DNA from: Clostridiales bacterium
Lineage (GTDB): Bacteria; Bacillota; Clostridia; Lachnospirales; Lachnospiraceae
Reading direction: 5' to 3'
DNA length: 64,000 nt
Assembly: GCA_015655075.1 (NCBI GenBank)
Contig: JAATFT010000049.1
Location: 62,001 to 126,000, forward strand
The position numbers and the translations under genes were made by a program. Positions 1 through 64,000 of this stretch are shown piece after piece (within the stretch, counting starts at the first letter, position 1; the number at the start of each line of letters is the position of its first letter). The notes beneath the pieces were generated by a model. That model did not search any database, was not told where the DNA came from, and saw nothing but the letters and a program-made list of their open reading frames with translations.

Positions 1-1710
1 CGCAATTATATCACGAATTTATCCCTTTCCAAAAGCAATGAGGTTGATGTGACAAAAGCACTTATGTTTTTGCAGAACAGAAGAAAAGAGCTGGAAGACA
101 GACAATTAAGCACGAAACTTTCCGTCCTGGAAAAGGAACTGGAAGAAGGGCTTAAACAGGAGGCATACCTTGATAGATTGGCTCTTCAGATGAAAGAAAC
201 AAAAGAAAAAGAAAAGGAACTGCAGAAAAAAAGAGATATCTATGAGAATACGGGATTTTCGGGAGATTTTCCCTCCTTATTTGCCTACCGGACCTATTTG
301 GAACAATTTCCGGTGATAAAAGAGAAATATAGAAATTATAAAGAGGTAAAACAGCAGAGGGACTTATTTGAGGAAAAACAATCCTCCCTGCAGAAACGTT
401 TACAGGATTACCGGGATGATTTTGCCGGCCTGCTCAGGCAGAAGATGGAGGAACTGGGCGCCTTAAAGGATGACATAACTGCGAAAGAAGAAGAAAAGGC
501 GGCCTTTGGGGAAGAGGAGGAAAGAGTACTTGGTGAAAATAAAAAAAGACGGGTGATCTGTTCTTTTATTCCTGCTATTTCCGGTATTGCGGGTATATTT
601 ATTTTTATGGGGAATCCTGTTTTAACAGGATTGTTTTCCTTAGGTTTACTTGCAGGCATCGTTATGTTTTTTTTATTTACAAGGCGTATCCAAAAACGGA
701 ATCATAACAGGGAGCTTAAAAGTAAGGAGTATGAAAAAGCAATTGCGTTGCAAAAGGATAAAGTGGGCGCTGTCCTGATACAGTTTCAGGCAGAGGATGA
801 AAAGACTTTAAAGAAAAAGTACGAGGAAGCTCTTAGGCAGGAAATGGCTTATGAACATCTCCAGAAGCAAAAAAGAGATTATAGGGAACAGACGGAGCTT
901 TTAAGTAAGAGGCTTGCCGCATTGGAACAGGAGCTTATTAACTATTTAAACCGCTTGGACCTTAAGACAAATACAGCCGGCAGTACTTTTTTGGATGATG
1001 GCAGGATGGAGGAATCTGAGGATTTTATTACACGGCAGCTGCAGGCTATTCTAAGAAATCAGGAATCATTAACAAAGGAATCGGAAAACTTACGGCTTCA
1101 AAAAGAGAAGCTGAAATGGGAGTTGGTATCCTTGGAAAACAATGAAGAAAAACTATTGGAGAATCAGGAGTTATATAAGGAATTATTGGAACAGAAAAAT
1201 GAAAATGACCTGGAACTGGAAGCAATTAAACTGTCCATTGAAACAATTAACAGTCTGTCTGTTGATATCCATGACAGCTTCGGAAGAAAATTAAATGATT
1301 TGGTATCGGATTTAACCATAGAACTGACGAATCATAAATACCGGGACATTAAGATAGATGAGAAATTAAACATGAAGGTTGGTTATCGGGATAATTATGT
1401 ACAATTTAATCAATTAAGTGCAGGAACCATAGAACAATTATATTTTGCCCTGCGGATGTCCGTATCGGATCTGGTATATGCACAGGGAGTTATGCCCGTC
1501 CTTTTAGACGACAGTTTCGCTTTATATGATGATAAAAGAACGAAAGCAGCTCTTTTATATCTTTCAAAAAGCAGACAGGGGCAGGTGCTTTTGTTTACCT
1601 GTCACAACAGGGAAAAATCCATTCTGGATGATTTAAATATTAATTATAATTATATAGATTTATCAAAAGAGGGTAAAATGAACTCATTTAACGGAACTCA
1701 TTTAATATAA
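1..1710 (+). CDS. AAA-type ATPase, C-terminal part (YhaN/SbcC-like), 5' end outside window
   Basis: This is the 3' part of a gene whose reading frame is open from base 1, so the start lies upstream. The visible protein is mostly long coiled coil (Glu/Lys/Gln-rich heptads). A hydrophobic double segment around residues 185-230, counted from base 1, is flanked by basic residues and looks like a membrane hairpin. The C-terminus carries the second half of an ABC/SMC-type ATPase: the signature LSAGTIEQLYFALR, then a Walker B region (VMPVLLDDSFALYDD) and a switch-like TCHNRE. This arrangement fits the YhaN family of SbcC/Rad50-like ATPases, which have a membrane hairpin in the coiled coil. A partner nuclease (YhaO/SbcD-like) would be expected upstream, outside the window. 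The biochemical role is not established from sequence. Confidence 0.75.
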   Translation, partial: RNYITNLSLSKSNEVDVTKALMFLQNRRKELEDRQLSTKLSVLEKELEEGLKQEAYLDRLALQMKETKEKEKELQKKRDIYENTGFSGDFPSLFAYRTYLEQFPVIKEKYRNYKEVKQQRDLFEEKQSSLQKRLQDYRDDFAGLLRQKMEELGALKDDITAKEEEKAAFGEEEERVLGENKKRRVICSFIPAISGIAGIFIFMGNPVLTGLFSLGLLAGIVMFFLFTRRIQKRNHNRELKSKEYEKAIALQKDKVGAVLIQFQAEDEKTLKKKYEEALRQEMAYEHLQKQKRDYREQTELLSKRLAALEQELINYLNRLDLKTNTAGSTFLDDGRMEESEDFITRQLQAILRNQESLTKESENLRLQKEKLKWELVSLENNEEKLLENQELYKELLEQKNENDLELEAIKLSIETINSLSVDIHDSFGRKLNDLVSDLTIELTNHKYRDIKIDEKLNMKVGYRDNYVQFNQLSAGTIEQLYFALRMSVSDLVYAQGVMPVLLDDSFALYDDKRTKAALLYLSKSRQGQVLLFTCHNREKSILDDLNINYNYIDLSKEGKMNSFNGTHLI

Positions 1711-1753
1711 ATAAATTCTTATTTGTTAGACTGAAAGAAGTAAAGAGGGAATT

Positions 1754-4204
1754 ATGGGAAATAATATTAAAAACAATCAAAACAGAACAGGCGGTAACAG
1801 AGGGCATAAAGACGGAAGCCCCGGAAAAAACACGGCTCCGCATAAGAAGGCGAAGCAAAGCCGTACCGGCAGGGGAGGAAAAGTAAAGCACCGTTCCCGC
1901 TTTAGAAGAAGACTCCGCTGGGTATTTCTTATCTCCAGTTTAGTGTTTTCACTGACCATGTTAACTGGAATCCTGATTTTTTATATCATGTACGGGGATG
2001 ATTTTACCCGTTATCAGAAGGAAGCGGGGCAATTGGTAGAAGAGTCGGACTTAGAAACTTTCAGGCAGACAGAAACCAGCCTGGTGTATGATGTAAACGG
2101 GGATCTGATTTCCGCATTAAAGGGAGCCAAGGATGTTTATTACATTGAGTATAAAGATATTCCCGAATATGCGGTAGAGGCTATGATAGCCATAGAAGAC
2201 AAAAAATTCATGAAACATGCGGGGGTTGATTTAAAAGCCAATGTCCGTGCCTTTATAGCCCTGGTCAAACATAAAGGCGGTGTAACCCAGGGTGCGAGCA
2301 CCATTACCCAGCAGCTTGCCAGAAATATATATTTAACCAATGAGGTAAGCATAGAGAGAAAATTAAAGGAAATCTTTATCTCCGTAGAACTGGAAAAGAA
2401 ATATAGCAAAAACCAGATTATGGAATTTTATTTGAATAATATCTATTTTGCAAACGGTTATTACGGAATACAGGCGGCAAGCAAGGGATATTTTAATAAG
2501 CAGGTGGATAAACTAAGTTTATCCCAGATTGCATTTTTATGTGCGATACCCAATAACCCTACCACTTATGATCCTCTGGAGCATCCGGATAACACAAAGA
2601 AGCGCCGGGACCGAATATTGCTTCAGATGATGGAAGACGGCTGGATAGGGGAGGAAGAATATGATGCTGCCTGCAATGAAGAAATTGAACTGGTGCAAAA
2701 AAAGGTCAGCAAAAATAATTATGTGGAAACCTATGTATTTTATTGTGCTACCAGAGCTTTAATGGCTGAACAGGGCTTTGAATTCCGGAATGAATTCGAC
2801 AGCGACGAGGACCGTCAGGATTATGAAGATAAATACACGGAGCTTTATAACCAGTATCAGAGATCTTTATATACGGAGGGCTACCGTATTTATACCTCTA
2901 TTGATTTAAAGAAGCAAAATGAATTGCAGGACGCGGTGGATGAAAACCTGAAAGACTATAAGGATAAAAATGAAGAAGGCATTTATTCTCTCCAGGGTGC
3001 CGCCGTATCCATTGATAACAGTACCGGAAGGGTGGCTGCCATTGTGGGAGGCAGGTATCAGAATACCTCCGGCTATACCTTAAACCGGGGATATCAAAGC
3101 TTCAGGCAGCCCGGAAGTTCCATTAAGCCCCTGATTGTTTATACCCCTTCCTTTGAAAAGGGGTATTATCCCGATGATATTGTGGTGGATAAAAAATTCA
3201 AAGGGGGGCCTTCTAATGCCGACGATGCTTATTTAGGTAAAATAACAGTACGCAAGGCCGTGGAAAAATCGAGGAACACCATTGCATGGAAGTTGTTTGA
3301 GGAGCTTACTCCAAAGGTCGGTTTATCCTATCTGCTGGACATGAACTTTAGCAAGATAGATGAAAACGACTATTATCCGGCAGCTTCCCTGGGCGGATTT
3401 ACCACAGGAGTAAGTCCCGTTGAGATGACGGCGGGATATGCCACCATAGAAAATGACGGGGTTTACAGGGAACCAACCTGTATTATCAAGATACTGGATT
3501 CCCAGGAAAATACTATAGTGGGTGAGAATAAAGCCAAAAAAAGAATCTATGACGTCAATGCGGCAAGGATAATGACCGACGTTTTAACCGGCGTCATAAA
3601 GCGGGGGACCGGAGCAGGTTTGGAACTTGATAATATGAACAGTGCCGGCAAAACCGGAACCACCGATGAGAAAAAAGACGGCTGGTTTATAGGCTATACC
3701 CCTTATTATACAACGGGAGTATGGGTGGGGTATGATATTCCCAAAGCAATGGCTGAATTGTCCGGTGCATCTTTCCCGGGTTCCATCTGGAAACAATATA
3801 TGAATGCAATCCATGAGGGATTGGAAAACAAAGAATTTGCCTCCTATGAAGATAACAGAGAGCCTAAGGATACAGAAGAGGAAACCGTAGAAACCGAGGA
3901 GGAGACTACTATGGAGACAACGGACAGCCTGGACTCCTTAGACGGCAATACACAGTCCGAAGACCAGAACAGCGGTGACGGAGATTCCCAAGAGGAAACG
4001 TGGGAATTGCCGGAAAATTCCGAGGACTGGCCGGAAGAGGAAACGGATGATGATAATAACAGTGATGACCAGGATGACGGCTCCACCTATGAGGACGGCC
4101 AGACTCCTCCCGGAAACGGCGGTGACGACAGTGACGACGATTACTGGAGCGATGAAGACAGCTGGAATAACCGGAAAAACAGTGCAAACGAGGGGGCACC
4201 GTAA
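1754..4204 (+). CDS. Class A penicillin-binding protein (PBP1a-like, bifunctional)
   Basis: This is a peptidoglycan synthase that polymerises lipid II and cross-links stem peptides outside the membrane. The order is: a basic Asn/Gly/Lys-rich cytoplasmic tail (about 1-55), one membrane anchor (about 56-78), a GT51 transglycosylase with EDKKFMKHAGVD and GASTITQQLARNIYL, then a transpeptidase with the SxxK motif in PGSSIKPL, SRN in EKSRNT and KTGTT. After about residue 700 there is a long tail rich in Asp, Glu, Ser and Thr. Such disordered acidic tails are common in clostridial PBP1 and the role is unknown. GAGGGA lies 5-6 bases before the ATG. A 13-bp hairpin follows the gene. The length (816 aa) is normal for the family. 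Confidence 0.95.
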   Translation: MGNNIKNNQNRTGGNRGHKDGSPGKNTAPHKKAKQSRTGRGGKVKHRSRFRRRLRWVFLISSLVFSLTMLTGILIFYIMYGDDFTRYQKEAGQLVEESDLETFRQTETSLVYDVNGDLISALKGAKDVYYIEYKDIPEYAVEAMIAIEDKKFMKHAGVDLKANVRAFIALVKHKGGVTQGASTITQQLARNIYLTNEVSIERKLKEIFISVELEKKYSKNQIMEFYLNNIYFANGYYGIQAASKGYFNKQVDKLSLSQIAFLCAIPNNPTTYDPLEHPDNTKKRRDRILLQMMEDGWIGEEEYDAACNEEIELVQKKVSKNNYVETYVFYCATRALMAEQGFEFRNEFDSDEDRQDYEDKYTELYNQYQRSLYTEGYRIYTSIDLKKQNELQDAVDENLKDYKDKNEEGIYSLQGAAVSIDNSTGRVAAIVGGRYQNTSGYTLNRGYQSFRQPGSSIKPLIVYTPSFEKGYYPDDIVVDKKFKGGPSNADDAYLGKITVRKAVEKSRNTIAWKLFEELTPKVGLSYLLDMNFSKIDENDYYPAASLGGFTTGVSPVEMTAGYATIENDGVYREPTCIIKILDSQENTIVGENKAKKRIYDVNAARIMTDVLTGVIKRGTGAGLELDNMNSAGKTGTTDEKKDGWFIGYTPYYTTGVWVGYDIPKAMAELSGASFPGSIWKQYMNAIHEGLENKEFASYEDNREPKDTEEETVETEEETTMETTDSLDSLDGNTQSEDQNSGDGDSQEETWELPENSEDWPEEETDDDNNSDDQDDGSTYEDGQTPPGNGGDDSDDDYWSDEDSWNNRKNSANEGAP

Positions 4205-4253
4205 AAAGTAGCTATATTAATTATTATAGGAACGAAAATATAGATAATAAATT

Positions 4254-4298
4254 AAAATAGCTATCCTCCGGTTTACTGGAAGGGGATAGCTATTTTTC
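4254..4298 (+). terminator. Hairpin terminator after the PBP gene
   Basis: There is a perfect 13-bp stem, AAAATAGCTATCC (4254-4266) with GGATAGCTATTTT (4284-4296), and a 17-base loop. It sits between the PBP stop codon and the convergent prs gene, so it may serve both directions. Confidence 0.7.
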
Positions 4299-4368
4299 AG
4301 ACAGGATGCGCATGACGCACTGGTAGAAGGCTGCTGCTGGAGTGAGAATCGTGAGACCTCTTTTCCGC

Positions 4369-5538
4369 CTATTTCTTATATTTATTTAAAATATTCTGGA
4401 TTCTTTCCGTAGGACTTAATAATTTACTGATAGAAGAATCATGATTTAAAGTATCGATTAGTAAGGCAATATATTTGCTCATATCCACACTGATATAATA
4501 TGGCCTGGATAACAATTCTTCGGTTTGGTACACTAAGTTGGTGGTTAAAACCCGGTATATCAGCCCTTGCTCATACGCTTCGTCAAATTTGGACATGCCG
4601 CTGGTGAATAAACCGAAGGTGGCGGCCACAAAGATCTTTCCGGCCTTTTGTCTTTTTAATTCTTTGGCAACATCAATCATACTTTCACCGGAGGAAATCA
4701 TATCATCAATAATCAACATGTCCTTGCCTTCCACATCGGAACCTAAATATTCATGTGCGACAATGGGATTACGCCCATTGATGATAGTTGTATAATCACG
4801 GCGTTTATAAAACATACCCAGATCTACGCCAAGGACATTGGCAAAATAAACGGCACGGTTCATGCCGCCTTCATCCGGGCTGATAATCATCATATGTTCC
4901 GCATCAAGCTTAAGATCCGGTATCTTTTTTAATAATGCCTTAATAAACTGGTAAGTAGGCTGGACGGTTTCAAAGCTCTTTAATGGAATCGCATTTTGAA
5001 CACGTGGATCATGAGCATCAAAAGTAATAATACTTTCCACGCCCATATTGGTTAATTCCTGCAGGGCCAGAGCACAATCCAAGGACTCCCTGGAGCTGCG
5101 CCTGTGCTGGCGGCTTTCGTATAAGAAAGGCATAATTACAGTAATTCTGCGGGCTTTGCCGCCTACGGCTGCAATAATCCTCTTTAAATCCTGATAGTGG
5201 TCATCCGGTGACATATGGTTGGTATGTCCGCAAACGGTGTAAGTTAAGCTGTAATTGCAAACGTCCAAAAGCAGATATAAATCGAAACCACGTACGGATT
5301 CCCTGATTACGCCCTTTGCTTCACCGGTACCAAATCTGGGGCAGCCTGCATCAATCAGGTAGGAATCCCGCTGGTAACCTGCAAAGGCAATTGTGGAAGT
5401 GTGCTCGTTCTCTCTGTCCTTACGCCATTCCACAATATAATCGTTTACCTTCTGTCCCAGCGCTTTACTGCTCTCCAGAGATATAATACCTAATGTACCG
5501 ACCGGTATCGTTTCAAAAATTTTTTCTTGCTGCGGCAT
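4369..5538 (-). CDS. prs: Ribose-phosphate pyrophosphokinase (long clostridial form)
   Basis: It makes PRPP from ribose 5-phosphate and ATP for nucleotide, His and Trp synthesis. The fold is recognisable from the duplicated phosphoribosyltransferase layout: a FGTGEAKGVIRESVRG segment in the N half, YQDLKRIIAAV, and the PRPP-binding loop MLIIDDMISSGES in the C half. At 389 aa it is clearly longer than the usual 310-320 aa enzyme, and the loop differs from the usual VDDMIDTGGT (Ser-Ser-Gly-Glu instead of Asp-Thr-Gly-Gly). The start is set at 5538 because GGAGG lies 8 bases before that ATG; an in-frame ATG at 5553 overlaps the ribosome site and is unlikely. The gene lies downstream of the dnaI-like gene on the same strand. 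Confidence 0.85.
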   Translation of the reverse strand: MPQQEKIFETIPVGTLGIISLESSKALGQKVNDYIVEWRKDRENEHTSTIAFAGYQRDSYLIDAGCPRFGTGEAKGVIRESVRGFDLYLLLDVCNYSLTYTVCGHTNHMSPDDHYQDLKRIIAAVGGKARRITVIMPFLYESRQHRRSSRESLDCALALQELTNMGVESIITFDAHDPRVQNAIPLKSFETVQPTYQFIKALLKKIPDLKLDAEHMMIISPDEGGMNRAVYFANVLGVDLGMFYKRRDYTTIINGRNPIVAHEYLGSDVEGKDMLIIDDMISSGESMIDVAKELKRQKAGKIFVAATFGLFTSGMSKFDEAYEQGLIYRVLTTNLVYQTEELLSRPYYISVDMSKYIALLIDTLNHDSSISKLLSPTERIQNILNKYKK

Positions 5539-5630
5539 TCTATTGACCTCCAATGAAATTTGTTTAAAACAGTTTATACTCTTGCTAAAAACTGTCGTTC
5601 TATGTATGGGAAAATGTCCATTAACGTTAT

Positions 5631-5672
5631 ACCATTAACCATTTATTTAGTCAAGGTTAAATGGTTAAATGG
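5631..5672. repeat. AT-rich inverted repeat between prs and dnaI
   Basis: CCATTAACCATTTA and TAAATGGTTAAATGG form a nearly perfect stem of about 14 bp with a short loop. It has no clear U-run in the minus direction. It could be an RNA hairpin ending the dnaI message or a binding site upstream of prs; nothing in the sequence decides between these. Confidence 0.4.
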
Positions 5673-5682
5673 AGAATATACG

Positions 5683-6669
5683 TTAAAATAACTTTTTAAG
5701 CCGTATATCCTCCCCTGCAATTTTAAGGAGGGAATAGTTACTGGCAATCCTGGAAAAAACACGTTCACTGTAAAGGGTATTGATATTATCCAGGGACAGA
5801 TTAGTTGATATAATAGTGGATTTTTGCCGTAAGAAACGTTCGTTAATACATAAATATAATTGTACATTTATGAAGGAGTTGTTTAATTCCGTACCTAAAT
5901 CGTCGATAATCAGTAAATCGCAGTCCAATATATAATCGAACTGGTTCTGGAATTCAAAACTATCTTCTCCCTTGCCAAACTTATTTTTCTCCAGGATATC
6001 AAAGAGCTGGAAAGCGGTCAGATAAATAACCGTGTGGGCCCTGTCCAAAAGCTCTTTGGCAATGCAGTTGGCAAGAAAGGTTTTGCCCACACCGGTATTG
6101 CCGTATAGTAAAAGATTATTATATTCCTCATCAAAATGATTAATATAATTCCAGCAGACTTCCAGAACCTTTTTTATATTCTCCCGGGGAGACATTTTAG
6201 TGCTTGGATCAACATAATCTTCCGAATAATAATCGCAGGAAAAGGTATTAAAATTTTCTCTCATAATAGCAGTTTTTATATTGGACTGGGAATAGACAAT
6301 ATCCACAATGGCCTGTTTAAAGCAATGGCATTTTTCATTGCCGATATAACCGGTATCTTTGCAGTCCGGGCAGTGATAGGTCGGCTGTAAATAGTCAAAA
6401 GGATACCCGTGTTTCACTAATAATGCCGCTCTCTTACCGGAAGCCTCCTCCGTCATCTTCCTTAAAGCGGACAAAGGCTTGTCGTCTCCCGTTAAAAGAA
6501 GTCTGGCACTTTCCACCGCGCAGGTAACGACGGCATCGTCAATTTCTTTTAATTCCGGAATGACACGGTAAACCTCTTCCGTCCGGATATCCAGAGTATG
6601 CTTGTTTTTCAGCTGTCTTGTATCATATTCACGCAAAATCTTATTATATTGATAATTCTTTAAAGCCAT
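5683..6669 (-). CDS. dnaI: DnaI/DnaC-type helicase-loader ATPase
   Basis: This is an AAA+ ATPase of the replicative helicase-loader family. The N-terminal part has a zinc-ribbon-like set of cysteines (C100, C103, C114, C116 in CPDC...CHC), followed by Walker A GNTGVGKT (190-197) and Walker B DLLIIDDLG (251-259). That is the layout of Bacillus DnaI, which loads DnaB-type helicase. The start at 6669 (MALKNY, 328 aa) has AAAGGAG nine bases upstream; the longer ORF start at 6714 has none. It follows a dnaD-like gene on the same strand, as in the primosome operons of Clostridia, with a MITE-like element between them. IstB-like transposition helpers share the ATPase core, but the neighbours argue for a primosome role. 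Confidence 0.85.
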   Translation of the reverse strand: MALKNYQYNKILREYDTRQLKNKHTLDIRTEEVYRVIPELKEIDDAVVTCAVESARLLLTGDDKPLSALRKMTEEASGKRAALLVKHGYPFDYLQPTYHCPDCKDTGYIGNEKCHCFKQAIVDIVYSQSNIKTAIMRENFNTFSCDYYSEDYVDPSTKMSPRENIKKVLEVCWNYINHFDEEYNNLLLYGNTGVGKTFLANCIAKELLDRAHTVIYLTAFQLFDILEKNKFGKGEDSFEFQNQFDYILDCDLLIIDDLGTELNNSFINVQLYLCINERFLRQKSTIISTNLSLDNINTLYSERVFSRIASNYSLLKIAGEDIRLKKLF

Positions 6670-6707
6670 AGGGGAACTCTCCTTTAAATATTGGCAGGAC
6701 CAATAGT

Positions 6708-6905
6708 AAACCAACGTTACTATTCACAGCTCTGCAAAAAATCAGCAGTTCTATGAACAGTAACACGTTTCGCGATGCACACAAAAGGCAAAATCAGCAT
6801 TTTGGCGCTGCTATACTCCGGTTTTCTGTGACTTTCGCTTCGCTGCACTCACAAAAAACACGTCGAGTTTATCGGCTGTGAACAGTAACAAACCAACGTA
6901 CTATT
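6708..6905. mobile_element. MITE-like non-coding element between dnaD and dnaI
   Basis: Terminal inverted repeats GTTACTATTCACAGC (6716-6730) and GCTGTGAACAGTAAC (6875-6889) match at 14 of 15 positions. A 10-base direct repeat AAACCAACGT is present at 6708-6717 and again at 6890-6899. There is no credible ORF. The layout (inverted ends, flanking direct repeat, about 180 bp) fits a miniature inverted-repeat element inserted in the primosome gene pair. The direct repeat overlaps the left arm by two bases, so the exact duplication is uncertain. Confidence 0.5.
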
Positions 6906-6913
6906 GTTACGGT

Positions 6914-8044
6914 TTATTGCTGTTTATGTAATAACTTCTGCTCCATGGAAGAATAATCTTCCTCCGTATAAGCCCTTTGGGGAAATGCATTAAAACGGTT
7001 GGAAGGGGAAGGCTTTGCAGTAGCCGCAGGCTTGTTATTTGCTTTTGAGGCAGCGTTTTTTATATGTTCTTCATCCAGTTTAGCTATTTCTGACAGCTCT
7101 TTTACGCTTTTCTTATGCCAGTTCTCCAGTATCTTATCCGCATATTTAAAGTCCGGTTTCTGGGTCTGAAGAATGGTACGGTTACACGCTTCTACAATAA
7201 TTTCATTGGAAAAACCCCATTTGTTAAGCCATTTATTGATATACTGTTTTTCAATCTGGCCGGGAGCGCGGTTTAAACCGAACGCCTTGTTCACCGCGTT
7301 GTAATTGCTGTTATAAAGCGCGGTGGCAGCCTCCGCCTTTTCCACCGTATCAATGCCTTCTTCTGCCCAGGACATGGCTACGGCTTCAATATAAGAAGGA
7401 TTCTTTTTATTCTTGGACACACAATATTCATACAGGTACATAATCAATTCTGCCGAGAAACCCACGCTTTCGTAAAGGTACAGGATTAATTGAAGATCCA
7501 TTGGCTTAATTAACCGGTCCAGGTAAATCTCGATAATATTTAACAGCCACTTGACCTCGTCCGTATTAGTAAGCTGTTTAATCTGCGTTTCCGAATAAGT
7601 GGGCTTTTCAAATCTTTGGCCTGGAACCGGCTCCTTTTCTTCCGGTAACGGGGCGGTTTCTTTTTTCTTTTGAGGTTCGGGGAAAACAAAAGTATCGGCG
7701 GGAGCGGTTTCTTCCATCATATTATCCGTTTCACGGCTGATAGCGTAAATATCATTTACGGTGATGGAAATAATTTCGTTGTCGGTATTGCGCAGCAGGG
7801 ATATTAAATTAATCCTTTCCCAGTAACACAGAGCACGGATAATATCCTTTTCCGTATCGTCCAAGCGGTCTGCAACGGAAGAGATCGTAATCCGGGTATC
7901 CGCGGTACTGTTAATACACCGGAGCAGATACAGATATACCTTTACATAAGAACCATTGGCGGAGGGCATAAAATTGTCAATAAATAAATTCGGTATGCTG
8001 GTAGTTTCTGAAACACTATTGGAATTTAATTTAATTGTACTCAT
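6914..8044 (-). CDS. DnaD/DnaB_2-domain replication initiation protein
   Basis: The 376-aa protein has an N-terminal winged-helix-like segment (LFIDNFMPSANGSYVKVYLYLLRC is typical of clostridial DnaD proteins), an acidic Pro-rich linker, then two DnaB_2-type helical domains. The last of these contains the YINKWLNKWGFSNEIIVEACN stretch near residue 280, ending in the ILENWHKK motif usual for this family. DnaD/DnaB proteins remodel origin DNA and recruit the helicase loader, and the next gene is that loader. The start at 8044 (MSTIKL) has AGGAG ten bases upstream; the ORF extends to 8077 without a ribosome site. Its promoter region holds the tandem repeats and DnaA boxes described separately. 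Confidence 0.85.
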   Translation of the reverse strand: MSTIKLNSNSVSETTSIPNLFIDNFMPSANGSYVKVYLYLLRCINSTADTRITISSVADRLDDTEKDIIRALCYWERINLISLLRNTDNEIISITVNDIYAISRETDNMMEETAPADTFVFPEPQKKKETAPLPEEKEPVPGQRFEKPTYSETQIKQLTNTDEVKWLLNIIEIYLDRLIKPMDLQLILYLYESVGFSAELIMYLYEYCVSKNKKNPSYIEAVAMSWAEEGIDTVEKAEAATALYNSNYNAVNKAFGLNRAPGQIEKQYINKWLNKWGFSNEIIVEACNRTILQTQKPDFKYADKILENWHKKSVKELSEIAKLDEEHIKNAASKANNKPAATAKPSPSNRFNAFPQRAYTEEDYSSMEQKLLHKQQ

Positions 8045-8097
8045 ATTGCTCTGACTCCTATCTGTGTGTCTTGACACATAACTTCCTTTGCCATGTC

Positions 8098-8356
8098 ATT
8101 AGATCATGAAATAAAGCGTGTTCATGATCTTGCTGCGACCCTCGGAATCTGCAAGCAAGCTTGCAATTACTCATTCCGCTTCATTAGCTCATAAACAAAA
8201 AACGTGTTTATGAGCTTGCTGCGACCATCGGAAATTTCAAGCAAGCTTGAATTTCCTCGTTTCGCTTTCATTAGCTCATAAACAAAAAACGTGTTTATGA
8301 GCTTGTTACTTCAGTCGGAAATTTCAAGCAAGCTTGAATTTCCTCGTTTCGCTTTC
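8098..8356. repeat. Three tandem copies of an about 86-bp palindromic repeat
   Basis: The units are at 8098-8182, 8183-8269 and 8270-8356. Each has a first hairpin (copies 2 and 3: AGCTCATAAAC / GTTTATGAGCT) and a second palindrome (TTCAAGC-AA-GCTTGAA). Copy 1 differs in both hairpins, but on both arms: AGATCATGAA / TTCATGATCT, and TGCAAGC / GCTTGCA. Pairing is therefore kept. A partial unit holding the second palindrome and the tail lies at about 34251-34293. No ORF covers the block. Confidence 0.8.
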
Positions 8357-8422
8357 ATTATATCATAGGTAAGAATATAAGGAAATAGGCCATTTTTCTG
8401 GAAACAGCCGAAAAATTTTTTT

Positions 8423-8449
8423 TGTGGATAATGTGGATAGTGTGGATAA
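8423..8449 (-). promoter_or_regulatory. Cluster of three contiguous DnaA boxes
   Basis: Three 9-mers stand head to tail without spacing: TGTGGATAA (8423-8431), TGTGGATAG (8432-8440) and TGTGGATAA (8441-8449). The consensus DnaA box is TTATCCACA, whose complement is TGTGGATAA, so two are perfect and one has a single mismatch. The cluster lies downstream of murC and upstream of the dnaD-like gene. Confidence 0.75.
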
Positions 8450-8586
8450 TGGAGTATACAAAAAATGTAAAATAATGTAATATTGAGTAGAAATCAATAA
8501 AAGCCGGTAATCTAAAATTAATTTTACTAATGTTGTAGAAAAAGATTGTATCAGTTAAGAAATCCACAGCCCTATCCCCGTTAAAT

Positions 8587-8616
8587 TGTTGATAAGGTTG
8601 TGGATAATGTGGATAA
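8587..8616 (-). promoter_or_regulatory. Second DnaA-box cluster, abutting the murC stop codon
   Basis: Two perfect boxes lie head to tail, TGTGGATAA at 8599-8607 and 8608-8616, and a one-mismatch TGTTGATAA is at 8587-8595. The roughly 135 bases between this and the first cluster are strongly AT-rich. The arrangement resembles a DnaA-binding locus. It is not beside dnaA, so I do not call it oriC. Confidence 0.7.
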
Positions 8617-10020
8617 CTACATACCCAAGAGTGCTTCTCCTATGGTTACAACGTCTCCGGCACCCATAGTTATCAACAGGTCGCCGTTATTACAATTTTG
8701 TAATAAAAAGTTTTCAATATCATCAAAACTTTCAAGATAGTATGCATCTTTACCAATTTTTATTAATTCTTTTTGTAAATCTCTGGAAGAAATATCTCCT
8801 GGATTGGTTTCCCTGGCTGCATAAATATCTGCCAGAACAATTTTGTCCGCAAGGGAAAGGGCGGAGGCAAACTCTTTTAAGAAAGCCTTGGTTCGGGAAT
8901 AGGTGTGGGGCTGAAACACACACCAGGTGGTTTTGTGGGGATAATTTTTTGCCGCGGTTAAAGTGGCGACCACCTCAGTAGGATGATGAGCATAGTCATC
9001 GATAATGGTAACGCCGCCCACTTCGCCTTTATATTGAAAACGGCGTTCTGTTCCGGTAAAGGAAAATAAAGCCTTCTTTATCATTTCCAGGGATATATTC
9101 AAACTCCTGGCCAGGGCTATGGCGGGAAGGGAATTGGATATATTGTGAATACCAAGTACATTTAATTCTATATGTGTTAATAATTTTCCGTTTTCCATTA
9201 AATCATAATGACCGTGGCCCAAAGCGTCATATTCAATATTAGCTGCGGTATAGTGGGCGGCAGTGCCGGAAACCGGTTTTGCGGAAGCATTCATGCTATA
9301 TGTCATAAAGGGACAGAGGAGGTCTTTTGTAAAATAAGAAACATTATCAATGTCTCCGTTGATGACCAAAAGACCGTTTTGGGGCAGCCGTTCTACAAAA
9401 AGAAGGAAGGAGCGGCGGATATCATCTATATCTTTAAAGAAATCCAAATGTTCTGCCTCTATATTTAAGATAATACTTTTTGTGGGATTGAATTTCAGAA
9501 AGCTGTTGGTATATTCACAGGCCTCCGTTATAAAATGTTCCGAGTGGCCGATGCGTATGTTTCCCTTAATATTATCTAAAATTCCTCCTACGGAGATGGT
9601 AGGATCTAAACCAGCCTCCAACAGAATCAAAGAAAGCATGGAGGTTGTGGTGGTTTTTCCATGGGTTCCGGCTATGGCTATGGCATCTGAATAATTTAAC
9701 ATAACCTGGCCCAGCAATTCAGCCCGGTCCATGATGGGGATTCCCGTACGGATAACAGCCTGGTATTCCGGGTTGGTTTCCTTTACCGCAGTGGTATAAA
9801 CTGCCAGCTTGATATCCGGAGTAACGTTGGACGCTCTTTGACCGTAAAAAACAGTAATACCTAAGGATTCCAAATGCTCGGTTATTTTACTCTTTTTTGC
9901 ATCAGAGCCGGTTACCGTAAAACCAATCGTATGTAAAAGCTCGGCAAGGCCGCTCATGCTGATGCCGCCGATACCAATAAAATGTACTTTAATGGGATTG
10001 CTAAAATTGATATGATACAT
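8617..10020 (-). CDS. murC: UDP-N-acetylmuramate--L-alanine ligase
   Basis: It adds L-Ala to UDP-MurNAc, the first amino acid of the peptidoglycan stem, using ATP in the cytoplasm. The 467-aa protein has the Rossmann start HFIGIGGISMSGLAELL (13-29), the P-loop GTHGKTTTT (118-126), the central NIEAEHLDFF region and the Mur C-terminal IDDYAHHPTEV motif. Length and motifs are normal. AGGAAG lies nine bases before the ATG. The stop codon directly touches a DnaA-box cluster. It is divergent from glgC. Confidence 0.97.
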   Translation of the reverse strand: MYHINFSNPIKVHFIGIGGISMSGLAELLHTIGFTVTGSDAKKSKITEHLESLGITVFYGQRASNVTPDIKLAVYTTAVKETNPEYQAVIRTGIPIMDRAELLGQVMLNYSDAIAIAGTHGKTTTTSMLSLILLEAGLDPTISVGGILDNIKGNIRIGHSEHFITEACEYTNSFLKFNPTKSIILNIEAEHLDFFKDIDDIRRSFLLFVERLPQNGLLVINGDIDNVSYFTKDLLCPFMTYSMNASAKPVSGTAAHYTAANIEYDALGHGHYDLMENGKLLTHIELNVLGIHNISNSLPAIALARSLNISLEMIKKALFSFTGTERRFQYKGEVGGVTIIDDYAHHPTEVVATLTAAKNYPHKTTWCVFQPHTYSRTKAFLKEFASALSLADKIVLADIYAARETNPGDISSRDLQKELIKIGKDAYYLESFDDIENFLLQNCNNGDLLITMGAGDVVTIGEALLGM

Positions 10021-10229
10021 AGAATTGCACTTCCTATCTTAATTGATTATTTTGCATTAACTGTGAAAGAAATAAGTCCATAATAATAAATTTCATTCCG
10101 TTAATCGTTATCTATAAGCTATTATAATCATTTCCTATAAAAATACAATTAAAAATTTCAGCATACCAACAAGATATGAAAAAATTTGGTTATTGTAGCC
10201 TGACTATATGCAGATAAAATAATAGAAAT

Positions 10230-10258
10230 TTGAATTATTGTTGATTTAGAGGTATAAT
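10230..10258 (+). promoter_or_regulatory. Possible upstream sigma-A promoter of glgCD
   Basis: TTGAAT (10230-10235), a 17-base spacer and TATAAT (10253-10258). It lies about 180 bases before glgC in the 416-base gap between the divergent murC and glgC genes, a gap that holds no gene. Confidence 0.45.
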
Positions 10259-10375
10259 ATCAATTGGGAATATAAAACTTTTGAAGTGCAATATACCTTT
10301 ATAAATTACAAGATGGTTAAGTTGGGTATAATGCTAAAAAGGAATAATTAAATTTTAAAATATTTGTAAATTTTA

Positions 10376-10404
10376 TTCACATTTATGTAAAAGAATGGTA
10401 TAAT
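10376..10404 (+). promoter_or_regulatory. Probable sigma-A promoter of glgCD
   Basis: TTCACA (10376-10381), a 17-base spacer and a perfect TATAAT (10399-10404), about 33 bases before the glgC start. This is the better of two candidates in the gap. Confidence 0.6.
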
Positions 10405-10436
10405 GGTGTCAAAATAAACAATTAAGAGGTGATTGC

Positions 10437-11711
10437 GTGATTAAGAAAGAGATGATTGCTATGCTGCTTGCCGGCGGACAAGGCTCAAGACTTGGAGTGC
10501 TGACCTCTAATGTTGCAAAACCTGCGGTGGCATTTGGGGGAAAATACAGAATTATCGATTTCTCTCTTAGCAATTGTATTAATTCAGGCGTGGATACAGT
10601 AGGTGTGTTAACTCAATATCAGCCTTTAAGGTTAAACACACATATTGGAATAGGTATTCCCTGGGATTTGGACCGGAATATCGGCGGTGTATCCATTTTG
10701 CCTCCCCATGAGAAAACCGACAGGAGTGAATGGTATACCGGAACGGCCAATGCTGTTTATCAAAACATGGAGTATATGGAGTATTATAATCCGGAATATG
10801 TATTGATTTTAGGAGGGGACCATATTTATAAAATGGATTATGAAACAATGTTAGACTATCATAAACTTCATAATGCGGATATTACCCTGGCCGCCGTTCC
10901 TGTACCCATAGAAGAAGCCAGCCGGTTTGGAATTGTTATTACGGATGAGGAAAAGAGAATCACTGAATTTGAAGAAAAACCTTTAAGGCCAAGGAGTAAT
11001 TTAGCCTCCATGGGGATTTACATCTTCTCCTGGAATATCCTGAGGGAGGCCTTAATCATCTTATCCGGACAAAAAGGCTGTGATTTCGGCAAACACGTAA
11101 TTCCTTACTGTCATAAGCGGGGAGACCGGATATTTGCCTATGAATATAACGGATATTGGAAAGATGTAGGCACCTTGAGAGCCTATTGGGAATCCAATAT
11201 GGAATTGATTGATCTGATTCCAGTATTTAATTTATATGAGGAATTTTGGAAAATTTATACTAAAAGTGATACCATACTTCCCCAGTACATAGGGGATACT
11301 GCTGTAATAGATAGGACAATTATCGGCGAGGGAGCTGAAATTTATGGTGAAGTACATAATTCGGTCATTGGTTCAGGGGTATATATCGGGCCGGGGGCCG
11401 TTGTCCGGGATTCCATTCTTATGAAGGATGCCGTCATAGGGGAAGGGGCAGTGGTTGGTAAAGCCATAGTGGCAGAAGGCGTGAACATTGGTGCTTACGC
11501 CGAACTTGGCATCGGGGAGGAGGTACCTAATGAGAAAGATTCAAACATTTATTCTTTCGGGCTGGTGACCATAGCAGAGAATTCAATGATACCTCCCTAT
11601 GTTAAAATAGGAAAAAATACGGCGGTTTCAGGCCGCACCACCGTGGAGGATTATTGGGAGGGAGTGCTGACCTCCGGCGGGACATTGATTAAGGCAGGTG
11701 GTAAGCTATGA
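10437..11711 (+). CDS. glgC: Glucose-1-phosphate adenylyltransferase, catalytic subunit
   Basis: It makes ADP-glucose from ATP and glucose 1-phosphate for glycogen synthesis. The N-terminal nucleotidyltransferase core has [21 protein letters not shown], the FEEKP loop and YWKDVGT. The C-terminal part is a left-handed beta-helix with hexapeptide repeats ([24 protein letters not shown]). The start is GTG at 10437 with AAGAGGTG upstream. Its stop overlaps the glgD start by four bases (ATGA), so the two subunits are translationally coupled. The length of 424 aa is somewhat longer than Bacillus GlgC (380). Confidence 0.95.
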
Positions 11712-12829
11712 GGGCGGTAGGAATTATATTAGCCGGCGGAAACAGTAATAGAATGGGAAATTTATCCAGTAAAAGAGCAATAGCAGCCATGCCGGTTGCC
11801 GGCAGCTACCGCTGTATTGATTTTGCATTGAGCAACATGTCCAATTCCCATATCCAGAAGGTTGCTGTGTTTACCCAATACAATTCAAGATCTTTAAACA
11901 AACATTTGAATTCCTCTAAATGGTGGGATTTTGGCAGAAAGCAGGGGGGATTATTTGTATTTACTCCCACTATCACTCCGGATAACAGCTTCTGGTACCG
12001 GGGAACGGCTGATACCATGTACCAGAATTTGGATTTTTTAAAAAACAGCCACGAACCATATGCTGTAATTACTTCCGGTGACGGTGTTTATAAGCTGGAT
12101 TATAATAAAGTGCTGGAATATCATATTAACAAGAGGGCAGATATTACAGTGGTAAGTAAACTGCTAAAAGAAGGAGAGGATGCAAGCAGATTTGGAATTA
12201 TTAATACGGATAAAGACGGAAGAATCATAGAGTTTGAAGAGAAACCACTTATGACATCTGCGGATACCATTTCTATCGGTATATACGTGATACGAAGGAG
12301 ATTGTTGATTGAATTAGTGGAAAAGTCGGCCGAAGAAGACCGCTATGACTTTGTAAAGGATATTCTGATCCGGTATAAAAATCTGAAGAGAATATATGCT
12401 TATGGAATGAATACGTACTGGAGCAGCATATCCACGGTAGATTCCTATTATAAGACGAATATGGACTTCTTGAAAAAAGAGGTCAGGGATTATTTCTTTA
12501 AGGAATATCCGGATATTTATTCGAAAATAGACGATTTACCGCCTGCAAAGTATAATCAGGGTGCTTCCGTAAAAAACAGCATTATATCCAGCGGTTGCAT
12601 AGTCAACGGAGTAATTGAAAATTCTATTGTGTTTAAGAAGGTTTATATAGGCAATAATAGTACCATTAAAAATTCCATCATTTTAAATGATGTGTATATT
12701 GGTGACAACACTTATATAGAAAACTGCATAGTAGAAAGCGGGGATACCATACGGGCTGATACAACCTATGTGGGGGAACCGGGCAATGTTGAAATAGTAG
12801 TAGAAAAAAATGAAAGGTATGTACTTTAG
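11708..12829 (+). CDS. glgD: Glucose-1-phosphate adenylyltransferase, GlgD regulatory subunit
   Basis: This is the paralogous subunit of the Firmicutes GlgC/GlgD pair. The nucleotidyltransferase fold is recognisable ([41 protein letters not shown]), but the nucleotide loop differs from GlgC (GNSNRMG instead of GQGSRLG). This agrees with the family view that GlgD is poorly active alone and modulates GlgC. Hexapeptide repeats ([24 protein letters not shown]) form the C-terminus. It overlaps glgC by four bases and is followed after 43 bases by spoVG, which may receive read-through. Confidence 0.93.
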
Positions 12830-12872
12830 ACTAACAACAAAAAGATAAATATTATAAAGGGGGATATACACA

Positions 12873-13157
12873 ATGCAGATAACTGACGTGCGTGTACGCA
12901 AAGTAAGTAAAGAAGGAAAGATGAAGGCGGTAGTATCCATTACAATGGATAATGAATTCGTAGTACATGATATTAAAGTAATCGAAGGGGAAAAAGGATT
13001 ATTCATTGCAATGCCCAGCCGAAAAGCAGGTGACGGGGAGTATCGCGACATTGCACATCCGATTAATTCAGAGACAAGAGATAAGATTCAAAAAATTATT
13101 CTGGAAAGCTATGAGATTGCGGCTGAGGAATATGAAGAGAAAGAATCAGAAACGTAA
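12873..13157 (+). CDS. spoVG: Septation/RNA-binding regulator SpoVG
   Basis: The 94-aa protein begins [11 protein letters not shown] and contains the [11 protein letters not shown] and IAMPSRK motifs, which are near invariant in SpoVG. The protein binds nucleic acid, and in Bacillus it affects asymmetric septation and sporulation. The AAGGGGGATATACACA leader gives a strong ribosome site. An 18-bp terminator follows. In B. subtilis spoVG is sigma-H driven; with only 43 bases after glgD, I cannot identify a separate promoter. Confidence 0.95.
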
Positions 13158-13169
13158 CAAAAAGCGATA

Positions 13170-13224
13170 AGGAGTATCCCAAAACTTATAAACATGAGTT
13201 TTGGGATACTCCTTTTATTTTTTG
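13170..13224 (+). terminator. Strong terminator after spoVG
   Basis: There is a perfect 18-bp stem, 13170-13187 with 13198-13215 (AAGGAGTATCCCAAAACT and its complement), a 10-base loop and a T-rich tail. Confidence 0.9.
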
Positions 13225-13392
13225 GGTACTCGCGGAAACTCTTTTTATCTCCTTTTCTTTAACTTTCGTATATTTTGAAATTCCATTATAATCTGATTTA
13301 TCTTATCATCCCCGGTAGACGCCTCAACAGGGCAAACGCAGGAAGGAAGGTTATGTAAAATTTCCAGGCAGCTTCCAGGTGTAGGTATCCGA

Positions 13393-13421
13393 TTGCAACA
13401 AAAAAATATGTATGCTAGAAT
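13393..13421 (+). promoter_or_regulatory. Promoter of the LuxR-type regulator
   Basis: TTGCAA (13393-13398), a 17-base spacer and TAGAAT (13416-13421), 24 bases before the GTG start. Confidence 0.5.
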
Positions 13422-13445
13422 GGGAATAATAAGGATGTGAGATAT

Positions 13446-14225
13446 GTGGACAATACATTAAAGGAAACAGAATGGATTACAATTAATAAGGTGTTGCTGG
13501 AGATGTACGATATTCATAATGCAGAGCTATTTACGAATCGGGTGTTGCGGATTTTTCGAATGCTGATACCATATTCGAAGGGGTATTTTATAGTACTTGA
13601 CAGAACGGGAACGATTCAAAGGGAATATTCCTCCTTTCTGGAGATGGATGAGAAGACGTATCTGAAGTACGTGAATATCTATTATGATAAGGATTATCTG
13701 AAATACGTATTTGATATTTCCAACCACACGGTTACCTATAGGGATACCGACATTATGGAAGAATCAATACGAAAGAAAACCGAGTTTTATCGGGAGTTTT
13801 TAAAACCGAATAATATCCCGTATGGAGCAGGAATATTGCTACGGCGGAAAGGAGAAGATATTGGAATTGTAAACTTTTTCAGAAACAGTATGCTTGGAGA
13901 TTTCTCGAATAAGGATATGTTTATCCTGGATGTGCTGAAGGAACATCTGGCACATATGCTGTATGCATTGCTTGCTCAGGAGAAAAAAGGAGAAAGCAGC
14001 AGAAACAGCAGTCTGGATAAGGCTGTTATCCGATATGGACTTTCGGATAGGGAAAGGGAAGTTATTTCCTGTATTATGGAGGGAATGTCTAACGCAGAAA
14101 TCAGCGACAGGATGTCTATCAGCATCTCCACTGTGAAAAAGCATGTATACCATATCTTTACCAAAATGAAAGTAAATACAAGAACTCAGCTAAGAGCTGC
14201 AATGGATAAAGCAGAGCTTTTATAG
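13446..14225 (+). CDS. LuxR-family transcriptional regulator with GAF-like sensor
   Basis: The C-terminal 60 residues are a LuxR/GerE helix-turn-helix (LSDREREVISCIMEGMSNAEISDRMSIS followed by STVKKHVYHIFTKMKV). The N-terminal part (about 1-190) reads like a divergent GAF domain (KGYFIVLDRTG, YGAGILLRRKGEDIGIVNFFR), a small-molecule sensor fold. There is no receiver domain. The start is set at GTG 13446 (MDNTLKETEW, 259 aa) because AAGGA is 10 bases upstream; an in-frame GTG at 13437 is only one base from that site. It lies directly upstream of the urea carboxylase operon and is its likely regulator. The ligand is unknown. Confidence 0.8.
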   Translation: MDNTLKETEWITINKVLLEMYDIHNAELFTNRVLRIFRMLIPYSKGYFIVLDRTGTIQREYSSFLEMDEKTYLKYVNIYYDKDYLKYVFDISNHTVTYRDTDIMEESIRKKTEFYREFLKPNNIPYGAGILLRRKGEDIGIVNFFRNSMLGDFSNKDMFILDVLKEHLAHMLYALLAQEKKGESSRNSSLDKAVIRYGLSDREREVISCIMEGMSNAEISDRMSISISTVKKHVYHIFTKMKVNTRTQLRAAMDKAELL

Positions 14226-14288
14226 AACAGGATGCAAATAGTTCTATAAAAGTTCTATTTTTGTCAAAAAAATTCATATTTAGTTCAA

Positions 14289-14317
14289 TTGTTTGTGCTG
14301 ATTAGGAATGTTACAAT
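14289..14317 (+). promoter_or_regulatory. Promoter of the urea carboxylase operon
   Basis: TTGTTT (14289-14294), a 17-base spacer and TACAAT (14312-14317), lying after the luxR stop codon and before the hairpin at 14341. Transcripts from here would carry the hairpin in the leader. Confidence 0.55.
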
Positions 14318-14340
14318 GCGTGTATAAAATAAATCGAAAA

Positions 14341-14392
14341 GAAAAAATGCAAAGGTGCGAAAGTATACCTTTGCATTTTTTCTTTTTTCATT
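14341..14392 (+). terminator. Leader hairpin/terminator between promoter and urea carboxylase (possible attenuator)
   Basis: There is a perfect 16-bp stem, 14341-14356 (GAAAAAATGCAAAGGT) with 14367-14382 (ACCTTTGCATTTTTTC), a 10-base loop and then TTTTTT. It may simply end the luxR transcript, but a promoter-like sequence precedes it, so it could also be a regulated terminator of the operon. Confidence 0.7.
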
Positions 14393-14436
14393 TTTATTAG
14401 AAAAGGTGGAAAACTTAAGATAAAGAGGAGATTAGG

Positions 14437-17400
14437 ATGTTTGATAAAGTATTTATAGCGAATCGTGGTGCAATCGCGGTCCGAATTGAACGTACCTTGA
14501 AGAAAATGGGAATCCGAAGCGTAGCAGTATATTCCAAAGCAGATCAGGACAGTCTTCATGTAGAAAATGCGGATGAAGCAGTTTATATCGGAGAAGGTAC
14601 CGCAAAGGAAACCTATCTGGATACAGATAAAATAATCAAAGCAGCAATGGATACCGGAGCACAGGCGATTCATCCGGGATACGGATTCTTAAGTGAAAAT
14701 ACGGAATTTGCCGAAAAATGCGAAAAGCAGGGGATTAAGTTCATCGGACCCGATGCAGGTCAAATTAAAAAGTTTGGATTAAAGCATGCAGCAAGAGAAC
14801 TTGCAGTAAAGGCAGAGGTGCCTTTACTTCCGGGAACCGGACTTTTATCCGGAGCAGATGAAGCCGTCAGGGAAGCAGAGAAAATCGGATATCCGATTAT
14901 TTTAAAGAGTACGGCGGGCGGCGGAGGAATTGGTATGAGAATCTGTAATTCCCCGGAGGAATTAAGCCGGGCGTATGAAGCGGTTTGTCATCTGGCAGCC
15001 GCTAACTTTAATAATGCAGGCGTATTCTTAGAAAAGTACATTACCCGATCCCGTCATGTGGAGGTACAGATATTCGGCAACAGGTTTGGTGAAATAGCAG
15101 CTCTTGGCGAAAGAGATTGTTCCATCCAGAGAAGAAACCAGAAAGTCGTGGAAGAAAGTCCGGCTCCGAATCTTTCTGATGAAATCCGAAAGAAGATGTT
15201 TGCAGCGGCAAAGCGGCTTGCGGCAGAAGCGGCATACCGCAGCGCCGGCACCGTAGAATTTCTATATGATGAGCAGGCAAAGCAGTTTTACTTCATGGAA
15301 GTGAATACGAGGCTTCAGGTAGAGCATGGAATTACGGAGGAAGTTCTGGGTATTGACCTGGTTGAGTGGATGGTAAAGGAAGCTGCGGATGAGCTTATTG
15401 ATATTCGTTCTCTTGTGAAAAAGCCCCGGGGATATTCCATAGAAGTTCGTTTATATGCGGAGGATTGTATCAATGGTTTCCGGCCGGGCACAGGAAAAAT
15501 CGATGAGGTCATTTTTGATAGGACGGCAAGGGTGGAGACTTGGATTCAGAAAGGTGTAAAGGTTACTTCCCTCTATGATCCCATGCTGGCAAAGCTGATT
15601 GTACATGGAACAGACCGTGCAGATGCCGTGGAAAAAATGCATCAGGTACTTACTAACACGAGAGTATATGGGATTACATCAAACCTGCAGTATTTAAAAG
15701 CTCTCTTTGAAACAAAGGATTATAAAGAGGGAGCCTTATATACCGGAATGCTGAATACCTTCTCACCCCATGAAAATACAATCGAAGTATTAGACGGCGG
15801 TTTTCAGACTACCGTGCAGGATTATCCGGGTATGATCGGCTACTGGTTTGTAGGTGTCCCGCCATGCGGACCGATGGACAGCTACAGCTTCAGAATCGGC
15901 AACAGTATTCTTGGAAATACAGAAGATGCACCTGGACTTGAGATGACCTTAAGAGGAGGCAGCTACCGTTTCCGTACTACCGTAAGTTTTTGCATCACCG
16001 GGGCTGATATGCATGCCACACTGGACGGAGCGGAAATTGAAATGTATCAGGTAGTTCACGCGTCTGCCATGTCAGTACTGAAGTTTAAGGACTGTAAAGT
16101 GGGGATGAGAACGTATTTGCTTGTAGCAGGCGGTTTTGATATACCAAAGATTATGGGAAGCAGTTCCACTTTCATTGACGGGAAATTTGGCGGGCATAAC
16201 GGAAGAGCACTTCGTACAGGAGATACCTTAAATGTTACGGATCGCTGTGTAATTGATTCTATTGAGTCTATGCCGGAAAAATTCCGTCCCCGTCTGACAA
16301 ACAACTGGAAAATCGGTGTAATACCAGGGCCGCAGCCAACACCGGAATACTTAAAAGCAGAGTATTTAAAAACACTGGAGACAGCCGAATATGAAGTTAA
16401 TTTTAACAGTGCAAGAACAGGTATACGCCTTAACGGACCGGTTCCACAGTGGGTCCGCAAAGACGGCGGAGAAGCAGGACTGCATCCTTCTAATATACAT
16501 GATAATGCATATGCAATCGGAACCCTGGATCTGACCGGTGACCAATCCATATTGCTGGGACCGGACGGACCAAGTCTTGGAGGCTTTGTATGTTCCGTAA
16601 CAACAGCCAAAGGCGAACTCTGGAAGTTAGGTCAGCTGCACCCGGGAGATAAGGTTCATTTTCAACTGATTGACTTAGAGCAGGCAAAGGCAATCCGGGA
16701 AGCCCAAGAGGCAACCTTAAAAGATGATTACAAGACGGTAACACTTCCGGAGCCGATAGAATTGGATTACAATTATGCAATTCTGGCAAAGGAGAATAGG
16801 GAAGATACGGATATTTTAATCCGTCTGGCCGGAGAAGAAAACATTCTTGTGGAATATGGTGAGATGGAACTGGATATTGAGCTTCGTTTCCGTATACATG
16901 TATTGATGCAGAAGTTGCAGCAGAGGAAGCTTCCGATTATTGATCTAACCCCCGGAATCCGTTCCTTACAGATTCATTTCGATATTGAAAAGATATCTGT
17001 TCAGGATATGGTAAACGCCGTATTAAAGTTAAATGAGGAACTGCCTGAGTTATCCGATTTATCCGTTCCGTCCAGAATCATCAGGCTGCCCTTGTCCTGG
17101 GATGATCCGCAGACACAGCTGGCAGCACAGAGATATCAGCAGACCGTCAGGCAAAATGCACCCTGGTGTCCCAGCAATCCGGAATTCATCCGAAGAGTTA
17201 ACGGACTGGACAGCACCTTGGATGTGAAAAAGATAGTATTTGAGGCCAACTATCTGGTGCTTGGACTTGGAGATGTGTACCTGGGTGCACCGGTTGCCAC
17301 ACCGGTAGATCCAAGACACAGATTGGTAACCACAAAGTATAATCCGGCAAGGCCCTGGACACCGGAAAATGCAGTGGGAATCGGCGGCGCATATCTTTGT

Positions 17401-18018
17401 GTATATGGAATGGAAGGACCTGGAGGATATCAGCTTGTAGGAAGAACCATTCAGATGTGGAACCCGCTAGGAGCAACGGAATATTTTAGGCCCGGTAAGC
17501 CCTGGCTTTTGGAGTTTTTTGATCAGATTAAATTCTATCCGGTAAGTGCAGAGGAAATCTTACGGTACAGGGAGGGTTTTTTAAGAGGCAGATATCAGAT
17601 TGAAATCGAAGAGACAACCTTTCATCTGGGTGAATACAAAAAGTTCCTGGAAGAAAATAAAGAATTGATTCAAACTTTCAAGAAACATCAGGAAGCCTCC
17701 TTTGAAGCGGAGCGTCGGATGTGGAAGGATAAAGGCCTGGATGAATTCGATTCCGAAACACAGGATGCACCCCCAATTGCACAGGAAGAGATTCCGGATG
17801 GCTGCGAGGCGGTAAGAACCATACTTCCGGGAATTGTATGGAAGGTTTTTGCAGAAAAAGGACAGCAGGTAAAAGAAGGAGATGTATTAATCATTTTAGA
17901 AAGTATGAAGATGGAATTCCCCATAGAGTCCGAATTTAACGGAGTAGTGGAAAGGGTGTGTCTGGAGCCGGGCGAACAGGTGAATTCAGGTCAGCTTGCG
18001 GTATGTATCAAAGTATAG
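14437..18018 (+). CDS. Biotin-dependent urea (or guanidine) carboxylase
   Basis: It is a 1193-aa single-chain carboxylase. The N-terminal biotin carboxylase (about 1-450) has ANRGAIAVRIERTL, the ATP-grasp glycine loop STAGGGGIGMR and EVNTRLQVEHGITE. The middle carboxyltransferase is built from KipA/KipI-like domains (about 455-990; PPCGPMDSYSFRIGN, GPDGPSLGGFVC, GDVYLGAP, GGYQLVGRT). The C-terminal biotinyl domain has ESMKMEF with the biotin lysine at 1158. Family members carboxylate urea to allophanate, or guanidine to carboxyguanidine. Asn-690 (HDNAYAIG) may be the position that separates urea enzymes (Asn) from guanidine enzymes (Asp). I recall that distinction but could not align. There are no carboxyguanidine deiminase genes nearby. 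The ribosome site is AGAGGAG. Confidence 0.9.
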   Translation: MFDKVFIANRGAIAVRIERTLKKMGIRSVAVYSKADQDSLHVENADEAVYIGEGTAKETYLDTDKIIKAAMDTGAQAIHPGYGFLSENTEFAEKCEKQGIKFIGPDAGQIKKFGLKHAARELAVKAEVPLLPGTGLLSGADEAVREAEKIGYPIILKSTAGGGGIGMRICNSPEELSRAYEAVCHLAAANFNNAGVFLEKYITRSRHVEVQIFGNRFGEIAALGERDCSIQRRNQKVVEESPAPNLSDEIRKKMFAAAKRLAAEAAYRSAGTVEFLYDEQAKQFYFMEVNTRLQVEHGITEEVLGIDLVEWMVKEAADELIDIRSLVKKPRGYSIEVRLYAEDCINGFRPGTGKIDEVIFDRTARVETWIQKGVKVTSLYDPMLAKLIVHGTDRADAVEKMHQVLTNTRVYGITSNLQYLKALFETKDYKEGALYTGMLNTFSPHENTIEVLDGGFQTTVQDYPGMIGYWFVGVPPCGPMDSYSFRIGNSILGNTEDAPGLEMTLRGGSYRFRTTVSFCITGADMHATLDGAEIEMYQVVHASAMSVLKFKDCKVGMRTYLLVAGGFDIPKIMGSSSTFIDGKFGGHNGRALRTGDTLNVTDRCVIDSIESMPEKFRPRLTNNWKIGVIPGPQPTPEYLKAEYLKTLETAEYEVNFNSARTGIRLNGPVPQWVRKDGGEAGLHPSNIHDNAYAIGTLDLTGDQSILLGPDGPSLGGFVCSVTTAKGELWKLGQLHPGDKVHFQLIDLEQAKAIREAQEATLKDDYKTVTLPEPIELDYNYAILAKENREDTDILIRLAGEENILVEYGEMELDIELRFRIHVLMQKLQQRKLPIIDLTPGIRSLQIHFDIEKISVQDMVNAVLKLNEELPELSDLSVPSRIIRLPLSWDDPQTQLAAQRYQQTVRQNAPWCPSNPEFIRRVNGLDSTLDVKKIVFEANYLVLGLGDVYLGAPVATPVDPRHRLVTTKYNPARPWTPENAVGIGGAYLCVYGMEGPGGYQLVGRTIQMWNPLGATEYFRPGKPWLLEFFDQIKFYPVSAEEILRYREGFLRGRYQIEIEETTFHLGEYKKFLEENKELIQTFKKHQEASFEAERRMWKDKGLDEFDSETQDAPPIAQEEIPDGCEAVRTILPGIVWKVFAEKGQQVKEGDVLIILESMKMEFPIESEFNGVVERVCLEPGEQVNSGQLAVCIKV

Positions 18019-18034
18019 ACAGGAGTGATAAAGA

Positions 18035-19747
18035 ATGAGATATTTTCCAGAAAAGTTAACATGTACTTGGCTTAAAAACAGTTACAAAAGTGGAGAACTG
18101 ACACCGTATGAACTGGCGGAGGAGATTGTGAGACGGGCAGCGGATAAGGAAAGATACAATATCTGGATTGTAAAACCGACCGTGGAACTGATGAAAAAAT
18201 ACATTGACAGGTTACCGGAATACAGAGAGGAATATCCGTTATGGGGAATCCCGTTTGCCATTAAGGATAATATTGATTTGAAAGGAGTATCTACAACTGC
18301 AGCCTGTAAGGAATATAGGTACCTGCCTGAAGAGAGTGCCACAGTAGTGGAAAAATTAATTGCAGCAGGTGCGATACCGGTAGGAAAGACTAATCTGGAT
18401 CAGTTTGCAACCGGTCTGGTAGGAACCAGAAGCCCTTACGGTGAAGTCCCTAATTCATGGAATCCGGAATTAATCAGCGGCGGCTCCAGTTCCGGTTCTG
18501 CAGTTGCGGTAGCCCTTGGCATGGCAGCCTTTTCCCTTGGAACGGATACCGCCGGTTCCGGACGTATACCGGCGGCATTAAACGGTCTGGTAGGGTATAA
18601 ACCGTCACTTGGTGCGTGGTCTACAAAAGGAGTGGTTCCGGCCTGCGCAAGTCTTGACTGTGTAACGGTATTTGCAAACAATCTTATGGATGTCCAGAAG
18701 GTTAACCTGGCAGCCAGAGGAGAAGATAAGAGGTGCTGCTGGTCCCGCAGCTACGAGACACCCGGGTATAAATTACCGGGAAAAATATGTCTTGCAAAAA
18801 CCGGTGTACAGTTTTATGGAAATTATGCAAAGGAATATGAAGAAAAATGGAACCGGGCAGTAGAAAGAATCAAAGCCTGTGGAATCGAGGCAGAATATAT
18901 TGATTATTCCATGTTTTCTGAGGCCGCATCAATTTTATATGAGGGGCCATGGGTAGCGGAGAGATGGAAAGATTTGGGCGAGTTTGTCAAAGCCCATCCC
19001 GGCAGGACATTTCCGGTTACGGAGACAATCTTACGTGCCGGCGCTGATAAGGAGCATACGGCAGTTAAGGTGTTTGAAGCCATGCATAAGCTTCAGGCTT
19101 ACCGGGCAAAGGTTAAGCAGATATTAAAGGAGGCCGTATTAATCCTGCCTACTGCAGGAGGAACATTTACAAGGGAAGAAGTACGGGAGGATCCTATCGC
19201 AGCAAATAGTAAAATGGGGTTTTATACCAACCATTGCAATCTGCTTGATATGTGTGCAATCGCAGTGCCGGAAGACACTGCAGATAAAAAACTGCCCTTT
19301 GGCATTACGATTTTTGCACTGGCAGAAGCGGAGGGTCTCATACTTGGAATGGCGGAACAGTTTTTACAGACAGAAGCCGTTTCCATTGCGGTATGCGGAC
19401 TTCATAAGAAAGGATATCCCTTGGAAAGCCAGCTTACAGAACTGGGAGCAAGATATCTGGAATGCACAAAAACAGCTCCCGAATATGAACTATATGAGCT
19501 GAATACAATGCCGGTAAAACCGGGATTGGTTTATAACAAAGAAGCAGGAGCCGCCATTGAAGTAGATTTATACGAACTTCCTGTGTTTCAGTATGGAAAG
19601 TTCATGCGGCAGGTGAAACAGCCCCTTTGTATAGGAACGATAAAGCTTTGTGACGGCAGAAAGGTGCAGGGCTTCTTATGTGAAGCATATGCGGTAAAAG
19701 GTGCAAAAAATATAACAGAAGCCGGAACATATAAAATAGCGGAGTAG
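18035..19747 (+). CDS. atzF: Allophanate hydrolase (amidase family)
   Basis: It hydrolyses allophanate to ammonia and CO2, completing the ATP-dependent urea amidolyase route. The amidase-signature core shows Lys-77 (IPFAIKDN), the cis-Ser in GGSSSGS (149-155) and the nucleophile Ser-175 in GTDTAGSGRIPA. The C-terminal about 110 residues (YELNTMPVKPGLVY onward to GTYKIAE) match the small second domain of AtzF/DUR1,2-type enzymes. That domain distinguishes it from general amidases. It starts 16 bases after the carboxylase stop with AGGAG upstream, and the PII genes follow. Confidence 0.93.
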   Translation: MRYFPEKLTCTWLKNSYKSGELTPYELAEEIVRRAADKERYNIWIVKPTVELMKKYIDRLPEYREEYPLWGIPFAIKDNIDLKGVSTTAACKEYRYLPEESATVVEKLIAAGAIPVGKTNLDQFATGLVGTRSPYGEVPNSWNPELISGGSSSGSAVAVALGMAAFSLGTDTAGSGRIPAALNGLVGYKPSLGAWSTKGVVPACASLDCVTVFANNLMDVQKVNLAARGEDKRCCWSRSYETPGYKLPGKICLAKTGVQFYGNYAKEYEEKWNRAVERIKACGIEAEYIDYSMFSEAASILYEGPWVAERWKDLGEFVKAHPGRTFPVTETILRAGADKEHTAVKVFEAMHKLQAYRAKVKQILKEAVLILPTAGGTFTREEVREDPIAANSKMGFYTNHCNLLDMCAIAVPEDTADKKLPFGITIFALAEAEGLILGMAEQFLQTEAVSIAVCGLHKKGYPLESQLTELGARYLECTKTAPEYELYELNTMPVKPGLVYNKEAGAAIEVDLYELPVFQYGKFMRQVKQPLCIGTIKLCDGRKVQGFLCEAYAVKGAKNITEAGTYKIAE

Positions 19748-19766
19748 GAACAAGGAGGACGTAAGG

Positions 19767-20093
19767 ATGAAGATGATTAAGGCAATTGTAAGACCGGAAA
19801 AGACGGAGGAGGTTTTAGACGCCTTATTGCAGAACGGCTTTGGGGCGGTAACAAAGATGAGCATATTAGGAAGAGGAAAACAGAAAGGTTTAAAGGTAGG
19901 AGATATATACTATGACGAAATTCCTAAGGAAATGATTATGCTGGTTATCCGGGATGAGGACGAAGACAAAGCGGTTAAAATTATTGTTGATTCTGCAAAG
20001 GCTGATAAGAAAGGTACTTACGGAGACGGAAAGATTTTTATCAGTGATGTTGACAGGGCGGTTACAATCAGCAGCGGAAAGGACGAGCTGTAA
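19767..20093 (+). CDS. PII signal protein, NifI1-type
   Basis: This 108-aa PII-fold protein would sense 2-oxoglutarate, ATP and ADP. It begins MKMIKAIVRPEKTEEVLDAL and has the GRGKQKGLKVGDIYYDEIPKEMIMLVI segment, typical of the NifI1 branch: the T-loop is short, and the uridylylated-Tyr segment of GlnB/GlnK is missing. In methanogens and some Clostridia, NifI1 and NifI2 form a complex that inhibits nitrogenase. Here no nif gene is present; it sits between allophanate hydrolase and an ABC transporter. The ribosome site is AAGGAGGA. The target is inferred to be the carboxylase or the transporter. Confidence 0.85.
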   Translation: MKMIKAIVRPEKTEEVLDALLQNGFGAVTKMSILGRGKQKGLKVGDIYYDEIPKEMIMLVIRDEDEDKAVKIIVDSAKADKKGTYGDGKIFISDVDRAVTISSGKDEL

Positions 20094-20108
20094 GAGGGAG
20101 GTGCACAC

Positions 20109-20450
20109 ATGAAAGAAGCTATGATTATAATAAGGCCCAAAATGTACTTTCCGACCAAGGAAGCGCTGGATAAGGCAGGATTTCATTCCATGTCTGTCAG
20201 TGAAGTTATTGGCCGCGGCAAAAGTCCGGTACAGTATGACGGAGATGAAGAGGGTACCGTCAGGCACAGATTGTTTGCAAAGAGACTGATTAATATGTAC
20301 ATTCGTGACGAAGATGTGCAAAGACTCATTGATACGGTGGTTGAGGTAAATCAAACCAATCATGCGGGCGACGGAAAAATATTTATAATGCCGGTAAAAG
20401 ATGCGGTACGTACCCGTACAGGAGAAAGAGGAATTGAAGCAATTATGTAG
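20109..20450 (+). CDS. PII signal protein, NifI2-type
   Basis: This 113-aa partner of the preceding gene starts MKEAMIIIRPKMY and has GRGKSPVQYDGD, followed by a longer, charged T-loop region and the PII C-terminal signature GDGKIFIMPVKDAVRTRTGERG. The T-loop and the terminal RTRTGERG are like NifI2. Paired NifI1/NifI2 genes normally lie between nifH and nifD. This pair is inside a urea-degradation operon, 15 bases apart, with a strong GGGAGGTG site. That setting suggests that the complex reports nitrogen status to urea use. Confidence 0.85.
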   Translation: MKEAMIIIRPKMYFPTKEALDKAGFHSMSVSEVIGRGKSPVQYDGDEEGTVRHRLFAKRLINMYIRDEDVQRLIDTVVEVNQTNHAGDGKIFIMPVKDAVRTRTGERGIEAIM

Positions 20451-20479
20451 GCAGATTAAAAGAGAGGACGGTATCTGAT

Positions 20480-21577
20480 ATGAAAAATCTAAAAAGAATT
20501 AACAGCTTATTTCTGGCAGTCATTTTGACAGTTGGAATGCTATCCGGGTGCGGAAGCAGCAATTCCGAAAACAGTAATTTAGAAAACAGTAACTCCGAAA
20601 GCAGCGGTGCGGATACAAAAGAAAGTGCTTCTGCTTCAGGTGGGAGCAGTACCGCCAAAGGTACCAAAGATAATCCATTTATCTTAGGTGTCAGTCCCAT
20701 GAGTGGATGGTATGCGTGGTATGGCATTAATGGAACGGGAATTTTTGAAGACAACGGTGTATATGTAGACATATCCTTCTTTCCGGTATACAGTGATTCT
20801 TTGACAGCATTCTATTCCGGACAGGTAGATGGAATCTGCATTGCAGGTTCTGATGCAATTGCACCCCTAAACGAGGGTGTTGAGTTTAAGATTGTACTTG
20901 TAAATGATAATTCCTACGGAGCGGACGGACTTGTTGTACAGAATGGAATTTCCTCTGTTAAAGACTTAAAGGGCAAGACAGTGACTACCGAAATAGGTAC
21001 GCTGGAGCATATGTTCCTGTTGAAAATCTTAAAAGAAAACGGGATGACAATTGATGACATTAACTTTACCAATATGACCATTAATGATGCAGGTCCGGCC
21101 TTTATCGCAGGCAGTGTAGATGCGGCAGTTCTCTGGGAGCCTACACTTTCTACGGCAATTGATGCCGGCGGAACACTGTTATATAGTACAAAGGAAGAAC
21201 CTGGCCTGATTCCGGACACACTTGCGGTAAGACAGGAGGTATTGGACAGCAGTTCTGATGCGGTGCAGAAGATTGTTAATTCCTGGTTTGCCGGAGTGGA
21301 AAAACTAAAGGTAAAGGATAAGGAATTTATCGGTGCAATTTGTACAGGCGCCGAACTGGAATATGATGATTACATGGTAATGTTAGACGGTGTTACAATC
21401 TTTGATAAGGCAATGAATGAAGAAACATTTAAGACAGGGGAGGATTATGCTTACTTAAACTATACATTACAGAAATCAGCAGAATTTCTGCTTGAAACCA
21501 ATATGATTACAGAATTGCCGGAGGATGTAAGCAGTATACTGGATGACACTTATATTAAGGGGCAAAATAATGATTAA
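20480..21577 (+). CDS. ABC transporter substrate-binding lipoprotein (NitT/TauT/SsuA type)
   Basis: This is an extracellular binding protein anchored by lipid: a signal peptide with lipobox MLSGCGSS (Cys near 23) and a low-complexity Ser/Asn linker, then a periplasmic-binding fold of the SsuA/TauA/THI5 class (YNGTGIFEDNGV-like opening, FYSGQVDGICIAGSD, VDAAVLWEPTLSTAI). Family members bind taurine, sulfonates, nitrate, pyrimidines or related small compounds. The operon context suggests urea, guanidine, biuret, an allantoin product or another amide. The specificity cannot be read from sequence. Confidence 0.85.
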   Translation: MKNLKRINSLFLAVILTVGMLSGCGSSNSENSNLENSNSESSGADTKESASASGGSSTAKGTKDNPFILGVSPMSGWYAWYGINGTGIFEDNGVYVDISFFPVYSDSLTAFYSGQVDGICIAGSDAIAPLNEGVEFKIVLVNDNSYGADGLVVQNGISSVKDLKGKTVTTEIGTLEHMFLLKILKENGMTIDDINFTNMTINDAGPAFIAGSVDAAVLWEPTLSTAIDAGGTLLYSTKEEPGLIPDTLAVRQEVLDSSSDAVQKIVNSWFAGVEKLKVKDKEFIGAICTGAELEYDDYMVMLDGVTIFDKAMNEETFKTGEDYAYLNYTLQKSAEFLLETNMITELPEDVSSILDDTYIKGQNND

Positions 21578-22358
21578 GATTAAGATAAGAAAAGAAATCA
21601 GTAAAAGGAAATATATTCTGTTTGCCGTCCTGTCTTTTCTTGCGTTATTGGTTGCCTGGCTCCTTGCCAGCGGAAGCGGTGCAATTAAGGAAATTTTCCT
21701 GCCAAGGCCGGGAAGTGTGGTAACTTACTATTTGGAATCCATAAAAGACGGGTCCTTATGGATTAATGCAAAAATCAGTATTTACCGAATCACGCTGGGA
21801 TTTGTATATGCGGTTATTCTTGGTATCCCAATTGGTATTATGGTTGGAACCTTTAAGAAATGGGAAGCGGTAATCCGTCCGTTGTGTGAGTTTATTCGGT
21901 ATATGCCGGTACCTGCGTTTGTTCCGCTTATCATGGTATGGGTAGGTATTGATGAAAGCGCAAAAATTACGGTCATCTTCATCGGAACCTTTTTTCAGCT
22001 GGTACTCATGGTTGCAGATGATGCAAGGTCCGTACCGGATGATTTGATTAGTGCAGGATATACATTGGGTTCGGGGACGGGAAACACAATTTTTAAGATA
22101 ATAATTCCGGCAATGATGCCGCGGTTAATGGAAACACTTCGAATGATGATCGGATGGGCCTGGACCTATCTGGTAAGTGCCGAGCTGGTAGCAGCAAATA
22201 CCGGCCTTGGTTATACCATCTTAAAATCACAGCGTTTCCTGAAAACAGATGCAATTTTCGGAGGAATACTGCTGATTGGACTTTTGGGATTAATTACCGA
22301 CCGTATTTTTGCATTCCTGAACAAGAAATTATTCTCCTGGGCAGAGGGAGGAAGATAA
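21570..22358 (+). CDS. ABC transporter permease (SsuC/TauC type)
   Basis: The 262-aa membrane protein has about six hydrophobic segments and the inner-membrane component motif (EAARTLG-like: LISAGYTLGSGTGNTIFKIIIPAMMPRLMETLR). The start at 21570 (MIKIKIR) overlaps the end of the preceding gene by eight bases and has AAGGGG upstream, so translation is coupled. The earlier in-frame ATG at 21543 is inside the binding-protein gene. It works with the binding protein and the ATPase that flank it. Confidence 0.9.
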   Translation: MIKIKIRKEISKRKYILFAVLSFLALLVAWLLASGSGAIKEIFLPRPGSVVTYYLESIKDGSLWINAKISIYRITLGFVYAVILGIPIGIMVGTFKKWEAVIRPLCEFIRYMPVPAFVPLIMVWVGIDESAKITVIFIGTFFQLVLMVADDARSVPDDLISAGYTLGSGTGNTIFKIIIPAMMPRLMETLRMMIGWAWTYLVSAELVAANTGLGYTILKSQRFLKTDAIFGGILLIGLLGLITDRIFAFLNKKLFSWAEGGR

Positions 22359-22359
22359 A

Positions 22360-23190
22360 ATGGGTTTATTGAAACGAAAGAAAACTGATTTTTCTGTCAG
22401 GGAAGAACATATAGAAGCAAATCTAGCGAATAGTATTGTCTATGTAAGAAATTTGCAGAAGGTCTATTCCTCTGCCAAGGGTAGTGTGACGGCGGTGAAG
22501 GATATCAATATAAATGTATTGGAAAACGAATTTGTGTCTATTGTAGGGCCATCCGGATGCGGTAAATCCACACTGCTTCGTATGATAGCCGGACTGGAAA
22601 CGGCAACGGACGGACAGATAGTCATCCGGGACCGTAATATTATTGGACCTGGAGCAGACAGAGGAATGGTATTTCAGTCTTATACCCTGTTCCCTTGGAT
22701 GACAGTAGGCAATAACATTAAATTTGGTTTTAAGCTTCGAAAGATGCCAAAGGAACAACAGGAAGAAATCGTGAACCGTTATCTGAAAATAATCAAGCTT
22801 GAAAAATTTAAGAACAGTTTTCCCCGTGAATTGTCCGGCGGTATGAAGCAGAGGGTGGCAATTGCACGTGCGCTTGCCGACAGTCCGGAAGTATTGCTGA
22901 TGGACGAACCCTTTAGTGCACTAGATCCGAAAACCAGGGAAGACATGCAGCTTTTGATGCGTCAAATTTGGCAGGAAGAGAAACCAACCGTAATTTTTGT
23001 TACTCATGATATTGAAGAAGCCGTATTCTTATCCGGTAAGATTTATGTGCTGACTTCAAGACCGGGTATTGTTAAGGAGGAAATTCCAATCCTGTTGCCA
23101 TATAACAGAGACTTATCCTTAAAAGATACAGAGGAATTTGTCAAATTAAGAAAACAGGTAAATGCTTTCATTGAACATGGAGAAATTTGA
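22360..23190 (+). CDS. ABC transporter ATP-binding protein (SsuB/TauB type)
   Basis: It powers the import system above. It has Walker A GPSGCGKST, a Q-loop in MVFQSYTLFPWMTV, the signature LSGGMKQR, Walker B VLLMDEPFSALD and the H-switch VTHDIEEA. Its 276 aa include a short N-terminal extension of about 25 residues before the first strand. It starts one base after the permease stop with GGGAGGA upstream, and is the last gene of the operon. A hairpin terminator follows. Confidence 0.93.
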   Translation: MGLLKRKKTDFSVREEHIEANLANSIVYVRNLQKVYSSAKGSVTAVKDININVLENEFVSIVGPSGCGKSTLLRMIAGLETATDGQIVIRDRNIIGPGADRGMVFQSYTLFPWMTVGNNIKFGFKLRKMPKEQQEEIVNRYLKIIKLEKFKNSFPRELSGGMKQRVAIARALADSPEVLLMDEPFSALDPKTREDMQLLMRQIWQEEKPTVIFVTHDIEEAVFLSGKIYVLTSRPGIVKEEIPILLPYNRDLSLKDTEEFVKLRKQVNAFIEHGEI

Positions 23191-23207
23191 ACATGTTACA
23201 GTACGGT

Positions 23208-23243
23208 AAAGCTGCTGCAAAGAAATCTGCGGCAGCTTTTTGC
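23208..23243 (+). terminator. Terminator of the urea/PII/ABC operon
   Basis: AAAGCTGC (23208-23215) pairs with GCAGCTTT (23232-23239), followed by TTTGCTG. An ORF that runs across it on the same strand (23187-23378) is therefore unlikely. Confidence 0.65.
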
Positions 23244-23479
23244 TGTAGTTTAAAGATCAGGTCCGAATCATATAAATCAGAAGCCTTATCCAGTGTTTTA
23301 GAGATCAGGAATATTTACTTGGTGATAAGTCAGGTTTATTCCATAGAGTATGATTGCCTATTTTATACATTTTTTTAAAATTTTATCTATAAATTCAAGC
23401 ATAGTGTATGGTCAATCACCGCAAAGTATGGTAAACTAATCACCAGATGATTTTTTCGGTGATTTTTATCCTTTCTAAG

Positions 23480-23632
23480 GCGTGTCTGAAAGCTGCTTGC
23501 GCTGGGTGTTCCACTTTGTGGGAGACAAGGAGCGATTTTGGGAGCGTAGTGGTTCTGCGTTTCAAAATTGCGACTCAGTATACCGCAAAGCGGAGCGGTC
23601 AGATAGGATGCCTAAAATAGCTTGAAAGGTTT
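23480..23632 (-). mobile_element. MITE-A family, reverse and diverged copy
   Basis: In reverse orientation it shares long runs with the three forward copies: the CACTTTGTGGGAGACAAGGAG region, GGGAGCGTAGTGG, and TATACCGCAAAGCGGAGCGGTCAG. The right end is too diverged to place exactly. It has no coding potential. With the terminator it accounts for most of the 476-base gap before the next gene. Confidence 0.6.
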
Positions 23633-23666
23633 TTATAAATACTTTTGACTGTCCAAGAGGAGGTAT

Positions 23667-24539
23667 ATGGGAAAATTTATTAAGTTTTTATTTTCGTTAA
23701 TTTTATTGGCGGTTATTCTTTATACTGTCAATGACAGATATAATCTGGCGGCTTGGTTTTTGGCTTCCGGGAATGCCAGCCAGGCCGGGAATGAGCAAAC
23801 CTTTGTAAATGAAACCCGGACGGCCATGCTTGACGGCGTAAAAGAAATTGAGCTTAAATATGTGGGTAAAGTTGAGAATATGGAGTGGTTTACGGAAGAT
23901 GCCATCGATATGGTTTATAATATGGATGATGCCGCCACTTCCAGTGATTATGATTATTTACAGTATAAGACCAACAGAGTTTATGCCCATATCAAGGGCT
24001 TTGGCAATGCCCTGACCGTAACCTATGAGTTTGAATATAATGAAACCGAAAAAGAAACGGCCAAGGTGGATGAAACAATAAAATCCCTGTTTGGCAAATG
24101 GAAAATAGATAAACTTTCGGATTATGATAAAATAAAGAAAATCCATGATTTTATCATTAAGAATGCGTCTTATGATACCTATACCCAACAATATTCCGCC
24201 TATGATAATTTAATAAACAAGAGTTCCACCTGTCAGGGGTACATGAGCCTTGCCTATAAAATGTTTACCGAAGCAGGTATCCCCTGCCGGATTATTACCG
24301 GTACGGGAAATGGGGAAAGCCATGGATGGAATATCGTGAAACTAAACGGTAAATGGTTTAACATAGACTGTACCTGGGATGATCCCTTAACCACAAGCGG
24401 CGAAAATATTGCCACTTATGATTATTTCTTAAAATCAGATAAAGATTTTAAGGATCATAGCAGGGATGAGGAATTTAACAATGAAGAGTTTTATGGTAAT
24501 TATATAATGAGTAAGATGTCTTATAAGATATCCTATTAA
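23667..24539 (+). CDS. Membrane-anchored/secreted transglutaminase-like protein
   Basis: This is a 290-aa protein with an N-terminal hydrophobic segment (about 5-20, signal peptide or anchor) and a transglutaminase-like core: Cys in SSTCQGYMSLAYKM, His in GESHGWNIVKLNGKWFNID and Asp in DCTWDDP. All three catalytic residues are present. The bacterial members of this superfamily are mostly proteases or peptide-modifying enzymes at the cell surface; the exact role is unknown. GAGGAGGT gives a strong start. It stands alone between the urea operon and a convergent pair of minus-strand genes. Confidence 0.8.
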   Translation: MGKFIKFLFSLILLAVILYTVNDRYNLAAWFLASGNASQAGNEQTFVNETRTAMLDGVKEIELKYVGKVENMEWFTEDAIDMVYNMDDAATSSDYDYLQYKTNRVYAHIKGFGNALTVTYEFEYNETEKETAKVDETIKSLFGKWKIDKLSDYDKIKKIHDFIIKNASYDTYTQQYSAYDNLINKSSTCQGYMSLAYKMFTEAGIPCRIITGTGNGESHGWNIVKLNGKWFNIDCTWDDPLTTSGENIATYDYFLKSDKDFKDHSRDEEFNNEEFYGNYIMSKMSYKISY

Positions 24540-24602
24540 GAAAGTAGTGTCAAGTACGGCACCTCTGTTTTATTGTAACCCTTTTATTTCCAACATAAAG
24601 CT

Positions 24603-24636
24603 GCCACCTGAGTAATCAAATTTATACTCAGATGGC
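24603..24636. terminator. Hairpin between convergent genes
   Basis: GCCACCTGAGTA and TACTCAGATGGC form a 12-bp stem with one mismatch and a 10-base loop, in the gap between the transglutaminase-like gene and the convergent unknown gene. There is no strong U-run. It may be a bidirectional terminator. Confidence 0.4.
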
Positions 24637-24732
24637 GATTCTTGACTTATGGTCTATTATTCCCTGCCACTTAAATTTATATATAATAAAAAACAAATCA
24701 GTGTTCTGCCATTTATGGAAAGCCCCGGCTTT

Positions 24733-25749
24733 TTAAACCACCGCTTTCATAAGTTCAGTCCAATAATCATTTATATTGCTAAATACATGTTCTGCATGTT
24801 TATTAATATGTTCCTTCACTGCTTCATTATCACTTCCATTTGTTACAAATTTCAGAAATTTATCTTTTATTTGCTGCATAATATTACTTTGATTTTCTTG
24901 GTTCATTTGAGCAAACAAAGAAGCAATTTCAGAATTATTACTTTTGGAATCTTCCGCAGAATGCGTAATTCCCCCAAGAATATCTCTTATTGCTAACTCT
25001 TTTGCCGCTTGCTCACTTCTTTGGTTCTCCGCTGACCTTTTCTTTTCCAATTTTTCTTTTACACCCTCCGGCAATCTACTGCGTCCTACATTAAATTTCT
25101 CTTCAATTGACATATATCCATCATTAAGTAGATCAGAATTGTGACTATAATATTTATCTATTAATTCATTAAAACCTGCCCTGTCCGTTTCATCTACCAG
25201 ATTCTCTGAGAAATATTTCAGTGCTGCCGTGGAACTTTCTAATTCTAAATTAGCTTCCCCCGAATCCAATTGTTTGCCATGAAATTCATCATACAAATCA
25301 ATTCCCGCGTTATGTTCCCAACTAAAAACATCGTCCATTCCATCTGTGACCTGCATAAGTAATTGTTCTGTATTTTTTACCTCTTCATCTGACATATTAT
25401 CATAAAATCCATTTTTATATAAATATTCGCTAAATATGAGCCATTGATCAGTTCCTTTCACCGCAAACTCATCAGTACTCCCATTTTCTATCTGTGCTGC
25501 GGCATTTTTTTGATATAATTCTTCTACATCCTTTTGCAGTTTATCTGCTCCTTCTTTACTCAATAATAGTCGCTTCGATTCCTCTGACAGGGAAACGGAT
25601 ACCGCAGGGTTATCCGCTATACCCCTTTTTTCAATTTCCTCTGTGATTCTTCCGTTCATATTATTTTTATTATTGAATTGAAAAGTATTCTGATTGATAA
25701 CACGTTGTTGATATGCTCCCATAAAATAGCTATCTGTGTTAATATCCAT
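24733..25749 (-). CDS. Unrecognised protein, 338 aa
   Basis: I do not recognise the family. The start at 25749 (MDINTDSYF) has AAGGAG nine bases upstream; the 21 codons before it have no start signal. There is no signal peptide and no obvious membrane segment. The N-terminus is Asn/Gln-rich, a SVSLSEESKRLL segment follows (seen in several clostridial proteins of unknown role), and the rest is mostly charged helix (KLEKKRSAENQRSEQAAKE looks coiled coil) with an acidic middle. It is the second gene after a secreted protein on the same strand, 69 bases away, so the two are probably one operon. Base composition is more AT-rich than the neighbouring core genes. Confidence 0.65.
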   Translation of the reverse strand: MDINTDSYFMGAYQQRVINQNTFQFNNKNNMNGRITEEIEKRGIADNPAVSVSLSEESKRLLLSKEGADKLQKDVEELYQKNAAAQIENGSTDEFAVKGTDQWLIFSEYLYKNGFYDNMSDEEVKNTEQLLMQVTDGMDDVFSWEHNAGIDLYDEFHGKQLDSGEANLELESSTAALKYFSENLVDETDRAGFNELIDKYYSHNSDLLNDGYMSIEEKFNVGRSRLPEGVKEKLEKKRSAENQRSEQAAKELAIRDILGGITHSAEDSKSNNSEIASLFAQMNQENQSNIMQQIKDKFLKFVTNGSDNEAVKEHINKHAEHVFSNINDYWTELMKAVV

Positions 25750-25818
25750 ATCTTTAGTCTCCTTGTTGGCCTGCTGACAGCAAAACCCATTTCTGCAAGC
25801 AGGCCGTTTCATTATTTA

Positions 25819-26958
25819 TTAATTCGTCAATTCTGTTATAATAGGCAAATTTTCAATACCACTGCCATAATAAAAGTTCAGAACACTATAAAAATCAATT
25901 GGTTTTCCTGTATTCAAATCATAAACAAGGATATGCTCTCCGTATTGATAATCATCTGCTTCTAATCTTCTTGGTGTTGTTTTTCCGAGAATATCGACAA
26001 AAGAGGAATAGTAATAATGAGGAACGGATTGAAATTGTGATTCAAAATATGTATATAATGTATCCTCATCTAAGTATATCAACATTACATTATCCGATGA
26101 TGCATAGGAAGACGAGTATGAATATGGTCCAGAGACAGCTTTTATTTTTACATAACTGATACTTTGTGTTCTCTGATTATAATTTCCGTCATATGAAAAA
26201 TAATAATTTCTCTCCCAGTCAAGGTATTCAGTAGATGCTGTAGAACTTGTATTATAGACAAAAGTTCCATTTGCATATACATCATTATTACTATATTGTA
26301 AAACAAATTGCTGCAGGGAAGTAGTTAGCTTTATTATGCTTGAGTAACTTCCTGCCGGGTTTGTTGCATTTAACTGTAAGGAATAGGATTCCCCTAAAGT
26401 ACTGTCAGAAGCTACTGCAAAGGCATAGTCTCCTTCAGGTAAACCATTTAACGCAATCAAATTACCGGAATAGTTCCCAATATTTGTTGGAGTTGCTGTT
26501 CCTGTTTCATAATCAATCATGTACAATACTGTCCAATAATCTGCATTATCTGAAATTAATCGTGCTATCATAAACGTATCTTTTGTCACAGTAAAAAAAT
26601 AGAAATCTACATCATTACTTTCTGTTAAGCTGCCGCTAATAACTGTTCTGGGGTTGTCTGACAACAGGCTTGAAGACATTTGTCTTAATTGCGCTGATAT
26701 ATCTTTTACATTTTTATTGGTATCCACAATCATATGTGTTTCTGCAGATATATCGTTAATTTGTATACCACTTTCCTCATCCAAATTTGCTTGTGCTGAT
26801 ACTAATTCCTCAGTCTGATTATTTGTGATATCTTGTGTCTTAATAAAGTTTTCACTACTGTCATTATCAGGAATTTCAGACGCAAAAGCTGAAAATGAAC
26901 CGCATATTAGGCTCAATGCCGCAGCAAATACCATAATACACTTAAATTTTTTTGACAT
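25819..26958 (-). CDS. Secreted protein with pre-peptidase C-terminal-like domain
   Basis: The 379-aa protein has a clear signal peptide (MSKKFKCIMVFAAALSLICG, cleavage near AFA-SE). Residues about 98-195 read as a bacterial pre-peptidase C-terminal (PPC-like) beta-sandwich: SGSLTESNDVDFYFFTVTKDT, LNGLPEGDYAFAVAS, GESYSLQLNATNP. The rest, rich in Tyr and Ser, is not recognised; no protease motif is visible. The protein is probably exported and non-catalytic, or a binding protein. The unknown gene that follows on the same strand may be functionally linked. Confidence 0.75.
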   Translation of the reverse strand: MSKKFKCIMVFAAALSLICGSFSAFASEIPDNDSSENFIKTQDITNNQTEELVSAQANLDEESGIQINDISAETHMIVDTNKNVKDISAQLRQMSSSLLSDNPRTVISGSLTESNDVDFYFFTVTKDTFMIARLISDNADYWTVLYMIDYETGTATPTNIGNYSGNLIALNGLPEGDYAFAVASDSTLGESYSLQLNATNPAGSYSSIIKLTTSLQQFVLQYSNNDVYANGTFVYNTSSTASTEYLDWERNYYFSYDGNYNQRTQSISYVKIKAVSGPYSYSSSYASSDNVMLIYLDEDTLYTYFESQFQSVPHYYYSSFVDILGKTTPRRLEADDYQYGEHILVYDLNTGKPIDFYSVLNFYYGSGIENLPIITELTN

Positions 26959-27593
26959 AATTATTTCCTCCCTTTCTCAATTGCTTTCCTATCTTTTTGA
27001 TATTATTAGTATTACTATTTTGCTTACATTTGCCGATTGTCAGATATTTTCATTTTTACATTGACATAATCATGCACCTCCTAGCGCGTGTTTGAAATTT
27101 ATGGAAAGTGTGGAATGATAAAGTTTTAAAAATTCAATAAAATCTGATGCTGTACAACCGATTGCCCGTATGCCAGGTTTTTTGCCATATGAAGCAGTTA
27201 TTAACTTTGATACCTTCAAAAAGGAGTAAGTTCAACAAGCTGCGGGCTATACAACAGCAATAATACTTGGAAATACCTGGTAACAACTTAATTTTACAGA
27301 TAATTGAATATATTGTCAATGTTTTTTGCTTATTCTACATGTTTTATGTCTATTCTACATATTTTAAATAATATATTCCATTTGTATTTATATTATTAGT
27401 TTATACTTGATTTCCATGTTCACGGATTACCGCTAAAAATTTATTGCTATAAAATCCCCAATAGATTATAATAATAATAATCAACAGAAAATGAAACTGC
27501 ACATATTAAGAATCCTATGTGCAGTGTAATTGTGCGTCTATTTTTAGGGAATAGCTACAGGCGATAATGATAATAAATAGGGGGGTAACAGGA
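26959..27593. other. Long gap without a confident gene
   Basis: It holds: a minus-strand AGGAGG followed by a five-codon frame (near 27062-27084); a remnant of a MITE-A end (GCGCGTGTTTGAAA at about 27085-27098); a plus-strand stretch (27125-27290) whose translation looks protein-like but is broken by a stop, perhaps a gene relic; a direct repeat TATTCTACAT (27331-27340 and 27351-27360); and a 9-bp hairpin CTGCACATA/TATGTGCAG (27498-27525). None of these is firm. Confidence 0.4.
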
Positions 27594-27821
27594 ATGATAA
27601 ATAATAGCTTAGGGAGTAAGTGCGATTTATTTGCGGAAAATTATCGGATTTTACATAAGAATTTTAAGTGGGATTATACCAAGATGCACTATCTGGGAGC
27701 CCTGCTGTATACGGACGCCGGTTTAACAGTCAATGTGGAGGCAATTAAAAGTGCAAAAGAAATCATTAAGAAGAATACGGGCGTGTTTTCCTCTTTTAAA
27801 ATATGCATAGAAAGGCAGTAA
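27594..27821 (+). pseudogene. Truncated DUF4003-like gene, N-terminal fragment
   Basis: The 75-aa product (MINNSLGSKCDLF...) resembles the start of DUF4003 proteins, including the LGALLYTDAGLTVNVE and KKNTGVFSSFK segments. Those proteins are about 300 aa or more. Here the frame ends right after that segment, one base before the pth start. A GGGGGG-containing site precedes the ATG at 27594. The abrupt end in the middle of a domain suggests a deletion that fused the remnant to pth. The family name is from memory of the motif and was not searched. Confidence 0.5.
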
Positions 27822-27822
27822 A

Positions 27823-28386
27823 ATGTACATTATTATCGGACTGGGCAATCCAACCAGGCAGTATCAGGCAACGAGGCATAACATCGGTTTTGATGTCATT
27901 TCCCGCATATCGGAGGACTATCATATTCCCCTGGATTTTAAAAAACATAAGGCAATATGCGGAAGGGGATTTATTGAAGAGGAAAAGGTAGTAATTGCAC
28001 AGCCCCAGACCTATATGAATTTAAGCGGGGAAAGTGTCAGGGAACTGGTGGACTTTTATAAAGTAACCCCGCAGGATATCATCGTAATCCATGATGACAT
28101 CAGCCTGGCGGCAGGGCAGCTACGCCTTCGGGAAAAGGGAAGTGCCGGCGGACATAACGGTATCAAAAGTATTATCAGCCATCTGGGCACCCAGGAATTT
28201 CCCAGGATTAAAATCGGCGTGGGGGATAAACCCGCCGGATGGGATTTGGCCGACTATGTACTGTCCCGTTTTAAAGAGGAGGAAGAGTCCGCCATCCGGG
28301 ATGCCGTTAAGAAATCCTCAGAGGCTGTAAAATCCATAATAAAAGATGGAATGGAATCGGCCATGAACATCTATAATAGAAAATAA
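27823..28386 (+). CDS. pth: Peptidyl-tRNA hydrolase
   Basis: It releases peptides from drop-off peptidyl-tRNA. The 187-aa protein has IIGLGNPTRQYQATRHNIGFDVI (catalytic His in RHNIG), the QPQTYMNLSGESV motif, VIHDDISL (catalytic Asp) and GSAGGHNGIKSI. The start lies one base after the truncated gene upstream, with AAAGG, so translation may depend on that remnant frame. pth next to mfd is the conserved order in Firmicutes. Confidence 0.96.
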   Translation: MYIIIGLGNPTRQYQATRHNIGFDVISRISEDYHIPLDFKKHKAICGRGFIEEEKVVIAQPQTYMNLSGESVRELVDFYKVTPQDIIVIHDDISLAAGQLRLREKGSAGGHNGIKSIISHLGTQEFPRIKIGVGDKPAGWDLADYVLSRFKEEEESAIRDAVKKSSEAVKSIIKDGMESAMNIYNRK

Positions 28387-28467
28387 CAGAGTATTAAAAT
28401 ATAGCCCTTGAGCTTAAGCTTTAGGGGATTTTGCTATGGGTAATACCTGATAAAAGGAGGCAGCAGC

Positions 28468-31400
28468 TTGAAGACCTTTACCACCCCTCTGATGGAATTA
28501 AAAGAGTTTAATGACATAAAGAACAATTTAAAACGAAAAAACACGCCGATTCAGGTAACCGGTTGTATTGACTCACAGAAATGTCACCTTATCAGCGGTC
28601 TGAGTGAAGGCTATCTGTGGAAGTTGATTATAACCTATAATGACATAAAGGCTAAGGAAATCTATGAGGATTATAAATTATATGATAAAAATGTCTATCT
28701 GTATCCGGCAAAGGATATTATTTTTTACAGCGCGGATATTCATGGAAATGCAATTGTAAGGGATCGTTTAAAAATCCTTAAGCGTTTAATTGAAAAGGAG
28801 CCGGTTACGGTTATAACAACTTTAGACGGCGGTATGGATAAAATTCTCCCCTTGGATTTTATAAAAAAAAGAGTCGTTAATCTGAAGGAGGCAGGAAATC
28901 TGGACTTAACCAGACTTCAGACAGATTTAATCCATTTGGGGTATGAACGACAGGGACAGGTGGAGGGACCCGGGGAATACGCGGTCCGGGGCGGTATTCT
29001 GGACATCTTCCCACCGACGGAAGAATGCCCTTATCGTATTGAATTATGGGGCGACGAAGTGGATTCCATACGTTCCTTTGATATCAGCAGCCAAAGGTCC
29101 ATTGAACGAATGGAAAGCCTCTGTATTTATCCGGCGGCGGAGATGATTCTGGATCAGGACAGAATGGCGGCGGGATTTAAAAAGATAGACGACGAGAAAA
29201 GAGAATATGTAAAAAAACTTAAAGAACAGGGAAAGAGGGAGGAAGCCGCACGTATCGAGGAGATTACCTCGGAATTTAAGGAAAACCTGGAGAGCTTTCA
29301 GGGCTCTGTGGGAATTGACAGCTATATCAAGTATTTTTATAATAACACGGTTTCCTTTTTCGATTATTTTGACGGGGATAATTCGGTGATTTATTTGGAT
29401 GAGCCCGGCAGAATACAGGAAAAAGGGGAAGCGGTGGAAACGGAATTCAGGGAGGGCATGATAGGCAGGATTGAAAAAGGCTATATCCTTCCCGGTCAGA
29501 GTGATGTCATTTACGGCTATAAGGAGCTTTTGGCAGGCTTAAACCATAAAACCACATTATTGCTAAGCACCATGGATTATAAAATTCCTTATTTTACCAT
29601 CAAGAGCAGATGGGATTTTACGGTCCGTTCCATAAATCCTTATAATAATAATTTTGACATTCTGGTAAAGGATTTGCAGAAATGGAAGAAAAGCGGTTAC
29701 CGGGTCCTGCTGTTATCCGCATCCAGAACCCGGGCAAAACGCCTCAGTGAGGATTTAAGGGACCATGATTTAAATGCCTTTTACAGTGAGGACATGAACA
29801 GGGTCATCAAAAAGGGTGAAATTATGGTTATCTGCGGTAGCCTTCACCGTGGATTTGAATATCCTCTGATTAATCTTGTCATTATTTCCGAAAGTGATAT
29901 TTTTGGCGCGGAGAAGAAAAAAAGAAGAAAGTTTAAGGAATATGACGGTAAAAAGATACAAAGCTTTACGGATTTAAACATAGGCGATTATGTCGTCCAT
30001 GAAAACCATGGCTTAGGAATTTACCGGGGCATAGAAAAAATTGAAGTAGATAAGGTAACGAAGGATTATATTAAAATTGAATACGGCGGAGGAGGCGTGC
30101 TGTACATCCTTGCAACAGGCCTGGATGTGATACAGAAATATGCCGGTGCAGGCAGCAGGAAACCCAAATTAAATAAACTGAATTCGCCGGAATGGAAAAA
30201 TACCAAGGCAAAGGTCAGGGGAGCCGTTAAGGAAATTGCCAGGGAACTGGTGGAGTTATATGCCGCCCGCCAGGCAAAGGAAGGCTTCCAGTTTGATTGC
30301 GATACCGTATGGCAGAAGGAATTTGAAGAAATGTTTCCCTATGAGGAAACCGACGACCAGTTCAGGGCAATTGAAGAAACCAAACAGGATATGGAAAGCA
30401 AACGGATTATGGACCGGTTAATCTGCGGGGATGTGGGTTACGGCAAGACGGAGATTGCCATCCGTGCCGCTTTTAAAGCGGTTTCCTACGGCAAACAGGT
30501 GGTATTTTTAGTACCTACCACAATCTTAGCCCAGCAGCATTATAATACCTTTGTACAGAGAATGATGGATTTTCCCGTGAGCATTGATATGCTCTCCCGG
30601 TTTAAGACGGCCGCCCAGCAGAAAGCGGTAATAGAACGGTTAAGAAAAGGCAGTCTGGATATCGTAATCGGAACTCACAGGGTACTTTCAAAGGATGTCC
30701 AGTTTAAGAATCTGGGGCTGTTAATTGTGGATGAGGAACAGCGGTTTGGAGTCACCCATAAAGAAAAGATAAAACGGCTGAAAAAGGACGTGGATGTATT
30801 GACTCTTACTGCAACCCCGATTCCCAGGACTCTTCATATGAGCTTAATCGGCATAAGGGATATGAGCGTTTTAAATGAACCTCCGGTAGATCGGATGCCA
30901 ATTCAGACCTATGTCCTGGAACATAATGAAGAGATAATCAGGGAAGCCATACACCGGGAATTGGCCAGAAACGGACAGGTGTATTATGTATACAACCGGG
31001 TTGACGGCATTGATGAAATTGCCGGTAAGATAGCCAGGCTGGTGCCGGAGGCCAACGTATCCTTTGCCCATGGGCAAATGGGTGAACGGGAATTGGAGCG
31101 GATTATGTTTGACTTTATTAACGGTGAAATTGATGTCCTGGTATCCACCACCATTATTGAGACAGGGATTGACATTTCAAATGTAAATACCATGGTTATT
31201 GATGATGCGGACCGCCTTGGGCTTTCCCAGCTGTATCAGCTTCGGGGCAGGGTGGGAAGGTCCAGCCGCACCGCGTATGCATTTCTGATGTATAAAAGGG
31301 ATAAGATGTTAAAGGAAGTGGCTGAAAAAAGGCTTCAGGCCATCAAGGAATTTACGGAGCTTGGTTCAGGCTTTAAAGTTGCCATGCGGGATTTGGAAAT

Positions 31401-32010
31401 CCGGGGTGCCGGCAATTTATTAGGCGCACAGCAAAGCGGCCATATGGAAGCGGTGGGGTATGATCTGTACTGCAAGATGTTAAATGATGCCGTCCGTTCC
31501 ATGAAAGGCGAAGTACAGGAGGAGGAAACCTTTGATACTGCGGTGGATATGGACATTGATGCATTTATCCCGGCAACCTATATTAAAAGTGAATTTCAGA
31601 AGCTGGACATCTACAAGCGTATAGCCGAAATTGAAAATGAAGAGGAATTGCTGGATATGAGGGAGGAACTCCTGGACCGGTTCGGAGATATGCCTTCTTC
31701 CGTTGATAATTTATTGAATATAGCTTATATGAAATCCATCTGCCACAGTGTATATGTAACCTCCCTGGTATACCGGAACGAAGAGGTCAAGCTGGTTATG
31801 TATAATAAAGCAAAACTGAAGGTGGAGAAAATTCCGGAGCTGATTCACAAATATGAACCGTCCTTAAAACTGATACCGGAAGCCAACCCGTATTTTACTT
31901 ATTCCTTAAAGAAAACAGGGAAAACAGGCAAGATGGATGTCACAAGCCTATTTGATTATGTGAAAAAGCTGCTTTGTGATTTAAAACTATTGTTAGAAGA
32001 AGAAAAATAA
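28468..32010 (+). CDS. mfd: Transcription-repair coupling factor
   Basis: It removes stalled RNA polymerase and recruits nucleotide excision repair. The 1180-aa protein has the UvrB-like N-terminal module (YPAKDIIFYSADIHGNAIV, GEYAVRGGILDIFPP), the polymerase-interacting CarD-like domain (LNIGDYVVHENHGLGIYRGI), the RecG-like motor with Walker A GDVGYGKTE, DEEQRFG and TATPIPRTL, and the C-terminal TRCF domain. The start is TTG at 28468 with AAAGGAGG seven bases upstream. It is full length. Confidence 0.97.
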   Translation: MKTFTTPLMELKEFNDIKNNLKRKNTPIQVTGCIDSQKCHLISGLSEGYLWKLIITYNDIKAKEIYEDYKLYDKNVYLYPAKDIIFYSADIHGNAIVRDRLKILKRLIEKEPVTVITTLDGGMDKILPLDFIKKRVVNLKEAGNLDLTRLQTDLIHLGYERQGQVEGPGEYAVRGGILDIFPPTEECPYRIELWGDEVDSIRSFDISSQRSIERMESLCIYPAAEMILDQDRMAAGFKKIDDEKREYVKKLKEQGKREEAARIEEITSEFKENLESFQGSVGIDSYIKYFYNNTVSFFDYFDGDNSVIYLDEPGRIQEKGEAVETEFREGMIGRIEKGYILPGQSDVIYGYKELLAGLNHKTTLLLSTMDYKIPYFTIKSRWDFTVRSINPYNNNFDILVKDLQKWKKSGYRVLLLSASRTRAKRLSEDLRDHDLNAFYSEDMNRVIKKGEIMVICGSLHRGFEYPLINLVIISESDIFGAEKKKRRKFKEYDGKKIQSFTDLNIGDYVVHENHGLGIYRGIEKIEVDKVTKDYIKIEYGGGGVLYILATGLDVIQKYAGAGSRKPKLNKLNSPEWKNTKAKVRGAVKEIARELVELYAARQAKEGFQFDCDTVWQKEFEEMFPYEETDDQFRAIEETKQDMESKRIMDRLICGDVGYGKTEIAIRAAFKAVSYGKQVVFLVPTTILAQQHYNTFVQRMMDFPVSIDMLSRFKTAAQQKAVIERLRKGSLDIVIGTHRVLSKDVQFKNLGLLIVDEEQRFGVTHKEKIKRLKKDVDVLTLTATPIPRTLHMSLIGIRDMSVLNEPPVDRMPIQTYVLEHNEEIIREAIHRELARNGQVYYVYNRVDGIDEIAGKIARLVPEANVSFAHGQMGERELERIMFDFINGEIDVLVSTTIIETGIDISNVNTMVIDDADRLGLSQLYQLRGRVGRSSRTAYAFLMYKRDKMLKEVAEKRLQAIKEFTELGSGFKVAMRDLEIRGAGNLLGAQQSGHMEAVGYDLYCKMLNDAVRSMKGEVQEEETFDTAVDMDIDAFIPATYIKSEFQKLDIYKRIAEIENEEELLDMREELLDRFGDMPSSVDNLLNIAYMKSICHSVYVTSLVYRNEEVKLVMYNKAKLKVEKIPELIHKYEPSLKLIPEANPYFTYSLKKTGKTGKMDVTSLFDYVKKLLCDLKLLLEEEK

Positions 32011-32102
32011 TTTATAATAATAAAGAAAAAATGACAGAAAAATAGGTGACAGAAATAAACTTAAGTTTTTAATCAGAATTAGGCAGGAAACACCGCCTTT
32101 CC

Positions 32103-32265
32103 GGAGCATGTTTGAAAAATCATTGCACCGCTGTGACCGCCCCACTTTGGAGTATTCTGCGTCGGGGTTTTGGAAACGTGGGTCCCACTACGCTCTCTAA
32201 ATTGCTCCTTGCCTCCCGCAAATTGGAGCGTCCAGCCCGGCACAAGCATTTTTCAGACACACTCT
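32103..32265 (+). mobile_element. MITE-A family copy
   Basis: The element is 163 bp between mfd and the PrsA-like gene. It has ends GGAGCATGTTTGAAAAAT and ATTTTTCAGACACACTCT, and the internal blocks (ACCGCCCCACTTTG, CGCTCCTTGCCTCCC, CCAGCCCGGCACAAGC) are shared with the copies at 33481 and 48706. Confidence 0.75.
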
Positions 32266-32317
32266 GGATTGTACTACGAAGAAAAAATACCGCTTTGGCG
32301 GATGGATAGGAGTTCCC

Positions 32318-33466
32318 ATGAAGAATAGTATAAGAAAATTATTTATTTTAAACCTGCTGGCCGTAATGCTTGTAGCAGCCACGGCTTGTTCCGGGAAAAC
32401 CGGTGGAGATCAGGAAAGTACCAAAAACAATGCCGCATCGGAAGAGAACGGGAAGGATGAAACTTTGGATACAGGAAAAGAAACCACTGTTCCGGTGGAC
32501 AGCAGTATTTTTAAAAAAGTGGTTGTTAAAGTAGGAAAAGAGGAAGTAACCTACAGTGAAGCCGTGATTTATTTTCAATACATTAAAGCCCAATATGAAT
32601 CCTATTTTGGCGACCAGATATGGACCTATGATTTCGACGGCCAGAGCTTTGGGGAAATGGCGAAGCAGGAAATTATGAATATGATAGCCCAGACCAAGAT
32701 TGCCTGTGCTAAGGCGGATAAGTATGGTGTCGAGATTACGGAAGAGGACGAAGCCCAGATTAAAGAAAATGCAAAGACTATGTTTGCAGATATTACAGAA
32801 GAAGATAAGGCGCGTTACGGTCTGACTTTAGAACTTGCAGAGAAGTTCTACCATGATAATATGATTTTTGAAAAAGTATACGATGCCGCAACTGTGAATG
32901 TGGATACGGATGTTTCGGATGAAGAAGCCGAACAGATAACCATTGACCACCTGTTGGTCCTTACCACAAAAACGGATTCGAACGGCGAGAAAATATCTAT
33001 GAGCAAAGAAGAGAAAGAAAAAGCTTACAAAAAGGCAGAAGAATTGCTGAAACAGGCAAAGGAAACAGATAATTTTTATAACCTTGCGGAGGCGAATACC
33101 GAGGATTCCAATGTAGAATATACATTTGGCAAGGGTGAAATGGTAGAAGAATTCGAAGATGCGGCCTTTGCCCTAAAAACTGGAGAAATCAGCGATATTG
33201 TTGAAACCGAATACGGTTATCATATCTTATATTGTGTAAGTGATTATAATGAAGATGCAACCCTGGAGAAGAAAGAGGAAATCATTGCGAAAAGACAGGA
33301 TGACACCTTTAAAGATTTATATGCGGATTGGGTCACTGATCTTAATATTAATATTAATGAGAAAGTCTGGGGCAGCATGAATTTTGATTCGGAATCGGAA
33401 GAATCTGCGGAAGAACCAACCGGGGGCAATACCGGGGAAACCACAGGGGAATCAGCGGACAACTAG
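32318..33466 (+). CDS. Parvulin-type peptidyl-prolyl isomerase lipoprotein (PrsA-like foldase)
   Basis: This is an extracytoplasmic folding factor anchored to the membrane by lipid. The signal peptide ends in the lipobox AATACSG (Cys near 24). A SurA-N-like helical region ([23 protein letters not shown]...) is followed by the rotamase domain ([45 protein letters not shown]) and an acidic tail. The 382-aa length is usual for clostridial PrsA proteins. It lies between two MITE-A copies. Confidence 0.9.
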
Positions 33467-33480
33467 CGTGTCAGCACACC

Positions 33481-33642
33481 AGAGCGTGTTTGAAAAATCA
33501 TTGCACCGTTCTGACCGCCCCACTTTGCGGTACTCTGCGTCGCAATTACGGGAGCGTAGCACCACTACGCGCCCATAATCGCTCCTTGCCTCCCACAAAG
33601 TGGAGCATCCAGCCCGGCACAAGCATTTTTCAAACACACTCT
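33481..33642 (+). mobile_element. MITE-A family copy
   Basis: The element is 162 bp, starting 14 bases after the foldase stop codon. It has ends AGAGCGTGTTTGAAAAAT and ATTTTTCAAACACACTCT; the interior is largely palindromic (CCCCACTTTG ... CACAAAGTGG). ORFs crossing it on both strands are by-products of the repeat. Confidence 0.8.
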
Positions 33643-33658
33643 AGGCATATGCCTCTGA

Positions 33659-34201
33659 TTAAGATGCCTGTGCTTTGGTTTGGATGGTTTTTCCGGCCAA
33701 TATTACCAGCCGGGCGGTAGCAATGCCAAAAACTGCTCCGGCTAAAACATCCGTAGGATAATGGCAGAATAAATATACCCTGGAAAAACCAATCAGAAAA
33801 GCTAATAAATATGCCGGGATACCCCAATATTTATTGGAGTAAAAAATAACGGTGGCGGCGGTAAAGGATGACATGGTATGCCCGGAAGGGAAGGAAAAGG
33901 TGCCTGGTTTTTTAATAAGCATTTCAACATCCGGAAAACGGATAAAGGGTCTGTCCCTCGCAAATAATATTTTCAGGATTCTGTCTCCTAATAAATATTG
34001 AAAACTTAATGCGGTGGTTAACAAGATCCCGTAAGGTCTGGTCCTTTTATTCAGGAGCAGTAAAAAGGCAATGGCAATCCAGATTAAGCCCGAATCACCC
34101 AAAGAAGTAATTGCAATCATGGTTTTATCTAACAGGGGTGTATGTAAATGATTCAATGTATAAAATAATATGAATTCATCTGCCTGCTGAATTAAATTCA
34201 A
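33659..34201 (-). CDS. PAP2-family membrane phosphatase
   Basis: It is a multi-pass lipid phosphatase, probably for undecaprenyl pyrophosphate or phosphatidylglycerol phosphate recycling. The three acid-phosphatase motifs are present: KILFARDRP, PSGHTMSS and SRVYLFCHYPTDVLAG. Five or six hydrophobic segments cover most of the 180 aa. The start is set at TTG 34201 because AAAGGAG lies nine bases upstream; the longer ATG frame (34258) would translate across a repeat fragment and has no ribosome site. The natural substrate cannot be read from the sequence. Confidence 0.85.
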   Translation of the reverse strand: MNLIQQADEFILFYTLNHLHTPLLDKTMIAITSLGDSGLIWIAIAFLLLLNKRTRPYGILLTTALSFQYLLGDRILKILFARDRPFIRFPDVEMLIKKPGTFSFPSGHTMSSFTAATVIFYSNKYWGIPAYLLAFLIGFSRVYLFCHYPTDVLAGAVFGIATARLVILAGKTIQTKAQAS

Positions 34202-34250
34202 ATCTGTAATCTCCTTTCTGAACCTCGGCAATAAGCGAAAACCATGCTTT

Positions 34251-34293
34251 AGCTGCAAGCAAGCTTGAATTTCCTCGTTCTGCTTTCATTATA
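34251..34293. repeat. Partial copy of the palindromic repeat of 8.1-8.4 kb
   Basis: CTGCAAGCAAGCTTGAA followed by TTTCCTCGTTCTGCTTTCATTATATC matches the second palindrome and tail of the 86-bp unit. It lies upstream of the PAP2 gene. Confidence 0.6.
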
Positions 34294-34508
34294 TCGTAAT
34301 CCGGGTCTGTATAGAAGCCGGCGGCTTGTACTATTTAACAAAAATTTAAGCTTATTCTAATGATTCGGAGATTGACAAAGACAAATTCTGGGGTTAAGCT
34401 AACAATGGGTATAATTTAACGAATAATTGGGTGAAGGGTTCAGAAAATAATTGTTACGAAGGCCTTAAAACCGCCCGCGTGGTAAAAGTACACAGATAGG
34501 AGTCGGAG

Positions 34509-35285
34509 ATGATAGAAATTAAAAATTTAACCAAAGTTTATAAGCTTACCAAAAAACAGATGGCGGAACAAAAGACAAAGAGAAATATAAAAAAAGCGGC
34601 GGATAATATAAGCCTGTCTGCCAAAAAGGGTGAAATATACGGACTTCTGGGACCTAACGGGGCGGGCAAGACAACGGTCCTAAGATGTGTGGCAACATTA
34701 TTAAACCCCACAACCGGTGAAATAACCGTATGCGGCTGCGACACGGTGAAGGAACCAAAGAAGGTAAGGGAGTCCATTTCATTTTTAACCAATGAAATAA
34801 AACTGGATCCCCAGTTTTCACCGAAGTATATGTTTAATTTCTTTGGCAGGCTGCATGGGATGGATGACAAAACCATAGATGAGAGAAGAGAGTTATTATT
34901 TAACTATTTTGGCATCCAGGATTTTAGGGATAAAAAGATCAATGAGCTGTCAACAGGTATGAAACAGAAGGCCTCCATTGCGGTCAGCCTAGTTCATGAC
35001 CCGGAAGTGGTCATATTTGACGAGCCCACTAACGGGCTGGACATTGTGACGGCCAGGAGTGTGACCGATTATCTGAAATTATTAAAAGAAGAAGGAAAAG
35101 CGGTTATTGTCTCCACGCATATTATGTCCGAAGCAGAAAAACTGTGCGACCGAATCGGAATTATTATCAACGGCCGTAAGGTGATGGACGGAACGCTTTC
35201 TGAAATTCTCAAAGAAACAGGAACAGAGGATTTAGAGGATGCGTTCTTTGAACTTTACAAAGAATACAGTAAAGAGGAGGCTTAA
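34509..35285 (+). CDS. ABC exporter ATPase (NatA-like)
   Basis: The 258-aa nucleotide-binding protein of the ABC-2 exporter type has Walker A GPNGAGKTT, signature LSTGMKQKA, Walker B VVIFDEPTNGLD and the switch STHIMSEAE. An unusual Lys-rich insertion (KKQMAEQKTKRNIKKAADN) near residues 15-35 is also seen in NatA of Bacillus. It is followed by the NatB-like permease with one base between the stop codon and the next start. In Bacillus NatAB extrudes Na+; here the substrate is not established. Confidence 0.85.
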   Translation: MIEIKNLTKVYKLTKKQMAEQKTKRNIKKAADNISLSAKKGEIYGLLGPNGAGKTTVLRCVATLLNPTTGEITVCGCDTVKEPKKVRESISFLTNEIKLDPQFSPKYMFNFFGRLHGMDDKTIDERRELLFNYFGIQDFRDKKINELSTGMKQKASIAVSLVHDPEVVIFDEPTNGLDIVTARSVTDYLKLLKEEGKAVIVSTHIMSEAEKLCDRIGIIINGRKVMDGTLSEILKETGTEDLEDAFFELYKEYSKEEA

Positions 35286-35286
35286 T

Positions 35287-36510
35287 ATGAACGGAGCAAA
35301 ACAAATTATTAAAAAGGAATTGACCAGGGTGTTTACCGATAAAAAATTAGTTATCAGTTTATTTATATTGCCCGCGGTATTAATTATCGGAATCTATTAC
35401 TTTATGGGACAAATGCAGACGGCCATGGTAAATGAGATAGAAAAGCATGTTTCCACCATAGACATCCAGAATGTCCCGGAAGATTTTAAGGAAACTTTAG
35501 CCTCCTTAAAGTTTGATGCTCATATTCAGTATTTGGAACCGGATGAGGACCTTACGGCTGTTAAAAAAGATATTTTAAACGGAACTACCGACCTTTTGGT
35601 TGTATTTGAAGAGGATTTTTTAAATAAAGTCAGCACTTATGAAACCGGAGGCGTTATTCCCGAGGTAAAAACCTATTATAATAACTCAGAAGATTATTCA
35701 AATGCCGCCAGAAACAATTTTGTAGATACAGTACTATCCGCATACCAGCAAAAGCTTTTAAAGGAACGGTTTGAAGATATCGATCAGCTGACGGTGTTTC
35801 GTGTTGATGTGGATCCGGAATCTTCCGTTATTGTGGATGATAAAAAGGCTAAAGGAAAAATTTTCGGAATCCTGCTTCCCTACCTTATTACGCTGATGCT
35901 GTTTCAGGGAGCCATGAGCCTTGGAATTGATGCCATTACCGGGGAAAAAGAACGGGGGACTATGGCCAGCATGCTTTTAACGCCTTTAAATAGAAGAGAA
36001 ATCGTGGTAGGTAAGTTAATATCCGTATCCATACTTGCAGGCCTTTCAGCAGCCGTATACGCCGTTTCCATGGTATTTGCCATGCCGGTAATGGTAAGCG
36101 GCTTCGGGAGTGATAGTCTGGAAGGACTTAGTTTAAAATTCTCTGCCGTTCAGGTAGCGGAGCTTCTTGTCATATTAGCCGTCATGGTTTATTTATATGT
36201 TGCGATAGTTGCACTAGCTTCTGTGCTGGCCAAAACCGTCAAGGAAGCTTCTGCTTTTGTGTCCCCGATTTTAATCATTGTCCTTGTGGCCGGTATGGCT
36301 ACCATGTTTTCCGGCAATGAGGAAAAATCTTTGGGTATGTTTGCAATACCGGTATACGGAAACGCCATTTCCATACAAAATATTCTGACGGGAGAACTGA
36401 CGCCCGTGCAATTCACAGCCACCGTAGGCGGTACGCTGTTACTGGCTGTTATTTTAACCGTGTTAATAACCAAAGCCTTTAACAGTGAGAAAGTTATGTT
36501 CAATGCATAA
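35287..36510 (+). CDS. ABC-2 type permease (NatB-like)
   Basis: The 407-aa membrane protein has an N-terminal segment (LFILPAVLIIGIYYFMG), a large extracytoplasmic domain (about 45-185), then five or six segments including GILLPYLITLMLFQGAMSLGIDAITGEKERGTM, the ABC-2/CcmB hallmark loop. The start at 35287 has GAGGAGG upstream; the longer frame begins inside the ATPase gene. It pairs with the preceding ATPase as a NatAB-type exporter. Confidence 0.85.
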   Translation: MNGAKQIIKKELTRVFTDKKLVISLFILPAVLIIGIYYFMGQMQTAMVNEIEKHVSTIDIQNVPEDFKETLASLKFDAHIQYLEPDEDLTAVKKDILNGTTDLLVVFEEDFLNKVSTYETGGVIPEVKTYYNNSEDYSNAARNNFVDTVLSAYQQKLLKERFEDIDQLTVFRVDVDPESSVIVDDKKAKGKIFGILLPYLITLMLFQGAMSLGIDAITGEKERGTMASMLLTPLNRREIVVGKLISVSILAGLSAAVYAVSMVFAMPVMVSGFGSDSLEGLSLKFSAVQVAELLVILAVMVYLYVAIVALASVLAKTVKEASAFVSPILIIVLVAGMATMFSGNEEKSLGMFAIPVYGNAISIQNILTGELTPVQFTATVGGTLLLAVILTVLITKAFNSEKVMFNA

Positions 36511-36536
36511 TTTTAGACACATGCATGGGAGTTGAA

Positions 36537-37334
36537 ATGAATAATAAAACCGGAAACAGTAATAATAAAAGAAATATTAAATTGATACTGGAATATGACG
36601 GAAGTGCTTATGCCGGCTGGCAGCGTCTGGGCCTGATCTCCGGGAAGCGTTCCATTCAGGGCATATTGGAGGAATGCCTGTCCGGCTGTTTACAGGAAGA
36701 CATTAAGATAATCGGTTCCGGCAGAACGGACGCAGGCGTCCATGCCCTGGGACAGGTTGCTAATTTCCATTGCATTTCTAATCGGTCTGTAAAGGATATG
36801 ACGGCAGAATTAAATGTCCTTCTGCCGGGGGATATTAAAGTACACAATATGGAAGAGGTGGATGAAGAATTCCACAGCCGGTATTCTGCTAAAGCTAAGA
36901 CCTATGAATATCGTATTGATCAGGGTGAAGTACAGTCCGTATTTACCAGAAAATATACTTACCACGTACCGGAGCCTCTTGATATTAACGCCATGAATAG
37001 GGCCGCTGCCTTTTTAACCGGTATCCATGATTTTAAAGCTTTTTCAACCGACAGAAAAGACGGCGGATCTACGGTGAGGACAATTGAGAATATTAGAATA
37101 TACAGGCTGGAAGCTGCAAAATTTCGTAACCCTTCAAATGAGGCAAGAATTGCCATAACCGGCGACGGATTTCTTTACAATATGGTCAGAATTATAATGG
37201 GCACTTTAATAGAAATTGGGAAAGGAATAAAAAGGCCGGAGGATGTCCCGGTAATCCTGGAAGAAAAAAAGCGGCAGCAGGCAGGAATGACGGTAAGTTC
37301 CCAGGGTTTATTCCTTTTAGAAGTCAAATATTGA
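36537..37334 (+). CDS. truA: tRNA pseudouridine(38-40) synthase
   Basis: It isomerises uridines in the anticodon arm of many tRNAs. The 265-aa protein carries LEYDGSAYAGWQR and the catalytic Asp in GSGRTDAGVHALGQVANF, then YHVPEPLDI and GDGFLYNMVRIIMGTL. The ATG at 36537 has GGGAG five bases upstream and is preferred to the in-frame ATG at 36525. A short gap follows before spoVT. Confidence 0.95.
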   Translation: MNNKTGNSNNKRNIKLILEYDGSAYAGWQRLGLISGKRSIQGILEECLSGCLQEDIKIIGSGRTDAGVHALGQVANFHCISNRSVKDMTAELNVLLPGDIKVHNMEEVDEEFHSRYSAKAKTYEYRIDQGEVQSVFTRKYTYHVPEPLDINAMNRAAAFLTGIHDFKAFSTDRKDGGSTVRTIENIRIYRLEAAKFRNPSNEARIAITGDGFLYNMVRIIMGTLIEIGKGIKRPEDVPVILEEKKRQQAGMTVSSQGLFLLEVKY

Positions 37335-37456
37335 TCTCCTGAATATAAAAATTTTACTAAAATTATATATATTAACGTATAAATTTTTCCTTTTGACAAA
37401 CAATAATAACCATAAGTACCACATTATGAATATCATGCAAAATGGAGGAATTAAAT

Positions 37457-38005
37457 ATGAAAGCCACAGGAATCGTTAGGAGAATAGATGACCTGGGACG
37501 TGTTGTCGTCCCCAAAGAAATTCGGCGCACACTGCGTATAAGGGAAGGAGACCCGCTTGAAATATTTACGGACAGAGAAGGAGAAATCATACTCAAGAAA
37601 TATTCACCTATAGGAGAGCTGGGACTATTTGCTAAACAGTATGCTGATTCCCTGGCGCAGACAACGGGGCATATTATTGCTATATCCGATAAGGATCAAT
37701 TTGTTGCAGCATCCGGCAGTATGAAACGGGAGCTGCTGTCCAAAGCGATTACACCGGAATTGGAACAGGCCATAAATGACAGAGAGAATATCTTAGCTGC
37801 CAAGGAGGATAAAAATTTTATAAAAGTTGTCACAGATGATGACACGGATTATTCTTACGAGGCTATCTGGCCGATTATCAGTGAAGGGGATGCAATTGGT
37901 TCCGTAATATTGCTTTCGAAAGATCCGAAAGTAAAATTTGGCGATGTGGAGAATAAGCTGGCAAGTACGGCCTCTTATTTCTTGGGAAGACAGATGGAAC
38001 AGTAA
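37457..38005 (+). CDS. spoVT: Stage V sporulation protein T (AbrB-type regulator)
   Basis: This is a forespore regulator that tunes sigma-G genes in Bacillus. The N-terminal swapped-hairpin AbrB domain reads MKATGIVRRIDDLGRVVVPKEIRRTL, and the C-terminal GAF-like domain (about 55-178) is normal. Its 182 aa match the family. GGAGG lies eight bases before the ATG at 37457. It is followed by a strong terminator. Confidence 0.96.
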   Translation: MKATGIVRRIDDLGRVVVPKEIRRTLRIREGDPLEIFTDREGEIILKKYSPIGELGLFAKQYADSLAQTTGHIIAISDKDQFVAASGSMKRELLSKAITPELEQAINDRENILAAKEDKNFIKVVTDDDTDYSYEAIWPIISEGDAIGSVILLSKDPKVKFGDVENKLASTASYFLGRQMEQ

Positions 38006-38023
38006 TATACGGTTATAATTCAG

Positions 38024-38068
38024 AGAGTTTTTCATAATTGCTTATGCTTATGGGAAACTCTTTTTTTA
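38024..38068 (+). terminator. Terminator after spoVT
   Basis: AGAGTTT...CATAA (38024-38037) pairs with TTATG...AAACTCT (38048-38061), followed by seven T. Confidence 0.85.
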
Positions 38069-38107
38069 GATAGGAAATTGCATCCTATTCGATAAAAAAA
38101 CCCGCCG
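38069..38107. repeat. Short repeat following a terminator, copy 1
   Basis: GATAGGAAATTGCATCCTAT followed by TCGATAAAAA and GC-rich bases. A close match (TAGGAATTGCGTCCTATTTG then ATAAAAACGCC) follows the terminator downstream of ftsH at 59311. Confidence 0.45.
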
Positions 38108-38132
38108 GGAGATGCGCATGATTAAAATCGGC

Positions 38133-40037
38133 TTAGCGCAGCAATTTGGGTTCCAATTTCTTTATATGATTTTCTAACGAATTTCTATCAATTAGAGCAG
38201 GTACTACTCCTTGCCTGGAAACGCAGAAGCCTGCAGCATAAGAAGCGATTTTTATAGAAGTCTCTAAAGAATATCCATCAATCAAATAGGCGGCTAATGC
38301 AGCAATAAACGCATCGGCACCACCAGTGGAGTCAATAGATATAAATTCAGCAGCAGAAAGGTATTTTGAAATACCGTCAGACGTACGTAAATAACATCCT
38401 TTATGACCTAGAGTTATTATGACGATAGGAATTCCCTTTTTAATAAAATATTCGGCTTGTTTTTCCACAGAAGTTTCATAAGGACATAAAACAGAAGCTT
38501 CATTTTTATTTGGAATAAAAACATCTATTTTTTTTAGGAGTAAATCTGATATTTGTTTAATAGATGCAGGTTTAAGAATAACGTTTATATTATATTTTTG
38601 TGTGAATTTTAAAGTTTCTACAATAGTTTCTATAGGGATTTCAGTTGCGATAAGACAATATACTGCGTTTTCAAATAACCGTTCCATGGAATTAATATCC
38701 TGCGGCTGAAGATACTCATTGGCGCCGGGCATGATAGTAATACTACTTTCAGCATCTTGTTGTACATGGATATAAGCTTTTCCTGTAATTGATTTCGTAT
38801 CCCGGCATATTCCTTGAGTAAATACGTTCTCTCTTTTTAATGTTTCAAATATTAATGAAACATCGTAATCATTACCGATTTTTCCGAGTAAATATACTTC
38901 ACAGCCTAATTTTGCTACGCCTATTGCCTGATTGGATCCCTTTCCGCCTAAGGAGGTTGAACAGGAGTTAGCTGTAATTGTTTTTCCTGATTGAGGTAAT
39001 TCATCTACATTTAATATTACATCTATGTTTATGCTGCCAATAACGATTACTTTTTTTGTTCTGCGGGTGGAAGGTATGTCAATGCTCTCTTCATGATCTA
39101 AATTGAGTTGTGAAGAAAAACAGTTTTCAATACTGTTATCGTTTTTATTTTCACACTGAGTAATTAGGTTATTGCATATGTATTGGCCAAATTCGAAATA
39201 AGGAATTTTATTACTTGATATAGGAGGAAAAGAAATTGCTTCTCGAATATCGTCTCTAAGACTAACCAAGGATATGTCGGCCGGAATGTAATAGTGCAAT
39301 TTGTTCATTTGTTCGTAAAGCTTTAGCGCCAGGGCAAAATGTGTGGTGACAACACCAGTGACTTTTTGAGACAAAATTTTTGAACAATATTTGGAGTCAT
39401 TAATAAATAGCTGTATATTGTCAGAAATAGTAATATGATTATCAAATAGGCACTTTTTAAACCCATCAAAAACTAAATTAGATCGCTGGCTGTTTTCCTT
39501 CATTAAGCATGCAATATTTGTGTGTTTCTGATCGATTAATTTCTGAGTAATGAAGTAGCCCATCTTTATAAAATCAATATGAGGTGAAAGATAATCATTA
39601 GAGTTATTTATATATGAAATGAAAATGTTTTGTGCTTTAAAATAATGTTCATACTGTTGGCTTTTGTTATTGACGGGTTCCCAAAGAACTCCGTCTGCCT
39701 TGTGTTTACACAAAGAAGTAATGTGACGTAATTCAGTATCTGTATCGTTGAGGCTGTCATAAACGAGAACACTATATCCTTGTTTTTGAGCGTTATTTAT
39801 AAACCCATTTATCATTAAATTGGTTTCGGAAGCGGAACGGAGTAATAAACCTAAAATAAATGTTTTGGCATTAGAAATATTTTTAACTGTTGCATAAGGA
39901 GTGTAATTATATTCTTTTACAAGTTTTAGTACCCTATTGCGCGTTTCGATATTAATGTTATCTGCTTTGTTATTTACAATTTTTGAAACGGTTGATATTG
40001 AAACATTTGCCATTTTAGCAATTACTTTTATTGTCAT
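38133..40037 (-). CDS. LacI-family regulator fused to a ribokinase-like (PfkB) domain
   Basis: This is a single 634-aa frame. Residues 1-50 form a LacI helix-turn-helix (TIKVIAKMANVSISTVSKIVNNKAD); about 55-315 form a shortened periplasmic-binding-type effector domain; 328-634 form a PfkB kinase domain (VIVIGSINIDVILNVDELPQSG, GGKGSNQA). The usual ribokinase end motif DTT[AG]AGD is DSTGGADAF (569-577): the catalytic Asp-575 is kept, but the glycine just before it is Ala, and the usual DPAP is KPAS. Catalysis may be weakened, so the domain could act mainly as a sugar sensor. It is divergent from an operon with its own normal ribokinase and is its likely regulator. Confidence 0.88.
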   Translation of the reverse strand: MTIKVIAKMANVSISTVSKIVNNKADNINIETRNRVLKLVKEYNYTPYATVKNISNAKTFILGLLLRSASETNLMINGFINNAQKQGYSVLVYDSLNDTDTELRHITSLCKHKADGVLWEPVNNKSQQYEHYFKAQNIFISYINNSNDYLSPHIDFIKMGYFITQKLIDQKHTNIACLMKENSQRSNLVFDGFKKCLFDNHITISDNIQLFINDSKYCSKILSQKVTGVVTTHFALALKLYEQMNKLHYYIPADISLVSLRDDIREAISFPPISSNKIPYFEFGQYICNNLITQCENKNDNSIENCFSSQLNLDHEESIDIPSTRRTKKVIVIGSINIDVILNVDELPQSGKTITANSCSTSLGGKGSNQAIGVAKLGCEVYLLGKIGNDYDVSLIFETLKRENVFTQGICRDTKSITGKAYIHVQQDAESSITIMPGANEYLQPQDINSMERLFENAVYCLIATEIPIETIVETLKFTQKYNINVILKPASIKQISDLLLKKIDVFIPNKNEASVLCPYETSVEKQAEYFIKKGIPIVIITLGHKGCYLRTSDGISKYLSAAEFISIDSTGGADAFIAALAAYLIDGYSLETSIKIASYAAGFCVSRQGVVPALIDRNSLENHIKKLEPKLLR

Positions 40038-40111
40038 AAGAAAATTCTCCTTTTACCTTATTTTCACTTATTCTTAGTTAGAGGTAATTGGGAAATTATA
40101 TAGTTTTCTGA

Positions 40112-40201
40112 ATATACCATAACAATTAATACAAATTTCATAGCTTCAGTTGCCTTTCGGGCAAAATTCAGCTCTGAAATTGTATTAATTGAATGGTATA
40201 T
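40112..40201. repeat. Long hairpin element in the divergent promoter region
   Basis: Outer arms ATATACCAT / ATGGTATAT, then CAATTAATACAAATTTCA with TGAAATTGTATTAATTG (one bulge), and an inner TTGCC/GGCAA stem. It forms a nearly continuous hairpin of about 90 bases just upstream of the fusion regulator gene. It may be a small mobile repeat or a leader structure. Confidence 0.55.
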
Positions 40202-40301
40202 AAATTCAAAAATCTTATTTCGCAATTACCTTATTTTTATTATGTTATAAAAAAATAATTTTGTCAATGGGAAAACAAAGATTATAATATACATTATTCA
40301 C

Positions 40302-40317
40302 AAGAAAACATTTTCTT
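40302..40317. promoter_or_regulatory. Candidate LacI-family operator
   Basis: AAGAAAACATTTTCTT is a 7-bp perfect palindrome around CA. LacI-family operators often read GAAAACGTTTTC, so this differs by one base at the centre. It lies between the two divergent promoters. Confidence 0.4.
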
Positions 40318-40350
40318 AAATGGTTTTAATTAACAAATTGCAAAAACAGA

Positions 40351-40379
40351 TTGACACTAAAATAATACTAATGTACAAT
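40351..40379 (+). promoter_or_regulatory. Promoter of the nucleoside hydrolase operon
   Basis: TTGACA (40351-40356), a 17-base spacer and TACAAT (40374-40379). It is followed by a leader of about 290 bases that contains a MITE-like element. Confidence 0.65.
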
Positions 40380-40436
40380 TAATTTACAGGAAAAAAGTTT
40401 AGGGAAGAAGTTTCGCACAAGTGTTAAAGACTTTTA

Positions 40437-40605
40437 CCTAGTACAGCATTGCATAAATTTCACTTAATATCAGTGCCTGATATTTGCGTCAGAGCAAGGC
40501 AGAGGAGGGAGGCGTAGCGGTGTTCTACGCTGACTGACGATAACGCGGCACTGGCGGAAATAGCGGGTGCTGAATTAAGCGATAATTGTGCAAGGCTGTA
40601 CTAGG
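40437..40605. mobile_element. MITE-B, in the leader of the nucleoside hydrolase operon
   Basis: The element is 169 bp with ends CCTAGTACAGC (40437-40447) and GCTGTACTAGG (40595-40605). The match extends imperfectly to about 30 bp per arm (TTGCA..AA..T..TC.CTTA). It is GC-richer than the surrounding leader and has no credible ORF. Confidence 0.6.
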
Positions 40606-40671
40606 AATTGCAGGAAGGGTAGGAAAACTTATTTGGATTATGAGAGTGCTCGATTATGTGAAAGGAGAATT

Positions 40672-41652
40672 ATGGTAAAAGAAGAAGTTAAAAAAGAGTG
40701 GGGCGAGTTTACAAGTTCTAAAATGAAAGAGGGAAATTCGCTAGATCAGGCCAAGCTTATTAAGAGACTTGAGAAACCTAAAGGCAAGGTGGATGTTGTT
40801 CTTGATACGGATACGTATAACGAGATAGACGATCAATTTGCAGTTTCCTATTTGATTAAATCAAATGAAAAGCTAAATTTGAAAGCTATTTATGCAGCAC
40901 CGTTTTACAATAGCAAATCATCAGGACCTTCTGATGGAATGGAAAAAAGTTATAATGAAGTCATGAATATTCTGGAAATGCTAGAGAGAGAGGATTTAAA
41001 AAAAGTAGTTTATAGAGGCTCAAGGGAATATTTATCTTCTGAGTCGATACCAGTTATATCAGATGCGGCTTCGAATCTTGTTGAAAGAGCAATGGAATAT
41101 TCAGAAGAAACCCCGCTTTATGTTATAGCCATTGGGGCAATTACTAATGTGGCATCAGCTTTAATTATGAAACCAGAGATAAAAGACCGTATAGTTTTAA
41201 TATGGCTCGGAGGAAATGCAACTCATTGGCCGCATAATAAGGAATTCAACCTGTATCAAGATGTGGCAGGAGCAAGAGTGGTATTTGGATGTGGAGTTCC
41301 ATTGGTTCAACTGCCTTGTATGGGAGTTGTGTCTGCGTTTACGACAAGTGGGCCGGAACTGGAATACCATTTACGCGGTAAAAATAAACTTTGCGACTAT
41401 TTAATAGATGTTACTACAAAAGAAGCAGAACTGTGCTATGGAGGTTCCACATGGACTAGACCAATTTGGGATGTAACAGCGGTAGCATGGTTATTGGATG
41501 GAGATTTTGAAGAAGATTGCATAATTCACAGCCCGATTCCGGAATACGATGACAGATATTCGTTTGATTACAATAGACACTTTATTCGTTATGTATATCA
41601 CATAAATAGGGATAATCTGTTTGCAGATTTATTTGAAAAACTGGTTCGCTAA
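40672..41652 (+). CDS. Nucleoside hydrolase (IunH family, divergent)
   Basis: It probably splits a ribonucleoside into base and ribose. The 326-aa protein has the family's metal/sugar-binding start VVLDTDTYNEIDDQFAVSYL (usually DTDPGxDDAxA) and the Asn/Glu region FNLYQDVAGARVVF. Near the C-terminus the usual HDPLA motif reads WDVTAVAWL, so the His proposed as leaving-group acid is replaced by Trp. The enzyme may prefer substrates other than common purine nucleosides. The start at 40672 has AAAGGAG close upstream; the longer ORF runs into the MITE-B region. It is the first gene of a seven-gene operon. Confidence 0.8.
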   Translation: MVKEEVKKEWGEFTSSKMKEGNSLDQAKLIKRLEKPKGKVDVVLDTDTYNEIDDQFAVSYLIKSNEKLNLKAIYAAPFYNSKSSGPSDGMEKSYNEVMNILEMLEREDLKKVVYRGSREYLSSESIPVISDAASNLVERAMEYSEETPLYVIAIGAITNVASALIMKPEIKDRIVLIWLGGNATHWPHNKEFNLYQDVAGARVVFGCGVPLVQLPCMGVVSAFTTSGPELEYHLRGKNKLCDYLIDVTTKEAELCYGGSTWTRPIWDVTAVAWLLDGDFEEDCIIHSPIPEYDDRYSFDYNRHFIRYVYHINRDNLFADLFEKLVR

Positions 41653-41727
41653 TATCAGTAAAGATATTTTCGATAGACAACGTGAACAATCGGCAGAATG
41701 CCGGAACAAGAAAAAGGAGGAGCTAAA

Positions 41728-43101
41728 ATGAAATTTATAAAATTAACGGCATTATTAGTAACAACAACATTATTGGTATCTTTATATTTAACAGGATGTG
41801 GTAATTCGTCATCTGAAAATGAAAGCACAGCGGATGCAACGATTGACTCAACGGAAACAAGTGAATCGGATGCAAATAGTAAGCAGCCATATGCTGGAGT
41901 GACAATCAACTGGATATCTCAAGGCGTAGGAGACAGTGGCTGGGAAGGTCTAACTAAACCTATTCTTGAAGAATTTGAGAAAGAAACAGGTATTCATGTT
42001 AATGCAGAATTTTATTCGTTTAATGACCTGTTCGAAGTTATTGAAACAAAATCCGCATCTGGAACAACTGACTTTGATGTTATGAGTGTGGATGTGACAT
42101 ATGTGTCAAAATACGGTTCAAGCGGTTATCTTGAACCATTGGACTCTTTCTTTACGGAGGAAGAAAAGAAAGAATGGACAGATGCTGCATATAGTGCAGG
42201 ATGCTGGGAGGATATAATGTATGCGGCTCCGGAAAATACTTCTACGCAAATTCTTTGGTATAATAAAACATTACTGGATGAAGCCGGAATTACAGTTCCG
42301 GAAAATGATGGAGAAAACAGACTAACTTATGAACAAATAGCTGAATTGGCTAAGCAGGGATTGGAAAAATTAGATCCGGACGGCTCCAAAGGTCTTATTG
42401 GATTTGATTTTCAACAGGTAAGTAGAGTATATCAGATGAACATGCTTCCCAATTCTATGGGGGGAGCTAATATCGGCGAAGATGGTTTTTCAGTAGATGG
42501 TGTAATTAATTCAGATGCTTGGATTAATTCTGTGACGTGGTACCAAAATCTAGTGAAAGAAGGAATTGCATCCCAAGGTTATGATGCAGATCAATTACCG
42601 GAATATTTCTACGCTGGGAAAATGCTCTTCATGGTTGGAGGAACTTGGACACCCACAAGTATGACTTCTGAAGATGAAATTGGATACACATATGCACCAT
42701 GCTTTGAAGGATATGAGGATAAAGCTGCAACGTCAACAGGAAGTTGGTATTTTGGAGTCAATTCAAATTCCAAACAAAAAGAAGCCGCAGCAGAATTTAT
42801 AAAATACTTTACATTAGGTGAAGGAAATGATATGTGGTTAGAAATCAATGGAGATATGCCTTGTCGTGTTGAGAAACTTGAAGAAATTATGGCTGATGAT
42901 TCGGATTATGCAGGATACTTAAAAATTGGTGCATATGAAGCGCAAAATTCAGCAGTTGCACGTGCGGTTACACCAGCATTTGGTGAGTATTCTACAATAC
43001 TGGATCTAACATGGGAAGATGTACGAAATGGTGCCGATGTAAAAGAAGCACTTGATAGTGCCGTATCAAAAATTAATGCGGCAACAGCGGCTTACAAATA
43101 A
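41728..43101 (+). CDS. ABC sugar-type substrate-binding lipoprotein
   Basis: This is the binding protein of an ABC importer of the carbohydrate (MalE/family 1) class. The signal peptide ends in YLTGCGN (lipobox Cys near 25), then comes an acidic Ser/Thr linker and a two-lobe binding fold (GVTINWISQGVGDSGWEGLTKPILEEFEKETGI, FDVMSVDVTYVSKY, KMLFMVGGTW). The start at 41728 has AAAGGAGGAG. A hairpin after the gene may let it be made in excess over the permeases, as is usual. The context suggests a nucleoside or sugar-acid ligand. Confidence 0.88.
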   Translation: MKFIKLTALLVTTTLLVSLYLTGCGNSSSENESTADATIDSTETSESDANSKQPYAGVTINWISQGVGDSGWEGLTKPILEEFEKETGIHVNAEFYSFNDLFEVIETKSASGTTDFDVMSVDVTYVSKYGSSGYLEPLDSFFTEEEKKEWTDAAYSAGCWEDIMYAAPENTSTQILWYNKTLLDEAGITVPENDGENRLTYEQIAELAKQGLEKLDPDGSKGLIGFDFQQVSRVYQMNMLPNSMGGANIGEDGFSVDGVINSDAWINSVTWYQNLVKEGIASQGYDADQLPEYFYAGKMLFMVGGTWTPTSMTSEDEIGYTYAPCFEGYEDKAATSTGSWYFGVNSNSKQKEAAAEFIKYFTLGEGNDMWLEINGDMPCRVEKLEEIMADDSDYAGYLKIGAYEAQNSAVARAVTPAFGEYSTILDLTWEDVRNGADVKEALDSAVSKINAATAAYK

Positions 43102-43114
43102 TGATGTTTTATTA

Positions 43115-43145
43115 GCTGCAAAATGGCTATTGGCTATTTTGCAGC
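43115..43145 (+). terminator. Intra-operon hairpin after the binding-protein gene
   Basis: There is a perfect 10-bp stem GCTGCAAAAT / ATTTTGCAGC with an 11-base loop and no U-run. It probably stabilises the upstream message or only partly stops transcription. The rest of the 267-base gap before the permease shows no gene. Confidence 0.5.
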
Positions 43146-43368
43146 CATTGTATTAAAGAATATTGACTTGGGACGTGCCTTAATTAGTTTTGACGAAACC
43201 TACAAATGTCCTCTGGCTTCATTACCAGAATGTCATATTCGGTAACGAAGTGGTGAGGATTACAGGAAAAAATAAAAAGTCCACAGCATCTGAATGTATT
43301 ATAACCACAAAATCAAAAAGGAAGGAAAGTATGGTAATTAGCTTCAATAAATATCATACAGAGGTATT

Positions 43369-44223
43369 ATGGGTAGTATTTACATTAAAAATAAATGGCT
43401 GCCATATTTGCTGGTTGCGCCAATCGTTATACTAATTTGTTTATTTAAGATTTATCCTATCGTGGACAGTGTTATTCAGGGGTTCCGCCTTAAAGAATCA
43501 TGGACGTTGGATAATTATAAAATGTTGTTTGCAGATAAGACATTTTGGGACTCATTAATTGTTACATTAAAGTTTAATATAGTAATTATCCCGTTACAGA
43601 TAATTGTTTCCTTTATTATGGCGATGCTGGCTAACGTTAAAGTTAAAGGAATAGAGACCTTTAGAACAATATTCTATTTGCCATTTTGTATATCACTAAC
43701 AGTATCAACATTAATATGGCAAACGATGTTAAACAATAATAATGGTGTAATGAACAGTCTTTTAAATTTATTTGGATTTGAGTCACAAGGTTTTTTAATT
43801 GATAAGAAGTGGGCATGGCTGTCTATTATTTTAATTGCATCCTGGAGAGGATGCGCATATTGGATGATGTTTATCTTAGCAGGACTTAAGAATATTGATC
43901 GTGCACTTTATGAGTCGGCTAAAATAGATGGGGCGGGATTCTTTGGAATTCTATTTAAAATTACAATTCCACTTTTGAAAAATGTACTTTTATTTGTATT
44001 TGTAGCAAATACAACAGCTAATTTTCTGTTATTTGCACCTATTCAAATCGCAACGGAAGGTGGACCGCAGGGCAGTACGAATGTTTTGATGTATGAAGCA
44101 TACAAATCGGCATTTAAATATTCTAACCGGCCAAGATCTTCTTGCATTGTTACAATATTGCTGATTATTGTAGTTGCTGTTTGTTTTATTCAAAACAAAT
44201 TTTTGAATGAAAAGGAGGTGTAG
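43369..44223 (+). CDS. ABC sugar permease (MalF/UgpA type)
   Basis: The 284-aa membrane protein has six hydrophobic segments and the EAA loop LKNIDRALYESAKIDGAGFFGILFKITIPLLK. AGAGGT precedes the ATG. It is followed three bases later by the second permease. No ATPase gene exists in the operon, which is usual for importers of this class that share a common MsmX/MsmK ATPase. Confidence 0.9.
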   Translation: MGSIYIKNKWLPYLLVAPIVILICLFKIYPIVDSVIQGFRLKESWTLDNYKMLFADKTFWDSLIVTLKFNIVIIPLQIIVSFIMAMLANVKVKGIETFRTIFYLPFCISLTVSTLIWQTMLNNNNGVMNSLLNLFGFESQGFLIDKKWAWLSIILIASWRGCAYWMMFILAGLKNIDRALYESAKIDGAGFFGILFKITIPLLKNVLLFVFVANTTANFLLFAPIQIATEGGPQGSTNVLMYEAYKSAFKYSNRPRSSCIVTILLIIVVAVCFIQNKFLNEKEV

Positions 44224-44226
44224 ATT

Positions 44227-45075
44227 GTGGAAAAAAATATTAATAAAGTTGCAAAAAATACTTTTTTATATATTGTATTAATAATAATGGTGATTATTTC
44301 ATTGTTTCCAATTTTTTTCTGCCTGTCTGCATCTTTTAGAACACAGGAAGATTTATTTAGTAATATGTTTCCGTTTAGTACTAGATCTTTAATCCCAACA
44401 GAATTTACATTTGAAAATTATTTAATAATTTTTAGGGATTATAATTTTATTAAACCTATTTTGAACACACTTTTAGTAACTGGTATATCTATCTTCTTCG
44501 GATGTTTAATTAATTCTGTTGCTGCATTTGCATTTTGCTGTTTTGAATTTAAAGGAAAAAAAATAATATATCCGCTAGTTCTAATATCTTTTATGGTTCC
44601 ATTTGAAGCAATTGCAATTCCACTTTACAATATAACAGATAAATTGCATATGGTAGACACCTATTCCGGTATGATTGTTCCGGCAATTGCAGATGGATTA
44701 GTGACTTTTTTATTTATTCAATTTTTTAGAGATATATCACCTAGTCTTATAGAAGCAGCACGTGTGGATGGTGCGAAATGGTCGGTAATATTTATAAAAA
44801 TTATTATGCCGATTACAACTTCTGTTTTTATTACTGCAGGTCTTATGATTTTTATGAATCAATGGAATTCTTATTTATGGCCTTTGCTTGTGGCACGTTC
44901 GAAGGAAATAAGAACAATACAAATTGCATTAAGTCAATTTAGCGGTGAGCGAACTATAAAATGGACATATATATATGCGGGTTCTATGATATCGGCAATT
45001 ATACCAATTACATTGTTCCTTCCTCTGCAAAAATACTTTGTAGAAGGCATTACGAGTGGAAGTGTTAAGGGCTAA
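44227..45075 (+). CDS. ABC sugar permease (MalG/UgpE type)
   Basis: The 282-aa partner permease has an N-terminal segment followed by five others and the EAA loop PSLIEAARVDGAKWSVIFIKIIMPITTS. The start is GTG at 44227 with AAAGGAGGTG upstream. Its end reads close to the ribokinase start (13 bases apart), so expression is coupled. Confidence 0.9.
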   Translation: MEKNINKVAKNTFLYIVLIIMVIISLFPIFFCLSASFRTQEDLFSNMFPFSTRSLIPTEFTFENYLIIFRDYNFIKPILNTLLVTGISIFFGCLINSVAAFAFCCFEFKGKKIIYPLVLISFMVPFEAIAIPLYNITDKLHMVDTYSGMIVPAIADGLVTFLFIQFFRDISPSLIEAARVDGAKWSVIFIKIIMPITTSVFITAGLMIFMNQWNSYLWPLLVARSKEIRTIQIALSQFSGERTIKWTYIYAGSMISAIIPITLFLPLQKYFVEGITSGSVKG

Positions 45076-45088
45076 CAGGAGAAAACGC

Positions 45089-46021
45089 ATGAAAAAAATA
45101 TTGATAATTGGAAGTTTAAACATTGACATGGTTATTGAAGTTGAACATACACCGGTTGTAGGAGAAACAATAATGGCCCAAAATATGGAAATGATACCTG
45201 GAGGAAAAGGAGCTAATCAGGCATGTGCTGCAGGTAAATTAGGAGCGGATATTACGATTCTTGGAGCGGTAGGAAATGATATGTATGCGGACATACAGAT
45301 GAGAAGCCTGTCAGAAGCCAATGTAGACGTATCATATATTATTCGCCGAGAAAAAGCAAATACAGGTCTGGCAGTAATTACAGTAAATAAAGATGGCGAT
45401 AATAATATTATTGTCATAGCTGGAACGAATGCCACATTATCAAAAGAGGATATTGATAATAATGTAGATTTAATAAAAAGTTGCGATATTGTTATTTTTC
45501 AATTGGAAATTCCTCTTAATACAGTAGTTTATGCAGCTAAAATAGCAAAAGAAAATAATAAGACAGTAATTTTGGATCCAGCACCTGTACCGGAAAAATT
45601 TCCGGAGGAATTATATCAATATGTAGATATTATTAAACCAAATGAAACAGAATTATCAATGCTGACAGGTGTCAAGGATATTGATGGGAATTTGGAAACG
45701 GCAGTTGATATAATTAGAAATAAAGGGGTGAAAGATGTAATAGTCACATTGGGTGGCAATGGAGTTTATATAAGTTCGGAAAAAAATGGTTCTTTTATAA
45801 TTCCGGCCAATAAAGTTGACGTGGTTGATACTACGGCAGCAGGGGATGCTTTTACTGCGGCAATGGCTATTGTACTGGCAGAAGGAAAGGATTTAAAAAC
45901 AGCAATTGAGTTTGCTAATGCTGTGGCGGCTATAGTGGTTACAAGAAAAGGTGCACAGTTTTCTATACCGGAACTGAAAGAAGTTTTAGAATACATCAAT
46001 CTAAAAGAGGAGAACGGTTAA
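45089..46021 (+). CDS. rbsK: Ribokinase
   Basis: It phosphorylates ribose, fitting ribose released by the nucleoside hydrolase upstream. The 310-aa protein has IIGSLNIDMVIEVEHTPVVGETI, PGGKGANQA, LDPAPVPEKF, NETE and the anion-hole motif DTTAAGDAF, identical to ordinary RbsK. The contrast with the altered motif in the fusion regulator is notable. The start at 45089 has CAGGAG eight bases before; the longer frame starts inside the permease gene. Confidence 0.92.
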   Translation: MKKILIIGSLNIDMVIEVEHTPVVGETIMAQNMEMIPGGKGANQACAAGKLGADITILGAVGNDMYADIQMRSLSEANVDVSYIIRREKANTGLAVITVNKDGDNNIIVIAGTNATLSKEDIDNNVDLIKSCDIVIFQLEIPLNTVVYAAKIAKENNKTVILDPAPVPEKFPEELYQYVDIIKPNETELSMLTGVKDIDGNLETAVDIIRNKGVKDVIVTLGGNGVYISSEKNGSFIIPANKVDVVDTTAAGDAFTAAMAIVLAEGKDLKTAIEFANAVAAIVVTRKGAQFSIPELKEVLEYINLKEENG

Positions 46022-46116
46022 GCGCCTGCATATAATTTTGAGAATACAGTAAGTCCTTACAGAGTGAATGCTTTGCCGGGATTTTAAAAATTTGGTGATA
46101 GAAAGGGGAAAATAGA

Positions 46117-47031
46117 ATGAAGAATGTAGGATTTGTGGGATTGGGAATTATGGGGAAGCCAATGGCAAGGCAACTTTTAAAAAATAATATAAAGGTTATG
46201 GTAAATGATTTAGATGAAAAAAGTGTTAGGGAAATAGAAAAATCAGGGGCAATGCGTGCAACACGAAAGGAAATTGGTAAAATATGTAACATTATATTTA
46301 CAATTTTACCAAATGGAGCAATTGTAAAATCGGTATTATTTGGGAAAGATGGAATATGTGAAGAAATAAAAGAAAATAGTATTGTGTGTGATATGAGCTC
46401 GGTGACACCGACAGAATCTCAAGAATGTTTTGAAAAATTGGCAATGAAAAAGGTAGGATTTGTAGATGCTCCTGTAAGCGGTGGAGAGCCAAAGGCGATA
46501 GATGGCACTTTAGCTTTTATGGTTGGTGGAAATGAAGAAGATTTTAATTCTTTAAAACCTTATTTTGAAATTATGGGATCATCTGCGTTGTTAATTGGTG
46601 GTTCAGGAAGCGGAAGCATAGCTAAACTTGCTAATCAGATTATTGTCAATAACACAATTGCAATTGTGTCGGAAGCATTTGTTTTTGTTTCTAAAGCAGG
46701 AGTTGCTCCTGAAAAGGTGTATAGTGCAATTCGAAATGGATTGGCAAGGAGTGCAGTTTTGGATGCGAAAATTCCGATGATTCTTGCACGTAATTTTAAA
46801 CCTGGAGGAAAAATTGCCGTTAATCATAAAGATATTAAAAATGTTATTCAAACGGCACATTCAAATGATGTTCCGATTCCTTATACAGCTCAATTATTTG
46901 AGATTCTACAAACATTGAAGGTAGCTGGTTATATGGAAGAAGATCATAGTGCTATTGTCAAATATTTTGAACAACTGTCAAATACATTGGTAGAGAAAAA
47001 GAGTTGTGATAATGACTTAAAAAATCTGTAA
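46117..47031 (+). CDS. Beta-hydroxyacid dehydrogenase (GarR/LtnD-like)
   Basis: This is an NAD(P)-dependent dehydrogenase of the 3-hydroxyisobutyrate/tartronate-semialdehyde reductase family. It has the Rossmann start VGFVGLGIMGKPMARQLL, substrate loop DAPVSGGEPKAIDGTLAFMVGG and the catalytic Lys in GSIAKLANQIIVN. Members oxidise threonate or erythronate-like acids, or reduce tartronate semialdehyde. The DUF1537 kinase next to it points to a four-carbon acid-sugar route, in which such a dehydrogenase makes 2-oxo-tetronate. A GAAAGGGG site gives the start. Confidence 0.85.
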   Translation: MKNVGFVGLGIMGKPMARQLLKNNIKVMVNDLDEKSVREIEKSGAMRATRKEIGKICNIIFTILPNGAIVKSVLFGKDGICEEIKENSIVCDMSSVTPTESQECFEKLAMKKVGFVDAPVSGGEPKAIDGTLAFMVGGNEEDFNSLKPYFEIMGSSALLIGGSGSGSIAKLANQIIVNNTIAIVSEAFVFVSKAGVAPEKVYSAIRNGLARSAVLDAKIPMILARNFKPGGKIAVNHKDIKNVIQTAHSNDVPIPYTAQLFEILQTLKVAGYMEEDHSAIVKYFEQLSNTLVEKKSCDNDLKNL

Positions 47032-47053
47032 GCGGAAAAATGAGGTCTAAGTG

Positions 47054-48475
47054 ATGAATGAGAATATAAATCTTCTGTATAAATATCCAATACCGGATGA
47101 AAAATATGTTGATACTAAATTAAATAGCGAAATTATTAAAGATAAAAGAAAAATTATTGTATTAGATGATGATCCTACGGGAGTGCAAACAGTCCATGAT
47201 GTGTCAGTATTTACGGAATGGAAGGAAGAGGATATTTACTCTGGATTTTTAGAAAATAATAAGTTGTTCTACATATTAACTAATTCTAGAGGAATGACAT
47301 CGGAACAAAGTATAAAAGTACATAAAGAAATTTGTGCAAACATTTCGAAAGTGTCTGATAAAGTAGGAAGGGATTATATTATAATTAGCAGAAGTGACAG
47401 TACTTTGCGTGGCCATTATCCTTTAGAAACAGAATTACTAAGAAGTGAATGGGAAAAATTATCTCAAAAAAAAATGGATGGAGAAATATTATGCCCGTTC
47501 TTTAAAGAAGGCGGAAGATATACTATCAATAATATACATTATGTGAGATATGGAAATGATTTAGTTCCAGCGGGAGAGACTGAGTTCGCAAAGGATAAAA
47601 CATTTGGGTACTTATCTTCTGATTTATGTGAATATATTGAAGAAAAAACGGAAGGAAAGTATAAGGCTAAAGATGTGATTTATATTACTTTGGATCGACT
47701 GCGCAATTTACAACTTGATGAAATAGAAAAACAGCTTTTAGAAGTAGAAGATTTTCGGAAAGTAATTGTAAATGCTGTCGATTATGTGGATATTAAAGTT
47801 TTTTGTACTGCTTTATACAGAGCTATGCAAAAAGGTAAAAATTATATTTTCCGTTCAGCAGCATCGTTTGTTAAAGTTATGGGAGGAATATCGGAGAAGC
47901 CGCTTCTTACGAAGGATGAATTATTTATATCAGAAGATAAAAATAATGGTGGAATTATAGTTGTTGGCTCATATACCAAGAAAACAACGGAACAATTAAA
48001 TGCATTAAAAGAAGTAGAAAATCTTGAATTTATAGAATTTAATTCGGATCTTGTTCTGAAAGAGGATGATTTTCAGAGTGAGATATTAAAAACGCTGTCT
48101 TTAGAAGAAGCAGCAATTAGAAACGGTAAAACAGCGGTGGTTTATACGAAAAGAAGCTTATTAGTACTGGATAATGATACAAAAGAAAAAGCTTTGCAGC
48201 GATCGGTTAAAATATCTAATGCCGTTCAATCTTTAGTAGGAAATTTAAATGTGACCCCTGCCTTTGTTGTAGCAAAAGGAGGAATTACCTCTAGTGACAT
48301 TGGGACAAGAGCCTTAAAGGTAAAAAAAGCAACTGTCTTAGGACAAATATCTCCTGGAATACCAGTGTGGAAGACGGGAAATGAAAGTAGATTCCCATCA
48401 ATTCCATATATTATATTCCCTGGAAATGTAGGCAGTAAAGAGACTTTAAAAGAGGTAGTTTATAAATTGTTATAG
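47054..48475 (+). CDS. Four-carbon acid sugar kinase family protein (DUF1537, OtnK/DtnK-like)
   Basis: This 473-aa kinase opens with IIVLDDDPTGVQTVHDV, the hallmark of the family, and has the SRSDSTLRGHYPLE motif and the C-terminal nucleotide-binding VAKGGITSSDIGTRAL and KTGNESRFPSIPYIIFPGNVG. Characterised members phosphorylate 2-oxo-tetronate or threonate. No matching decarboxylase/aldolase (OtnC) or isomerase (OtnI) is in the window. The ATG at 47054 (GAGG eight bases before) is preferred to the GTG at 47051. It is the last gene of the operon. Confidence 0.88.
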   Translation: MNENINLLYKYPIPDEKYVDTKLNSEIIKDKRKIIVLDDDPTGVQTVHDVSVFTEWKEEDIYSGFLENNKLFYILTNSRGMTSEQSIKVHKEICANISKVSDKVGRDYIIISRSDSTLRGHYPLETELLRSEWEKLSQKKMDGEILCPFFKEGGRYTINNIHYVRYGNDLVPAGETEFAKDKTFGYLSSDLCEYIEEKTEGKYKAKDVIYITLDRLRNLQLDEIEKQLLEVEDFRKVIVNAVDYVDIKVFCTALYRAMQKGKNYIFRSAASFVKVMGGISEKPLLTKDELFISEDKNNGGIIVVGSYTKKTTEQLNALKEVENLEFIEFNSDLVLKEDDFQSEILKTLSLEEAAIRNGKTAVVYTKRSLLVLDNDTKEKALQRSVKISNAVQSLVGNLNVTPAFVVAKGGITSSDIGTRALKVKKATVLGQISPGIPVWKTGNESRFPSIPYIIFPGNVGSKETLKEVVYKLL

Positions 48476-49183
48476 GAACGATTTGTATTCTGCCAAATAT
48501 TGACTTACAGTTAGAAATAATATAAATTTTATATTATAAAATGATAAAATTTAAGTTAAAAGTCAAAGATTTTTTAGAGATTTTTTTGATCTATAATATA
48601 CATTTAGCGGGGAAGCGCCCGTTATAAAGTTTAGGAATTCAGGTTTTCACCTGACCGAAGTTAGTTTACTTTTTACTTACTCAAAAATATTTGTTTAAGA
48701 GGACTAGAGCGTGTTTGAAAAATCATTGCACCGTTCTGGCCGCCCCACTTTGCGGTATTCTGCGTCGCAAGTTTGGAAACGTAGCCCCCACTACGCTCCC
48801 AAAATCGCTCCTTGCCTCCCACAAATTGGAGCGTCCAGTCCGGCACAAGCATTTTTCAAACACGCTCTAGGAAAAGCGCTTAGTCCTTTTTTTATTTTAC
48901 AGGAAATTGCGGTTCGGTCTAGCAAGGTCATATAGTTTAACAGGCCGAGATACCGGCAAATGTATTTTGCTACATGGCCAAGACCGGATTTGTTAGGTTT
49001 GCATAAATATAAAAGTTTACTGCATTGTCTGATTTATTCTGTTATAATAAGAATTATGGTGTATATAGGATTTCCGATTAAATATGGCTGCTGGCTGCAT
49101 ATTTGGCGGCAAACCGGCCACCGTATTTGTGGAATTCATTACTGAGTTTGTGCCTAAGCGAAGAGAAAGGAATGTGAGTTAAT
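48476..49183. other. Gap of 708 bases without a confident gene
   Basis: It contains an AT-rich run with short hairpins just after the operon (about 48520-48560), a CAGGT/ACCTG mini-hairpin near 48641, the MITE-A copy at 48706-48868, and a TATAAT with a weak upstream box near 49041-49046 that may serve mazG. The two short frames here (48711-48935, 48960-49145) lack ribosome sites or run through the repeat. Confidence 0.6.
48706..48868 (+). mobile_element. MITE-A family copy, with perfect terminal repeats
   Basis: The ends AGAGCGTGTTTGAAAAAT and ATTTTTCAAACACGCTCT are perfect 18-bp inverted repeats. With the flanking CT/AG they become 20-bp repeats starting with CTAG. This 163-bp element is the best-preserved of the four copies. 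Confidence 0.85.
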
Positions 49184-49981
49184 ATGGAAAGAGATTATAC
49201 TTTTAATGATTTCATGAATATTATAAGACAATTAAGAAGCGAAAACGGGTGTCCCTGGGATAGGGAACAAACTCACGAAAGCTTAAGAAACTGTATGATT
49301 GAAGAGGCTTATGAAGTCATAGAAGCGGTCAATAACAGTGATACTGAGAACCTATGCGAGGAATTAGGGGATATTTTGCTACAGGTTGCTCTACATACAG
49401 CAATCGCTGAAGAGCAAAAGGAATTTACCATAGATAATGTGATTCAAGGCATAAGCAGTAAGATGATCCGCAGACATCCCCATGTATTTCGTAATGACGG
49501 CTCTATCAATACGAAGAAAGACAGGGTGCTTGATTCCGATGCCGTAATTGTAAATTGGGACGAGATTAAAAAGCGGGAAAAAAGGGAGGAAAGAGTTTCC
49601 GAAGGTCTGCTAAATGTACCCAAAGCCCTTCCGGCGAATATCCGGGCAGAAAAAGTCCAGGAAAAAGCAGCCGGAGTTGGGTTCGATTTTGAGAATTATG
49701 AACAGGTACTTGAAAAGGTATATGAAGAGCTTGACGAGCTGAAAAAATCTAAAGAAAAGGGCGATGTTAGGGATATTGAAGAAGAATTAGGCGATTTGAT
49801 GTTCACAGTGGTAAATTTATCAAGGTTTTTACAACTAAATGCAGAAAATTCCTTGACAAATGCCACTAATAAGTTTATAAATAGATTTGTAGGAATTGAA
49901 CGTCTTGCTCAACAGGAAAGCAAGAGTTTAAATGAAATGTCCGTTAATGAACTGAATGTTCTTTGGGGACGTGTGAAATAA
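49184..49981 (+). CDS. mazG: Nucleoside triphosphate pyrophosphohydrolase
   Basis: It hydrolyses (d)NTPs to monophosphates, a house-cleaning role. The 265-aa protein has two MazG domains: N-terminal [26 protein letters not shown] with [14 protein letters not shown], and C-terminal [12 protein letters not shown] with [18 protein letters not shown]. In Bacillus yabN also carries a methylase domain, which is missing here. It is followed by hup in the mazG-hup-rqcP order usual for Clostridia. Confidence 0.94.
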
Positions 49982-50037
49982 TCCTTGTGATTATTCAAAC
50001 AAATAATAAAAATACTTTTAGAGGAGGAGTTTTATCC

Positions 50038-50313
50038 ATGAACAAAGCAGAATTAGTTGCAGCAATTGCAGAAAAAACAGAATTATCAAAAAAAGATTCA
50101 GAAAAAGCATTAAAGGCATTTGTCGATGTCGTTACAGAAGAATTAACAAAGGGTGAAAAGGTTCAGTTAGTTGGTTTTGGTACATTTGAAGTTGCTGACA
50201 GACCGGCGAGAACAGGCAGAAATCCTCAGACAAAAGAGGCTATTACTATTGCAGCATCTAAAGCTCCAAAGTTTAAGGCAGGAAAGGCTTTAAAGGACGT
50301 TATCAACGCATAG
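50038..50313 (+). CDS. hup: HU-type nucleoid protein
   Basis: The 91-aa DNA-bending protein has the family pattern [32 protein letters not shown] and the arm [15 protein letters not shown]. The start at 50038 has AGGAGGAG; an in-frame upstream ATG (49963) would lie in the mazG end. A very long terminator hairpin follows, in keeping with a highly expressed gene. Confidence 0.97.
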
Positions 50314-50330
50314 TCAAAAACAATTTAAGG

Positions 50331-50421
50331 AGAAGCTGTTATAAAAATCAAATTCACACTTTAGATGTGCTTAAAAGGTGCTTTATTGTTTGAATATGAT
50401 TTTTGTAACAGCTTCTTTTTT
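50331..50421 (+). terminator. Long terminator hairpin after hup
   Basis: The 26-base arms 50331-50356 and 50391-50416 pair at about 24 positions (AGAAGCTGTTA ... TAACAGCTTCT), with a 34-base loop and then TTTTT. Confidence 0.85.
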
Positions 50422-50453
50422 AACAACAGATTCGATATGCAATGGGAGATAAT

Positions 50454-50693
50454 ATGAGATTAGATAAATTTTTAAAGGTTTCCAGGTTAATTAAACGCAG
50501 AACCGTTGCAAATGAGGCCTGTGATGCGGGGCGCGTACTGGTAAACGGAAAACCGGCCAAAGCTTCCGCCGCAGTGAAAGCGGATGATATTATAGAAATC
50601 GGATTTGGCAGCAAGACAGTAAAAGTCCAGGTTTTAAACGTCCAGGAAACCGTTCGTAAAGATGATGCCAAAGATTTATACAGGTATCTGTAA
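50454..50693 (+). CDS. rqcP: S4-domain RNA-binding protein RqcP (YabO)
   Basis: The 79-aa S4 domain (MRLDKFLKVSRLIKRRTVANEACDAGRVLVNGKPAKAS...) is the heat-shock Hsp15/YabO family. In Bacillus this protein helps RqcH add Ala tails during rescue of stalled ribosomes. The ATG at 50454 has GGGAG upstream; the ATG at 50442 has none. It keeps the conserved position before yabP. Confidence 0.92.
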   Translation: MRLDKFLKVSRLIKRRTVANEACDAGRVLVNGKPAKASAAVKADDIIEIGFGSKTVKVQVLNVQETVRKDDAKDLYRYL

Positions 50694-50727
50694 TAAATGA
50701 TACAGGCACTTGTATAAGCAGCGCCTT

Positions 50728-50792
50728 TTATGGGAAGATAAAAAGCATCTTCCCATAACTATACGATAGAAACAAATAACTTGTTTCTATCG
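50728..50792 (+). other. Two consecutive perfect 12-bp hairpins between rqcP and yabP
   Basis: TTATGGGAAGAT / ATCTTCCCATAA (50728-50758, 7-base loop) and CGATAGAAACAA / TTGTTTCTATCG (50764-50792, 5-base loop). Neither has a U-run. They could stabilise the RNA or separate rqcP from the sporulation gene yabP. Confidence 0.55.
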
Positions 50793-50870
50793 TCGAAATT
50801 ATATTATTAGCATGAAATCATGAGTCTTTTAATATACTGAAATGAATAAGTATATTAGGAGGCTTTTATC

Positions 50871-51158
50871 ATGGAGGAAAAACAACCGGTTCAGAAATAC
50901 CATAAAGTGAGTTTAAATGCGAGGAGCTCGGCGGCAATTACCGGGGTAAAAGACGTGCTGTCTTTTGATGCGGGTGAAGTACTCTTGGAGACGGAGCAGG
51001 GGATATTAATGCTTCGGGGCAATGATATGCATGTGAACCGTCTTACCCTGGAAAAAGGCGAAGTGGATGTGGATGGAAAAATCGACAGCCTGACTTATTC
51101 TGATTCAAATAACTATGGAAAATCAGGGGAATCATTAATCAGCAGACTGTTCAAATAA
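50871..51158 (+). CDS. yabP: Sporulation protein YabP
   Basis: The 95-aa YabP/YqfC-family protein (KVSLNARSSAAITGVKDVLSFDAGEVLLETEQGILMLRG) is expressed in the mother cell during sporulation in Bacillus, where its partner YabQ localises to the forespore and is needed for cortex. TTAGGAGG lies just upstream. It is the first of yabP-yabQ-divIC. Confidence 0.93.
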   Translation: MEEKQPVQKYHKVSLNARSSAAITGVKDVLSFDAGEVLLETEQGILMLRGNDMHVNRLTLEKGEVDVDGKIDSLTYSDSNNYGKSGESLISRLFK

Positions 51159-51178
51159 TACGGGAGGAGAAGCAGACG

Positions 51179-51676
51179 ATGAACGATGCGATTATGGTAG
51201 AACTGCATTTTTTCGGAACCTCCGTATTATGGGGTGCTCTGCTGTTAGTAATTTACGACGCATTGCGTATATTAAGAAGGATAATAACACACAACGGATT
51301 TTTTGTAGCATTCGAAGACTTGATATTCTGGGTCATATCCAGCCTGTTAATATTCCATATGATGTATCGGCAAAATAATGGTATTATCCGGGGATTTGCA
51401 ACCATGGCCATACTTCTGGGAATGCTTTTTTATCATTATACCGTCAGCGAAATAGCGGTGGATGCCGTTTCCGGCTTATTGAATAAGATTATTAATCTGA
51501 TTGGTAAATTGATAGCGCTTTTATTTAAACCGGTAAGATTTTTTTCTCGGAAAATTAAAAGAATATTTTCATGGATATCCAATAAAATCAAAAAATTTAT
51601 ACACTTTTTATTAAAAACATTGAAAAGAGTTAAGAAATCGGGTAAAATAGCAGTATCAGAAAATGAAAAAAGGTGA
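51179..51676 (+). CDS. yabQ: Spore cortex protein YabQ
   Basis: The 165-aa protein has about four membrane segments in the first 115 residues (FFGTSVLWGALLLVIYDALRILR is family-typical) and a strongly basic tail (KIKRIFSWISNKIKKFIHF...). It is needed for cortex formation in Bacillus. Its stop codon overlaps the ribosome site of divIC. Confidence 0.9.
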   Translation: MNDAIMVELHFFGTSVLWGALLLVIYDALRILRRIITHNGFFVAFEDLIFWVISSLLIFHMMYRQNNGIIRGFATMAILLGMLFYHYTVSEIAVDAVSGLLNKIINLIGKLIALLFKPVRFFSRKIKRIFSWISNKIKKFIHFLLKTLKRVKKSGKIAVSENEKR

Positions 51677-51681
51677 TTAGT

Positions 51682-51972
51682 TTGAGAAGAAAGAAGAAAA
51701 TAAGAAGGACAGGCTTAGGTTTAATTGCGGTTATGGTACTGATGGTGTGCGGGATTGTTACCTATAACAGACAGGAATTAGACAAAGCCAATGAAAAATC
51801 TGCAGTCCGGATTGCCGAATTGAATGACGATATTGACCAGGAAAATGAGCAGGCCAAGGAGTTAGAGGAGCAAAAGGCCTATGTGCAGACCAAAAAGTAT
51901 ATAGAAGAGATGGCCAGGAAAAAGCTCGGTTTGGTTTATAAAGACGAAATCATATTTAAAGCCGAAGAATAG
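51682..51972 (+). CDS. divIC: Septum formation initiator DivIC
   Basis: This is a 96-aa bitopic membrane protein of the divisome: a basic cytoplasmic tail (RRKKKIRR), one membrane span (LGLIAVMVLMVCGIVTY) and an extracytoplasmic coiled coil (ELNDDIDQENEQAKELEEQK) ending in the FtsB/DivIC-type EEMARKKLGLVYKDEIIF. The likely start is TTG at 51682 with AAAGGTG upstream, rather than GTG at 51673, which lies inside the ribosome site. Confidence 0.92.
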   Translation: MRRKKKIRRTGLGLIAVMVLMVCGIVTYNRQELDKANEKSAVRIAELNDDIDQENEQAKELEEQKAYVQTKKYIEEMARKKLGLVYKDEIIFKAEE

Positions 51973-52033
51973 CGGGTGCTTTCTATGTATTCCTGATAAA
52001 GGTCAAAAAATTAAAACAACCTGCATTAAAATG

Positions 52034-52062
52034 TTGACAAGCATAAAAAAAGCAGTTATAAT
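52034..52062 (+). promoter_or_regulatory. Consensus promoter of tRNA-Met
   Basis: Perfect TTGACA (52034-52039), a 17-base spacer and perfect TATAAT (52057-52062), 16 bases before the tRNA. Confidence 0.9.
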
Positions 52063-52077
52063 GTAGTTCGTCATTCC

Positions 52078-52151
52078 GGCGAAGTAGCTCAGTTGGCTAG
52101 AGCACGCGGTTCATACCCGCGGTGTCGGCGGTTCAACCCCGTCCTTCGCTA
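52078..52151 (+). tRNA. tRNA-Met (CAT)
   Basis: It folds as a cloverleaf: acceptor GGCGAAG/CTTCGCT (with G-U at 1-72), D stem GCTC/GAGC, anticodon stem CGCGG/CCGCG with loop TTCATAC, and T stem GGCGG/CCGTC with TTCAACC. The anticodon stem lacks the three G-C pairs of an initiator, so it is an elongator Met, though a TilS-modified tRNA-Ile (also CAT) must be kept in mind. CCA is not encoded. A tRNA-Met lies at the same place before spoIIE in B. subtilis. Confidence 0.93.
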
Positions 52152-52178
52152 TTTTATTTTGTCCTGAAGCGTCAGTAC

Positions 52179-52206
52179 AGAGTTTGCTTTGCAAACTCTT
52201 TTTTTG
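52179..52206 (+). terminator. Terminator of tRNA-Met
   Basis: AGAGTTTGC / GCAAACTCT with a TTT loop, followed by seven T. Confidence 0.9.
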
Positions 52207-52214
52207 GTGGATAT

Positions 52215-52448
52215 GGATGTTTTACGGATCTTATATTCCCTTTTTTTTCATATCTGATATAATACTCGGAAATTTACTTAAAAAAATTATAATAAGCCCC
52301 GCAATTCAATCTTTATATTATTATTTATGGTGTTATATGCCTTTTATATGCTTTATAATAATATTGCTACTGTTTAATAGGGAAGATCCAGGTATATGTC
52401 TTAAACAAACGGGCAAACAGCCTTCTCTGCCATACCCGCAGCCGTTTT
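52215..52448 (+). CDS. Doubtful small hydrophobic ORF
   Basis: A 77-aa frame from ATG 52215 (weak GGTGG six bases before) encodes a very hydrophobic, aromatic-rich N-terminal half and a short polar tail. It starts right after the tRNA terminator and has no recognisable family. It may be chance in AT-rich DNA. The rest of this 550-base gap up to spoIIE holds the Spo0A-type promoter. Confidence 0.2.
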
Positions 52449-52556
52449 AAATTCCTCTTCCAGAGAATTTTTAACCATATAAACCATATCAGAATGTGAA
52501 TTTCTTAATAAGCCTTAGCTCTCTTGATTCGATTCTATCATGCATTCTTTGAAATT

Positions 52557-52624
52557 CTTGTCAAAAACTTTTTGAAAACAGGCCCTGATTTTTGACAAAC
52601 ATTTTAACCCCCAAATTCTATAAT
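52557..52624 (+). promoter_or_regulatory. Spo0A-dependent promoter of spoIIE
   Basis: 0A boxes: CTTGTCAAA (52557-52565; one mismatch to TTTGTCRAA) and TTTGACAAA (52591-52599; perfect in the reverse orientation). The second contains TTGACA (52592-52597), a -35 hexamer placed 21 bases from TATAAT (52619-52624). An over-long 21-22 base spacer with 0A boxes at the -35 is the known design of Spo0A-activated sigma-A promoters of spoIIE and spoIIG in Bacillus. Confidence 0.8.
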
Positions 52625-52701
52625 ACAGGTCTAACGGATACTTCTTGGTCTGAAAAGACGGTTCCATAATAATCATCCGTTGAGGAGGGTAGAAAGTAAA
52701 A

Positions 52702-54996
52702 ATGAAAGAATTAAATATGAAAAAATTTTTGGTTAACATGCTGGGGGTAGTCATGGCGCGGGCTGTCTTTGCAGGGATGAATCCCATTGCAATCGGTTAT
52801 TTTGCAGCGGTTTATCTGGAGAGAAGAGGAAGGCTCACCATTATGCTTACGGTGCTTTTGGGTATGTTCACCGTTCTTCCGGCTGCGGATACAGCAAAAT
52901 ATGTAATTGTAATTATCGTAATTTCCGTTATAACGGCGTTAATGGAATATAATAATAAACATGTGTCCATATTGGTATCAGGAGGAATTGCAGGGGCAGT
53001 GACGGCGGCAATAACCATAGCAGGCGGAATGCTGTATGAAAATACCGCGTATTATATTTTTATGGGAAGCGGAGAAGGGATTTTAATATTTGCCTGCAGC
53101 TTTATTTTCCGAAGAGGGCTGGAGCCCCTTATGCACGGGGTTAAGGGACAAACACTGGATAATGAGCAGATAATCAGTATTGCGGTAATATTAGCGTTCG
53201 CTATATATGGGATACCGGATTTTTATGCCCTGGGTTTTTCCCTGACCATGACGGCTGCCTTATTCAGCATCCTGTTTACCGGCTATAAATATGGAGCGGG
53301 TTACGCAGCTTTGACAGGCGCGGCCTGCGGGGTTATACTGGCTTTAAAGACAGGCCAGTTAAATCAGATCGGGCTGATGTGCATGCTGGGCATTATTGCG
53401 GGAACCTTCCGGGAAATGGGCCGTTTTGTAACCATTTTGATGTATTCGGCAGGAGTAATTATACTGAGTGAATTATATCAGAATACCCAGATTGATTTAT
53501 CAGGTTTCGGCGCTTTGGCCTCTTGTGCGGTACTGTTTCTTCTTCTGCCGAAATCCCTGATCTTTAAAGTGAATATGGGCGACGAGGGGGAAAGGGAGGA
53601 TATCTTCGTCAAACAGAGCATTCAGAATGTGGCCAGGAGCAAGCTTAAGGACTTTTCGGAGTCCTTCCATAGTTTATCCCATACTTTCTCCTCCCTATCG
53701 GATAAAAAAATGTCTTTAAGCAAGAAGGATAAAAGCGAAATTTTTGATGAAATATCGGAGCACATTTGCAAGGACTGTTCCAACTGCAATCTCTGCTGGA
53801 AAAGTTATTTTTATGAAACTTATCAGGGGGCCTATCATATCCTGGAGATAGTTGAAAAAAACGGCACCATAGCATTAAGTGAAATACCGGCCGATTTCGC
53901 AAGCCGATGTATTTTTTTAGATAATTTTCTCACTGAAACAAAAAGGGTATTGGAGGTTGCAAAATTAAACTTATCCTGGTATAACCGGATGGCGGAAAGC
54001 AGGGAGGCAATTGCCGGACAGTTGTCGGAGGTAGCCAATATCATAGATGATTTTTCCCTGGATTTATATAAGACCGTTGAAACTTCACAAGCCGGTAAAA
54101 ATAAATTGATCTACCATTTAAAAGCCAACCATATTGTGGCAAAGCGTATTGTGGTCTTTGAAAAAAGAAATAAGAAACAGGAGATATATATGACTGCCCG
54201 TACGGAGAGGGGCCGCTGCATTACCACCAAGGAAGCGGCGGGTTTCATCAGTGATGTTTTCGGAAAACGGATGCGTCCTTCCGAAAGCTGCAAAAAGGTT
54301 ATAAGCAAGGATTATGAAACCTTTATATTTATGGAAGATGGAAATTTTGCCGTATTTACGGGCATGAGCAAGATGACAAAAGAAGGAGGCAGGATTTCGG
54401 GTGATAATTATTCCTTTATTTATCCGGATCCGGGTACGGTGGTCATGACCTTATCCGACGGCATGGGCACCGGAGAAAGAGCATGTGAAGAAAGCGAATC
54501 CGTGGTGGAATTACTGGAACAGTTTATTGAGGCAGGATTCCGGAAAGAATCAGCAATTAAACTGATTAATTCCATATTGGTATTGCGGTCGGAGGAGCAG
54601 GCCTTTTCCACCATTGATTTAAGCATCATTAATCTGTATTCCGGTATTTGTGATCTTATAAAAATAGGTGCTTCCGCCACCTTCATAAAAAGGGATGACC
54701 GGGTGGAAACCGTTATTTCCGCCACCCTGCCGGTGGGAATATTAAATCAGGTGGATTATGATATTGTAAGCAAAAAACTGTATGACGGGAATTTTGTTAT
54801 TATGGCAACGGATGGAGTAATCGACTGCATCCCCGGTGATGAGAAAGAAAAATTTCTTGAAGAATTTATTATGGACCTTTCTATGAACAATCCCCAGGAA
54901 ATCGCCAATGCTGTATTAAATCAGGCCCTGGAATTAAACGGGTGGGTTCCGAAGGATGACATGACCGTTCTGGCAGCCGGCTTTTGGAGCAAGTAA
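52702..54996 (+). CDS. spoIIE: Stage II sporulation protein E (SpoIIE phosphatase)
   Basis: It dephosphorylates SpoIIAA to release sigma-F in the forespore and associates with the septum. The 764-aa protein has about ten membrane segments (1-300), a central regulatory region with the conserved Cys cluster CKDCSNCNLCW (about 355-365), and a C-terminal PP2C phosphatase (SGDNYSFIYPDPGTVVMTLSDGMGTGERACEES, FVIMATDGVIDCI, WVPKDDMTVLAAGFW). GGAGGG is 12 bases before the first ATG; a second in-frame ATG is at 52717. Confidence 0.96.
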   Translation: MKELNMKKFLVNMLGVVMARAVFAGMNPIAIGYFAAVYLERRGRLTIMLTVLLGMFTVLPAADTAKYVIVIIVISVITALMEYNNKHVSILVSGGIAGAVTAAITIAGGMLYENTAYYIFMGSGEGILIFACSFIFRRGLEPLMHGVKGQTLDNEQIISIAVILAFAIYGIPDFYALGFSLTMTAALFSILFTGYKYGAGYAALTGAACGVILALKTGQLNQIGLMCMLGIIAGTFREMGRFVTILMYSAGVIILSELYQNTQIDLSGFGALASCAVLFLLLPKSLIFKVNMGDEGEREDIFVKQSIQNVARSKLKDFSESFHSLSHTFSSLSDKKMSLSKKDKSEIFDEISEHICKDCSNCNLCWKSYFYETYQGAYHILEIVEKNGTIALSEIPADFASRCIFLDNFLTETKRVLEVAKLNLSWYNRMAESREAIAGQLSEVANIIDDFSLDLYKTVETSQAGKNKLIYHLKANHIVAKRIVVFEKRNKKQEIYMTARTERGRCITTKEAAGFISDVFGKRMRPSESCKKVISKDYETFIFMEDGNFAVFTGMSKMTKEGGRISGDNYSFIYPDPGTVVMTLSDGMGTGERACEESESVVELLEQFIEAGFRKESAIKLINSILVLRSEEQAFSTIDLSIINLYSGICDLIKIGASATFIKRDDRVETVISATLPVGILNQVDYDIVSKKLYDGNFVIMATDGVIDCIPGDEKEKFLEEFIMDLSMNNPQEIANAVLNQALELNGWVPKDDMTVLAAGFWSK

Positions 54997-55042
54997 CTTG
55001 AAATTTATGCAAGTTAGAGGTAAAATGATAGAAAATATTTTA

Positions 55043-55172
55043 ACTATTCAGTCGTCCCGAGAAATTCGGCAGAATTTCGAATCAGCGGGCGTCAAAACAT
55101 GCATTTTTTGTATGTTTTGTATGCATATACGCATAAATGCGCAGTTCGTAAGAACCGCGGTGACTGAATAGT
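55043..55172. repeat. Inverted-repeat element between spoIIE and tilS
   Basis: The 11-bp perfect arms ACTATTCAGTC and GACTGAATAGT enclose 108 bases without coding potential. The end starts with ACTATTCA, as does the left end of the element at 6716. It may be a small mobile element or an RNA leader of tilS. Confidence 0.45.
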
Positions 55173-55213
55173 CACTAAATCTTTTAGTAAGCCAGAGTTG
55201 CACGGGAGCCAAA

Positions 55214-56635
55214 ATGTTAAACACGGTACAGGATTTTATTCATAAACATAATATGATAAATGAGGGAGACAAAATTGCAGTTGGTGTTTCCGGCGGAGCC
55301 GATTCTGTCTGCCTTTTCCATGTGCTGCTTAAGCTGTCCCCGATTTATAATCTTACTTTGTTTGTGGTGCACGTAAACCATGGCATCCGGGGCGCGGAAG
55401 CGGATGAAGATGAAGCTTATGTAAAAAAGTTATGTTCCGATAATAAAGTTTCCTTTACTTTGGTAAAAGCGGATGTGAAAAGCCTTGCCGCAAGGGAAGG
55501 AATGTCGGAGGAAGAAGCCGGACGCAAGGTCCGGTATGAAGCCTTCCGGGATTGTTTCGATAAAAATAAGTGTAATAAAATTGCAATTGCACATAATAAA
55601 AATGATAATGCCGAAACGGTTCTTTTTCATTTGTTTCGGGGAAGCGGCATAAAGGGCCTAACGGGTATACCGCCTGTAAGGCAGTCTATAATCAGGCCTT
55701 TATTATGTATCGGCAGAGGAGAAATTGAGAATTATTTAAAGGAGAACGGCATTCGCTATCAAATTGACCGGACTAATTTAGTCCAGGATTACAGCCGTAA
55801 TAAAATCAGGCACCAAATCATAAGCTTTGCGCAGAAGGAGATAAATACCAATTCTGTGGAACATATCGTAAAAGCGGCAGAGAAGTTATTGGAGATTGAC
55901 GCCTATTTAGAAAAAAATATAGATATTGCCTTTGAAGAGGTGGTAATATACCATAAAAGGGAAGAAGCTTATGAAATTAAGATAGAAAAACTGCGGCAGG
56001 AGGATTTGGCAATACAAAAAGGGATTATAAGAAGAATTTATGGAAAACTGGCAAGTCAGTTAAAGGACGTGGAAGCGCTCCATGTGGAGCTTATACTGGC
56101 TTTAACAAAAAGGCAGGTCGGCAAATCAGTAAATTTACCCTATGACATTTTGGCTGTAAGAGGTTATCATACCATAACCATGAAAATCAATCCCAATAAG
56201 AAATTACGGGATGAATTACAGGTTAAGGGCGGGGAAGATCCGCTTATGGAGCAAAGTTTAAGTATTCCGGGTGATGTCTATATCCCCCAGACGAATCAAA
56301 CTCTGCATGTAAAATTAATAAATTATAAAAAAAATATGATAATTCCGAGAAATGGGTATACGAAATGGTTTGACTATGATAAAATAAAAAATACTGTTTT
56401 AATCAGAACAAGGAGAGAAGGAGATTTTATCCAGATAGATTCCAAGGGTGGCAGGAAGAAAATGAAAGCCTTGTTTATTGATGAAAAAATTCCCCGTGAG
56501 AAAAGGGATTTTCTCCCGCTCTTAGCGGACGGAGCCCATATTATGTGGGTGGTAGGCGGCAGGATGAGCGAGGCGTACAAGGTAAGTGAAGAGACAAAAG
56601 TAATACTTGAGATAAGTTTAGATGGAGGGAAATAA
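55214..56635 (+). CDS. tilS: tRNA(Ile)-lysidine synthase
   Basis: It converts C34 of tRNA-Ile(CAT) to lysidine so that it reads AUA. The 473-aa protein has the PP-loop GVSGGADSVCLFHVL (24-38), VHVNHGIRG, AHNKNDNAETVLFHLFRGSG and the C-terminal domain (IKNTVLIRTRREGDFI, KKMKALFIDEKIPREKRDFLPLL). Its stop lies one base before hpt. The order tilS-hpt-ftsH is highly conserved. Confidence 0.96.
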   Translation: MLNTVQDFIHKHNMINEGDKIAVGVSGGADSVCLFHVLLKLSPIYNLTLFVVHVNHGIRGAEADEDEAYVKKLCSDNKVSFTLVKADVKSLAAREGMSEEEAGRKVRYEAFRDCFDKNKCNKIAIAHNKNDNAETVLFHLFRGSGIKGLTGIPPVRQSIIRPLLCIGRGEIENYLKENGIRYQIDRTNLVQDYSRNKIRHQIISFAQKEINTNSVEHIVKAAEKLLEIDAYLEKNIDIAFEEVVIYHKREEAYEIKIEKLRQEDLAIQKGIIRRIYGKLASQLKDVEALHVELILALTKRQVGKSVNLPYDILAVRGYHTITMKINPNKKLRDELQVKGGEDPLMEQSLSIPGDVYIPQTNQTLHVKLINYKKNMIIPRNGYTKWFDYDKIKNTVLIRTRREGDFIQIDSKGGRKKMKALFIDEKIPREKRDFLPLLADGAHIMWVVGGRMSEAYKVSEETKVILEISLDGGK

Positions 56636-56636
56636 G

Positions 56637-57155
56637 ATGGAAAGCAAAATTAACGTATTGATATCGGAGGAAGAGGTGGATAAGAAAATCCGTGAATTGG
56701 GAAGACAAATAAGCAGAGACTATGCAGGGAAGGAGCTTCACCTGATATGTGTATTAAAAGGCGGCGTTTTTATTACCTGTGAACTGTCAAAAAATCTTAC
56801 CATACCGGTCTCTATGGATTTCATGTCTGTTTCCAGCTACGGAGAGGAGCAGGTAAGCTCGGGAATGGTCAAGATAATTAAGGATCTGGACGATTCCATA
56901 GAAGGCAAGGAAGTCTTAATTGTGGAAGATATTATTGATTCCGGCAATACATTGAGATATTTAATAGATTTGCTTAACAGCAGAAAGCCAAGGAGTATAA
57001 GAATCTGTACCCTGCTTGATAAACCGGAGAGAAGAAGGGCCGATGTGGCGGTGGATTATGTGGGATTTCAGATTCCGGATAAGTTTGTCGTAGGTTACGG
57101 ACTTGACTATAAACAAAAATACAGAAATTTACCGTATATCGGTGCGATAGAATAA
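56637..57155 (+). CDS. hpt: Hypoxanthine(-guanine) phosphoribosyltransferase
   Basis: It salvages hypoxanthine and guanine with PRPP. The 172-aa protein has the PRPP loop VLIVEDIIDSGNTL, the LKGGVFI loop and the C-terminal VAVDYVGFQIPDKFVVGYGLDY. The start at 56637 has GGAGGG; the frame can be extended to 56622, but that ATG lies inside the tilS end. It follows tilS by one base. Confidence 0.96.
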   Translation: MESKINVLISEEEVDKKIRELGRQISRDYAGKELHLICVLKGGVFITCELSKNLTIPVSMDFMSVSSYGEEQVSSGMVKIIKDLDDSIEGKEVLIVEDIIDSGNTLRYLIDLLNSRKPRSIRICTLLDKPERRRADVAVDYVGFQIPDKFVVGYGLDYKQKYRNLPYIGAIE

Positions 57156-57174
57156 TCGGAAAGGAGGCCATTCA

Positions 57175-59043
57175 GTGAGAAGACAATGGAAGGGATATGG
57201 TTTTTATATCATTATCCTCGGTATAATTTTGGTGGCAATGCTTTTATCAGATAGTTTAAGTGATACCGGTTCACAGAATTATGAATACAATAATTTCCTG
57301 GAAGACATGGGAAATAAAACCATAGAAAAAGTAGATGTATATCAGAATCAGGAGGTGCCAAGCGGGGAAGTCAGAATAACTTTTAACGACGGCAGAAAAG
57401 AGCATTTTTATGTTTCTGATGTAAATCCCATTATGAATCTGTTAATTACGGATAATGTGAACCATACTCTACATGATATTTCAAAACCGAACTGGTTTTT
57501 CACCAGTGTTTTACCCTATCTTCTGGGATTTGTGGTAATTATAATTTTATTTTCCTTTTTATCCAACCAGATGGCCGGAGGTGGCGGCGGGAACAATAAG
57601 GTCATGAATTTCGGCAAAAGCCGGGCGAAGATGCATACGGATGAAAATAAGAAAACCACTTTTAAAGATGTGGCGGGCTTAGAGGAAGAAAAAGAAGAAT
57701 TGAAAGAAATCGTGGATTTCTTAAAAACTCCGAAGAAATATGTACAGGTTGGAGCAAGGATACCAAAAGGGGTGCTCTTAGAAGGCCCTCCGGGAACCGG
57801 TAAAACCCTTCTTGCCAAGGCGATAGCCGGAGAAGCCGGCGTTCCCTTCTTTAGTATATCCGGTTCCGACTTTGTGGAAATGTTTGTAGGCGTGGGTGCA
57901 TCCAGGGTAAGGGACTTATTTGAAGACGCCAAAAAACATTCCCCCTGCATTGTATTTATCGATGAAATTGACGCCGTAGCCAGACGCAGAGGCACCGGTA
58001 TGGGCGGCGGACATGATGAAAGAGAACAGACTCTCAACCAATTATTGGTTGAGATGGACGGTTTTGGCGCAAATGAGGGAATTATCGTTATGGCAGCCAC
58101 CAACCGTGTTGATATATTGGATCCTGCAATTTTACGTCCCGGCCGTTTTGACCGCAAGGTAATGGTGGGCCGGCCCGATGTAAAGGGCAGGGAGGAAATC
58201 CTCCAGGTCCATTCCAAGGGCAAACCCCTTGCCGAAGATGTGGATTTAAAACAGGTTGCCCGGACTACGGCGGGCTTTACCGGTGCCGACCTGGAAAATC
58301 TTTTAAATGAGTCGGCTATTTGTGCGGCAAAGGATAACCGATCCTTTATTATACAGGAGGATATTAACCGATCCTTTATTAAGATAGGTATCGGAACGGA
58401 AAAGAAGAGCAGGGTAATTTCGGATAAAGAGAAAAGGATTACTGCTTACCATGAAGCAGGCCATGCAATTTTATTCCATATACTCCCGGATGTCGGTCCA
58501 GTCTATACCATATCCATTATTCCCACCGGCGCCGGCGCGGCAGGTTATACAATGCCTTTGCCGGAAAGAGACGAGATGTTTTATACAAAGGGCAAAATGG
58601 AGCAGGATATCATCGTAGGACTGGGGGGCAGGGCAGCGGAAGAGCTTATATTTAACGATATTACCACAGGAGCTTCCCAGGATATTAAGATGGCCACCAA
58701 AACAGCCAGATCCATGGTTACAAAATACGGATTTTCAAGCAACGTCGGTATGGTGAATTACGACAATGATGACGATGAAGTTTTCATCGGCCGTGATTTA
58801 GCACATACCAGAAGCTACAGCGAAAGTGTTGCAAAAACCATAGACGACGAAGTGAAAAGTATGATTGATCATTGCTATAGCGAAGCAAAGAGAATATTGA
58901 TGGAATACAATGATGTCCTTCAAAAATGCGCTAAATTGTTAATTGAGAAGGAAAGAATTAATCGGGAAGAGTTTGAATCATTGTTTCCTCATCCTGCAGG
59001 CGGCGGGGATGACGGCATGAATTCTATAGTTTTGGAGGTTTAA
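57175..59043 (+). CDS. ftsH: ATP-dependent zinc metalloprotease
   Basis: This is a membrane-bound AAA+ protease. The 622-aa chain has two membrane segments (about 8-24 and 110-130) around an extracytoplasmic domain, Walker A GPPGTGKT, Walker [11 protein letters not shown], the SRH region [20 protein letters not shown], and the zinc site HEAGH followed by the distal Asp in TTGASQDI. The start is GTG at 57175 with AAAGGAGG. It is the last gene of the conserved block. Confidence 0.97.
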
Positions 59044-59269
59044 AAGGAGATTTACAAAAATTAGATAAAAAGTGCAGGGTTTTTATTGGTTTTATAGCAT
59101 TGCTCTTTTAGGTCCTGTTTGAAGAACGTAAAAACAGACAAAAAATATATCATTATTTTGTAATGTTTGTGCACACTTTTAATGACTTCGGTGCTATACT
59201 AATACTCGTAAACCCCAATACATTATATAGTTTTTGCTACACCCCATAAGTAACAAAAATACCTTCTCC
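59044..59269. other. Region between ftsH and the terminator
   Basis: A TATACT (about 59194) suggests a promoter, but I see no convincing -35 box and no gene. The whole gap to the GH13 gene is 421 bases, including the terminator and the short repeat. Confidence 0.4.
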
Positions 59270-59306
59270 AAAAAAGGACAGCTTTCGAAAAGCTGTCCTT
59301 TTTTAT
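59270..59306 (+). terminator. Strong terminator downstream of ftsH
   Basis: AAAAAAGGACAGCTTT pairs with AAAGCTGTCCTTTTTT around a CGA loop. This is a symmetric stem able to stop transcription from either side. Confidence 0.9.
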
Positions 59307-59310
59307 TGAA

Positions 59311-59345
59311 TAGGAATTGCGTCCTATTTGATAAAAACGCCGACC
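59311..59345. repeat. Short repeat following a terminator, copy 2
   Basis: TAGGAATTGCGTCCTATTTG then ATAAAAACGCC matches the segment after the spoVT terminator (38071) at most positions, in the same orientation relative to the terminator. Confidence 0.45.
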
Positions 59346-59464
59346 GCGGATGTTTAGGTCTTTACTGTTTTATTTAAAATAGTTGTGTTTCCATTATAGA
59401 TATTATAAAATAGGATATAGTTATTATTAGGTTTTTTCATCGAATAGTAAATTTTTAAAATCTA

Positions 59465-61531
59465 ATGGGAAAGGGATTTAAGAAAAAAACTATGCTGAAT
59501 TTAAATGCATTATTTAGTGACGGGACGCGGGATTATCGGATTCCCTGTGAGCCGTCGGTTAATGATAGAGTTATTATTCGCTTTCGGACGGGCAGGGGCA
59601 ATGTGGATGGTGTCAGGCTGGTTACGGGTGAAGGCTCATGGCAGATGGAAATAAAAGAACAGGATGCACGGTTTGATTTTTATGAAAGGTCACTTGAGCT
59701 TACGGATCAGACTGTTTTTTATTATTTTGAAATTATAAACGAAGATCAGATCTGGTATTACAATAGGTGGGGTGCGGATTTGGAACTGAAAGAAGAGTTT
59801 CATTTTGTGATTATTCCCGGTTTTAAGACGCCGGACTGGGCGAAAGGGGCCGTGTTTTACCAGATTTTTGTTGACCGGTTTTTTAACGGGGATTTAAGGA
59901 ACGATGTGGAGGACGGGGAATATTATTATTTAAACAGAGGTGTAAAGAGGGTTAGTGACTGGAATAAGTATCCCGATGCCATGGGAGTGGGGGAATTTTA
60001 CGGAGGTGATTTAGAAGGGGTAATCCGGAAATTGGATTATTTACAGAATTTAGGGATTGAGGCGGTTTATCTGAATCCTATTTTTGTTTCTCCCTCCAAT
60101 CATAAATATGATACACAGGATTATGATTATGTGGATCCTCATTTTGGTCTTATCCTAAAGGACGGGGGAGAGAATCTTCCTCCGGAAGTTTCCGATAACC
60201 GGCTGGCTACCAAATACACAAAAAGGGCAACCAATAAAAAGAATTTAAGGGGAAGCAACAGAGTGCTTATCAAACTGGTGGAGGAGGCTCACAAAAGAGG
60301 GATTAAGGTTATTTTGGACGGGGTGTTTAACCACTGCGGCTCCTTTAATAAATGGATGGATCGGGAAGGAATTTATGAAATGGCCGCAAACTACAAAAAA
60401 GGAGCTTATTGGGATAAAAACAGCCCTTATAGTACCTTTTTCCGGTTCCGGGAGGATTGCTGGCCCTGTAACTTAAGTTATGACGGCTGGTGGGGCTATG
60501 AAACCCTTCCAAAGTTAAATTATGAGGGTTCGTCCGCGCTTTATGAGTATATTATGGGCATTGCGAGAAAATGGGTTTCTCCGCCGTATAATTGTGACGG
60601 CTGGAGATTGGACATGGCGGCTGATTTAGGTTATTCCAAGGAGTTTAATCATAAGTTTTGGAAGGATTTCAGAAGAAATGTTAAGGAAGCAAATCCGGAG
60701 GCGATTATTTTTGCAGAGCATTACGGCAATCCCAAAAACTGGCTTATGGGAGACGAGTGGGATACGGTCATGAATTATGATTCCTTTATGGAACCTGTAA
60801 GCTGGTTCTTTACCGGAATGGAAAAGCACAGTGATGAATACAGGGATCACCTTCTTAACCAGCACGATATTTTTTATCGTACCATGAGGCAGCATATGGC
60901 CGGCCTGCAGACTTCTTCTCTTATGACGGCAGTAAATGAACTGTCAAACCATGATCATTCCAGATTTTTGACACGCACCAACCGCAGAGTGGGCAGAACC
61001 GGAACCCTGGGTCCTTTGGCGGCGGAAGAAGGAGTCGATAAAGGAGTTTTTCGGGCAGCGGTAACGATGCAGATGACCTGGATAGGGGCCCCCACGATCT
61101 ATTACGGGGATGAAGCAGGAGTATGCGGCTGGACGGATCCGGATAACCGCAGAACATATCCCTGGGGGAATGAAGATAGAAAGCTGATTGAGTTTCACAG
61201 GGAAATCATAAGAATACACAGGGATTATAAGGCACTTTGCACCGGTTCCCTCCTGTTTCTCAACGGGGCATACGGTTTTCTTAGCTACGGCAGGTTTAAC
61301 CGGACTGATAAATTCATTATAGCAGTTAATAATAATGATTTTGAATTTACAGCTGAAATTGACGCCTGGGAAATAGGAGTACAGGACGATGAAGCTCTGT
61401 GCAGCCTGATACTTACCACCAAGGAAGGATACCACAGGAATGCGGTAATCTACCACACGGAGAATGGAAGATTACATTTGACAATGCCTCCCATATCCTC
61501 AATCGTTATAAAAAATGTTATTGGTCAGTGA
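59465..61531 (+). CDS. GH13 alpha-glucanohydrolase (neopullulanase/cyclodextrinase-like)
   Basis: This 688-aa enzyme is likely cytoplasmic (no signal peptide) and acts on maltodextrins or cyclodextrins. It has an N-terminal beta-sandwich (about 10-120) and the (beta/alpha)8 domain opening KGAVFYQIFVDRFFNGD. Conserved regions: DGVFNHCG (I), the nucleophile Asp in GWRLDMAAD (II), the acid Glu in IFAEHYG (III) and ELSNHDHSR (IV). The start is uncertain: ATG 59465 and ATG 59495 lack good ribosome sites. Glycogen use links it loosely to glgCD. Its stop overlaps the end of a convergent small gene. Confidence 0.88.
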   Translation: MGKGFKKKTMLNLNALFSDGTRDYRIPCEPSVNDRVIIRFRTGRGNVDGVRLVTGEGSWQMEIKEQDARFDFYERSLELTDQTVFYYFEIINEDQIWYYNRWGADLELKEEFHFVIIPGFKTPDWAKGAVFYQIFVDRFFNGDLRNDVEDGEYYYLNRGVKRVSDWNKYPDAMGVGEFYGGDLEGVIRKLDYLQNLGIEAVYLNPIFVSPSNHKYDTQDYDYVDPHFGLILKDGGENLPPEVSDNRLATKYTKRATNKKNLRGSNRVLIKLVEEAHKRGIKVILDGVFNHCGSFNKWMDREGIYEMAANYKKGAYWDKNSPYSTFFRFREDCWPCNLSYDGWWGYETLPKLNYEGSSALYEYIMGIARKWVSPPYNCDGWRLDMAADLGYSKEFNHKFWKDFRRNVKEANPEAIIFAEHYGNPKNWLMGDEWDTVMNYDSFMEPVSWFFTGMEKHSDEYRDHLLNQHDIFYRTMRQHMAGLQTSSLMTAVNELSNHDHSRFLTRTNRRVGRTGTLGPLAAEEGVDKGVFRAAVTMQMTWIGAPTIYYGDEAGVCGWTDPDNRRTYPWGNEDRKLIEFHREIIRIHRDYKALCTGSLLFLNGAYGFLSYGRFNRTDKFIIAVNNNDFEFTAEIDAWEIGVQDDEALCSLILTTKEGYHRNAVIYHTENGRLHLTMPPISSIVIKNVIGQ

Positions 61532-61796
61532 TTGAGTTAACAAATTTTTTGCTCGCCAGGCGGACAAATCCGGTTATTTTATCAAGTCCACGGGTAAAGG
61601 CCCACATGACGGAAGGAAGCAACAGCATCAGTACCAGCAATACCAATATGCTTCCATAGCTGATGGGGGACATTGAAAAAAGCTCCGGTACAAAAATCAG
61701 AAGTCCGCCGAGAAATTTTTTTCATAGGCATTCCCTTAACTTTTTTTCGTCTCTTGTCCAACAGTCCAGAAGCCTTTATTAAATTGTTTATTTCCA
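61518..61796 (-). pseudogene. Small membrane-protein gene broken by a frameshift in an A7 run
   Basis: Reading the minus strand, one frame gives MEINNLIKASGLLDKRRKKVKGMP then MKK from ATG 61725 (AAGGG eight bases before), and stops making sense after the run of seven A. The next frame continues FLGGLLIFVPELFSM, then a clear membrane span (SILVLLVLMLLLPSVMWAF), then TRGLDKITGFVRLASKK and a stop at 61518. Removing one A joins them into one protein of about 68 aa (from MKK). It could be a true frameshift, a sequencing error in the homopolymer, or slippage. The family is not recognised. Confidence 0.45.
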
Positions 61797-61905
61797 TTAT
61801 ATACCATAACATTTGTCTAAAAAAGTTAAATTCTTATAAAGTCGTATTTTTCCTGCAATACTAAAAAATCCCCCAAAATAGATTTAGAAACATTAGTAAA
61901 AATAC

Positions 61906-61934
61906 TTGAAAACAGGTTTTTGTTATGATATAAT
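61906..61934 (+). promoter_or_regulatory. Promoter of the tRNA-Leu/tRNA-Gly pair
   Basis: TTGAAA (61906-61911), a 17-base spacer and TATAAT (61929-61934). A second weaker pair (TTGTCA at 61941, TATAAT at 61962) lies closer to the tRNA. Confidence 0.7.
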
Positions 61935-61982
61935 TCAACCTTGTCAGAAAGTTTTGACTGATATAATTTATTTCAGCCAGAT

Positions 61983-62068
61983 GCCGGCGTGGCGGAACTG
62001 GCAGACGCACAGGACTTAAAATCCTGCGGGACTAATCTCCCGTACCGGTTCGATTCCGGTCGCCGGCA
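61983..62068 (+). tRNA. tRNA-Leu (TAA)
   Basis: A class II tRNA of 86 nt: acceptor GCCGGCG/CGCCGGC, anticodon stem CAGGA/TCCTG with loop CTTAAAA, a long variable arm, and T loop TTCGATT with stem CCGG. CCA is not encoded. Confidence 0.97.
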
Positions 62069-62108
62069 TTAATTTTACATTTTATTTTAAGAACAGAATA
62101 ACTTATAT

Positions 62109-62179
62109 GCGGGTGTAGTTCAATGGTAGAACACTAGCCTTCCAAGCTAGATACGTGGGTTCGATTCCCATCACCCGCT
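62109..62179 (+). tRNA. tRNA-Gly (TCC)
   Basis: Acceptor GCGGGTG/CACCCGC, anticodon stem CTAGC/GCTAG with loop CTTCCAA, T stem GTGGG/CCCAT and discriminator T. It lies 40 bases after tRNA-Leu, probably on one transcript. Confidence 0.97.
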
Positions 62180-62337
62180 TTAATTTTAATAGGGATACCA
62201 AAAGCTTTCCGGACAGGTTGTATAATAGATTATGAGCAATCTATCGGATTCGGAATATACGTTTTGACTTTGAGCATACTATATTGTAGTTTTAGCGGAT
62301 GATACAGGAAACCTGCCTTGGAAAGGGTGGAAGCAAT

Positions 62338-62766
62338 ATGCTTAAATTATGCAACAAAACGTTCAAATACATTCTTCTCTTCTTTGTCGGTGGTTATTCC
62401 TATTGCGGAGTGGAATTATTATTTCGGGGTTATTCCCACATATCCATGCTGATTGCGGGCGGAATTTGTTTTATACTTATCGGATTGATCAAAGAGGTTT
62501 TCCCGCGTAAAATATCCATTGTCAGCCAGATGGTAATCTCAACGGTTATTATAACGGCGGTGGAGCTTATCGCGGGCCTGGTGGTTAATGTCTGGCTGGG
62601 CCTTAAGATATGGGATTATTCCAATCTTCCTTATGATTTTATGGGGCAGATTTGCCTTCTTTATACGAATATATGGTTTGCCCTTTCTTTCGCAGCTATT
62701 TTACTGGACGATTACCTGAAGTATTTTCTGCTGGGAGAAGAAAAACCAAGCTATAAAATTTTTTAA
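62338..62766 (+). CDS. Small membrane protein of the putative ABC-transporter (CmpB/DUF1113-like) family
   Basis: The 142-aa protein has four hydrophobic segments. The pattern GGYSYCGVELLFRGYSH near the start and IWDYSNLPYDFMGQICLLYTNIWF near residue 100 fits the PF06541 family of small membrane proteins annotated as putative ABC-transporter type IV. The function is unknown. The start at 62338 (MLKLCNK) has AGGGTGG upstream; the longer frame from 62299 has no ribosome site. A terminator follows directly. Confidence 0.65.
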   Translation: MLKLCNKTFKYILLFFVGGYSYCGVELLFRGYSHISMLIAGGICFILIGLIKEVFPRKISIVSQMVISTVIITAVELIAGLVVNVWLGLKIWDYSNLPYDFMGQICLLYTNIWFALSFAAILLDDYLKYFLLGEEKPSYKIF

Positions 62767-62769
62767 GAA

Positions 62770-62806
62770 AAGAGTACGGGCATTCTGCTTGCCCGTACTC
62801 TTTTAA
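62770..62806 (+). terminator. Terminator after the small membrane protein gene
   Basis: AAGAGTACGGGC (62770-62781) pairs with GCCCGTACTCTT (62791-62802), followed by a T-rich tail. Confidence 0.9.
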
Positions 62807-62913
62807 TTTAAATCAAAATGTGCTATTATAAGGTCAGAAGGATTCAATTAAAACAAAAAGCTAAGACGGAAAGAAATAAACGGATGTGTTTTATACACGG
62901 ACTGGAGCGGCGG

Positions 62914-64000
62914 GTGAAGATATTATTAACTGCAATCAATGCAAAATATATCCATTCCAATCTTGCGGTTTACAGCCTGCGGGCCTATGCGAAAGCCTAT
63001 AACCGGCAGATTCGTATAGTGGAGTTTACCATAAATAATCATATCGATGACATATTGCAGGCAATCTATAAGGAAAAGCCGGATTTTATAGGCTTTTCCT
63101 GCTATATTTGGAACATAGACATAATAGAGCGGCTGTATACGGAGCTTAGAAAGCTGCTGCCTGACTGTAAAATATGGCTGGGAGGCCCTGAAGTTTCCTA
63201 TGATGTAAAACGGCGGCTGGAAAGAGAAGAAGCCGTGGACGGTATCATGATAGGAGAAGGGGAAGGCACCTTTCTGGAGTTATTGGATTATTATATTGCA
63301 GGGAAACTGTTCTTACAAAATATCAAAGGTATAGCTTTTAAAGAAAGAGCGCGCACAGCAGGGGATCCTATGGGACTGTCAGGGGGCTTTGGGGCGGAAA
63401 GGGTAACCATCACCCCTGTAAGGCCGGAAATGGATATGAGTACCCTGGTTTTTCCCTATGATAATATGGAAGATTTTAAAAATAAGATTATTTATTATGA
63501 AACCAGCAGAGGCTGTCCTTATTCCTGCAGCTACTGCCTTTCCTCCGCTGATAAAAAGACAAGGTTTAGGGACATTGAACTTGTCAAGGGGGAACTGGAC
63601 ATATTCTTAAAACAAAAGGTCCCACAGGTGAAATTTGTGGACAGGACCTTTAACTGCAACCGAAGTCATGCGATTGCCATATGGAAGTATATTAAAGAGC
63701 ACGATAACGGGGTTACGAATTTTCATTTCGAAATAGCCGCGGACATATTAGGGGAAGAGGAAATAAGAGTATTAAGCACCATGAGGGCGGGGCTGGTACA
63801 ATTAGAGATCGGGGTTCAATCCACCAATCCTAAAACGATAGAAGCCATTTACAGGCGGATGGACCTGGATAAATTAAAACTGGCGGCAGGCCGGGTCCAT
63901 GAGGGCCGAAACATTCATGAACATCTGGATTTAATCGCAGGACTACCCTATGAAGATATAAAAACCTTTAAAAAATCCTTTAACGAGGTGTACGCTCTTA
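62914..64000 (+). CDS. B12-binding radical SAM protein (DUF4080-like), 3' end outside window
   Basis: The frame is open to the end of the window, so the protein (over 360 aa) is incomplete. The N-terminal part reads as a cobalamin-binding fold (ILLTAINAKYIHSNLAVYSLR, DFIGFSCYIWNI, IWLGGPEVSYD, GIMIGEGEGTFLELL), and the radical SAM core has the cluster motif CPYSCSYC followed by VKFVDRTFNCN and LEIGVQSTNPKTIEAIYR. Related proteins are mostly uncharacterised methyl- or thio-transferases. GTG 62914 (GGAG six bases before) is preferred; ATG 62884 is in frame but lacks a ribosome site. Confidence 0.88.
   Translation, partial: MKILLTAINAKYIHSNLAVYSLRAYAKAYNRQIRIVEFTINNHIDDILQAIYKEKPDFIGFSCYIWNIDIIERLYTELRKLLPDCKIWLGGPEVSYDVKRRLEREEAVDGIMIGEGEGTFLELLDYYIAGKLFLQNIKGIAFKERARTAGDPMGLSGGFGAERVTITPVRPEMDMSTLVFPYDNMEDFKNKIIYYETSRGCPYSCSYCLSSADKKTRFRDIELVKGELDIFLKQKVPQVKFVDRTFNCNRSHAIAIWKYIKEHDNGVTNFHFEIAADILGEEEIRVLSTMRAGLVQLEIGVQSTNPKTIEAIYRRMDLDKLKLAAGRVHEGRNIHEHLDLIAGLPYEDIKTFKKSFNEVYAL

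Follow-up and report, generated by a model that had tools for sequence, protein, structure and literature searches.

A NifI1/NifI2-type PII pair in a guanidine-type carboxylase operon as a candidate regulator of a NitT/TauT-type ABC importer

In the GlnK-AmtB system, the gene of a PII protein is coupled to the gene of the transporter that it gates, and the cyanobacterial importer NrtABCD is of the NitT kind. The interaction of cyanobacterial PII with the ATPases NrtC and NrtD, with PII-ADP proposed as the acting form, is described in PMC6603209. NifI1,2 blocks NifDK, and this block is reversed by 2-oxoglutarate, Mg, and ATP, according to PMC9765008. In methanogens NifI is said, in PMC8395244, to be always encoded in the nitrogenase operon. 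The PII pair described here consists of adjacent genes of the same two lineages and in the same order as NifI1 and NifI2 of methanogens and anaerobic diazotrophs, but it does not stand beside nifHDK and is linked to the gene of an importer ATPase instead; in addition, its NifI2 belongs to a distinct clade with a mostly shorter T-loop. As in GlnK-AmtB, a PII gene is coupled to a transporter gene, with gating proposed here; unlike in that system, the transporter is an ABC importer rather than the AmtB channel, and the PII lineage is NifI rather than GlnK. The control of NrtABCD and UrtABCDE is similar in that PII acts on ATPase subunits of an importer (reported there in PMC6603209, proposed here), but the cyanobacterial case involves a single GlnB-type PII and a regulatory domain of NrtC, whereas the present case involves a dedicated NifI-type hetero-pair encoded inside the operon and a tail on the ATPase. 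Among the matches listed in open-licence PMC text, no paper was found that links NifI or a pair of PII proteins to urea/guanidine carboxylase or to importers of the NitT type.

The window, that is, the whole stretch of 64,000 nucleotides analysed, corresponds to G000:C2:62001-126000, where G000 is the window's own genome (4.51 Mb in 98 contigs, 78.6% complete). Seven genes on one strand, from 14437 to 23190, encode a carboxylase, an allophanate hydrolase, two PII proteins, a substrate-binding protein, a permease, and an ATPase, with intergenic gaps of at most 29 nt and one overlap (Table 1). The PII ORFs (108 and 113 aa) lie on the same strand with 15 nt between them, and each is preceded by a purine-rich sequence resembling a ribosome-binding site. 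An earlier note on this DNA had described two adjacent PII genes between allophanate hydrolase and a NitT/TauT-type importer, and the gene coordinates confirm this arrangement. The substrate-binding protein also matched SsuA_fam (138 bits) and a putative urea ABC substrate-binding protein model (107 bits), both below the cut-off. A relative of the LuxR-type regulator is found near the equivalent operon in several other loci. Inverted repeats were observed upstream of the LuxR gene (36 nt, 81%, at 13154-13229) and between this gene and the carboxylase gene (20 nt, perfect, at 14337-14386). A guanidine riboswitch was considered as the control element of the operon and rejected, the window's Rfam matches above the gathering score being tRNA only. 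Among 18 relative loci, a guanidine-I match was obtained in L081 only, and weaker matches were all below gathering scores. The L081 riboswitch (L081:7049-7176) lies between the importer ATPase gene and two genes 5' of the carboxylase gene, which resemble, by eye, a DUF1989 pair.

Table 1. Features of the operon and its surroundings in the window
Feature	Coordinates	Strand	Match or remark
LuxR-type regulator (GerE helix-turn-helix), probable operon regulator	13437..14225	+	Pfam GerE 65 bits
Biotin carboxylase, urea/guanidine carboxylase family, guanidine-type signature	14437..18018	+	TIGR02712 1720 bits
Allophanate hydrolase	18035..19747	+	TIGR02713 605 bits, cut-off 511
NifI1-type PII protein; Q39 and K58 kept, R101/R103 absent (GlnB numbering)	19767..20093	+	
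NifI2-type PII protein, importer-linked clade; Q39 absent, R101/R103 kept	20109..20450	+	
NitT/TauT-type substrate-binding protein	20480..21577	+	NMT1 (Pfam)
NitT/TauT-type permease	21543..22358	+	PF00528; true start possibly a few codons inward
NitT/TauT-type importer ATPase, pair-linked clade	22360..23190	+	
ATPase N-terminal segment IEANLANSIV, codons 18-27; putative NifI docking peptide	22411..22440	+	

The run had been taken for a urea-amidolyase operon; carboxylase and allophanate hydrolase are indeed present, but the carboxylase is of the D-type and resembles guanidine carboxylases. PMC11410670 gives aspartate at K. lactis positions 1330 and 1584 as the mark of guanidine carboxylase. 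In an alignment with the K. lactis enzyme, whose residue 1330 is N, D698 of the window carboxylase corresponded to position 1330, and D was also present at 1584, a position counted by eye on the alignment line. Both aspartates occur in 12 of the 12 carboxylases compared (that of the window and those of pair-linked loci), and the urea carboxylase adjoining urtABCDE on a Salmonella plasmid has N at 1330. These residues suggest that the window enzyme should be classed as guanidine-carboxylase-like and not as a plain urea amidolyase. Operons with guanidine carboxylase, CgdAB, and allophanate hydrolase likewise combine catabolic genes with a NitT-type importer, as on a Rhizobium beringeri plasmid with a NitT importer, two UAAP genes, a D-type carboxylase, and allophanate hydrolase; unlike the window operon, the stretch covered there has no PII gene, and its ATPase lacks the N-terminal segment described below. 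Furthermore, unlike CgdAB-type guanidine operons, G000 shows no DUF1989 gene (the CgdAB or carboxyguanidine deiminase type) in a PF09347 search, although this absence is weak evidence because the genome is only 78.6% complete and the gene could lie in the missing part. Two DUF1989 genes are found upstream of the carboxylase gene in another locus, L060. In Enterococcus raffinosus, a pair-importer-UAAP-carboxylase-allophanate hydrolase set (L200, pCX012922) is carried by a 985-kb replicon that is recorded as a plasmid.

The two window PII proteins matched Pfam PF00543 (P-II) with 75.6 and 76.8 bits (cut-off 25), and the B-loop sequence GDGK is present in both. A tree of 89 PII proteins, comprising 41 NifI1 rows, 41 NifI2 rows, and 7 GlnB/GlnK proteins including E. 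coli GlnB and GlnK, was resolved into three separate groups with bootstrap/SH-aLRT values of 100/97 for NifI1, 100/89 for NifI2, and 100/94 for GlnB/GlnK. The window proteins were placed in NifI1 and NifI2, respectively, and neither in GlnB/GlnK, as the earlier note had supposed; on sequence grounds, the two genes are thus members of the NifI1 and NifI2 lineages by descent. An alternative topology joining the NifI2 proteins of loci with an importer (importer-type NifI2) to GlnB/GlnK was retained by the AU test (p 0.116) on a tree built from few columns. Importer-type NifI2 forms one clade (98 in one tree, 98/91 in the 89-protein tree). Importer-type NifI1 is not recovered as one group, needing two to three changes on the trees, but its monophyly was likewise retained by the AU test (p 0.487 and 0.322). 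The short T-loop of NifI1 noted previously is present, but it does not mark a non-nif type, since nif-type NifI1 has it too; the length of NifI2 differs more between the locus types, with matched lengths of 112-120 at importer-type loci versus mostly 117-129 at nif loci. The best PDB profile matches of the window NifI1 and NifI2 are two different PII chains of 9p1x, which holds them in 12 and 6 copies, and from this chain pair we infer that 9p1x is a NifI complex. An AlphaFold model of NifI2 based on six sequences has the PII fold at modest confidence (pLDDT 76); because the 50 Foldseek matches listed for it are PII/GlnK chains and omit 9p1x, the link to 9p1x comes from sequence profiles alone.

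Conserved residues were counted in 30 importer-type pairs using GlnB numbering. In NifI1, Q39 is found in 28 of 30 proteins, K58 in all 30, and T and S at positions 101 and 103 in all 30, whereas NifI2 has R101 in 30/30 and R or H at 103 in 29/30 and retains Q39 in only six. Nif-type NifI1 is likewise without R101 (65/65) and R103 (64/65), and the retention of Q39, K58, and GDGK with the loss of both arginines is shared with NifI1 of methanogens and anaerobic diazotrophs. In PII trimers, these arginines reach the nucleotide site of the adjacent chain. If they serve the adjacent chain here, a working site would need two unlike chains, and the constancy of the pair would be explained. The 2-oxoglutarate- and nucleotide-site residues are retained across the pair, in line with the 2-oxoglutarate-gated control suggested in the earlier note.

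That note had also stressed the lack of nitrogenase, which holds for the 64-kb window but not for the genome, since G000 contains four nifH genes above the TIGR01287 cut-off and 16 PF00148 matches. Nif-type clusters are located on contigs other than that of the window, one with the order nifH-I1-I2-D-K-E-NB (C68) and an anf-like one with the order nifH-I1-I2-D-G-K (C4). A further non-nif NifI pair, on C85, stands by NitT importer genes and a second importer ATPase gene, with other neighbours that read as aldehyde dehydrogenase and iron-type alcohol dehydrogenase; of the four NifI pairs in this one genome, two are in nif-type operons and two are by importers. Given the nif and anf-like clusters, the window pair might be a spare pair for the nitrogenases of the genome that is located in another operon. 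However, both nif-type clusters carry their own NifI pairs, and the window pair is therefore not obviously needed for them. The separate clade of importer-type NifI2 also speaks against a spare pair, as does the absence of a PF00148 match in 11 of the 27 genomes with importer-type pairs (completeness was rated for 4 of the 27), and this explanation is very improbable. The use of NifI outside nif operons thus recurs in other genomes; those free of PF00148 matches include G133, G250, and Enterococcus raffinosus (L134), while the Treponema and Endomicrobium genomes with importer-type pairs do have such matches. G000 contains fifteen PII-family matches, eight of which are the four NifI-type pairs. 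Clusters with nifH-like and nifD/K-like genes were also observed in L042, L043, L044, L045, and L046 (G000 C60, C7, C1, C90, and C42, respectively), and no PF00543 match was found near them. On C98 of the same genome (L039, 1-1435 and 8612-14926), urease genes are accompanied by a 565-aa Amt-PII fusion, the PII part of which matched PF00543, and by three tandem ORFs reading, by eye, as arginase-family proteins.

A scan of genome contigs yielded 466 NifI1 relatives, of which the best 80 were taken; their neighbours are nif genes in 54, a NitT/TauT importer in 25, and a contig end in 1. In all 25 importer-type loci, an importer ATPase gene of one clade lies 3' of the pair, within 4.5 kb and on the same strand. 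A carboxylase gene is found in 13 of these 25 loci and is missing from the stretches examined, some of them short, in the other 12; one of the latter, L080, coincides with L061, for which a longer stretch was examined that includes part of a carboxylase gene. The synteny that the earlier note had proposed to survey, carboxylase and allophanate hydrolase followed by the pair and an ABC importer, was recovered for the importer ATPase throughout and for the carboxylase only in part: what is constant is the pair and the ATPase, and the carboxylase is optional. Of 97 loci, including the window and with two places counted twice, 94 contained both NifI1 and NifI2, on one strand in 94/94. Two of the three loci without a pair are contig ends and the third is L072, where a lone NifI1-like gene (L072:6438-6773) was observed with an alcohol dehydrogenase-like neighbour and with neither NifI2 nor an importer.

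Three layouts of importer-type loci were distinguished, the neighbour families having been searched in single examples only. The first has the carboxylase with substrate-binding protein, permease, and ATPase; in the second, the permease and ATPase genes are accompanied by genes for arginase-family and carbon-nitrogen hydrolases, PucR regulators, and a GABA-transaminase-like enzyme; and in the third, the ATPase gene is directly 3' of the pair, with an allantoate amidohydrolase-like gene near the L137 pair. Only the pair and the ATPase are common to all three. Downstream of the NifI-importer set of L190, a third, weak PII-family ORF (L190:11454-11759, PF00543 37 bits) is flanked by genes for an arginase-family protein and a PucR-type regulator. 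In a class sample of 283 genomes, 19 further NifI1 places were found outside G000, 19/19 by nif-type genes, so importer-type pairs are a minority there. The family sample contained one further genome of the window's genus, G024 (99% complete), in which neither a NifI1 match nor a near ATPase was found, which indicates that the operon is not fixed even within the genus.

The carboxylase and the transporter had both been named as possible targets of the pair. The biotinyl subunit of acetyl-CoA carboxylase is under PII control, and a comparable control of the biotin carboxylase would suit an ATP-costly enzyme that shares the operon, the order carboxylase-allophanate hydrolase-pair being found in the window and several relatives. 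However, besides the 12 of 25 importer-type stretches (among the best 80 of 466 NifI1 relatives) without it, carboxylases without NifI are common. A phylum sample of 289 genomes gave no carboxylase match beyond the window's own at E 1e-200, and plasmid records were used instead; relatives of the carboxylase covering at least 80% of the query were found in 268 plasmid records versus 6 for NifI1, and three carboxylase stretches examined have no PII gene within about 8 kb. The carboxylase is thus an unlikely target, with roughly the standing of an outside chance, and of the two candidates the importer, whose ATPase accompanies the pair in every importer-type locus sampled, is the likely one as judged from gene content.

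The coupling was also examined from the ATPase side. ATPase-only searches in three genome samples that partly overlap (299, 398, and 391 genomes), each including G000 and scored on the best 6-8 candidates per genome, yielded ten ATPases of the clade, six known and four new (two in G685 and one each in G1031 and G992), each by a pair. The two nearest non-clade ATPases of one survey have no PII gene on the stretch examined, one of them being on a 3.9-kb contig. PII proteins are promiscuous, and LuxR genes lie near several loci, so the pair could be a general PII that is merely co-transcribed with nitrogen-scavenging genes and has Amt, glutamine synthetase, or regulators such as the LuxR protein as targets. 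Against this, the pair and the ATPase are coupled in both search directions, the ATPase carries a clade-specific segment, and the LuxR relative is absent from the other layouts examined; a general role of this kind is considered improbable.

The 30 ATPases behind pairs (28 distinct) possess an extra N-terminal stretch with the consensus (I/L)EAxxA(N/S)(S/T)xI, from which single sequences deviate at one to three positions and which starts 45 residues before Walker A in 28/28 distinct linked ATPases. The first pattern was matched by two of the four new loci, and the other two, L189 and L197, deviate at a single position. The final, loosened pattern matched 33 of 33 distinct linked ATPases (the 28 and five loci added later), for which the short consensus is IEAxxANS, and 0 of 30 unlinked ones, a separation that is partly by construction because the pattern was derived from the 28 linked sequences and then loosened. 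The unlinked set comprises 24 of 25 unlinked survey rows (one without a locus), L191, L192, the Rhizobium ATPase, and, from loci that do carry a pair (L035, L098, and L061), three additional ATPases. NifI1 was also matched in just two of the genomes supplying the 24 rows, G099 and G000, and there on different contigs.

AlphaFold modelling of the window ATPase gave pLDDT values below 50 for residues 1-18 and placed the start of strand 1 at residue 25. The segment (18-27) thus connects a tail predicted to be flexible with strand 1, and its final residues, which extend into this strand, may have a partly structural role. On tree columns that exclude the segment, the linked ATPases are monophyletic (SH-aLRT 95), and the segment and the linkage may therefore share a single origin and not be independent. 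Such an origin, the fixed distance to Walker A, and the ending in strand 1 would also suit a coupling or assembly feature of the importer clade, with the pair regulating the importer elsewhere on its surface. On the other hand, L192, the closest unlinked ATPase whose permease is similar (3.9-kb contig, no PII gene), lacks the segment, and the conserved segment begins inside a tail of low predicted order; a purely clade-specific feature is therefore a rather doubtful explanation, though one of some substance.

Taken with the constant linkage, a mechanism in which the NifI1/NifI2-type heteromer acts on the NitT/TauT-type ABC importer through its ATPase, instead of on nitrogenase, is proposed as the probable one. 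When nitrogen is plentiful, at low 2-oxoglutarate and in the ADP-bound state, the heteromer may dock on the ATPase, probably through the N-terminal tail, and import would stop. A rise in 2-oxoglutarate and Mg-ATP would then release the heteromer, and import of the nitrogen-rich substrate could resume. For the window operon, guanidine or a related compound is the probable substrate, and its degradation to ammonia may be assisted by the D-type carboxylase and the allophanate hydrolase. By analogy with NifI acting on NifDK and with the action proposed for PII-ADP on NrtC/NrtD, the pair would be expected to keep the importer off at plentiful nitrogen; we infer both the sign of the effect and the docking site.

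More broadly, it is an evenly balanced question whether NifI-type pairs are a general, apparently horizontally spread gate for ATP-driven importers of nitrogen-rich organic compounds that works through a dedicated docking peptide of the ATPase, with nitrogenase as just one branch of NifI targets out of two. The particulars of such a gate, namely (I/L)EAxxA(N/S)(S/T) on the ATPase N-terminus as the peptide and guanidine, other guanidino compounds, and ureides as the substrates, are put forward with equal reasons for acceptance and reserve. NifI proteins, known as off-switches of nitrogenase, are here tied to importers, and the annotation "urea carboxylase" in these operons would change. If the ATPase segment is the docking site, one short peptide would explain the choice of target, and if the proposal is true, a stop of guanidine or ureide uptake by anaerobes at plentiful nitrogen would be directly testable.
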